From a bacterium (GTDB lineage Bacteria; UBP14; UBA6098; B30-G16): a stretch of 36,406 bases of DNA. Under the pieces are notes generated by a model that was not told the origin of the DNA, searched no databases, and was given only the letters and a program-made list of their open reading frames with translations. Within the stretch, counting starts at the first letter, position 1. Each line of letters begins with the position of its first letter. The stretch covers positions 1 to 36,406 of the forward strand of contig JAGHAI010000213.1 of the NCBI GenBank assembly GCA_021161555.1, in the 5' to 3' direction. Below are positions 1 through 36,406 of the stretch, piece by piece. The position numbers were made by a program, and so were the translations under genes.

Positions 1-46
1 ATATAAACAGGAAATTTAGTCGTGATTTCTATAAGGAGGGATTTTT

Positions 47-3025
47 ATGTATAAGTATTCGGTGATTTTAATTTCGTTATTGTCAATGGTGCTTTTTGTA
101 TGGGCGCTGAATGTTGAAGATGAGTATGGTGCAAGAGCGCTTGGAATGGGAAGGACATTTGTTGCTGTAGCCGATGACGGATATTCCGCGCTGTGGAATC
201 CCGCTGGTATGGATTTCTTCAGGGAAAGAACGCTTACCGCTATGTTCTCCCGTCTATACTGGGGTGTAGATAACGACGCCATCGGGCAGGGATTTTTGTC
301 GTACATTCACCACTGGGATGGAATCGGTTCTGCAGGGATTACTGTGACTCAGTTGTTCAGCAATATATGGTGGGAAACGAGAGCGGTGTTCTCCTACGGG
401 AAACGCATTGGCGGAAAATTTTCCGTTGGTATGAATATGAAACTCCTGCGAAATGAGGTGGTAAAGTCAAATATAACTTATACCGAGCAGCCTGGCGATG
501 TGGAGCACGGCATAAGCAATCCCGCAGAGGACCCCTTCTTCGCCGCTAACGGATGGAACAAAATAGGTTTTACCGGCGATGTCGGCGCTATGTATAAGCC
601 AAATCGAAAACTGACGATTGGTTTGATGGCTGCCAATTTAACGCAGCCCGATATGTCATTCGCCGGCATCGGTGCCGAAGGAAAGGAACCGCTTTCAATT
701 CGTGTCGGTGCTTCATATTGGATAAAGGATAACATACTTCCTGTATTCGACATTCGATATCTAAACGATGAGGTGAACGGAAAGAATATTATTCGTCCTC
801 ATATTGGCGTGGAATATTGGTTTGCGGGGAAGAATATAGCGGTGAGAAGCGGTTTCAATCCCGAAGAATATGCCTTTGGTTTTACATATCGTTCCCGCAA
901 ATCTCTCGATTTACAGGTTGACTATGCTTTCATTTATCCGCTGTCCGATGTGAGGCAGACCGGAGCGACGAGTCATAAATTGTCTGCTACATTGAGATTT
1001 CTGCCTCCGCCCAAGCCCTTGTTTGACCTTGCGCTGCGCACGACGAATATGTCGGCATATCCCCAGAATGCCATTATAGGCGAGCCGATTAACATAAAAG
1101 CGGTCGTTGAAAATCTCGGCGAAAGGGATGTGGACGAGTATAAGGTGTCGTTATATTACGAGGACCCCGAACAGGGTTGGGTTCTTGCCGCTCCTGTAAA
1201 AACCGTGAAGGAAAAATTAGAACCTGGTGCGAAAAAGGAAATTGAATGGAGCTGGACAGCGGGGCAAAAGGGACATTATCAGTTCTTTGCCGCAGTCGAT
1301 GACGATGGAATTGCAATCCCCAATTTGCACGGTTCAATAAGTGAAATAGACGAAGATAACAACAAGGGATTTGTGGAATTTACCGTATTTCCGCTGCCTG
1401 AAGGCACAGTTTCCCCTGTGGAGAACAGCCTGGAAATTTCGCAGGTTACTTTAATCAGAGAAGAAGAGCCAATTGTTCCCGTTATATTTTTCGACCCTAT
1501 GGAACACAGGGTCGATGATAGATTTCAGCATATGCTATCCGTGATTTCCGAAAGATTGCGAAAAAATCCCGATATTCACATAAATCTCTATGGCTATTAC
1601 AATCCTGAATCCGATGGGGATATATACGAATTTGGAGAAAAGCTTGCCTTGAACAGAGCGAAGGCAGTTCGTTCAGTTCTGTTCCACAGCTTCCCCGATA
1701 TAAGAGACCAGATACACATAGTTGCACCTCCCGCTTATGACCCTGCTCACTACCGTTCGGGCAAGTCAGAAGACCATCTACCCGAAGACAGGGCTCGTGC
1801 AGAAGCTGAAAACCGTCGTGTGGAGATGAGAACTTATGTGGAAGGTTTTCAGGATTGGGAACCGACGATGTTCTTCAATAAAAATTCCGCAGAGATAGAT
1901 GTGAACGCTCTGCAGACATTGAAGAGCGAAGCTCAGAGAATTCGTCAGGTTATGGAGAGGAACCCCGAGGTGATATTCTTGATTGAAGGGTTGGTATCCG
2001 CTGATGAAAAAAATCCTGTCAAGCTTGCTTTTGATAGAGCCTACAACATCAAAAAGGCGCTGGGCGACATTCTGGGTGAGGATTTTGTCAAACAGTTTTC
2101 AAGGCGAATATTCATAAGGGGCAACACAAACAGATATGTTGATAGAGGCAAGGCGCGGATTGGCATTTCGGGCGAAAGCTTGATATTCAGACCGATGGAA
2201 GGGAAGTGGGCAGCGAAGGACTTTGAACTTCAGCAGGACCAGACGAATTTCGTGAAGATAACATCTCATGTGGAAGCAGGCGTTGACAGCTACACCGTGA
2301 AAATTGTCGATGAGAATGGGAATACTTTTAGAGTTCTCGCGCAGGGTTCTGGAAATATCCCGTCAGGTGTGCCGTGGGATTGGCGCGATGAAAACGGAAA
2401 TCTTATCAATCCTCGAGATAAATATTATGTTCAGATGGACATTAAAGACCGCCTCGGGCAGAGGTTTACAACCCGTTCTGAGCCGATAAGTGTGAATGTG
2501 ACCAAGCGCCAGCAGGAAATCGAAACTTTAATCATCGTTCAGTTCGTGTTCGACGAACCGACATCCGAATCGAAATTTCTTGAATCCCGCGTGGAATATA
2601 TTGCGAGAAAATTCATTGAAAAGGCACTCGAACCCAAGAAGAAACTCATCGCCGAGGTTGGTGGACATACCGATGTGATTGGAATGGACTTCCGCAACAG
2701 GGAATTGTCGATTTCCCGCGCTAAAAAGGAATATGAGAATTTGCGTCAATATCTAATATATTTACTCGGTCTCGGAAGTGAGGCAGAACTGGATAAGTGG
2801 CTCACTCAGCATAAGACAACGCTTACTTACAAAGGATTTGCCGATTCAAAACCGTACATCATAACGAAATGGCAGGAAGGCGAACTTGTCCGAAAGAAAA
2901 TAGGTGAGAATACTCTGCCTGAGGGTCGAACCATAAACAGAAGAGTTGTTATAGAGTTCTATATGGAAAAAGAAGGACAGAAAAAGGCAACCAGGGAAGA
3001 GGTACCACCACAATCAAGAAGATAA
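47..3025 (+). CDS. PorV-like barrel / CARDB / multi-OmpA fusion protein, outer membrane
   Basis: The ATG is preceded by a strong Shine-Dalgarno (aaggaggg), and residues 1-21 are a signal peptide. Residues about 25-320 look like the PorV/UPF0164 outer-membrane barrel family, with the opening motif ALGMG...AVADD...LWNPAG and alternating beta strands. Residues about 325-450 look like a CARDB (Ig-like) domain. OmpA-like modules follow at about 477-597 and 604-709, each ending in an NRRVEM- or ARIGI-type strand. Residues about 745-815 resemble a FlgD-type Ig domain (YTVKIVDENGN). The last module, about 831-976, is the most canonical OmpA/MotB domain (GGHTDVIG, LSISRAK, NRRVVIEF). A role in anchoring an outer-membrane barrel to peptidoglycan is inferred from these modules. 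At 992 aa it is about three times the length of a simple PorV protein. The FG-GAP gene follows after 36 nt on the same strand. Confidence 0.8.
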   Translation: MYKYSVILISLLSMVLFVWALNVEDEYGARALGMGRTFVAVADDGYSALWNPAGMDFFRERTLTAMFSRLYWGVDNDAIGQGFLSYIHHWDGIGSAGITVTQLFSNIWWETRAVFSYGKRIGGKFSVGMNMKLLRNEVVKSNITYTEQPGDVEHGISNPAEDPFFAANGWNKIGFTGDVGAMYKPNRKLTIGLMAANLTQPDMSFAGIGAEGKEPLSIRVGASYWIKDNILPVFDIRYLNDEVNGKNIIRPHIGVEYWFAGKNIAVRSGFNPEEYAFGFTYRSRKSLDLQVDYAFIYPLSDVRQTGATSHKLSATLRFLPPPKPLFDLALRTTNMSAYPQNAIIGEPINIKAVVENLGERDVDEYKVSLYYEDPEQGWVLAAPVKTVKEKLEPGAKKEIEWSWTAGQKGHYQFFAAVDDDGIAIPNLHGSISEIDEDNNKGFVEFTVFPLPEGTVSPVENSLEISQVTLIREEEPIVPVIFFDPMEHRVDDRFQHMLSVISERLRKNPDIHINLYGYYNPESDGDIYEFGEKLALNRAKAVRSVLFHSFPDIRDQIHIVAPPAYDPAHYRSGKSEDHLPEDRARAEAENRRVEMRTYVEGFQDWEPTMFFNKNSAEIDVNALQTLKSEAQRIRQVMERNPEVIFLIEGLVSADEKNPVKLAFDRAYNIKKALGDILGEDFVKQFSRRIFIRGNTNRYVDRGKARIGISGESLIFRPMEGKWAAKDFELQQDQTNFVKITSHVEAGVDSYTVKIVDENGNTFRVLAQGSGNIPSGVPWDWRDENGNLINPRDKYYVQMDIKDRLGQRFTTRSEPISVNVTKRQQEIETLIIVQFVFDEPTSESKFLESRVEYIARKFIEKALEPKKKLIAEVGGHTDVIGMDFRNRELSISRAKKEYENLRQYLIYLLGLGSEAELDKWLTQHKTTLTYKGFADSKPYIITKWQEGELVRKKIGENTLPEGRTINRRVVIEFYMEKEGQKKATREEVPPQSRR

Positions 3026-3061
3026 ACAAACACTGCTTTTATATTATTCTGGAGGGGAAAT

Positions 3062-5176
3062 TTGATAGCCAAAAAAGTTTTTTTCCTCGCGATATTTTTT
3101 CTTGCTGTGTCTCTACTATTTGGGCAGTGGCCCGTTAGAAGATGTCAGAGTGATTGGCATTCTGGTGCAGGGCTTTCCGATACCACAGATGAATGGGGTG
3201 AACGATATTTTTCTGGCGGTGGCATAAACGATGCTGTTGTCCCTCTGATGCTTCTTGCTGACCCAGCAAGTTATGACTACACGAATTGGACTTCTCATAC
3301 GATAGATAATTCTACCGAAATAGGCACATTCAACTGGTGTGTGCGACCTGCTCTTATAAATGACGATGATATACCAGATATTGTAGCAAATTTATCCGAC
3401 AATGCCGATGCTGCAACTGCAAGAGTTGTTTGGTATGAAGGACCCGCGACTGGATGGGCTTACACTCGTCACGATATCTATACTTACACTGCGGTCGACA
3501 GAGTTGCCGGAGCATTCCCGGCAGATATTGACAACGACGGAGATATTGACATTGTTGCTGGAGACAACATGAGCCTCAACTGGTTTGAAAACGACGGCAC
3601 AGGCGGAGGATGGACCCGCCACACAATTTATACCACCTCAGCGATGCAGTATTCTGCGTGGTATTACGATGTTGCCGACGCCGACGGAGACGGATGGAAA
3701 GATATCCTGGTCACCGAGGTTGAACCAGGGTTTTTAAGCACCAGCACCTATTGCACTATCTACTGGAACACCGGCACTGGACCGGACTATTTTGATGCAT
3801 CCTCATCCATAGTTCTTTCATCCTTCACTGCAAGTGATGGACAGTTTTGGCGAGCGGTATTTTTTGACCCCGACCCAACAGACGGATTTTTGGATGTCGC
3901 TTATGAAAAAGTCTCTTACACTTGGTTCGGCACTTTCGGCGATGATTCCCTTATAATAGTTCTTCAGGGACCGGCAAGAAGTTTCTCGTATGCATACTCT
4001 CATTATATTGACGCCGCCAGCACCGGTATGGAACAGGATGGCCTTTGGGCAAACGATTTTGATGACGATGGTGACCAAGACCTGGTGGTTGGAGTGTTGG
4101 ATGAGGACTTTGATTCTCCCGGATATTTTTTCCTCATCCAGAGTGACCCCGGCGATGTGTTCTCGTATCACTTTTTAGTAAACGACCCCAACAGCACATA
4201 CGGCGATGGCGCAATTATGTTTGATATGGACAACGACGGTATGGCAGACATCGTCGGCACCTGCGATAGCGTGGGATATTTCCGCCGCACCGGCACCGGA
4301 TATACTGATTTTACCTTATATTCCATAGACAATGTCCCCGGCACCAGCGACACAACCCACTTCGCTTCTCACTGGGTTTATCCTTATAATATGGATAGAG
4401 GAGAATGTTCCGGCGATGCAGATATAGATTTATTGATTACTTTCGACAACCGTGCAGGTGACCAGGAATTGCGTATATATGAGAATGAAATGTTCAGGTT
4501 TGTACCAGCTGGTTCACTTTATTCTGCAATTCTCGGCATTCCACTGCCTTCTGATACCTGTGTTGTGTGTTCTCTATACTGGGAAGGGTGTCAAATTCCC
4601 GAATATACGATTTCCATTGCCGGTCGCGTTGGCGAATCGGTTTCAGACTGTCAGAGTGCTGCGTGGGGAACTGTGTCGAACAATCCATATCACGAAACTG
4701 GATATGACCACGGATGGTATGCAGGCGCCATTCATACCCCTGTGGATACCATCTGGGTTCAATATTATATAAATTTTAATCGCTCCGGTGGAACTGTGGA
4801 TTTGTCCCCGCTCATCGATTCTGTCTGGGTTAAGGTCTTTCCTATCCCCTGTGAATGTGAAGATATTCAGGCTATGTGGACCTGTCCAACGCCGTGTTTC
4901 TCTTTCTCTTCCTGCTCAACACAGGTTATGCAGATGCTTATGTGGACCGATTCGACCACAATCGACACGAGCCAGACCTTCTTCACCGTGGACGATGGTT
5001 TCACAACATATCCTCTCTATGAACCAAGCTCCAACTTAAGTTTCGTATGTCTCACTCCAAACTGCGATTCCGTATTTGTGGAAATATCGAACATTCCCTG
5101 GACAGATGGCGCAACAGTCACAATTTCTCTCGATTCCGCATATACCGACGATGGTTGTCTCACTACCTGGCCCTGA
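3062..5176 (+). CDS. Secreted FG-GAP/VCBS repeat protein
   Basis: The chosen start is TTG at 3062, because it directly follows a strong SD (ggagggg) and opens a clean signal peptide (MIAKKVFFLAIFFLAVSLLFG). The protein has several FG-GAP/VCBS-like repeats with Ca-binding-type acidic loops (DIDNDGDIDIVAG, DADGDGWKDILV, DFDDDGDQDLVVG, DMDNDGMADIVG), which predict a beta-propeller exposed outside the cell. The C-terminal third is cysteine-rich (CECED, CPTPCFSFSSC, CLTPNC), suggesting disulfide bonds. The protein stops at GCLTTWP without the PNPFNS-type sorting tail seen in other exported proteins of this window, so it may be released, carry another signal, or be truncated. It lies 36 nt downstream of the PorV/OmpA fusion and is probably co-transcribed. 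The specific ligand is unknown. Confidence 0.75.
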   Translation: MIAKKVFFLAIFFLAVSLLFGQWPVRRCQSDWHSGAGLSDTTDEWGERYFSGGGINDAVVPLMLLADPASYDYTNWTSHTIDNSTEIGTFNWCVRPALINDDDIPDIVANLSDNADAATARVVWYEGPATGWAYTRHDIYTYTAVDRVAGAFPADIDNDGDIDIVAGDNMSLNWFENDGTGGGWTRHTIYTTSAMQYSAWYYDVADADGDGWKDILVTEVEPGFLSTSTYCTIYWNTGTGPDYFDASSSIVLSSFTASDGQFWRAVFFDPDPTDGFLDVAYEKVSYTWFGTFGDDSLIIVLQGPARSFSYAYSHYIDAASTGMEQDGLWANDFDDDGDQDLVVGVLDEDFDSPGYFFLIQSDPGDVFSYHFLVNDPNSTYGDGAIMFDMDNDGMADIVGTCDSVGYFRRTGTGYTDFTLYSIDNVPGTSDTTHFASHWVYPYNMDRGECSGDADIDLLITFDNRAGDQELRIYENEMFRFVPAGSLYSAILGIPLPSDTCVVCSLYWEGCQIPEYTISIAGRVGESVSDCQSAAWGTVSNNPYHETGYDHGWYAGAIHTPVDTIWVQYYINFNRSGGTVDLSPLIDSVWVKVFPIPCECEDIQAMWTCPTPCFSFSSCSTQVMQMLMWTDSTTIDTSQTFFTVDDGFTTYPLYEPSSNLSFVCLTPNCDSVFVEISNIPWTDGATVTISLDSAYTDDGCLTTWP

Positions 5177-5279
5177 TTTTATCTAACACCGCATCTTTTT
5201 CTTATTGGCTATAATATACCAGAATTTTATCCCAAAATGGTGAGAATTCTGTGAATATCTTTTTTTGATGAAAAAAAAC

Positions 5280-5307
5280 TTGACATTTTTGGCATTAGTA
5301 TTATTCT
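5280..5307 (+). promoter_or_regulatory. Candidate housekeeping-type promoter upstream of the LytR_C / rsfS / argS / rho run
   Basis: TTGACA at 5280-5285 is followed after 16 nt by TATTCT at 5302-5307. Transcription would begin near 5314, inside the longest ORF call (GTG at 5312). This supports the internal ATG at 5378 as the real start of the next gene. Seen by eye only. Confidence 0.4.
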
Positions 5308-5377
5308 CTGCGTGAGGTATAGGACTTACATCTGGAAAACTGCATCAAGCAAACCCGAAACCCGTCCCAGAAAGTTT

Positions 5378-5878
5378 ATGGTGAAACAAAGAAGACCTCG
5401 AAAGAAGCTTGTGAGAGAGCCAATCATTGACAATAGAAAATGGGTTGTTTTTGATTGGGCAGTGGTGATTATATTTTCCATAGTTTTTCTTGTAGGTGTG
5501 ATTAGTGCGCTTGTCCAGCCAGGGCGAAGGGATGAAGTTCAACAAAAATTTCCGATTCCTGGCAGTTCTATTGTGGTTCAGGTTTTCAACGGCTCGGGAA
5601 ATATCAATGCCGCAGTGGAAATAACGGATTCCTTGCGAAAATATGGGATAGATGTGCGCGGTGTGGTCAAAAATGCGAAAAACATCTATCCTTATACCTT
5701 ATTGTTAAATAGAAAGGGCGACGAAAGCAAATGCGATTCTCTGGCAAAAATTCTCGGCTTACCTGACGACAGAATAATAATTCAGCGGAACAACGATATT
5801 TTCGATGTGACACTTGTGCTGGGAAAAGATTTTAAAAATGCTCTTGCAAAATTGATGAAAAACCCGACGGGCAGATGA
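5378..5878 (+). CDS. Membrane-anchored LytR_C domain protein
   Basis: The longest ORF starts with GTG at 5312, but a promoter-like sequence overlaps that start. I prefer ATG 5378 (166 aa), although its SD is weak. After a basic N-terminus (KQRRPRKKL) there is one transmembrane helix (WAVVIIFSIVFLVGVISALV), then a single extracytoplasmic LytR C-terminal-type domain (VVQVFNGSG...AVEITDSLRKYGIDV...LPDDRII...FDVTLVLGKDF). This domain is found at the C-terminus of LCP (LytR-CpsA-Psr) cell-wall glycopolymer ligases, and the catalytic LCP domain is absent here. The next gene is rsfS. LytR-type genes next to rsfS are a familiar neighbourhood in several phyla, which supports the assignment. Its role is unknown, perhaps envelope binding or scaffolding. 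Confidence 0.7.
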   Translation: MVKQRRPRKKLVREPIIDNRKWVVFDWAVVIIFSIVFLVGVISALVQPGRRDEVQQKFPIPGSSIVVQVFNGSGNINAAVEITDSLRKYGIDVRGVVKNAKNIYPYTLLLNRKGDESKCDSLAKILGLPDDRIIIQRNNDIFDVTLVLGKDFKNALAKLMKNPTGR

Positions 5879-5914
5879 AGAAGTGAATTAAAAAAAATTC
5901 TCACAGGAGGTTTG

Positions 5915-6265
5915 ATGACTTCAGAAGAGCTTGCTCACTGTTGTGCGAAGGCACTTCTTGAAAAACAAGCAGAAGATATACGAGTGCTCGACCTGAGGAA
6001 ATTGACTGACATAGCGGATTTTTTCGTCGTTGCGTCTGCAAATAGCCCGATACACCTGAAATCTCTTGCCGAAGTTGTGGAGGAACTGCTTGATAATCAT
6101 AAGGTTAAACCGTATCATATTGAAGGAATGAGTGGGCTTCGTTGGGTTCTGGTGGATGCGTATGAGGTTATTGTTCATCTTTTTCTCCCCGAGGTGAGAG
6201 AATATTATGATATAGAAGGATATTGGGGCGATGCTCCCACAACTTTTATCGATGAAAAGAATTGA
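5915..6265 (+). CDS. rsfS: Ribosomal silencing factor RsfS (RsfA/Iojap family)
   Basis: The ORF track starts at TTG 5912, but ATG 5915 is better spaced (4 nt) behind AGGAGG and gives 116 aa, the usual family length. The single DUF143/Oligomerisation domain spans the whole protein. Recognisable motifs are VLDLRKLTDIADFFVVASA near the N-terminus, PYHIEGMSGLRWVLVDAYEVIVHLFLPEVREYYDIEGYW (a near-perfect family signature, shown here only in outline) and a short acidic tail. In other bacteria RsfS binds ribosomal protein L14 and blocks subunit joining under nutrient limitation. It sits between a LytR_C-domain gene and argS, 3 nt or more from the argS ORF, consistent with an operon. Confidence 0.93.
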   Translation: MTSEELAHCCAKALLEKQAEDIRVLDLRKLTDIADFFVVASANSPIHLKSLAEVVEELLDNHKVKPYHIEGMSGLRWVLVDAYEVIVHLFLPEVREYYDIEGYWGDAPTTFIDEKN

Positions 6266-6313
6266 TTTTTGTCCTCTCCGATGAGAAAACCAATTGAAAT
6301 TAAAAAGTATTCT

Positions 6314-7942
6314 ATGATGAACATTTTTAAGACTAATAGAACAATTGTCGATTGGCTTGCTGGCAGAGCGGCTGAACTATATGATGTGGATGTTGTTCCT
6401 GATGTATTTGAGCCCGAAAGCCTTGATTTTGGCGATTGGACGACGAATTTGCCCTTTCAACTTGCCAGGGTTGCAAGAAAATCGCCAGCAGATATTGCGA
6501 CGGAAATTGTCGATGCTGAACTGCCGAAAAATATCTCGTCAGCTGAAGTTGCCGGTGCGGGATACATAAATTTTCGCATATCGAAAGACGCACTTGCCGG
6601 GATGGTTCTTTCAATTATCAGTGAACCGGACAGATGGGGTTTTTCTTCGCCGGAGAAAAATGTGAAAATTCAGGTTGAGTTTGTGAGCGCAAATCCAACG
6701 GGACCGATGAATATTGTCAGTGCGCGCGCTGCCGCTGTGGGGTCAACAATTGCAAATGCCCTTCGCACCGCAGGATACGATGTGTCAACTGAATTCTATC
6801 TAAACGATGCCGGAAATCAGATAAGACTTCTGGGTGAAAGTTTTCTCGCCCGTATTGAGCAGTTGAGGGGAAAGTCCGCCGAAATTCCCGAGGGTGGATA
6901 TTTCGGCGAATATCTTCTGGATTATGCGAGAGAATATTTATCGAGTGGGGCTTCTGAAAACCCGCAGGAATGGATTTTGAAAAAAATCACATCCGAGCAG
7001 AAAAGCGTGTTGAAGAAATTTAACACGGAATTTGATGTCTGGTTTTCGGAGCGGGAATTTCGGAGCAGTGGTAAGGTAGAAGAGGTTTTGTCGCGGTTGC
7101 GGGATGGTGAACATACATACATAAAGGATGGTGCGGAATGGTTCGCCGCATCAAAAATTGCGGATGATGTCGAAGATTTCGTTCTCGTCAAATCCGATGG
7201 TGAGTGGGCTTATGGTCTCGTTGACATCGCATATCATATAAACAAGTTCGAAGAACGCGGTTTTGACATCGTATATACGATTCTCGGTCCTGACCATCAC
7301 GGACACAGGGCGAGGCTTGAAACGGCAATGAAAGCGCTTGGACATCCCGATAAGTTGAAAGTTCTGATTTTGCAGCAGGTGAACTTGATTGAGAACGGCG
7401 AAAAGATAAAGATGTCGAAACGCGCGGGCAAAATTATCACGATGACCGAACTTATTGACGATGTCGGCGTGGACGCAGCGAGATATTTTTTCCTCGCGCG
7501 CAAAATGGAAGCGCACCTCGATTTCGACCTTGACCTGGCGAGAAACACATCGGATGAAAATCCCGTCTATTACATTCAATATGCGTATGCGAGAATTAGA
7601 AGTATCATCGAGTTCGCACAAAATAAGGGATTTGATGTAGATGAAATTGTGCAGGCTGATTTGTCCCTGCTTCAACATCCAGAGGAGCATTTTCTCATAA
7701 GAAAGATTTACAAATATCCCTATACGATTGAAAAGACGGCACGGAACTTACAGCCGCACATAATCCCGTTCTATCTGTATGACCTGGCAAAACTTTTCCA
7801 CGATTTTTATACAAAACATAGGGTCGTGGATGAGAATGAGAAAGGTCTGTCTGTGGCGCGGCTCGCACTTATCGATGCCGTTGCGATTACCATTAAAAAT
7901 GGGCTGAAAATATGCGGTATATCCGCACCAGATAAAATGTGA
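6314..7942 (+). CDS. argS: Arginyl-tRNA synthetase
   Basis: Class I aminoacyl-tRNA synthetase that charges tRNA-Arg in the cytoplasm. The open frame extends to 6269, but the family-like N-terminus begins at the ATG pair 6314/6317; no clear SD marks either. Residues 1-95 fit the Add-1 domain ([24 protein letters not shown]). The catalytic domain has VSANPTGP followed by MNIVSAR where most family members have the HIGH motif (LHVGHAR), so both histidines are missing. [20 protein letters not shown] and KMSKRAG are present. The C-terminus is a DALR anticodon domain ([12 protein letters not shown]) ending in the typical [14 protein letters not shown]. Full length (about 540 aa) and otherwise intact. 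Confidence 0.95.
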
Positions 7943-7970
7943 AAAAAATCTACAAGATGAGGTGATTGAA

Positions 7971-9725
7971 ATGCCAAGAAAGAAAAAAACAGAAGCAGAA
8001 AGCGAAGTTCTCGAACTAACTGCGGAAGTCGAGGAAAAACCCAAAAAACGGCGCGGCAGACCTCCCAAGAAAAAAACGGAGGAAAAAGCCAAGGAGAAAA
8101 AAGAAGCAAAGTCCGCGGAGGCAGAAGAAAAAAAGGAGGAGAAGAAACCAAAGCGTCGGGGAAGACCACGAAAAACTGAAAAAAAGGAAGAAAAAGAAGA
8201 AAAAGAAGAAGTAAAAAAAGAAGAGAAGAAAAAGGAAGAAAAGAAGAAAACTGCTGAGTCCAGAGAGGCTGAACCTCCTGAGGAAACCGCCCAAAAGGAA
8301 AAAAAGATTTCTGAGGAAAAAGCGCCGTCGGATACTTCCGCTTCCAAGCCCGAAGGCACCACTGTCATTTCTGAATATGGTCTTACCCAGTATGAGCGCC
8401 ATATGCGTCAGCCGTCGCAGTTTGTGGAAAAGCGGAAGAGACTGTATTTACAGGAATTCAAGAGCAAACCTATTGAAGAACTTCTTCAGATGGCGGATAG
8501 ATATCGCATCGAAAATCCACATTCCCTTCGACGGCAGGATATAATATTTAAACTTCTCGCCGCAGAAATTACTATGCACAACGCAGAAGTTTACGGCGAA
8601 GGTGTTCTTGAGGTTCTGCCCGATGGATACGGTTTTCTTCGTCATCCCGATTACAACTATCTGCCGGGTCCTGACGATATTTACATATCGCCATCGCAGA
8701 TAAAAAGGTTTGATTTACATACAGGAGATGTGGTCGGCGGGATAATTCGTCCACCGAAGGAAGGCGAGAGATTTTTTGCCCTTCTTCGTGTCGACGAAGT
8801 AAATGGCGCAGACCCCGATGCCGCAAAACACAAAATCCTCTTCGACAATCTGACACCGCTCTATCCAATGGAAAAATTTATGCTGGAACACGACCCCGAG
8901 GGGATTACGACGCGAATTATGGATTTGTTCACCCCCATCGGCAAGGGACAGCGTGGATTGATAACATCCCCGCCGAAAGCGGGGAAGACAATCATTCTCC
9001 AGAACATAGCGAAATCGATGATACACAACCATCCCGAAGTTCTTTTGATAATATTGCTCATAGATGAACGCCCCGAAGAAGTCACCGATATGAAGCGTTT
9101 CGTCGAAGCGGAGTGCGAAAAGGTCGAAAAAGCACCAGAAATCGAAATTATTTCTTCCACCTTCGATGAAGTTGCCGAGAGACACGCTCAGGTTGCGGAA
9201 GTCGTAATCGAGCGCGCCAAAAGGCAGGTTGAGCACAAGCGCGATGTGGTCATTCTGCTCGATTCCATCACCAGGCTTGCGCGAGCATATAACAACATAG
9301 CGCCGCACAGCGGAAGAATTCTCACCGGCGGCGTCGATTCGTCTGCGCTGTCCAAGCCGAAGAGATTTTTCGGCGCGGCGCGAAATATCGAGGAAGGTGG
9401 CTCGCTGACAATTATTGCAACTGCACTTATCGAAACTGGCTCAAAAATGGACGAGGTCATATTCGAAGAATTCAAAGGAACGGGAAATATGGAAATTGTC
9501 CTCGATAGAAGGCTTTCCGACAGAAGAATTTTCCCCGCAATGGACATAAACCGCTCCGGAACGAGAAAGGAAGAACTTCTGCTCGATAAAAGTGTTCTGA
9601 TGAGAATATGGCTGTTGAGGAAAATTCTTTCGGAGCTTAATGCAGTCGATGCGATGGAATTTCTGCTGAAAAAAATTATTTCCACGAAGACAAATGAGGA
9701 TTTTCTGATGACGATGTCAGAATAG
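7971..9725 (+). CDS. rho: Transcription termination factor Rho with long charged N-terminal extension
   Basis: Start ATG 7971 lies 6 nt after gaggtg; GTG 7962 would overlap the SD. Residues 1 to about 125 are low-complexity Lys/Glu with two AT-hook-like cores (RRGRPPKKK near 25-34, RRGRPRK near 60-68). A Rho N-domain follows from about 165 ([15 protein letters not shown]), then the cold-shock-like RNA-binding fold ([17 protein letters not shown], about 210-275). The ATPase core has Walker A SPPKAGKT near 333, Walker [17 protein letters not shown], and the Q/R-loop region ([47 protein letters not shown] in family order). Rho is a hexameric RNA helicase that ends untranslated transcripts. N-terminal insertions are known in several phyla and can change RNA affinity. 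The gene converges on the minus-strand response regulator. Confidence 0.96.
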
Positions 9726-9769
9726 GAAGAAGACATCGGGTATTGCGCAGGAATGCCGAAAATCTGGAT

Positions 9770-11086
9770 TTATCCTTCCAGTCCGTATTTTTTCAATCTC
9801 GTATAAATCATTCTTCTCGTTATGCCGAGCATTTTTGCCGCTTTCGATTTATTTCCCCCTGCTTTTTCCAGCGCCGCGATTAGCATTTTCTTCTCCAGTT
9901 CGTCGAGAGTAGTCTCGCCAGGCTGAAGAGATGCCGATTCTGCAATTGCAATTTCAAGGTCGGGGAGATGTTCGGGCAAAATGTTTCCGCCGCCTGATAA
10001 TATTAAAGCCCGCTCGAGGATGTTTTCCAGTTCGCGCACATTGCCGGGAAAATTATAGTCCATAAGCAGTTCCATCGCTTCGGGCGAGATTTGTGCGTTT
10101 GTGGAGCGTTTCGCAAGAAAATGCCTCGCCAGAAGAGGAATATCTTCCCGGCGCGCTCGCAACGGCGGAAGATTTATGGGAAATACTGCAATTCTGAAAT
10201 ACAGGTCTTCGCGGAACCTGTGTTCGTTCACAAGTTTCTTTATATCTTTGTTCGTCGCGGCGATGATTCTCACATCGACAGGTATTGGCGTTGTGCCGCC
10301 GAGATGATAGACTGTTTTCTCCTGCAGAACGCGAAGCAATTTCGCCTGCAGAGACTGCGGCATTTCCGCAATTTCGTCGAGGAACAGCGTTCCATTGTTT
10401 GCCAGCTCGAACATTCCGGGTTTTCGCCTGTCCGCTCCTGTGAAGGCGCCCTTCTCATATCCAAAGAGTTCGCTTTCGAGAAGTGTTTCCGTTATTGCAG
10501 CGCAGTTTATGGCGACAAAAGGCTTCTTTGCCCTCTGCGAACGCTCGTGTACAGCCCGAGCGACGAGTTCTTTTCCCGTTCCTGTTTCGCCAAGTATCAG
10601 AACTGTTGCATCTGCTGGCGCGACCTTTTCGATTAGTGTGAAGACATTTCTCATCTCGTCGGATTTCCCAATGATGTCGCCGAACCTTTCGCGCTCGCGC
10701 TTTCTGCGATATTCAACTTCCTGGTGCAGCTGCAACTCATCGGCAATTCTGCGAGCGAGAAGCAGAAGTTCGTCAGTTGGAAAGGGTTTTAGAAGAAAAT
10801 CGTATGCGCCTGCTTTCATTGCTTTGACGGCGGTTTCCACAGTGCCGTGCGCAGTCATAACGACGACGACAGTATCGGGATAAAGTTCCTTAATTCTATT
10901 CAGAAGTTCGACGCCGTCCATACCTGGCATCTTCAAGTCGGTGATTACGAGGTCGAAGCCCTGATTGAGCATTTCCAGTGCTTTTTCTGCTGTTTCGACG
11001 GACTTTGCCGAAAATCCTGCGTCGCGCAAAGCCCGACTGAACAATACCCCCAATCTTTTCTCGTCGTCAACTATGAGAATGTTCAC
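9770..11086 (-). CDS. NtrC/AtoC-type sigma-54-dependent response regulator
   Basis: GTG start, 4-nt GTGA overlap with the upstream gene, and SD gaggagg. The receiver domain (1-115) has the acidic pair D7/D8, phospho-acceptor D50 (VITDLKMPGMDG), VMTAHG and the LLKPF lysine. The AAA+ domain (about 140-370) has Walker A GETGTGKE, the sigma-54 contact loop GAFTGA, FLDEIAEM and RVLQEKTVYHLGG. A Fis-type helix-turn-helix ends the protein (GGNKSKAAKMLGITRRMIYTRLKKYG). All parts needed for phosphorylation-controlled activation of sigma-54 promoters are visible. No histidine kinase gene is in the window; the coupled partners are a lipoprotein and a tail-anchored periplasmic protein. I saw no clear -24/-12 promoter in the intergenic regions, so the targets are probably elsewhere. 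Confidence 0.93.
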   Translation of the reverse strand: MNILIVDDEKRLGVLFSRALRDAGFSAKSVETAEKALEMLNQGFDLVITDLKMPGMDGVELLNRIKELYPDTVVVVMTAHGTVETAVKAMKAGAYDFLLKPFPTDELLLLARRIADELQLHQEVEYRRKRERERFGDIIGKSDEMRNVFTLIEKVAPADATVLILGETGTGKELVARAVHERSQRAKKPFVAINCAAITETLLESELFGYEKGAFTGADRRKPGMFELANNGTLFLDEIAEMPQSLQAKLLRVLQEKTVYHLGGTTPIPVDVRIIAATNKDIKKLVNEHRFREDLYFRIAVFPINLPPLRARREDIPLLARHFLAKRSTNAQISPEAMELLMDYNFPGNVRELENILERALILSGGGNILPEHLPDLEIAIAESASLQPGETTLDELEKKMLIAALEKAGGNKSKAAKMLGITRRMIYTRLKKYGLEG

Positions 11087-12108
11087 CTACCGCGCCTCCT
11101 CAATGTTTGTGCAACAGCGAGCAAAATTATAACTATGAAAAATGCAAGAAGAATGTAGATAAATGTGTTCGATTTTCTCCTGGAAACTTCCATAGCACCA
11201 ATGTATTCGGTGGTCAGATTTTTCAAAAAGGATGCCCTTTCTGGCGATAGCTTTGCTGCGGTTGATGTGTCAAGCCAGGTGTATATGTGTGTCAGCTCCG
11301 ACAGTATGGTATCCCGTTCGCTTTCGGAATAGTTCTGATTGCGAACTTTTCCTTCGCCAATCGCGATAATTCTGTTTTCGACCATTCTCAACAATGCCCG
11401 GGACATCATCGTCGTCGGAGCGGAAATTTCCTTTTTATTTTCCGCATTTTTGCCCGTGAGAGTTATCGATTGCGATGCCATTGCCACCATCGAATCTATT
11501 TGTGCCTGCAGAAATTTCAGGTTTTGCGAATTTTTCGCCACCATAGAGCGAAGTGAATCCAGAACGGGAAGCAGATAACTATATCGCTTTGCTATTCTGC
11601 GGAGAGAATCCACCGCGGACGATAGGCGTGCGTTTTCCCCGATGATTATATCGATATACCTGTCAATAAGCAAATTTGCGGTATCCTGCTTCGATAAAAT
11701 CATTCGCTTCAGGGATAGTTTCATATCAGTGCAGGTTATTTCGTCCAGTTTTTTCAGCAATTCCTTTATTTTTGTGGGAACATTCTGCAGTTCGGGAAGA
11801 GGAAGCGGTTCGCCATTTTCGTCGTATAGTTCGGGAAGGGATGATGAAATTTCAAAGGATATTTTTCTCATCCTCTCAATCGTGTCCTGCCAGGCGATGT
11901 ATGTCGCCTGAACCTGTTTTCTGGCATCCGCAGGAAAATCATTGAGGCGGGAAATCACCTTCTCCATATTCGACATAGCAGCAGAACAGTCGCCAGAAGA
12001 CCACAATTTATGCGCTTTGTATAGCAGTTCCTGTGAATTTTCGCCGCTGGCGGAAGAATAGAGAACTGCTATAACGAGAGACAGGGTTATTATAAAAAAA
12101 TTTTTCAT
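11083..12108 (-). CDS. Tail-anchored periplasmic helical protein, unknown function
   Basis: The track start at 12177 is rejected: ATG 12108 follows a good SD (tggagg) and opens a signal peptide (MKNFFIITLSLVIAVLYSSASG). The protein is then 341 aa. The body is mostly alpha-helical and charged (SQELLYKAHKLWSSGDCSAAMSN, which is tetratricopeptide-like, then long heptad-like stretches), so an extended coiled coil is likely. One transmembrane segment lies at the extreme C-terminus (TFIYILLAFFIVIILLAVA), leaving only a basic tail TLRRRGR in the cytoplasm. Its start overlaps the lipoprotein stop (ATGA) and its stop overlaps the response-regulator start (GTGA). I do not recognise the family. By context it could sense or relay an envelope signal, but it has no kinase motifs. 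Confidence 0.7.
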   Translation of the reverse strand: MKNFFIITLSLVIAVLYSSASGENSQELLYKAHKLWSSGDCSAAMSNMEKVISRLNDFPADARKQVQATYIAWQDTIERMRKISFEISSSLPELYDENGEPLPLPELQNVPTKIKELLKKLDEITCTDMKLSLKRMILSKQDTANLLIDRYIDIIIGENARLSSAVDSLRRIAKRYSYLLPVLDSLRSMVAKNSQNLKFLQAQIDSMVAMASQSITLTGKNAENKKEISAPTTMMSRALLRMVENRIIAIGEGKVRNQNYSESERDTILSELTHIYTWLDTSTAAKLSPERASFLKNLTTEYIGAMEVSRRKSNTFIYILLAFFIVIILLAVAQTLRRRGR

Positions 12109-12533
12109 TTTTCCTCCACAATTTTGCCTTCGCCGTTTATGGTAATCCGATGCTCGTTTTCGTCCTTTGTGTGCCATTTAATAACGAGGTTTTCCCTGCT
12201 CCAGTCGAATGTCGGATTGAGCATATTGCCGCTCTTTACTTCTCGAGGGTGAAATTCGATTGCGTTGTCTTCAACCTCGCCAATCCAGATGTGCGAAAAG
12301 TTCTCGCCGATGAGAAAAATTCGTCCCGCAAAGAAAATTGTCTTTGCGGAATTTCCGCTTTCAACGGCGAGAATGGAATCCGCCGAAAAGGATACATCGA
12401 ACATACATTTCCCCTGCGGGCATTTGCTGAAATTTGTTCCACAATTTACGGGAATCGATATAACTCGTCCGCATCCCGCGAAAATCACAATCCCGATGAG
12501 TACGATTATGACAGACAAACTTATTTTTCTCAT
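12105..12533 (-). CDS. Small lipoprotein, first gene of the response-regulator operon
   Basis: 142 aa, ATG start with SD cggagag. The signal peptide ends in a lipobox (IFAGC, lipidated Cys about 21). The mature part of about 120 aa is beta-rich with three more cysteines near the N-terminus (NCGTNFSKCPQGKC), and it ends EGKIVEEK. No family recognised. It is followed without a gap (ATGA overlap) by the tail-anchored protein and then the NtrC-type regulator, so the three proteins are probably made together. A role as an envelope sensor component is inference from position only. Confidence 0.7.
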   Translation of the reverse strand: MRKISLSVIIVLIGIVIFAGCGRVISIPVNCGTNFSKCPQGKCMFDVSFSADSILAVESGNSAKTIFFAGRIFLIGENFSHIWIGEVEDNAIEFHPREVKSGNMLNPTFDWSRENLVIKWHTKDENEHRITINGEGKIVEEK

Positions 12534-12562
12534 AATTCTCTCCGTGTGAAAACATTTTTTTC

Positions 12563-12591
12563 AATATAAAATTGTTTGCCTTGTATGGCAA
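12563..12591 (-). promoter_or_regulatory. Candidate promoter for the lipoprotein / tail-anchored / response-regulator operon
   Basis: Read on the minus strand, TTGCCA (12591-12586), 17 nt, TATATT (12568-12563). Transcription would start near 12556, about 23 nt before the ATG at 12533. The -35 element lies inside an inverted repeat (TTGCC ttgtat GGCAA). Confidence 0.5.
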
Positions 12592-12612
12592 TTTTATTTA
12601 TTCACTTGTGAA
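12576..12612. promoter_or_regulatory. Two inverted repeats between divergent genes, possible operators
   Basis: TTGCC-6 nt-GGCAA (12576-12591) and TTCAC-2 nt-GTGAA (12601-12612) lie side by side in the 127-nt divergent region. The first covers the minus-strand -35. On the plus strand TTGCCT (12576) with TATTCA 17 nt later could serve the Omp85-like gene, so one site could control both directions. The arms are short (5 bp), so chance cannot be excluded. Confidence 0.3.
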
Positions 12613-12660
12613 AATTTTTAAATTTTCTAATTTTTAACAAACTTGAATGAGGGATGAGTT

Positions 12661-13839
12661 ATGAGAAGAACGATTTTTTTAATCGAGGCATTATTTATTG
12701 CACTTGCGATTTCGCCTGTCTTTGCGTGGTTTGCAGTTCCTATGGCATACTGGGACAGGGAACACGATTGGACGGCGTATTTTGCCGTCGGATTTGGTGA
12801 TACGACGAAATACGGCGCTCTTGAAATGAGATATGCCTACAAGGACACCACGATAATCGGCGATTTAAACCTTGACCTGCCGCTATTTGGAATTGGGACG
12901 AAACTCTTTGCGCATTACATTAAGTCGAAGACATTTGACCCCCGAAAAAGCGAAATTTTCGTCACCTGTGGGGATAGTTCTGTTGAAATAACTGATACGA
13001 GGGAGAGGATTGAAGAACTCAATGTGAGGTTGTTTCAAAAATATAAGGCAGATATTGGCTCTTTCTGGGGGATTTTTGGCGAATATAATCGCGGCAGATA
13101 TTTTTCAGATTACAGCATCGGAGATGTCAGCGGTTTTGTGGAACACGCAGAAACGACGGAAGCACAATATGTCGGTGGTGGACTGGCTTTTGGATATGAT
13201 ACGAGAGAAGGCGATATGGACCCCGAGGCAGGATATTATTTTTCCATCGAAGGCGGGGCGAGATATCTGCTCGAAGATACATCCGACGCCGACTATGTGA
13301 ACGCTACGACGAAATCGCCAAAGGTGGAGGGATTTATATATATCGACCAGTATATTTACACGCCAACATCTGCGCTTCCGGTTGAAATTCCACTTTTGAC
13401 GGTTCAGGCGCCAACGGTGATTGCCATAAGAACGAGTGGGGCATATAACACAAGCGAAGTTCCTCAACTAATTTCCGTCAAGGGGCGGGATGATATTTCA
13501 CTATTCCGCGGGCTTCCGCCGAGAAAACTTTCGGGATACGCATATTTCGTTCTCGCCGCAGACATCCGAATTTCACCAATTGTGAGAATGTATACGCCGA
13601 TAACCCCTCTTCACCTGCTTATGCCTCGCACAATACCCGATATCCGCGCAGATGTGGAAATAATTCCGTCAATAGATATAGGGAAAATTTACGGTGCAAA
13701 TCCCGAAGAACAGTTCTACACCTGGGGGCTCGCCCTGGGGATGAAGTTCACAAAAAGGCTTACGGCAAGATATGAAATCCTGTGGACGCCGAAGTTCGAC
13801 TATACAACACAATATTTTTCCATAAGGCAACCATTTTGA
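12661..13839 (+). CDS. Omp85/surface-antigen-like outer-membrane beta-barrel
   Basis: 392 aa, ATG after SD gaggga, signal peptide ending SPVFAW. Residues about 165-392 follow the pattern of the bacterial surface antigen (BamA/TamA C-terminal) barrel: GGGLAFGYDTREGDMDPEAGYY, then SLFRGLPPRKLSGYAYFVLAADIRISP (matching the LRGY-type motif region), GLALGMKFT, and a C-terminal aromatic residue (RQPF), typical of barrels inserted by BAM. No POTRA domains are visible, so it is far shorter than BamA; the N-terminal 150 residues hold another set of strands. It is divergent from the response-regulator operon. A patatin-type or lipid-related Omp85 variant is possible, but the exact role is unknown. Confidence 0.7.
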   Translation: MRRTIFLIEALFIALAISPVFAWFAVPMAYWDREHDWTAYFAVGFGDTTKYGALEMRYAYKDTTIIGDLNLDLPLFGIGTKLFAHYIKSKTFDPRKSEIFVTCGDSSVEITDTRERIEELNVRLFQKYKADIGSFWGIFGEYNRGRYFSDYSIGDVSGFVEHAETTEAQYVGGGLAFGYDTREGDMDPEAGYYFSIEGGARYLLEDTSDADYVNATTKSPKVEGFIYIDQYIYTPTSALPVEIPLLTVQAPTVIAIRTSGAYNTSEVPQLISVKGRDDISLFRGLPPRKLSGYAYFVLAADIRISPIVRMYTPITPLHLLMPRTIPDIRADVEIIPSIDIGKIYGANPEEQFYTWGLALGMKFTKRLTARYEILWTPKFDYTTQYFSIRQPF

Positions 13840-13933
13840 ATATTGGGGTTTCTGCGTATAGTAAACGGATTTTATACAGGCAAAATTTTTTTAGTTTCAG
13901 TGATAGAATGATTATCTTTTTCTTAACTCAAAA

Positions 13934-14884
13934 ATGACAAAGATAATATACATAGGTGCCGATGACTTTTCCGCAAAGATATTGAAAGAATTGCTTGCGC
14001 GAAGAAATCTTGATATTGTTGCGGTTGCCACTTATCCCGATAAGCCGAGCAGCAGAGGACATAAGCTTTTCCCAACTCCTGTGAAGATGGTTGCTGTGGA
14101 ATCGAATTTGCCCATTGTGGAAGTTTATGATGTTCACGACAGAAAAGTCCACAGTGAACTTGCATCTTTTTCTGCGCCGCTTGGCGTTCTGGTTTCATTC
14201 AAAATTGTTCCGGTGGAATTTCTCGCTGTGTTTCCTGAAGGGGTGATAAATTTGCATCCGTCTCTTCTTCCTGATTTGCGCGGTGCTGCTCCTGTGCAGT
14301 GGGCTATTATGCTCGGATATAAAAAAAGCGGCTTAACGACATTCGTCATATCCGAAAAGGTGGACTGCGGGAAGATACTTATGCAGGACAGTTTCGTAAT
14401 CGGCGATGACGAAACCGCGGGTGAAGTTTTTGAAAAAATCGTTTCACCAGGAGCAGAACTCATAGAGAAAAGCGTTGCTGGATATTTATCGGGAAAGATT
14501 GTCCCTCGCAAACAGATGCCCGATGGTGAACATCGTGCGCCGAAAATTCTGCGGAAACATAGAATTATTAACTGGGAATGGAATGCGCAGAAAATTCACA
14601 ACCGCATTCGGGGACTTTCGCCCAAACCAGGCGCTGTCTCTGCGTTCGGCAAAAAGATGATAAAAATTCTGCGCTCAAAAATACCTGCGCAGAATTTTAC
14701 CGCAGATTTTAAAAATCCAGGTGAAATTGTGAATGTGGGAAAGGATGAGATAATCGTTTCCACTGGAGATGGCGCGATTGCTCTGATTGAACTCCAGCCC
14801 GAAGGAAGACAAAAGATGACGGCTTCCGAGTTCGCACGGGGCTATGTGAAAGGCGATGGGAAAAAATTTCGCACCCTGCAATGA
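13934..14884 (+). CDS. fmt: Methionyl-tRNA formyltransferase
   Basis: 316 aa, the usual length. Transfers a formyl group from 10-formyl-tetrahydrofolate to the initiator Met-tRNA. The N-terminal Rossmann-like domain shows IIYIGADDFSAKILKEL, PSSRGHK (the usual PxGRG region), INLHPSLLPDLRGAAPVQWAI (the catalytic signature with His and downstream Asp region) and SEKVDCGKIL. The C-terminal OB-like domain has INWEWNAQKIHNRIRGLSPKPGA and the LQPEGRQKMTASEFARG end. The start ATG has no visible SD (only A-rich sequence), so translation may be leaderless or weakly initiated. It stands alone here, not next to def as in many genomes. A hairpin follows. Confidence 0.95.
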   Translation: MTKIIYIGADDFSAKILKELLARRNLDIVAVATYPDKPSSRGHKLFPTPVKMVAVESNLPIVEVYDVHDRKVHSELASFSAPLGVLVSFKIVPVEFLAVFPEGVINLHPSLLPDLRGAAPVQWAIMLGYKKSGLTTFVISEKVDCGKILMQDSFVIGDDETAGEVFEKIVSPGAELIEKSVAGYLSGKIVPRKQMPDGEHRAPKILRKHRIINWEWNAQKIHNRIRGLSPKPGAVSAFGKKMIKILRSKIPAQNFTADFKNPGEIVNVGKDEIIVSTGDGAIALIELQPEGRQKMTASEFARGYVKGDGKKFRTLQ

Positions 14885-14885
14885 T

Positions 14886-14934
14886 TTAAAACAGGCGGGT
14901 TTCCATAAAGTTTTTTTATATGTCAACCCGCCTG
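14886..14934 (-). terminator. Hairpin terminator between convergent fmt and the FadL-like gene
   Basis: Perfect 10-bp inverted repeat caggcgggtt / aacccgcctg (14892-14901, 14925-14934) with a 23-nt loop. On the minus strand it is followed by TTTT, so it best fits termination of the FadL-like transcript. The loop is longer than typical for an intrinsic terminator. Confidence 0.5.
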
Positions 14935-14985
14935 AAAATATTGCCGATGAACCTTCATTACACAGCATAAATCACGGGCAGATTC

Positions 14986-16245
14986 TTAGAAACGATAGGA
15001 AAGTCCAATCATAATGTCCGTTATTTTGTACTCTTCAGAAATTTTTCCGCAGGAACTGTCGCTGCTTTTCTGCCAGTTGTCCATAACTACACTTCCCTCA
15101 AACAACCACTTTTTATCGATGAGAAATGCAATTCCGCCTGTGTAGAACTGTCTTTCCTTCAAAACTGTCTGATTTTTATATGGCAGCGGGTCATATCTAT
15201 ATCCACCTCTGATTTTTATGGGAAGGAAGTCAAAGGGCAGTGTGAATTCCATTCCAGTGCTTAAAGTCAGCACGGCGCGATAATTTTCGGGTATCCACAC
15301 ATTGTCTTCGATTAAATAGGATGAATGGTATCTCATCTGTCTCCAGTCCGTGTACGAGACATCTGCGGCGATATTTATCGCTGGCGACTTGAAGGCAAGA
15401 CCGCCGCCAAATTGAAACGGCGTCGTCAGGGAAATGTCATATTCTTCCACATAGGGCGATTCACTCGAATATGTGCTGTCAGTATAATCGACGATTGTTT
15501 CCTGAATGTATTCTCTGTCTGTGGATATGTAAGACGGGAATTTTATTGTAGTTCCGATTGCAAAGTATTTTGAAGGAGTTATCAGCAGACCTATTTTCGC
15601 CGTATATCCTGAATGAGCGTTTGTAATTTTGTCCGATATAATGGAATCTGTTATCATTGAGTCCTCAAGATTGTATTTTGTCATATCCCAGTTGTAGTTT
15701 TCTGCACCCGATAGGAAGTCCAGCGATGCGCCTACGGATACCTTTTTCGATGTCTGAACCGCAGCGGCAATGTGCAGAGCGCCCATTCCACCGTCGCTCG
15801 CTTCTATGGCATCAAATTCGGTTCCATCGGAACATTTTCCCGAAAAATTGGCGCTGTGGTCGAATGTCTGGAATCGTGAGAATCCCACGGCAAAGGCAGC
15901 ACCTCCTCGCTTTGCGAGAAGTGGAAGAACATATCCGATGTGGCTTAATTTGACCGCTGAAAAAGATTTGGAAGAAGGAGAACTGCCGCCCACACTTGTT
16001 TCGCTCTGTCCGCTGAAAACAGAAATTCCGCCAGTCACTTCGTGTTTATATATGTATGCCAGACCGGCGGGATTGTAATATGATGCTGAAAAATCCTGTG
16101 CCAGAGCGATTTGCGCTCCACCCATAGCAGAACCGCGAAGACCGACGGGAATGTATCCGCCCGACAGGGGATTGTCTTCAATCTCGTCTGCCGTCAATGA
16201 AGACAGCGCAATTAAAATGGATGTTATTGTTATCAGGTATCGCAT
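14986..16245 (-). CDS. OMPP1/FadL-like outer-membrane beta-barrel protein
   Basis: 419 aa, ATG after SD gggagg, signal peptide ending LSSLTA. The N-terminus carries the FadL/PorV-superfamily signature GLRGSAMGGAQIALAQDFSASYYNPAGLA, and the body is alternating beta strands to a C-terminal aromatic residue (IGLSYRF), as expected for a BAM-assembled barrel. Internal motifs such as ALHIAAAVQTSKKVSVGASLDF and FAIGTTIKFPS fit the OMPP1 family. FadL-type channels move hydrophobic compounds across the outer membrane, whereas PorV-type relatives act in type IX secretion; sequence alone does not decide between them. A lipoprotein gene lies 37 nt upstream on the same strand, probably in the same operon. 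Confidence 0.75.
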   Translation of the reverse strand: MRYLITITSILIALSSLTADEIEDNPLSGGYIPVGLRGSAMGGAQIALAQDFSASYYNPAGLAYIYKHEVTGGISVFSGQSETSVGGSSPSSKSFSAVKLSHIGYVLPLLAKRGGAAFAVGFSRFQTFDHSANFSGKCSDGTEFDAIEASDGGMGALHIAAAVQTSKKVSVGASLDFLSGAENYNWDMTKYNLEDSMITDSIISDKITNAHSGYTAKIGLLITPSKYFAIGTTIKFPSYISTDREYIQETIVDYTDSTYSSESPYVEEYDISLTTPFQFGGGLAFKSPAINIAADVSYTDWRQMRYHSSYLIEDNVWIPENYRAVLTLSTGMEFTLPFDFLPIKIRGGYRYDPLPYKNQTVLKERQFYTGGIAFLIDKKWLFEGSVVMDNWQKSSDSSCGKISEEYKITDIMIGLSYRF

Positions 16246-16282
16246 TTTGTCCTCCCTGTTTTATTGCAGAAAATTCGTTCGA

Positions 16283-16717
16283 TTAAATTCCTCTTCTTCT
16301 TTTCGGGCGCTCGTCCGAAGGCGGAATGGTATCGTTTTCGCTGTCGTAGTTGCTGCCCAGCAAAAAATCAAAAAGACAGGATGATATGCAGTCGTCGGTA
16401 GAACTGCTGATGCAATTATCGATGCAGGTGTAGTGAGAATTGGTGGAATGGTATGTTTCTTCCGATGATTCCAAATCTTTTTTCCGAGATGAAGATTTTG
16501 GATACAGCGGTTTTCCAAAGGCATCTTTCAGCGATGGCGACCAGTAATAACTGTTCCAGACCTTGCCCCATCTGGTCTTGCTGAAATATTGATATCGATG
16601 TTTTTTCCGCCAGTCCCTGCGCTTCAATTTCCTTGTCGCTATGACCGTATAGCACCCCGAATGCACGAGCAGAAAAGACGACAGAAAAAGAGCAATGATG
16701 TATAGACGCTTTCTCAT
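16283..16717 (-). CDS. Small lipoprotein, unknown function
   Basis: The track start at 16843 is rejected because ATG 16717 has a near-ideal SD (aaggaggt) and opens a lipoprotein signal (IIALFLSSFLLVHSGC, Cys about 22). The mature protein is about 120 aa and strongly basic at first (RKLKRRDWRKKHRYQYF), with aromatic clusters (WNSYYWSPS), then a serine- and cysteine-rich stretch (CIDNCISSSTDDCISSC) and a basic end (ERPKRRRG). No family recognised. It is upstream of the FadL-like barrel and probably co-transcribed with it. Confidence 0.65.
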   Translation of the reverse strand: MRKRLYIIALFLSSFLLVHSGCYTVIATRKLKRRDWRKKHRYQYFSKTRWGKVWNSYYWSPSLKDAFGKPLYPKSSSRKKDLESSEETYHSTNSHYTCIDNCISSSTDDCISSCLFDFLLGSNYDSENDTIPPSDERPKRRRGI

Positions 16718-16995
16718 CTCAAATACCTCCTTATTCTCATCGATAATAGAGCAAAATCCATACCAGCACAAAAGTGCTTTGTATATGCGGTGTAAAAAAT
16801 TTCCCGCGGAAATATTATATGCAACAACTGGAAAACATTGCACAAATATTGAGCATTAAGACGATAAAATATGTGTTTTCGCCTTCGAAAAGTGAAATAT
16901 TTTTTCATTTTTTTGCAGAAAAATCTTGCGCAATTTTAAATAACCTTAATTTATAGAACATTGTTTAAGAGTTTGCCAATATAATGGAGGAAACT

Positions 16996-17367
16996 ATGTC
17001 CGATGAAATTATCAAAAAAGTTCAGTCGGAATATTTAAAGAAGGATATTCCTCAATTCAAGGCTGGAGATACGGTTCGTGTTCATCTTCGGATAGTTGAA
17101 TCGGGGAAGACGCGGACACAGGTATTTCAGGGTATCGTCATCAGTCGGCGCGGCAGTGGAACTGATGAGACATTCACCGTCAGAAAAATCGCCGCGGGAC
17201 ATATCGGTGTGGAGAGAATTTTCCCGCTGCACGCAAAGACGATTGAAAAAATCGAAGTGGTTTCCCGCGGGAAAGTTCGCCGCGCAAAGTTGACATATCT
17301 TCGTGGGCGAGTTGGAAAAGCCGCAAAGGTAAAGGAACTGCGAACAGCGAAAAAGTCTTCAAAATAA
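16996..17367 (+). CDS. rplS: 50S ribosomal protein L19
   Basis: ATG 16996 is chosen over 16984 because ggagg lies 5 nt before it, giving 123 aa. The single L19 domain shows [28 protein letters not shown], the GIVISRRG strand, [21 protein letters not shown] and [22 protein letters not shown], all family hallmarks. L19 sits at the 30S-50S interface. It usually ends the rpsP-rimM-trmD-rplS operon, but here none of those genes adjoins it: a divergent lipoprotein is upstream and a terminator follows directly, so it is a single-gene unit. The 266-nt upstream region is AT-rich, with an ATTTCC-CGC-GGAAAT inverted repeat at 16799-16813 and no convincing promoter. Confidence 0.96.
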
Positions 17368-17394
17368 TCCTCATCTGAACGCCATAATTTATGG

Positions 17395-17427
17395 AAGCGC
17401 ATTTACAGAAAAATGCGCTTTTTTATT
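17395..17427 (+). terminator. Intrinsic terminator of rplS
   Basis: Perfect 10-bp stem AAGCGCATTT / AAATGCGCTT, 6-nt loop (acagaa), then TTTTATTT. It isolates rplS from the parvulin/dap run downstream. Confidence 0.88.
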
Positions 17428-17429
17428 TG

Positions 17430-17458
17430 TTGAATTTATATTTAAAATCAATTATATT
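17430..17458 (+). promoter_or_regulatory. Candidate promoter for the parvulin-dapA-dapB run
   Basis: TTGAAT (17430-17435), 17 nt, TATATT (17453-17458), placed directly after the rplS terminator and giving a leader of about 17 nt before ATG 17482. Confidence 0.45.
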
Positions 17459-17481
17459 TTTGAATAATTAGAGTTAAGATT

Positions 17482-18378
17482 ATGCACAAAAAGATTGGAT
17501 ACATAGCATTTTTCTTTGCCGTGGCGATTTTCTTATATGGTTGTCATAATGATAAAAATGAACAACAGGATGTCGTCGCTCGTGTTGATGAATGCGTTAT
17601 GCGGACGCAGGATATTTTCGTTCGTGTCCCGCCAGAATTTTTAAAAAATCTCGATAGGGAGCAGTTTTTTCGCATTGTGGAGGATTGGGTTGACGAAAAA
17701 CTCCTCGCTGAATATGCTGTTGATAACGGCGCGGAAAATGACGAGGAAATAAAGCGCAGGCTGGAAGAAGCGCGAAATCAGATTTTCGTCGATTATGTCA
17801 GGAATAAAATTATTTCTCAAAGGATAAAGATTTCGGAGCGCGATGTGGAGAAATATTACCTGTCGCATCAGAGCGATTTCATTCGGGATAGAGCCGAAAT
17901 TCACGCGCTACACATTCACACTCCGAGTAAGGTTATCGCCGATAGCATAAAAAAAATGCTTGCGGCTGATTCATCTTTCTGCGCCGTTGCGAGAAAGTAT
18001 TCATCTGAATATTACGACAGGGATAGTTGTGATCTGGGGTGGTTTTCTAAATCCGATATTTTGCCGCGCCTTGTTCGGCCGGTATTTTCCGCAAAACCTG
18101 GTGAAGTTGTCGGTCCTGTGAAGATTGACGAGGATTATCACTTTTTCAAAATAATAGAGAGAGGCGACGAAGGGACGGTTCGTCCGCTTGAGCAGGTGAA
18201 GGATGAAATCTATGGAAGACTTTTTTCAGCCCGTTTCAACGAACTTCTGTCGAACCTTCTGGATTCTCTGCGCGCCGCAAAGACAGTGGTAATTGACACA
18301 TTTATGATAGATTCTTTATCACAAGGAGGAAAAAATGTTTTCAGGAAGCATTCCAGCGCTGGCGACTCCTTTCAATAA
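17482..18378 (+). CDS. PpiC/SurA-type parvulin lipoprotein (peptidyl-prolyl isomerase)
   Basis: 298 aa with a lipoprotein signal (AFFFAVAIFLYGC, Cys21). The N-terminal helical chaperone part is SurA/PrsA-like (EFLKNLDREQFFRIVEDWVDEKLLAEYA). The parvulin domain covers about 135-235 (RAEIHALHI, FCAVARKYSSE, DLGWFSKSDILP, VFSAKPGEVVGPV, YHFFKIIER), in the usual order. It probably assists folding of exported and outer-membrane proteins in the periplasm, which suits the many exported proteins in this window. The SD is weak (gagttaag). The last 44 nt overlap dapA in another frame and contain the dapA SD. The C-terminal residues after DSLSQGG are therefore constrained by two reading frames. Confidence 0.88.
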   Translation: MHKKIGYIAFFFAVAIFLYGCHNDKNEQQDVVARVDECVMRTQDIFVRVPPEFLKNLDREQFFRIVEDWVDEKLLAEYAVDNGAENDEEIKRRLEEARNQIFVDYVRNKIISQRIKISERDVEKYYLSHQSDFIRDRAEIHALHIHTPSKVIADSIKKMLAADSSFCAVARKYSSEYYDRDSCDLGWFSKSDILPRLVRPVFSAKPGEVVGPVKIDEDYHFFKIIERGDEGTVRPLEQVKDEIYGRLFSARFNELLSNLLDSLRAAKTVVIDTFMIDSLSQGGKNVFRKHSSAGDSFQ

Positions 18379-19216
18379 ATCGGGAAAACCCTGCAAAAAG
18401 ACCTATCGTAAACTGGTGAACTGGCATATTCAACAGGGGAGTAATGGCATCCTCGTCGCGGGCTGCACTGGGGAAAGTTTTACCCTGAACGAAGACGAGC
18501 GAGATGCACTTCTTTCCGTCGCCGTGGATGCTGTGAAAAAGGCAAAGAAAAAAATCCCCGTGATAATGGGAACAGGTGCATCGGAGACAAAACTGGCTGT
18601 GGATAGAACGAAGCGAGCGAAAAAGTTGGGTGCCGATGCTGTGCTGGTAATCACTCCATTCGGAAACAAGCCGACTCAAACTGCGCTTGTGGAATATTTT
18701 GAAAAAATCGCCGATGTGGGATTGCCTGTGATTTTGTACAATGTGCCGTCCCGAACGGGAACCAATCTTTTGCCCGATACCGTAATTAAACTGTCCCGTC
18801 ATCCTGATATCGTTGCAATAAAGGAGGCTTCTGGAAATCTCGATTCGGTGAGCGCCATATTGAATGGTGCGGCAAAAGATTTTGTCGTCCTTTCTGGCGA
18901 TGATGCCCTGACTTTGCCGATGCTTGCTATTGGAGCGAAGGGAGTGATTTCGACCGTTGCTAACATTGCGCCCAAACAATTTTCGGAAATGGTCTCTCTG
19001 TTTTTCGACGGTGATATCGAAGGCGCAAGGAAAATTCATTTGAAGATGTTTCCCGTGATAAAGGCGCTCTTTGCGGAAGGCAATCCTGTTCCCCTAAAAG
19101 CGGCTATGTCGATGATGGGTTTGTGCGAAAATCGCTTGAGACAACCGCTTGTCCCGGCGTCGAAGAAAACTGTTGATTTGCTGAAATCCGCTATGAAAAC
19201 GGCGGGTTTGCTCTGA
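18335..19216 (+). CDS. dapA: 4-hydroxy-tetrahydrodipicolinate synthase (DapA family)
   Basis: 293 aa TIM-barrel aldolase, ATG after SD aaggagg, which lies inside the parvulin gene. It condenses pyruvate with aspartate semialdehyde in the lysine/diaminopimelate pathway. The Schiff-base lysine is K163 (AIKEASGN), Y135 and R140 lie in LYNVPSRTG, and LSGDDALTLPMLAIGAKGVIST matches the family. Departures: the usual GTTGES is GCTGES (C44 where E. coli has T44), and the usual TPYYNKP is TPFGNKP (G110 where E. coli has Y107). Two of the three proton-relay residues are thus changed. dapB 65 nt downstream supports the DapA role, but a related pyruvate-dependent aldolase activity remains possible. Confidence 0.87.
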   Translation: MFSGSIPALATPFNKSGKPCKKTYRKLVNWHIQQGSNGILVAGCTGESFTLNEDERDALLSVAVDAVKKAKKKIPVIMGTGASETKLAVDRTKRAKKLGADAVLVITPFGNKPTQTALVEYFEKIADVGLPVILYNVPSRTGTNLLPDTVIKLSRHPDIVAIKEASGNLDSVSAILNGAAKDFVVLSGDDALTLPMLAIGAKGVISTVANIAPKQFSEMVSLFFDGDIEGARKIHLKMFPVIKALFAEGNPVPLKAAMSMMGLCENRLRQPLVPASKKTVDLLKSAMKTAGLL

Positions 19217-19281
19217 TTTGCACTTTTTAATATATTATTGATTAAAAATTCTTAGGGAGTTTCATTTGTGGAGGAATTTTT

Positions 19282-20037
19282 ATGAAAATCCTGATAAGTG
19301 GAATTTTCGGCAGGATGGGGAACGCAGTTCTTTCGGTGGTGAAGGATTACGAAGATATTGATGTTGTTGCGGGTTTCGATGTCAGATGTGGAGAGGTGGA
19401 AAATGTGCCCGTATATGACGATGTGGAGAACCTGCCGCCTGTGGACTGCGCTGTGGATTTTTCTTCCCCCGATGGTTTTTTAAAAATCTTAAATTACTGC
19501 GCCCATAAGAACATTCCTCTCGTTTCGGGAACGACGGGACTTGACGATGAACATTTTTCTACGATGAAACAATTTTCGGAAAAAATACCCATTTTCTACG
19601 CTTCAAATATGTCGCTTGCCGTTGCGTTTGTGAGCGGAGTTGTTTCCGATGCCGCGAGAATTTTTCCCGACGGCGATGTGGAAATAGTTGAGCGCCACCA
19701 CAGGCACAAGGCAGATGCCCCAGGCGGAACTGCTATGACGCTGGCGAAAGAAGTTTTATCATCTCGAGGACTTGACGAAAGTTTTTTGATTTTCGGAAGA
19801 TACGGAAGAACCGGCGAGCGCCCTCGTAATCAAATTGCTATACATTCCCTCCGCGGCGGAGAAGTCTTTGGCGAACATAACATATACATATCTATGCCGT
19901 ATGAGGAAATCGTCATCACTCATCGTGCACTCGACAGAAAACTCTTTGCCGTTGGTGCTGTTAATGCAATAAAATATCTTGCAAAAATGAACGCAGGATT
20001 GTATTCTATAAAAAATTTGCTTAATGTGAGTCGATGA
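19282..20037 (+). CDS. dapB: 4-hydroxy-tetrahydrodipicolinate reductase
   Basis: 251 aa, ATG after SD tggagg. Reduces the DapA product with NAD(P)H on the way to diaminopimelate and lysine. The Rossmann nucleotide-binding loop is SGIFGRMG, a little short of the usual GxxGRMG spacing. Also seen are VDFSSPDG, LVSGTTGL, YASNMSLAVAF and the catalytic signature EIVERHHRHKADAPGGTA, in which the usual DAPSGTA serine is glycine. The end IKYLAKMNAGLYSIKNLL is typical. It is followed 18 nt later by an exported-protein gene that has its own SD. Confidence 0.95.
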   Translation: MKILISGIFGRMGNAVLSVVKDYEDIDVVAGFDVRCGEVENVPVYDDVENLPPVDCAVDFSSPDGFLKILNYCAHKNIPLVSGTTGLDDEHFSTMKQFSEKIPIFYASNMSLAVAFVSGVVSDAARIFPDGDVEIVERHHRHKADAPGGTAMTLAKEVLSSRGLDESFLIFGRYGRTGERPRNQIAIHSLRGGEVFGEHNIYISMPYEEIVITHRALDRKLFAVGAVNAIKYLAKMNAGLYSIKNLLNVSR

Positions 20038-20055
20038 ACAATCGGAGGTGAAAAT

Positions 20056-21882
20056 ATGAATAAGTTTCTATTCGGCGCGATTATCGTTCTCTCATTGTAT
20101 TCCATCATTTTTGGGCAAAATCCGCCACGGGAGCTGGTGGCGCAGGGATTTTCCACCCCACGCGTGGAACTGAACTGGATGACGCCTGTCATTCCACTCG
20201 AACTCGACGAAATTGCCTACGAAGACGGCAGTGGCGGAAGCGCGGACGAAGCGGAACAGGGAGATATGATTTCGGTCAGATTCACCCCCACCGAAAGATG
20301 TTCGCTCATATCCGCAAAATTCTACGGGTATGCGATGTATCCTGGCATAAATATTCAGGTGGTCGTCTATCCTGATAATGGATATGGCAAGCCTGATATA
20401 TTTTCGCCGCTGGCGTCGCCTGTAACCTGCGAGATAACAACAGGCTGGCAGGAAGTCGATTTATCCACAGCTGGGCTGGTTTTCGACCCGTATGAGGATT
20501 TCCACATCGGGATAAAGAAAATCGCAAATGTGGATACTTTCCCCCACTACATTTTCATAGACACGGACGACAGCACCGAAAGAAGCTGGTGGTATGATTA
20601 CAGTATGTTCGGATTTCACGGAATCGGTGGTGACCTTGAAATCCGCGCTCTCGTGTATAATACATCGGGGCTTATGAGGTGGCTTCCGGATGAAAAACAG
20701 GTTTTCGCTGCGGATGGTGAGGGTGGAGTTTTCAATCGCCACACCGTGCGTTTTCTCACGGAAGATATAGACCACTATGTAATTTATCGAAATACCGTTC
20801 CCGACCTTTCGTCTATGTCGTATCTCGCGATGACTTCGGATACTTTTTACACCGACAACGATGTTTCCGAAGATGCGACATATTACTACGCTGTCAAGGC
20901 GGTATATTCTGACGGCGGCGGAATTTCCGATTTCTCTAACATTGCTTCTGCCACGACGCACAGTGGAGCGGCGACGACATATCTCGATACCATTATCCTC
21001 GACGATGGAACATTCGACGCTTCCGCCACCTGGACGGTCGAACACGGTTTTGGAACCGTTCTAAATCCATCGAGCGTTGGGCTTTTGCGAACCTTGATGT
21101 TTTACCTGACTAATACCGGAGAATTTCGTCCCGAAGTGTGGTCTGTTGACAGCTCTGGATTCCCCACATCGTTGATTTCAGGTTCACCTTCGTTTTTATC
21201 TGCCACATCCGTCGGCTGGCGAAGTGTTGGCTGGTCATCCTGGACGACGACTGTTATCGACGAAGATTTTCTCGTAGCTTGCATCTGTGGATATTCACCT
21301 GTGTCTCTCGGGATGGATGTTCCCGGATATAGTTCATCTTTCGACTTCAATGGGAGCAGCTGGAATGCGATGTCCGATACGACATATATGATTAGAGCAA
21401 TTGTGGAATACAACACAGACTGCGCATATTACAATATACATACAGGCTGGAATCTCGTCAGCCTTCCCGTGATGCTTGAGGACAGCTCCATTTCGAGTGT
21501 TTTCCCGATGGCTGCTGGAGGATTGGCTTATTATTATATCACAGGCGTTGGATATGATACGACGAGTGTAATTGTTCCTGGGAAAGCATACTGGATACTT
21601 TCATACATTGATACATCGTTTTCTATCTGCGGCGGCACACCGTTATACACCCTCGATGTGGAAGTGGAACCCGGATGGAATATGGTCGGCGGAACCGCCG
21701 TGCCGGAAGGATATTCCAAATATGATATTTTCGACTATCCCGATGGAACTCTCACATCGTATCCGTATTTATTCGGCTTTGATGTAGACAGCAGAAATTA
21801 TATCGCCGTTGACAGGCTTTATCCTGGCAAGGGATACTTTTTGCTTGCCTTTAATTCCGGAATTATAAGATTTGAGCCATAA
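20056..21882 (+). CDS. Secreted multidomain protein with fibronectin III-like domain and C-terminal repeats
   Basis: 608 aa, ATG after SD cggaggt, signal peptide ending SIIFGQ. Residues about 45-200 form a beta-sandwich-like domain (SVRFTPTERCSLISAKFYG, WQEVDLSTAG, FHIGIKK) of a type often found in exported proteins of FCB lineages. A fibronectin III-like segment follows (HYVIYRN...DNDVSEDATYYYAVKAVYSDGG), then a second beta domain. The C-terminus has two related repeats: GWNLVSLPV...PGKAYWIL and GWNMVGGTA...PGKGYFLL. No sorting tail of the PNPFNS type is visible; the repeats themselves may be a surface-attachment module. It probably belongs to the dapA-dapB transcript by position. Function unknown. 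Confidence 0.72.
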   Translation: MNKFLFGAIIVLSLYSIIFGQNPPRELVAQGFSTPRVELNWMTPVIPLELDEIAYEDGSGGSADEAEQGDMISVRFTPTERCSLISAKFYGYAMYPGINIQVVVYPDNGYGKPDIFSPLASPVTCEITTGWQEVDLSTAGLVFDPYEDFHIGIKKIANVDTFPHYIFIDTDDSTERSWWYDYSMFGFHGIGGDLEIRALVYNTSGLMRWLPDEKQVFAADGEGGVFNRHTVRFLTEDIDHYVIYRNTVPDLSSMSYLAMTSDTFYTDNDVSEDATYYYAVKAVYSDGGGISDFSNIASATTHSGAATTYLDTIILDDGTFDASATWTVEHGFGTVLNPSSVGLLRTLMFYLTNTGEFRPEVWSVDSSGFPTSLISGSPSFLSATSVGWRSVGWSSWTTTVIDEDFLVACICGYSPVSLGMDVPGYSSSFDFNGSSWNAMSDTTYMIRAIVEYNTDCAYYNIHTGWNLVSLPVMLEDSSISSVFPMAAGGLAYYYITGVGYDTTSVIVPGKAYWILSYIDTSFSICGGTPLYTLDVEVEPGWNMVGGTAVPEGYSKYDIFDYPDGTLTSYPYLFGFDVDSRNYIAVDRLYPGKGYFLLAFNSGIIRFEP

Positions 21883-21895
21883 AAAAGGAGATTTT

Positions 21896-22858
21896 ATGCG
21901 AAGGTTTGTTTTTACCGTTCTGCTGTTCGCACTTGTTTCTGCGTCGTCTGCGGGAACAATTAGCGGAACTTTTATCTTCGAGTGTGCCGAGCCTGACTCT
22001 TATACGATAGCATACGCATCAGTTTTCACTGTTTCCTCTATCAGCTCGGGGGACTTTATGTCATCGCCATACGATATCGTTGTGCCGCCCTGGGACTACG
22101 AAATTACTTATGACTTCGACGACGATTCCGAATATTATGCTGTGGGCAGCGTTATAATCGGCGATTTTCCTGATATAACCGATGGAAATCCTATGGGAAT
22201 GTTCCCTGGCAGTCCGTTTCACACCGTAGGCGGTGCAGCAGAAGATGTCGATATTGTTCTCGATGACACTGTGGACATCACAGTTGGGGTTGATGTTGTT
22301 GGTGGTGCGTTTGAAGATATCTATGTCAACATTTACGATGCCGTGCCATATTTTCTTGCCGGCGGCGACCCCACTCTCGAAATAACTCTGCCGATGGAAG
22401 ACACGATACAGACTATATCCGATGTTCCCGCAGGTCCTAAATACATTCAATTTTTCAAAGACCTGAATGATAATGGTGTCTGGGATGAAGAGGAACACAG
22501 CGTTTACATCGAAACTCCCGAGAGCAATCTCGTATTTGCAGTCGGCGGATTTTACGATACTCTTCGGGCAACGCTGGACTTGAGTAAAATTGTCGAAAAA
22601 TCTGTGCCAGAAAATATGTTGGCTCTCGATGTATCTCCATCGCCATTCAATAGTTCCGCGAGAATAGAAATTTCGGGTATATCTGATGATGCTCTGTTAG
22701 AGATAAGCGATGTTTCTGGCAGAATCGTATATCGCAATGATGTTGCCGGCAATCTTGTGTTCGAGTGGAAGCCGAAAAATCTTGCGGGCGGGCTTTATTT
22801 CGTCAATCTGTCCAGCGGTGAAGACAGGATTATAAAGAGAATTGTGTATATGCCATAG
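21896..22858 (+). CDS. Exported protein with Por/T9SS-type C-terminal sorting tail
   Basis: The track start (TTG 21872) is rejected: ATG 21896 lies after aaaggag and opens the signal peptide MRRFVFTVLLFALVSASSAG; 320 aa. The middle is beta-rich and acidic with carboxypeptidase-regulatory/SdrD-like features (IQFFKDLNDNGVWDEEEHSVY). The last 75 residues fit a Por secretion tail: ALDVSPSPFNSSARIEIS, LLEISDVSGRIVYRND, FEWKPKNLAGGLYFVNL and KRIVYMP. In Bacteroidota such tails direct export by the type IX system. The following ORF carries a fragment of the same tail. Confidence 0.78.
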   Translation: MRRFVFTVLLFALVSASSAGTISGTFIFECAEPDSYTIAYASVFTVSSISSGDFMSSPYDIVVPPWDYEITYDFDDDSEYYAVGSVIIGDFPDITDGNPMGMFPGSPFHTVGGAAEDVDIVLDDTVDITVGVDVVGGAFEDIYVNIYDAVPYFLAGGDPTLEITLPMEDTIQTISDVPAGPKYIQFFKDLNDNGVWDEEEHSVYIETPESNLVFAVGGFYDTLRATLDLSKIVEKSVPENMLALDVSPSPFNSSARIEISGISDDALLEISDVSGRIVYRNDVAGNLVFEWKPKNLAGGLYFVNLSSGEDRIIKRIVYMP

Positions 22859-22906
22859 TTATATGTCGGGCGGACATCAGCCCGCCTGTGCTTCATTTAC
22901 TATGCT

Positions 22907-23110
22907 ATGAAGATTTCATCTATTATACTGTTGCTGACTTCCATTGTCTTTTGCGCCGTTTACGATGTCGGGATTGTGCATACTTATTCTGCTATTGGCG
23001 ATGTCCCCTGGGAATCGCTATCTGCTGGCGATATCGCTTCGGGAATTTATCTTGTGAAATTTAATTTCGATGATATAACCTGTTCAAAAGTTATCTACTA
23101 TATACGATAA
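22907..23110 (+). pseudogene. 67-aa ORF: signal peptide joined to the end of a sorting tail
   Basis: The first 16 residues (MKISSIILLLTSIVFC) are a signal peptide. The rest (WESLSAGDIASGIYLVKF...SKVIYYIR) aligns by eye with the final 35 residues of the sorting tails in the neighbouring genes (WKPKNLAGGLYFV...KRIVYMP and WAPEESVPSGIYLI...KRIVYLK). The body of the protein is missing. There is no SD before ATG 22907. The simplest reading is the remnant of an exported-protein gene that lost its middle in frame, but a short functional exported peptide is possible. Upstream, 22859-22906 holds a GC-rich hairpin (CGGGC / GCCCG, 22867-22884) without a T-tract. Confidence 0.5.
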
Positions 23111-23127
23111 TTTAATGGAGGGGCATT

Positions 23128-25092
23128 ATGAAACAGCATCTATTTATTGCGATTATTTTTTGCGTGGTGTTTTCCGCAGGTGCGATGGAACTTGTGGGAA
23201 GTTATTCGGGTTTCACCAATACGCAGAAATGCGTTCCAAATGGTGATTATCTATATCTGCTCGATAGGTTTACACTATATGTCTTCGATATAAGCATGCC
23301 TTCGTCTCCTGCAAAAGTAGATTCCATCGTATTTAGTGGTTATGTTCTCGACCTTACAATTAGCGGAGATTATGCCTTTCTCGGTGCCGGAAATTCTGTG
23401 GTTGCGCTCGATGTTTCCGACCCCGCTCATCCTGTTGAGCTCGGCTCGACATCGTTCGGAGCGTCCGATTATGTATATGGAATAGCGTATAAGGATGGAT
23501 ATGTTTATGCTTCGATAATGAATTCCTTCAGGATTTTATCATACACGCCACCTGCGACATTTTCGGAAGTATATTCGTCGTCGTATATGACGAAGACTGT
23601 CGATGTTGAAGGAGATTATGCGGCAATTGGTGTTTTTGGTGGAGGTGGGGGGGGAATTTTTATATTTGATATTTCCAATCCCGAACTGCCTGTCGGTGTG
23701 GGCGGAATGGCAACGCCTGGCTTCGCCGTGGATGTGGACATAGACGGGGACAGAATTTACATCGCCGATGGTGCAGAAGTCGGCGTTGGAACGGGGCATA
23801 TTCTTCTAATGTTGACATCTGATTTGCACTCTGAAGCGGGGCGGTTCTCATCTGACGATGGCGACTGCCAGCACGGATGCGCCTACGGAACTCAATATAT
23901 CGTCGCAAACGGAAGCGATGGCTTTCTGCTGCTTGACTGGAGCGAACCTGTGCCAACTTCGCCGACAATTGCCGATGAATATTCTCTTCCCGAAACAGAT
24001 TACGCTCAGGAAGTAAATGTTCAGTATCCATATATTTATGGAATTACGAGAAACGAACTTCTTATTCTATACAGCGATGAACTTGTCGATACGGGAACTG
24101 CTGTTGACACTGTCGATACGATTCCGCCGACTGTGGAATTGGTTGAACCGTTCGATGGTGCTGTTTCATCCTGTATTGACCAGTGCGTTTCCTTTGTCAT
24201 AACCGATGATGTGAGTGGCGTAGATTGGAGTTCTGTGCAAATTGGCATAGGCGCTGATGTATATTCAATCGGGGATTTATATCACAGCGGCGATACTGTG
24301 TCCTTTTACCCTATGATAGAATGGATGGACGGCGATACTGTTGAATTTTATTGTGTATATGCTGCCGATAATGACGGGAACATCGCCGTTGATTTGCCAT
24401 CGGGGACTTTTTTCACCGATTTTTCTCCGCCTATAATAGCGGATTTTGTTCCTGCTGAATGGGGAACTGTCTCCGTCGATACGCCCACAATATCGGCGAG
24501 GATATACGATGAAGTTTCTTCCGTGAACGATAATTCAATCAGTCTGATTGTGAATGGGGTTCACATAGAGCCTGACGATTTTGATTGGGATGGTTCACAT
24601 ATCACATATCGCCCGACTGAACCTATTGTCGATACTGTGGTTGCCGTTTGCATTTCCGCTTCCGATACTGTGGATTATTGCGCATCTAACTTTGCCGATA
24701 CCTGCTGGACATTTTTCATACGAACGGATGAAGTTAGCGAAAAAAATATCCCCCAAACATTGTCGCTTATAACCTATCCAAATCCGTTCAATTCATCTAT
24801 CGCCATTTCCGTAGAGACGCAAAATCTTGCGTCTCCACCCGAAATTGCGATATACGATGTGATGGGGAATGTTGTTTATAAATCATCCCCTCTATCCTCT
24901 AACTCCTTTCTCCCCGAGGAGAAAGAAGAATCTTTCCCTCTCCCTGGGGAGAGGGAAACACAAAGGGTGAGGGGACGATTCACCTGGGCGCCTGAAGAAT
25001 CTGTTCCGTCGGGAATTTATCTCATTCGCGCCACAATCCCGCAACAGAAGAAAACAGTCGTCTGCACGAAGAGAATTGTGTATTTGAAATAA
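23128..25092 (+). CDS. Exported LVIVD-repeat protein with Ig-like domains and sorting tail
   Basis: 654 aa, ATG after SD ggaggg, signal peptide ending FSAGA. Residues about 20-320 contain LVIVD-type repeats (LYVFDISMPSSPAKV, VVALDVSDPAHPVEL, IFIFDISNPELPVGV), predicted to form a beta-propeller. Two Ig-like/bacterial surface domains follow (PPTVELVEPFDGA..., PPIIADFVPAEWG...). The C-terminus is a Por/T9SS-type sorting tail (LITYPNPFNSSIAISV, EIAIYDVMGNVVYKSS, SGIYLIRATI, KRIVYLK). Between VVYKSS and FTWAPEE about 30 extra residues rich in P, E and S interrupt the tail; they are encoded by a palindromic repeat (see the repeat entry). The reading frame is preserved. Probably co-directional with the three exported-protein ORFs upstream. 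Confidence 0.8.
   Translation: MKQHLFIAIIFCVVFSAGAMELVGSYSGFTNTQKCVPNGDYLYLLDRFTLYVFDISMPSSPAKVDSIVFSGYVLDLTISGDYAFLGAGNSVVALDVSDPAHPVELGSTSFGASDYVYGIAYKDGYVYASIMNSFRILSYTPPATFSEVYSSSYMTKTVDVEGDYAAIGVFGGGGGGIFIFDISNPELPVGVGGMATPGFAVDVDIDGDRIYIADGAEVGVGTGHILLMLTSDLHSEAGRFSSDDGDCQHGCAYGTQYIVANGSDGFLLLDWSEPVPTSPTIADEYSLPETDYAQEVNVQYPYIYGITRNELLILYSDELVDTGTAVDTVDTIPPTVELVEPFDGAVSSCIDQCVSFVITDDVSGVDWSSVQIGIGADVYSIGDLYHSGDTVSFYPMIEWMDGDTVEFYCVYAADNDGNIAVDLPSGTFFTDFSPPIIADFVPAEWGTVSVDTPTISARIYDEVSSVNDNSISLIVNGVHIEPDDFDWDGSHITYRPTEPIVDTVVAVCISASDTVDYCASNFADTCWTFFIRTDEVSEKNIPQTLSLITYPNPFNSSIAISVETQNLASPPEIAIYDVMGNVVYKSSPLSSNSFLPEEKEESFPLPGERETQRVRGRFTWAPEESVPSGIYLIRATIPQQKKTVVCTKRIVYLK
24885..24976. 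repeat. Nested palindromic repeat inserted in frame in a coding sequence
   Basis: Two perfect hairpins lie side by side: CTTTCTCC-ccga-GGAGAAAG and TTTCCCTCTCC-ctgg-GGAGAGGGAAA. They are enclosed by an imperfect outer pair (cccctctatcct / agggtgagggg). The sequence is unlike the surrounding coding DNA. It adds about 30 residues to the sorting tail of the LVIVD-repeat gene. This matches the general form of small palindromic REP/MITE-like or Rickettsia RPE-like elements. Confidence 0.75.
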
Positions 25093-25107
25093 TTTTTTGT
25101 GGATGAA

Positions 25108-25165
25108 ACCCCCTCTGCCTCGCTGTGCTCGCTTTCTCCCCTCGATAAGGGTGAGATGCAAAGGG
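25108..25165. repeat. Second, degenerate copy of the palindromic repeat family
   Basis: Located 16 nt after the LVIVD-repeat gene. It begins ccccctctgcctcgctgtgc and shares ctttctcccc and agggtgag with the in-gene element, with an internal imperfect stem ctcccct / agggtgag. The rest of the 25093-25316 gap is AT-rich and holds no gene and no convincing promoter. Confidence 0.5.
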
Positions 25166-25316
25166 AGTATTAAAAATATTCAGCGAGCGATTTTAATCGC
25201 CCGCCGCCTATTCTTTATTAAAAATTTTCATTTTTTATAAAATATTTGCTGAATTGTTCGAGATACAATATTTTAATAATAGATATTTGATTTTACAAAA
25301 CGGCAGAGGATATGCT

Positions 25317-26585
25317 ATGCTCGACTTAAAATTCATACTGAACAACAGGGACTTTGTTAAAAAATCGTGCGCGGCGAAGCACGAACCTGACTATGTGGAT
25401 GATATAATTGACCTTGCTAAATTGCGGAAGATATATGTTTCGGAGCGGGATGAACTTCGCAAAAAACTAAATGAGGTTTCCGCCGAAATTGCAAAAATTG
25501 CCCGTCAAAAAGGCGATGTTGCTTTGCAGAGGCAAATGGCAAAGGAAATTTCCGAACAGGTGAAGTCCGTCGAAGAAGAACTGCGCATAACGGAAGCGAA
25601 ATTAAATGATTTGCTCTTGAGGACGGCAAATATTTTCCACGATAGTGTGCCTGTGGGCGAAAGCGAAGCGGATAATGTGATTGTGCGCGTCGAAGGCGAG
25701 CCCAAAAAGTTCGATTTTGAACCGAAGAATCATATCGAATTGAACAAAAAATTGAAAATCATCGATTTCGAGCGTGGCGCAAAAATCGCTGGTTCATTTT
25801 TCCCGATGTTTGTCGGAGAAGGGGCGCGGCTCGTCCATTCGCTCATACAATTTATGCTGAACCAACACACGAAAGACGGGAAGTATATCGAAGTGTTTCC
25901 GCCCTTCGTCGCGAATAGAAGGGCAATGACGGGAACTGCACAAATTCCAAAGCTCGAAGACGATATGTATCGCATCGAGGAAGATGACTTTTTTCTCATC
26001 CCCACTGGTGAAGTTCCACTGGTAAATTATGTCGCGGGGGAAACTCTTTCCGAAGATGACCTGCCTATATATCTTTGTGCATATACACCCTGTTTCAGGC
26101 GCGAAGCGGGTTCCTACGGCAGGGATACGAAAGGACTTATGCGCCTGCATCAGTTTAACAAAGTTGAACTTGTGAAAATTGTGCATCCTGAAACATCATA
26201 CGATGAGCTTGAAGATTTGCTCGCCGATGCGGAAAAAATCTTAAAAATTCTTGGGCTGCACTATCGAATAGTCGAGCTTTGCACGGCAGACCTCACATTT
26301 GCCTCTGCGAAGACCTATGACATCGAGCTCTGGGCGCCCGGAACGAAAAAATGGCTCGAAGTTTCTTCCGTATCAAACACCACAGATTTTCAGGCGAGGA
26401 GAATGAACACCCGTTTCAGGAGCAAAGCCGATGGGAAACTCCATTTCGTCCATACCTTGAACGGAAGCGGAACCGCAATTCCAAGATTGCTGATTGCTTT
26501 GCTCGAAACATACCAGAACGGAGACGGCACGGTTTCTGTTCCCGAAGCATTGCAGCCATTTTTCGGGCGCGACAAAATTGGTTAA
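25317..26585 (+). CDS. serS: Seryl-tRNA synthetase
   Basis: ATG 25317 is chosen (SD gagga, 6 nt spacing) over the TTG at 25254, because family members begin MLDLKFILNN; 422 aa. Class II synthetase that charges tRNA-Ser and tRNA-Sec. The N-terminal tRNA-binding coiled coil covers about 25-110 (RKIYVSERDELRKKLNEVSAEIAKIARQKG). The core has motif 1 region AGSFFPMFVGEGARLVHSLIQFM, the serine-binding TGEVPLVN, motif 2 FRREAGSYGRDTKGLMRLHQFNKVE and motif 3 LNGSGTAIPRLLIALLETYQ, in which the more common GLAVGR is GTAIPR. Intact. Its stop codon overlaps the stop of a minus-strand coding scrap by 2 nt. Confidence 0.95.
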   Translation: MLDLKFILNNRDFVKKSCAAKHEPDYVDDIIDLAKLRKIYVSERDELRKKLNEVSAEIAKIARQKGDVALQRQMAKEISEQVKSVEEELRITEAKLNDLLLRTANIFHDSVPVGESEADNVIVRVEGEPKKFDFEPKNHIELNKKLKIIDFERGAKIAGSFFPMFVGEGARLVHSLIQFMLNQHTKDGKYIEVFPPFVANRRAMTGTAQIPKLEDDMYRIEEDDFFLIPTGEVPLVNYVAGETLSEDDLPIYLCAYTPCFRREAGSYGRDTKGLMRLHQFNKVELVKIVHPETSYDELEDLLADAEKILKILGLHYRIVELCTADLTFASAKTYDIELWAPGTKKWLEVSSVSNTTDFQARRMNTRFRSKADGKLHFVHTLNGSGTAIPRLLIALLETYQNGDGTVSVPEALQPFFGRDKIG

Positions 26586-26713
26586 TCTGCGCCGATTACA
26601 TACCAATTCGTTCCATCGCTGACGATAGTTATATATGAACTCTTTTCATTTTTCTGTTCATTGCCAATTCCGGCGTGAGATTGAGAAGATGTATATTTTT
26701 TATGGTGGAAGTT
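26582..26713 (-). pseudogene. Orphan C-terminal coding fragment (SDGTNWYVIG motif)
   Basis: Between convergent serS and the SprA-like gene, the minus strand has a 43-codon open frame with no ATG, GTG or TTG start. It ends ITIVSDGTNWYVIGAD, a C-terminal motif common in phage tail-fibre and secreted beta-structured proteins. It starts after a TGA and lies in the same frame as the SprA-like gene, 37 nt beyond that gene's stop. It is best read as the 3' remnant of a lost gene. The rest of the 26586-26752 gap shows no terminator. Confidence 0.4.
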
Positions 26714-26752
26714 TCAGAATGAAAATCTGCCAGGAGGTTTGTGTTTTTGATG

Positions 26753-29737
26753 TCAGAATAAAAGTCTCACCCTCATTTCGGCGGTGTGTCTGGTATCTGT
26801 GGATGCCTTTTTCTCGCCCCGATAGATTATTGAAAGTTCGGTTTTTGCGCCAGCGCGATACGATATACTGCTGTTCCAGACGAAATTTTCTCCCACATTC
26901 CATCCCGATGACAGTTCATACGGAAGGTATGACGATTGCGACGATAATAGAACTCTCTGTGCATCTGCGCGAACGGTTATTTTCTTCACTGACAGCGTCA
27001 TATTCGTTGAAAGAGAAAATCTTTTTGCATTTGTCTCAGGAGATGTTCCTTCATCGACTATGTCTGCATATTCCGTTTGAGCAGTCGTGCGCAGATATTT
27101 GAAAAATCGGCGGGTGAGCGCAAGCGAGATGGAAATTTCCCTCGCGTTCACCCAGTTTTCCAGCGTCGGTCTGAACGCCTGCGTTTTCTCATATTTCGAT
27201 TCTATGTCCGATGTTATGGAGAGCGGCAGAGGTCCCACAATTCCAATCGAATAGATTTGTCGAGCGGAAAATTCCGCACCCGAAGAGTAGTTTCTATATG
27301 CGCTCTTTCTGAAGGACGATGTGAACTGCACGCCCAGAGGTGATCTTTTTAAAAAATTTGTCCGCAGAATTGCATAAAAATTACCCGATGTGAGGGAATC
27401 ATCCGAAAACATATTCTGTGGGGAAATGTAGTATGAGCGAAAGTCATCCTTTTGATTTTCTGAATGGAAAGATGCATCTGCCGAAACGGATGCGCCCAGT
27501 GGAACGAAATCCATCGGCGCAGAAAAGGAAAATGAACCATCGCTTCGTATAACCGGCTGAAATTCGCCCGATGGCTGATATTCAAGGATGTAATCGCCGT
27601 TCTCGTCGGGGATGTATTCTTCCTGTTCCTCATCCCAGATGTAATTCCCCTCTCCTTCGCCGACATAGTTATAAACCTTTTTCAAAATTTCGCTCTGGCT
27701 TCGCGACACCTGATAGGTTGCGGAAACCGACGAGCCCCATAGCGAAAATGAACTCCGCATAGAAATCAGGTCGCTCTTCTGGTCTTCGCCCGCAGATGTG
27801 TCCGCCGCATCGAAATATCTTCGTGTGAAATTTATTGACATTGGCGTGCTGCCCACATAAGCGCCGATTTCAAATGTCTGCGAAAAGTCCATCCATTCAT
27901 CCATTCTGCGCAGGAGATATTTTGAAAATCCGCCGTTAAGCCCGAATTTCAAATCCCAGCGTGAGTATTCAATCTTCTGACCGATTTCTCCGTTCATCGT
28001 ATCGGCGTCCATTCCCAGAAAGCGCTCCGCTTCGATGTCGGTCTGCAGTAAACTCAATTTCTCCTTTTGCGTTCGTTTTGCGGAAATCGTTCCCACTGCC
28101 CGCTCGCCAGATGTCGATTTCGCATTGGAAAGGGACAACTGCGCAAACCAGTTGCTCGTGTTTATGTGAGCAGAAATGTTCGCTCGGTTTGACTTTTCCG
28201 AGCCGATTTTCCTCTGCCCGAGCCAGATTATTATGCCGCCATTATCCCAGCCTGTCGATGCGCCGCCATCCAGAATCAAATCGTCGGCGCCGCTGTCCGA
28301 TGTGGAAATGTTCCAGTCTCTGTCGAAGTCTGCGGGGTCAATTCTGCCCGGCGTTGCGAATGTTGACGAGAGAAATCTTCCCCCGGCAAAAATTTTGATT
28401 GGCTTTGCCACCGCAAGCGTCCCCGATGCCAGAAATCCATCGCCGAAATTATCTCCATCGTCTATGCTGGAAAACAGATTTTCGTCGCTGCTGGAAAATG
28501 AATACTCCGCTCCCAGCGAATATTTTTCCCCACTGAAGGACATTTTCACATTCGATGTCTGAACCGACTGCGGCGCGGCGATGGAATCGGGAACGGAATC
28601 GCCATAATTTTGTAAAATTTGCATCGTCGAATCGGAGATTGCGGTAATCGGATTGTTTTTATCATCCTGCTGCGACGCAATGGCAATTGAAAATTCCGTC
28701 TCTTTATTTGGTCTTATGGATGCCGTTCCGCCGAATAGCGCCCGCGGATAATTTTCGGAAATATATTGAAAGTCAACTACAATTCTGTCATCGCTGCCAA
28801 TTGGATGGTTGTATGTGAAGGTTATTTGAGCGAGGTTATAATCCATCACATAATCGTTGTCCTCTCCCCTTTTCAAAGGCTGTCCATTGAGCCACACTTT
28901 TTCCGTGCCGGCAACCACAACGATATCGCGTTCATTGTTCTCGCCCCACAGAGGATAAGGTCCCTGATTCCCCTCCTGCCCCGAAAACTCCACTGAATTG
29001 AACTGTCCCCGCATAAGTGAACCAAAAGCCTGCGCTTCGAACTTTTCATAATTCGCCGTCGCTTCGATGCCCTGAATTCTTCTGTCAAGCTGGAGGAACG
29101 AACCGCCATCGTATTTTAAATCTATGTCTCCAAAGGAAGCAGTGAAATGCGGGGATTTCGCCTGAATTAACACCTTATCGAGTTCGGAAATTTCCACAGA
29201 GCGGCCTTCGGGCTGGATTGGAGAGCCTTCGTCAGAGAGGAGCGCCGTGATGTGAATGTCCCCTGCCAGTTCGCCTTCCGCCTGAAAGTGCAGTGCGCCT
29301 GTGGAAGACACATCGCCGGTATTTGATATTCTAATTCCACGAAGTAAACTGCCGCTTGTTCTGAATGACGCAGTGGGCGGAGCATTCTGAACCTGCGATG
29401 AGGATGGACGAAGTGAACCTGTTCCCCATAGAAGTCTGTGTCGGCTGCGCGGCGGGAAAAATCGAGAGATGGAAGTGTATTCAATGCGCACGCTGTCACA
29501 GAAAATTTTCGTTTTTACATAAACAGTTCCGGTTCTCGAGACTGAAAAATAGCTATCTGGTATCGGAGAATTTTTGCAGAATATCCTTACGGAAGAAGGC
29601 AAAATATTTTTGCCAATGTAAATTTTTTCGCCCACAGGATAGACAGCAGATGTCGGTTGACACCATATTATTGTGGCGGTGAATATAAGGAAAATTTTTA
29701 AAAAATTTTTCACACAAATAAAATTTGTCCAAATCAT
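26753..29737 (-). CDS. Large SprA-like outer-membrane beta-barrel protein
   Basis: 994 aa if ATG 29737 is the start; GTG 29713 (codon 9) would give a cleaner signal peptide (KNFLKIFLIFTATIIW...PTSA). Neither has an SD. Residues about 120-330 match, from memory, the plug-like region of SprA-related FCB proteins: GSLLRGIRISNTGDVSSTGAL, LSDEGSPIQPEGRSVEISELDKV, FTASFGDIDLKYDGG, VWLNGQPLKRGEDNDYVMDY and ITFTYNHPIGSDDRIVVDFQY. The rest alternates beta strands to a C-terminal aromatic (MRVRLLF), as in outer-membrane barrels. SprA is the large T9SS translocon barrel of over 2,000 aa; this protein is under half that size, so it is a relative rather than SprA itself. It begins directly after a bidirectional terminator and is probably its own transcript. 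Confidence 0.65.
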   Translation of the reverse strand: MIWTNFICVKNFLKIFLIFTATIIWCQPTSAVYPVGEKIYIGKNILPSSVRIFCKNSPIPDSYFSVSRTGTVYVKTKIFCDSVRIEYTSISRFFPPRSRHRLLWGTGSLRPSSSQVQNAPPTASFRTSGSLLRGIRISNTGDVSSTGALHFQAEGELAGDIHITALLSDEGSPIQPEGRSVEISELDKVLIQAKSPHFTASFGDIDLKYDGGSFLQLDRRIQGIEATANYEKFEAQAFGSLMRGQFNSVEFSGQEGNQGPYPLWGENNERDIVVVAGTEKVWLNGQPLKRGEDNDYVMDYNLAQITFTYNHPIGSDDRIVVDFQYISENYPRALFGGTASIRPNKETEFSIAIASQQDDKNNPITAISDSTMQILQNYGDSVPDSIAAPQSVQTSNVKMSFSGEKYSLGAEYSFSSSDENLFSSIDDGDNFGDGFLASGTLAVAKPIKIFAGGRFLSSTFATPGRIDPADFDRDWNISTSDSGADDLILDGGASTGWDNGGIIIWLGQRKIGSEKSNRANISAHINTSNWFAQLSLSNAKSTSGERAVGTISAKRTQKEKLSLLQTDIEAERFLGMDADTMNGEIGQKIEYSRWDLKFGLNGGFSKYLLRRMDEWMDFSQTFEIGAYVGSTPMSINFTRRYFDAADTSAGEDQKSDLISMRSSFSLWGSSVSATYQVSRSQSEILKKVYNYVGEGEGNYIWDEEQEEYIPDENGDYILEYQPSGEFQPVIRSDGSFSFSAPMDFVPLGASVSADASFHSENQKDDFRSYYISPQNMFSDDSLTSGNFYAILRTNFLKRSPLGVQFTSSFRKSAYRNYSSGAEFSARQIYSIGIVGPLPLSITSDIESKYEKTQAFRPTLENWVNAREISISLALTRRFFKYLRTTAQTEYADIVDEGTSPETNAKRFSLSTNMTLSVKKITVRADAQRVLLSSQSSYLPYELSSGWNVGENFVWNSSISYRAGAKTELSIIYRGEKKASTDTRHTAEMRVRLLF

Positions 29738-29755
29738 CTCTGTGTCAACTCAGAA

Positions 29756-29786
29756 ATAAAAAAACCCCCTAAAATGGGGGCTTTTT
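29756..29786 (-). terminator. Bidirectional-looking intrinsic terminator
   Basis: AAAAAG-CCCCC-attttA-GGGGG-TTTTTTT on the minus strand; the plus strand also has a T-tract (CTTTTT). It ends the transcript of the Ig-like exported protein just before the SprA-like gene. Confidence 0.85.
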
Positions 29787-29807
29787 AATCACTCCAGTAA
29801 TATCCAA

Positions 29808-30722
29808 TTACTTTTCAATGGATATGCGAAAGATTCCAGAATTTTCCTTGCTGTTTTCAGGCAAAACTTGCACGACAAAATCCCATCCTGGTGCTTCTTT
29901 AACTTCCTTTTTATCGGGCAATTTGACGCTGACTGTCCAGTCTGCCGATTCACCTGGTTCAAGATGAACAGTATTTTTCTTGAAGAATAGAAATCCGTGA
30001 GAAGTTTTCAGCCAGGATAGTTTACCTTCCTCGTGTTCGCCGAGTAATTGTATTGCAAGCCGAACATCATACCATTCAAAGTGAGGAAACTCATAAGGTT
30101 TAATCACATAATCGTGCGGCACGGTGTCGTTGTTGTATATTTTGAATGTAAGGTCTTTTCCTTTTATCGCTTCATCAGTTTTCAAAAATGCAGCGGAAGG
30201 AACAACTGCTGTCAACTTGTCAACAGGTTGCGCTTTTGGGTCGGGAAGTGTGCTTATCAAATAACTTCCCATAACACTGGGGAAAATACCCATACTCACG
30301 CCACCGACCTTTGTTTGCACTCCCTGTTTAGCATCAATAACTACACCGAGTTCCCAGTATTGATTATAATATTCTGGCTTGTTTGGAATTGTAAATATCA
30401 GGTTAACTCTTCCTGTGTCGTGTGGTTCGACCCATATTGCAGTATCTGGCTCAAGCCTGCACCAGGATACATCTGGAAAGTTCGTATATCCAGGGAGCAG
30501 AGAATGAGGAGATTTTTTAGCGGAGAACGAAACCGAAAATTGTACCTTTGAATCGTTGCCGTTGGGAATGAGTATCGGCGTTCCCGATTTCGCTTCCATA
30601 TTGAAGGTATATCCAGGTGGAATGAAATCAAAACTGACTATAGCAGGCAGTATTTCTATAGATGCACTCCATACTAAACTTAAATAAAGTGTAAAAATAA
30701 TAATGACTATGAGCTTTTTCAT
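29808..30722 (-). CDS. Exported protein with chaperone/Ig-like domains, unknown function
   Basis: ATG 30722 is chosen (SD tggagg) instead of 30734; 304 aa. Signal peptide IVIIIFTLYLSLVWSA. The mature protein has two beta-sandwich-like halves: a first with WCRLEPDTAIWVEPHDTGRVNLIFTIP and KPEYYNQYWELGVVI, and a second with FKIYNNDTVPHDYVIKPYEF and NTVHLEPGESADWTVSVKLPDKK. This layout recalls PapD-like or DUF916-like exported domains (WxL-associated), but I cannot assign a family. No sorting tail and no membrane anchor are visible. It has its own promoter-like sequence and a strong terminator, so it is likely a single-gene unit. Confidence 0.65.
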   Translation of the reverse strand: MKKLIVIIIFTLYLSLVWSASIEILPAIVSFDFIPPGYTFNMEAKSGTPILIPNGNDSKVQFSVSFSAKKSPHSLLPGYTNFPDVSWCRLEPDTAIWVEPHDTGRVNLIFTIPNKPEYYNQYWELGVVIDAKQGVQTKVGGVSMGIFPSVMGSYLISTLPDPKAQPVDKLTAVVPSAAFLKTDEAIKGKDLTFKIYNNDTVPHDYVIKPYEFPHFEWYDVRLAIQLLGEHEEGKLSWLKTSHGFLFFKKNTVHLEPGESADWTVSVKLPDKKEVKEAPGWDFVVQVLPENSKENSGIFRISIEK

Positions 30723-30768
30723 AGTATCCTCCATATTTTATTTTTGTGGGTTTAATTTCAACTTTTTT

Positions 30769-30797
30769 AACATAACAATTTATTTCATTTTATGCAA
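30769..30797 (-). promoter_or_regulatory. Candidate promoter for the Ig-like exported protein
   Basis: On the minus strand, TTGCAT (30797-30792), 17 nt, TATGTT (30774-30769). The predicted leader is about 40 nt and contains the SD tggagg. Confidence 0.38.
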
Positions 30798-30824
30798 GTA
30801 AATTTTTAAATTTAGTTTTTTGCT

Positions 30825-32000
30825 TTACTTACTTTCCTTCACAACGAGAAGAACACACAGAGCAACCAGCGCTATCACAGCGCCAACGATGAAAACTGCC
30901 TGCGGGGAAATCGCATCCCACAGAAATCCAGCCAGAAGCCCCGACGGCAAATCGACGATACCTATTCCCGTGTGATACATCCCCAGGGCGGTTCCACGAA
31001 TTTCCACAGGTGCAAGGTCGCTCACAAGAGCTCTCGCAATGCCGTCCGTAAATGCCATATGAAAGCCGTAAACCGCCATTAAAAACCAAGCCCACACAGG
31101 AGCATTCAGAAACGCAAAACCAATCGCTGTCAAAATATACGCCCCAAATCCAAACGCAAGTATTTTCTTCTTGCTGAATTTATCGGATGCGACACCAGCA
31201 GGATAGGAACCGAGAAAATAAACGACATTATATACAAGATACACAAGAGGGACAATCGCCGCAGGAATACCCATCGTGCGAATTCTCAATAAAAAGAATG
31301 TGAATGTGAAGTTGCCGAGTCCAAAAATCACAGCCGCGACGATGAATATGCGCAAATTGACAGGCATCATCTTCCACGATAGTTTAACCCGCTTCGATGG
31401 CGGAATATCCTTTCGTTCCTTCACGCCGAACACTATAAATCCCACGCCGATAACGGCAGGAATTGCCGCAAGCAGAAATACAAGACGGTATCTGTGTTCC
31501 ACAGGACCAGAGAGAACCACGCTGAGCAGCAGAAAAGTAAAAATAGTTCCGAGCAATGCGCCAAGCGTATCCATCGCTCTGTGAAAACCAAACGAGCGCC
31601 CTCTATGTTTTTCCTGAGACGATGCCGCGATAAGTGCATCTCGAGGTGCGGTTCTAATTCCCTTTCCAATTCTATCTCCCACGCGGACGCCGAGAACCGC
31701 AACCCAACTTCTTGTTATGGACAATATAGGCTTTACCACCGTCGAAAGCGAATATCCAAAAACTGCCAGAGCCTTCCTCTTGCCCAATCTGTCCGATATA
31801 TATCCTGAAAAAACCTTGAGGATTGACGCCGTGCTTTTGGCAACCCCATCGATTAAGCCAATAAGAGATTTTGGTATTCCAAGAACTTCCGCCATAAATG
31901 CAGGAAGTATCGGGAAAATCATCTCGCTTGAAAGGTCGTTGAAAAAACTCGTAAGCCCGAGAAAAAACACATTTTTTTCAATTTTTCCTGCGTTTTTCAT
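30825..32000 (-). CDS. Major facilitator superfamily (MFS) transporter
   Basis: 391 aa with about 12 hydrophobic segments. The MFS loop-2/3 signature is seen as GYISDRLGKRKALAVFGY after TM2 and a second, weaker copy YPAGVASDKFSKKKILAFG in the C-terminal half. Other features are FFNDLSSEMIFPILPAF at the start and RVGDRIGKGIRTAPRDALIAASS, a pattern seen in uncharacterised bacterial MFS permeases. Substrate unknown. The ATG has no SD on the minus strand, and a TTGACA lies about 70 nt upstream. Divergent from the UDP-sugar dehydrogenase gene, which does not by itself suggest a common pathway. Confidence 0.88.
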   Translation of the reverse strand: MKNAGKIEKNVFFLGLTSFFNDLSSEMIFPILPAFMAEVLGIPKSLIGLIDGVAKSTASILKVFSGYISDRLGKRKALAVFGYSLSTVVKPILSITRSWVAVLGVRVGDRIGKGIRTAPRDALIAASSQEKHRGRSFGFHRAMDTLGALLGTIFTFLLLSVVLSGPVEHRYRLVFLLAAIPAVIGVGFIVFGVKERKDIPPSKRVKLSWKMMPVNLRIFIVAAVIFGLGNFTFTFFLLRIRTMGIPAAIVPLVYLVYNVVYFLGSYPAGVASDKFSKKKILAFGFGAYILTAIGFAFLNAPVWAWFLMAVYGFHMAFTDGIARALVSDLAPVEIRGTALGMYHTGIGIVDLPSGLLAGFLWDAISPQAVFIVGAVIALVALCVLLVVKESK

Positions 32001-32017
32001 AGCACAATTTGTAAATC

Positions 32018-32045
32018 TTGACTAATTTGTGCAGCAAAATATATT
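32018..32045 (+). promoter_or_regulatory. Candidate promoter for the UDP-sugar dehydrogenase
   Basis: TTGACT (32018-32023), 16 nt, TATATT (32040-32045); leader about 43 nt. GCACAA (32002-32007) and TTGTGC (32027-32032) form an inverted repeat around the -35. Confidence 0.45.
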
Positions 32046-32072
32046 GAATAATCACAATTATTTAATGTCAAT
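32043..32072 (-). promoter_or_regulatory. Candidate promoter for the MFS transporter
   Basis: Minus-strand TTGACA (32072-32067), 18 nt, TTCAAT (32048-32043). The -35 is perfect and the -10 weak. It overlaps the divergent promoter, so the two may interfere. Confidence 0.33.
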
Positions 32073-32094
32073 AAATTAAGTAAAAGGGGTGAAA

Positions 32095-33435
32095 ATGCCA
32101 GAAAAACATTTTAAGAATCTTCTGGAAAAGATGGAATATCGTTCTGCGCGCGTTTGCGTGATAGGACTTGGATATGTGGGACTTCCTCTTGCTATGGAAG
32201 CCTGTAAGGCAGGCTATTTTGTATCGGGATACGATGTAAATCCTGTAAAAGTGGAACTGCTTTCAAAGGGAAAATCTGATGTGGACGATGTTCCCTCGCA
32301 GGATGTGAGAAAATACATCGACAACGGGCGTTTTTTCCCGTCCGATGACCCCGATGTGATTTCCGATGCCGATATCGTGCTGATTTGCGTTCCGACACCA
32401 CTTTCGAGATTTAAGGAACCCGATATGTCGTATATCGAAGATGCGGTGGAAAAGGTATGCGACAACATACATCCTGGAATGCTCATAATTCTCGAAAGCA
32501 CGACATATCCAGGGACGACGCGCGAACTTCTCGTGCCGAAATTTGAGGGAAAAGGGTTTTCCGTCGGCGATGACATCTTCGTCGCCTTCTCTCCAGAACG
32601 AGTTGACCCCGGAAATCCCCAATGGCACACGGGAAACACGCCGAAAGTCGTTGGGGGGGCTACAGAACAATGCACAAACCTGGCATCCGCCTTTTATCTC
32701 ACATTTCTCGAAAAGGTTGTGCCTGTTTCATCAGCTGATGCCGCCGAAATGGTGAAATTGCTCGAAAACACATTTCGCTCCGTGAACATCGCTTTGGTCA
32801 ACGAGATGGCAATGATTTGCGAAAAACTTGGTCTCGATGTGTGGGAAATCATTTCCGCCGCGGCGTCAAAGCCATTTGGATTTATGCCGTTTTATCCCGG
32901 TCCCGGCGTTGGAGGACACTGCATACCAATCGACCCGCACTATCTCGCCTGGAAGTTGCGCTCTATGAACTTCAACGCACATTTCATTGAACTGGCAAGC
33001 GAAGTGAATTACAGAATGCCCAACTTTGCCATAGACGGAATTGTCGCTCATCTGAACAATCACGGAAAATGCCTGAAAAATTCAACGGTTCTCATTATGG
33101 GAATCGCATACAAAAAAAATATCTCCGATGTTCGCGAATCTCCTGCATTAGACCTTATACAACTCCTTATGGATTGGGGCGCAGATGTGATTTACACCGA
33201 CCCCTATGTGAAGAAGTTGCGATGGGGAAGCGACTACATCGAATCGGCGGAACTCACGGAAGAATTGCTCAAATCGGTTGACATCGCCGTTCTAACAACC
33301 GACCATTCTGACTTCGATTACGACTGGATTGCAGAACACGCACCTTTGATTTACGACACGAGAAACGCATTTTCGGGAGTCGCCGATGAAGAAGGAAAGA
33401 TAGCAACTCTGGGAGTTAATAAACTGAATTCGTAA
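32095..33435 (+). CDS. UDP-N-acetyl-hexosamine 6-dehydrogenase (WecC/WbpA family)
   Basis: ATG 32095 is chosen (SD aagggg) over GTG 32089; 446 aa. NAD-dependent oxidation of a UDP-sugar C6 alcohol to a uronate, for surface polysaccharide or glycan synthesis. The N-terminal Rossmann motif is VIGLGYVGLPLA. Also present are ICVPTPLSRFKEPDMSYI, ESTTYPGTT, FSPERVDPGN, the central-domain lysine region MVKLLENTFRSVNIALVNEMA, the catalytic Cys276 in GPGVGGHCIPIDPHYL, and the C-terminal domain with MGIAYKKNISDVRESPALDL. The motifs fit WbpA/WecC rather than UDP-glucose dehydrogenase, but the substrate epimer cannot be told from sequence. No other polysaccharide genes are near. Confidence 0.92.
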   Translation: MPEKHFKNLLEKMEYRSARVCVIGLGYVGLPLAMEACKAGYFVSGYDVNPVKVELLSKGKSDVDDVPSQDVRKYIDNGRFFPSDDPDVISDADIVLICVPTPLSRFKEPDMSYIEDAVEKVCDNIHPGMLIILESTTYPGTTRELLVPKFEGKGFSVGDDIFVAFSPERVDPGNPQWHTGNTPKVVGGATEQCTNLASAFYLTFLEKVVPVSSADAAEMVKLLENTFRSVNIALVNEMAMICEKLGLDVWEIISAAASKPFGFMPFYPGPGVGGHCIPIDPHYLAWKLRSMNFNAHFIELASEVNYRMPNFAIDGIVAHLNNHGKCLKNSTVLIMGIAYKKNISDVRESPALDLIQLLMDWGADVIYTDPYVKKLRWGSDYIESAELTEELLKSVDIAVLTTDHSDFDYDWIAEHAPLIYDTRNAFSGVADEEGKIATLGVNKLNS

Positions 33436-33458
33436 AGTTCAGAAGAAAGGACTGCATT

Positions 33459-35102
33459 ATGAGGAAAAGAACATCTCTATTATACACATTATTTCTGCTT
33501 TTCAATACAGTCGTGTTTCTTCTCTTCTCGGGATGTAAGAAGGAAGATGAAGAAAATATTACAATCGATGTAGCGATAATGACCACGGCGGATTTGCAGA
33601 GCAGTATTGTTCCATTTTCATCAGGGAAAAAGGAGAGCGATATAACAGTTGGCGGATATGAACGCATTGCCGCAGAGGCACAGAAAATTCGAGGCGAAGC
33701 AGACATATCGCTGCTTCTCTCGTCCGGCGATGATATGATTCAACCGATGTCGGCAATTTTTCACGGCGAACCGGAAATGCTCGGGATGTCTATGGCGGGA
33801 TATGATGTGGTTGCGCCAGGAAACCACGAATTCGACACTGGGGCGGATGTATATAAATATGCGCTATCCTTCGCCGACTTTGATGTCGTGTGCGCGAACA
33901 TATCATTCACCGATGCAGAACTTGACAGCATAATTGTTCCTTATGTGATAAAAGATTTCGACGAACTCCGCATCGGCATTTTTGGACTTATCACGCCCGA
34001 TTTCGATAGGGTCTGCAATCCCCCTGGTGGAGGCATCTTCGTCGATGCAGATTATATATCCTGTGCGCAAAATGCCGTAGCACAGTTGCAATCCGAAGAC
34101 TGCGATATAATCATAGCGCTGACACACATCGGAAAGACACTTGACGAAAATCTCGCCGCAGAGGTCGGCGACATCGACATAATCGTCGGGGGACACAGTC
34201 ACGAATATGTTTACGAAACGATTGGAAATACCATAATTGTTCAGGATGGCGCAAAGGGAGAATATCTTGGTGTCTTGAGATTCTCATATAATAACGAACA
34301 GATAGAAAATCCGCAGTGGGAAACGATACTGCTCGATTCCACAGTGGGATACGATGCCGCAATACACGACACGATGTCAAAATACATCGATGTTTACAAC
34401 GACAGTCTCGGTCAGGTAATCGGCGAATCTTCCGTTGACCTCGATGCACGGGAATCGGTGGTTCGCCAGCAGGAATCAAATCTTGGGAACCTGGTGGCGG
34501 ATTCCTGGCTCGACTGGTTTGACGATGCCGACATCGCAGCAGTAAGCGGCGGTTCAATTCGTGGAGACAGAATTTATCCTGCTGGTCCGCTATCATATTT
34601 GACGATAAGCGAAATTCTTCCTTTCAGGAACGAAGTTGTCATTGCCAGGATGACCGGTTCACAGATAAAGCAAATGTTCGAAATTTCGGCATCGGCGCTG
34701 CGAATTGATGGCGATGGCTGCGCAGATTCCTGCCGATGCGCAACTGGCGGTTTCCTTCAGATAGGCGGCGCAAGAATAACGATAGATACGACACAGTCCC
34801 CGTTCTGCGCAGTTTATTCAGGAAATGAAGTCTCTGAAATCATAAACTACGGCTCGCGGATAGTGAATGTGGAAATATATCACGATGGCGGCTGGCAACC
34901 GCTCGACACAGCGGCGACATATTCCGTTCTACTTAACAGCTGGACTTCGAGCGGCGGCGACGGATATTACCTGTTCGCAATGGACGATATTCCCATCGAA
35001 AATACGACTATGATTACGACCGACATTCTTGCAAGCTACATCGAAACGCATTCGCCAGTATCTCCTTCTGTGGAAGGACGAATTTCATTCTGTTCGCGTT
35101 AG
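33459..35102 (+). CDS. UshA/5'-nucleotidase-family lipoprotein
   Basis: 547 aa, SD aaagga, lipoprotein signal (FLLFSGC, Cys26). The N-terminal calcineurin-like metallophosphatase domain shows TADLQ, LSSGDDM, GNHEFD, LTHIGK and GGHSHE. The C-terminal nucleotide-binding domain shows ESNLGNLVADSW, SGGSIRG, LTISEILPF, NEVVIARMTGSQIKQMFE and NSWTSSGGDGY. UshA-type enzymes hydrolyse extracellular nucleotides at a two-metal centre. The first metal motif is normally DxH (TNDLHG) but here is DLQ, which removes one metal-binding histidine. A cysteine cluster (DGCADSCRCATGG) lies in the C-terminal domain. It follows the UDP-sugar dehydrogenase by 23 nt, probably one transcript; a role in UDP-sugar or nucleotide recycling would fit but is not shown. 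Confidence 0.88.
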   Translation: MRKRTSLLYTLFLLFNTVVFLLFSGCKKEDEENITIDVAIMTTADLQSSIVPFSSGKKESDITVGGYERIAAEAQKIRGEADISLLLSSGDDMIQPMSAIFHGEPEMLGMSMAGYDVVAPGNHEFDTGADVYKYALSFADFDVVCANISFTDAELDSIIVPYVIKDFDELRIGIFGLITPDFDRVCNPPGGGIFVDADYISCAQNAVAQLQSEDCDIIIALTHIGKTLDENLAAEVGDIDIIVGGHSHEYVYETIGNTIIVQDGAKGEYLGVLRFSYNNEQIENPQWETILLDSTVGYDAAIHDTMSKYIDVYNDSLGQVIGESSVDLDARESVVRQQESNLGNLVADSWLDWFDDADIAAVSGGSIRGDRIYPAGPLSYLTISEILPFRNEVVIARMTGSQIKQMFEISASALRIDGDGCADSCRCATGGFLQIGGARITIDTTQSPFCAVYSGNEVSEIINYGSRIVNVEIYHDGGWQPLDTAATYSVLLNSWTSSGGDGYYLFAMDDIPIENTTMITTDILASYIETHSPVSPSVEGRISFCSR

Positions 35103-35173
35103 ACCTCTGAAAAAATTCAGAAAAAATCGGAACTATACACCTGACTATGTCAGAGAAAAATGTGGAAGCCAAT

Positions 35174-35932
35174 ATGGATTTTACATTACAGATAGATAAT
35201 GTCAGCAAGCGATACGGCAAAGTCCTTGCTGTCGATGGTCTTGGGATTGAACTTGCCGCGGGAGAACTTTTTGGTTTCATAGGACCAAACGGAGCGGGAA
35301 AGACGACGACTATTAAAATGATAACTGGACTTCTCCGTCCGGATGAAGGTAAAATTACCATCTATGGGAAGGATATAGTCAAAGAGCCGCAACAGGCAAA
35401 AAAGTTCATCGGATACATCCCCGACAATCCATATATATATGATAGACTCACGGGGCGGGAATTTCTTGAGCTTGTTGGTTCGCTATACGGAATGGACAGG
35501 AAGATAATCGGTGAACGGATAGATTGGCTCTTCGAACTCTTTGGCGTGGATGATTGGGGCGACGATTTTGCCGCGGAATATTCTCACGGAATGCGGCAGA
35601 AGATTATTATGGCATCTGCGATTATGCACGACCCCAAACTTGTGGTCATTGATGAACCTATGGTGGGACTTGACCCGCAGAGCCAGCGGCTTGTGAAAGG
35701 CGTTTTGAGAAAACTCGTAGAACGCGGAACATCTGTCTTTATGTCAACGCACACTCTTTCCGTTGCGGAAGAAATTTGCACACGAATAGGGATTATCCAC
35801 AAAGGCGTGCTTATGAAGGTGGGTACGCTCGAAGAATTGCGCAGGGCAGCGCAGATGGAAGGGCGCTCCCTCGAAGAGCTGTTCGTAAAACTTACAGGTG
35901 GCGAACGGGAAATCAAACTGTGGGATGAGTAA
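35174..35932 (+). CDS. ABC transporter ATP-binding protein (ABC-2 type)
   Basis: The open frame allows ATG 35147 (261 aa, no SD), but ATG 35174 has a GGAAG 5 nt upstream and a typical ATPase N-terminus (FTLQIDNVSKRYG); about 252 aa. Walker A GPNGAGKTT, Q-loop region IGYIPDNPYIYDRLTGREFL, signature YSHGMRQK (the variant typical of ABC-2 exporters), Walker B LVVIDEPMVGLDP and H-loop STHTLSVAEE are all present. The C-terminal tail (EELFVKLTGGE) is also typical. The partner permease is not in the window: the next DNA is a broken minus-strand gene. It may be encoded elsewhere, or lost. Confidence 0.93.
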   Translation: MDFTLQIDNVSKRYGKVLAVDGLGIELAAGELFGFIGPNGAGKTTTIKMITGLLRPDEGKITIYGKDIVKEPQQAKKFIGYIPDNPYIYDRLTGREFLELVGSLYGMDRKIIGERIDWLFELFGVDDWGDDFAAEYSHGMRQKIIMASAIMHDPKLVVIDEPMVGLDPQSQRLVKGVLRKLVERGTSVFMSTHTLSVAEEICTRIGIIHKGVLMKVGTLEELRRAAQMEGRSLEELFVKLTGGEREIKLWDE

Positions 35933-36152
35933 TTTAATATTTTGCAGCGCTTCTTCAATCATTTCCGCCAAAGCAAGCCAATTAGAACCAACATATAACA
36001 CTTCTTCTGTCCCATCGGAATGAAAGATATGCCTGTGATGACTATCAGGATGACCAGGATGCGGGTGAAAATTGCCATATCTGAATAATTTAATCGGTTT
36101 TCCACCACTTTTTCAATATATCACAGAGCCGCCACCGATTTTCCTCCATCAT
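35933..36152 (-). pseudogene. Frameshifted small gene resembling TumE/DUF6516 proteins
   Basis: ATG 36152 overlaps the pssA stop (ATGA) and has AAGGA upstream. The frame reads MMEENRWRLCDILKKWW and then stops at 36090. In the next frame (36112-35933) the minus strand reads GKPIKLFRYGNFHPHPGHPD, then SHHRHIFHSDGTEEVLYVGS and LALAEMIEEALQNIK. This resembles the histidine-rich RYDNxPHH...HHxH core and C-terminal helix of TumE/DUF6516 toxin-antitoxin-associated proteins. A single +1 shift at an A-run would join the two parts into a protein of about 75 aa. The open frame then runs on into DNA antisense to the ABC gene. Family match is from memory. Confidence 0.4.
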
Positions 36153-36406
36153 AGCATTTCCTTTTCTCCGCGGAGAACAGTCCAATATATTTCTCTGACA
36201 AACCCGTGTAAAATATATGAGAATATGATGGGAAACAGAAACCATCTCGGTTTTATGAGGACGGCAACAACAGGCAGAGATAGAGCCACAGCACGCCACC
36301 GCAGTTTTTTTATCGCTAAAAACTTTGGAGATGCTGGATATCTGACATTTGAAATCATCAGCCAGGATAGAAGAACCAGCGAAGGAGTGAAGAACTGTGT
36401 ATATTC
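36149..36406 (-). CDS. pssA: C-terminal part of probable phosphatidylserine synthase (partial at window edge)
   Basis: The track starts at the internal ATG 36358, but the frame is open to the window edge (EYTQFFTPSLVLLSWLMISN), so this is a 3' fragment; the N-terminus with the CDP-alcohol phosphotransferase motif is outside. LMISNVRYPASPKF followed by two hydrophobic helices (RWRAVALSLPVVAVLI, LFPIIFSYILHGFVREI) matches the C-terminal third of PssA, where LMVSxxRYPSFK is a recognisable signature. PssA joins CDP-diacylglycerol and serine in the membrane. Another CDP-alcohol phosphatidyltransferase is possible. Confidence 0.72.
   Translation of the reverse strand, partial: EYTQFFTPSLVLLSWLMISNVRYPASPKFLAIKKLRWRAVALSLPVVAVLIKPRWFLFPIIFSYILHGFVREIYWTVLRGEKEML

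Follow-up and report, generated by a model that had tools for sequence, protein, structure and literature searches.

The C0 Gene and Its Surroundings

The window, a stretch of 36,406 nucleotides that was analyzed at its full length, carries on its minus strand an open reading frame (ORF) of 994 aa, here called C0 (26753–29737). Open runs in shuffled sequence did not exceed 184 codons (50 shuffles), and whole-genome searches recovered C0 homologues in many genomes, with identities of 18–58%. The ORF is real and conserved. Its family, previously unnamed, was analyzed with 16 and later 55 members and comprises proteins of approximately 980–1280 aa (978–1276 aa as measured). C0 of the window is, as a preliminary description of this DNA had proposed, a compact SprA-related outer-membrane barrel candidate of about 1,000 aa. 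When the window protein was searched singly, no match was found in Pfam, NCBIfam or the PDB; a PDB profile search yielded only chance matches to Vipp1. A search of plasmid sequences for C0 gave no match.

By direct reading, the N-terminus of C0 resembles a signal peptide (29648–29737, minus strand), and a GTG at residue 9 may be the true start. A hydrophobic stretch at this end is conserved in the family. Upstream of the ATG, between C0 and a gene of 308 aa, lies an intrinsic-terminator-like hairpin, AAAAAGCCCCCATTTTAGGGGGTTTTTTT (29758–29786, minus strand), suggesting that C0 is a transcription unit of its own in the window. The 308-aa gene was rejected as a partner of C0, because its adjacency was not conserved and the hairpin separates the two.

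The window also contains the sorting-tail proteins and the PorV-like barrel that had been reported alongside C0. Type A sorting tails are present in two proteins encoded on the plus strand: one at 21872–22858 (tail at residues 255–325; TIGR04183 24.1 bits, cut-off 23; PF18962 26.7, cut-off 27) and an LVIVD-repeat protein at 23128–25092 (tail at residues 550–592; PF18962 27.4; TIGR04183 27.3). Inside the latter ORF, a perfect 12-bp inverted repeat (TTTCCCTCTCCC/GGGAGAGGGAAA, 2-nt gap) at 24933–24958 is in frame within the C-terminal sorting tail, which it appears to lengthen; its appearance is that of a dispersed palindromic repeat that has entered coding sequence. The PorV-like protein (47–3025, plus strand, 992 aa) is an unusual fusion of a PorV/PorQ-family-like barrel (NF033709 67.1 bits, below the cut-off of 90) to CARDB and two OmpA-type domains, the matches to OmpA and CARDB being over cut-off. 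Further, a FadL-type barrel is encoded at 14986–16245 (PF03349 over cut-off); among NCBIfam entries it came closest to BamG, a component of the BAM complex in Bacteroidota, with 77 bits against a cut-off of 250.

Domain Organization and Barrel Features of C0

C0 begins, after the signal-peptide-like segment, with an Ig-like domain (residues 36–95; 29453–29632, minus strand, as for all features of C0), which matched the Ig-like domain of SprA at 92–94% and the second Ig-like domain of C0 at 97%. A strongly conserved N-terminal strand region follows (residues 110–270; 28928–29410), with the hallmarks LSD..PIQPEG..ELDK, GD and EGNQGPY, and is joined directly to Ig-like domain 2 (residues 271–330; 28748–28927; AGTEKVWLNG..RGEDNDYVMDY..ITF), which matched SprA at 98% in hhalign. 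The remainder of the protein (residues 335–994; 26756–28735) is a long run of amphipathic strands, a candidate large barrel for which the count of strands is rough. This run includes a conserved loop motif, GxGxY..D..x.EY.PD..GDY (residues 690–725; 27563–27670), in which G697 and G714 were invariant among 16 members, and it closes with a strand ending in Phe, like a BAM-type beta-signal (26756–26782); the terminal residue was Phe in 46 of 55 members.

In residues 110–270 and 335–994, hydrophobicity alternated strongly from residue to residue (lag-1 -0.25/-0.28, lag-2 0.19/0.34). The alternation exceeded that of the SprA and Omp85 comparison sets, and a propeller set showed none. This is the pattern that a large outer-membrane barrel would be expected to have, and on it we regard C0 as a candidate barrel. 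A full-length AlphaFold2 model of C0, built from two sequences, had a pLDDT of 28 and was unusable for the fold. Modeled singly, Ig-like domain 2 gave a small beta domain with a moderate fold (core pLDDT about 77–90). A fold search of the PDB with this model returned nothing significant; the better of the weak matches included phage portal-tail structures.

Relationship of C0 to SprA

We compared the profile of the C0 family (16 members, later 55) with that of 18 true SprA proteins, using reversed sequences as controls. With 16 members, residues 255–388 of C0, that is, Ig-like domain 2 and the strands directly after it, matched SprA at 97% (E 1.6e-10), and residues 110–270 matched the start of SprA_N, at the collinear position, at 74%. 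With 55 members the Ig-like match stayed at 97% and Ig-like domain 1 matched the same SprA domain at 94%, while the match of the strand region fell to 14% and all matches outside the Ig-like domain were below 60%. The reversed controls gave 3.5% or less. Thus, at the level of sequence profiles, the Ig-like domain ties C0 firmly to SprA; common ancestry of the two barrels is likely but less sure.

The preliminary description had recognized a SprA-type pattern in the N-terminal region from several motif strings, all of which are present in C0 of the window. Only part of this pattern is common to the two families. The DYxxxY pattern of the Ig-like domain was found in 49 of 55 C0 proteins and in 18/18 SprA proteins and is the sole distinctive motif that they have in common; a short GD motif was present in all C0 and SprA proteins compared. 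In contrast, PIQPEG, ELDKV and RGI..NTG characterize C0, each being present in none or one of the 18 SprA proteins. The proposed resemblance to SprA accordingly stands for the Ig-like domains and is weaker for the N-terminal strands. Further, C0 of the window matched neither TIGR04189 nor PF14349 and, with 994 aa, lies outside the SprA range of about 1900–2400 aa; some members of its family matched TIGR04189 weakly (best 1.3e-8).

The Ig-like domain of C0 and SprA (AGSE.V.LNG..G.GNDY) also stands alone, at the end of an ORF, in viral contigs of IMG/VR (L101–L108), and was the only part of C0 that recurred in the IMG/VR contigs searched. Some C0 family members showed weak matches to the phage distal tail families DUF2460 and TIGR02217.

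It is conceivable, though doubtful in our judgment, that the likeness to SprA reflects domain sharing only. C0 would then be a large barrel of separate origin that has acquired a mobile Ig-like domain, as some phage proteins have. The solitary Ig-like domains of the viral contigs are consistent with such mobility, as are the facts that this same domain gives the strongest match to SprA and that the other regions fell below 60% with the larger family. The collinear order of the N-terminal strands and the Ig-like domain, set against reversed controls of at most 3.5%, argues against domain sharing alone. The question here is one of ancestry, and either answer is compatible with the mechanism proposed below.

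Proteins of 1.8–2.2 thousand aa with weak similarity to SprA were also found in genomes that lack SprA over cut-off (L098 1831–8310, L099 251–5941 and L100 305–5782); these are possibly further members of a SprA superfamily.

SprA and Sorting Tails in Genomes with C0

The genome from which the window derives (G000) has a separate SprA on another contig (C158). The gene is cut by the contig end, leaving at least 1929 aa, and matched the SprA profile with 629 bits (cut-off 200) and the solved SprA of the PDB with 3e-62. A PorV/PorQ-family gene (NF033709 140.7 bits, cut-off 90) is present on the same contig, and the genome contains at least 77 PF18962 sorting-tail matches. Since a full-length SprA is encoded elsewhere in the genome, C0 is not the SprA of this organism, and its reading as a reduced substitute translocon is not supported.

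Among 61 genomes, C0 was present in 10 GTDB-like families, of which 9 had SprA over cut-off and all 10 had at least 19 tails. By comparison, 36 of the 38 families without C0 lacked SprA over cut-off, and 36 had fewer than 19 tails, leaving two with at least 19. The associations of C0 with SprA and with tails by family gave Fisher values of 3e-7 and 1e-8, respectively, and of 2e-5 and 8e-7 when the class of the window was counted once, all of them confounded by phylogeny. C0 was thus confined to tail-rich genomes, nearly all of which carry SprA too. The predicted co-occurrence of C0 with sorting tails was borne out, and a C0 genome devoid of tails, which had been named as evidence against the idea, was not found.

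No match over cut-off to the GldL/PorL profile TIGR03513 was found in the 61 genomes, including those with SprA, in a search run without a Bacteroidota positive control. This suggests divergence of the type IX systems in this sample, in the motor if nowhere else; the SprA-positive genomes may have an energizer that is strongly diverged or of another kind.

The preliminary description had suggested that C0 could be a reduced translocon, of SprA type, in a divergent type IX-like system. The Ig-like domains common to C0 and SprA, the tails in every C0 genome and the undetected GldL all agree with this proposal. It conflicts with the presence of full-length SprA in G000 and in nine of the ten C0 lineages, and with genomes of another phylum in which C0 has been lost and SprA kept (see below). 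We therefore consider a reduced translocon very unlikely.

A Conserved Unit of Propeller, C0 and Omp85

Outside the class of the window, C0 was counted in two other phyla. In that of G022 it was present as a single copy in 39 of 39 genomes, and in that of G024 as a single copy in 99 of 119 genomes; of the remaining 20, 10 gave no more than the Ig-like match, located in a large protein resembling SprA, and 10 showed nothing. We compared 40 neighborhoods from these two phyla together with those of the first search. In both phyla the gene order was C1, encoding an NHL beta-propeller, then C0, then C2, encoding a POTRA/Omp85 protein. C0 and C2 were on the same strand in 37 loci, with gaps mostly of -4 to +3 nt, and C1 preceded C0 in 40 loci, with gaps mostly of -11 to +19 nt; the intergenic gaps of the triad clustered at -4, -1 and 0. 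Judged from this order and spacing, C1-C0-C2 is a translationally coupled operon in the two phyla. The C1 proteins were about 280–390 aa long, many of them with a lipobox. The C2 proteins, of roughly 570 aa (ranges of about 520–600 and 500–650 aa), had at least one POTRA domain, usually two, and an Omp85 barrel whose loop 6 bears the RGY motif, in which R450 and G451 were invariant and Y452 nearly so. We found no description of the triad in the openly accessible literature searched.

In one phylum, that of G024, a tandem pair of DUF5683-like genes and an M6-like protease with a T9SS tail were usually located upstream of the triad (L166 11752–16669, with equivalents in L153–L171).

In the class of the window, the C2-type Omp85 is present but unlinked to C0, and the C1 propeller still adjoins C0 in families f2–f4. 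In the family of the window itself (f1) neither C1 nor C2 is adjacent to C0, and no clear orthologue of the C1 propeller was found.

Omp85 proteins insert barrels into the outer membrane or pass polypeptides, and BamB is a propeller that acts as a scaffold. One alternative is that C0 is a client, a surface-exposed barrel or exoprotein that its private C2 inserts or secretes in the manner of two-partner secretion, the propeller acting as chaperone. The adjacent, translationally coupled Omp85 is of TpsB-like size, and one C2 weakly matched ShlB. However, Pfam detected no TPS or haemagglutinin domain in 16 C0 members, C0 is itself amphipathic up to its terminal Phe, and near-universal presence as a single copy in two phyla would be unusual for an adhesin. 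We regard the client model as unlikely.

In one relative, a TamB gene (L032 3–2537; PF04357 2e-40) precedes C0 by 67 bp and has the same orientation. TamB was not retained as a regular partner, as this adjacency was seen in one genome and TamB elsewhere adjoins a different Omp85. By inspection, lpxA was identified downstream of C0 in f2. These two neighbors are what would favor a role of C0 in conducting surface material other than protein (a lipid, a glycan or a variant of LPS), in loose analogy to LptD or the TamA/TamB systems. We rate such a role as distinctly unlikely, given that TamB was adjacent only once and otherwise lay beside a different Omp85, and that C0 is tied to tail-rich genomes without exception.

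Persistence and Co-loss of the Omp85 Partner

A profile of the operon Omp85s found a counterpart in every C0 genome searched of the class of the window, near full length where the contigs allowed. In the genome of the window this C2 (544 aa, E 6e-78) is unlinked to C0, at 428–1903 of contig C24; the genome has further Omp85s, namely BamA on contig C108 and another of about 617 aa on contig C133. In a phylogenetic tree, these counterparts grouped with the operon Omp85s, apart from BamA and TamA, with 100/98 support. The one exception was the best match of G054, which fell on the BamA side.

A C2-type Omp85 was detected in 18 of 19 genomes with C0 and in 3 of 50 without it, a difference that phylogeny confounds. 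Two of these three are incomplete relatives from C0-bearing families, and the third is 76% complete. The abundance of Omp85 proteins counts against the pairing of C0 with C2. Within the G024 phylum, five genomes that are near-complete (G102, G113, G123, G134 and G138) have kept an SprA-like protein of approximately 2000 aa and show neither C0 nor C2. The strongest argument for a joint function of C0 and its Omp85, separate from SprA, is this shared loss with SprA kept. A module of C0 and a private Omp85, usually with a propeller, is well supported; its function is what we infer below.

A Proposed Role for the C0 Module

We propose, tentatively and with a probability of about 0.42, that C0 is a large outer-membrane barrel that belongs to the SprA superfamily, is not itself the type IX translocon, and works with C2 and mostly with C1 as a second conduit or assembly site beside SprA. 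C0 would be exported by Sec and become a large outer-membrane beta-barrel. C1, secreted or lipid-anchored, would serve in most lineages as a BamB-like periplasmic scaffold, and C2, helped by C1, would insert or gate the C0 barrel. The surface proteome, rich in tails, might then use C0 as another conduit or site of assembly in the outer membrane, parallel to SprA and not replacing it. In family f1 the genes of the module are dispersed.

The module resembles several known systems in part. The export pore SprA is built of 36 strands and has a lateral gate (PMC10994853). C0 has in common with SprA/Sov (TIGR04189, PF14349; 6H3I) the Ig-like domain around LNG..DY.IDY, an amphipathic large-barrel character, occurrence in the same genomes and, less surely, a collinear strand region upstream of the Ig-like domain. 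Unlike SprA, C0 is about half as long, lacks the SprA inserts, has motifs of its own, coexists with SprA and pairs with an Omp85. The BAM complex, which in Bacteroidota includes BamG and BamH (PMC12611786), likewise brings together an Omp85 (BamA), a beta-propeller (BamB) and an extra outer-membrane barrel, whereas C2 exists alongside BamA and TamA as an Omp85 of its own, of shorter length, and the third member of the C0 module is an SprA-like barrel and not a FadL-type BamG. A propeller is fused to Omp85 in the WD40-Omp85 subfamily (PMC4104836). This subfamily and the TAM systems (TamA/TamB, TamL) resemble the module in the association of a propeller with Omp85 and in their multiple Omp85 paralogues, but C1 and C2 are separate genes with a giant barrel gene between them. 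Two-partner secretion (TpsB/FhaC) also encodes a small Omp85 beside one large exported protein; C0, in contrast, has no TPS domain and resembles an integral barrel. In none of SprA, BAM, WD40-Omp85 and TAM is an SprA-like barrel combined with both a private Omp85 and a propeller encoded separately.

A bolder version, possible but doubtful in our view, is that the NHL propeller, the SprA-like giant barrel and the dedicated Omp85 form an undescribed, vertically conserved machine for outer-membrane protein export or assembly in several candidate phyla, a second SprA-superfamily translocon beside type IX that is powered or gated by its own Omp85.

SprA has been regarded as a giant barrel without counterpart, confined to the FCB superphylum (PMC12611786). 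As a half-size relative of SprA, present as a single copy in nearly all searched genomes of two phyla and tied to a private Omp85 and a propeller, C0 would place SprA in a wider superfamily of barrels and would give a route to how huge barrels are assembled. The loss of C0 together with its Omp85 makes this partnership directly testable.
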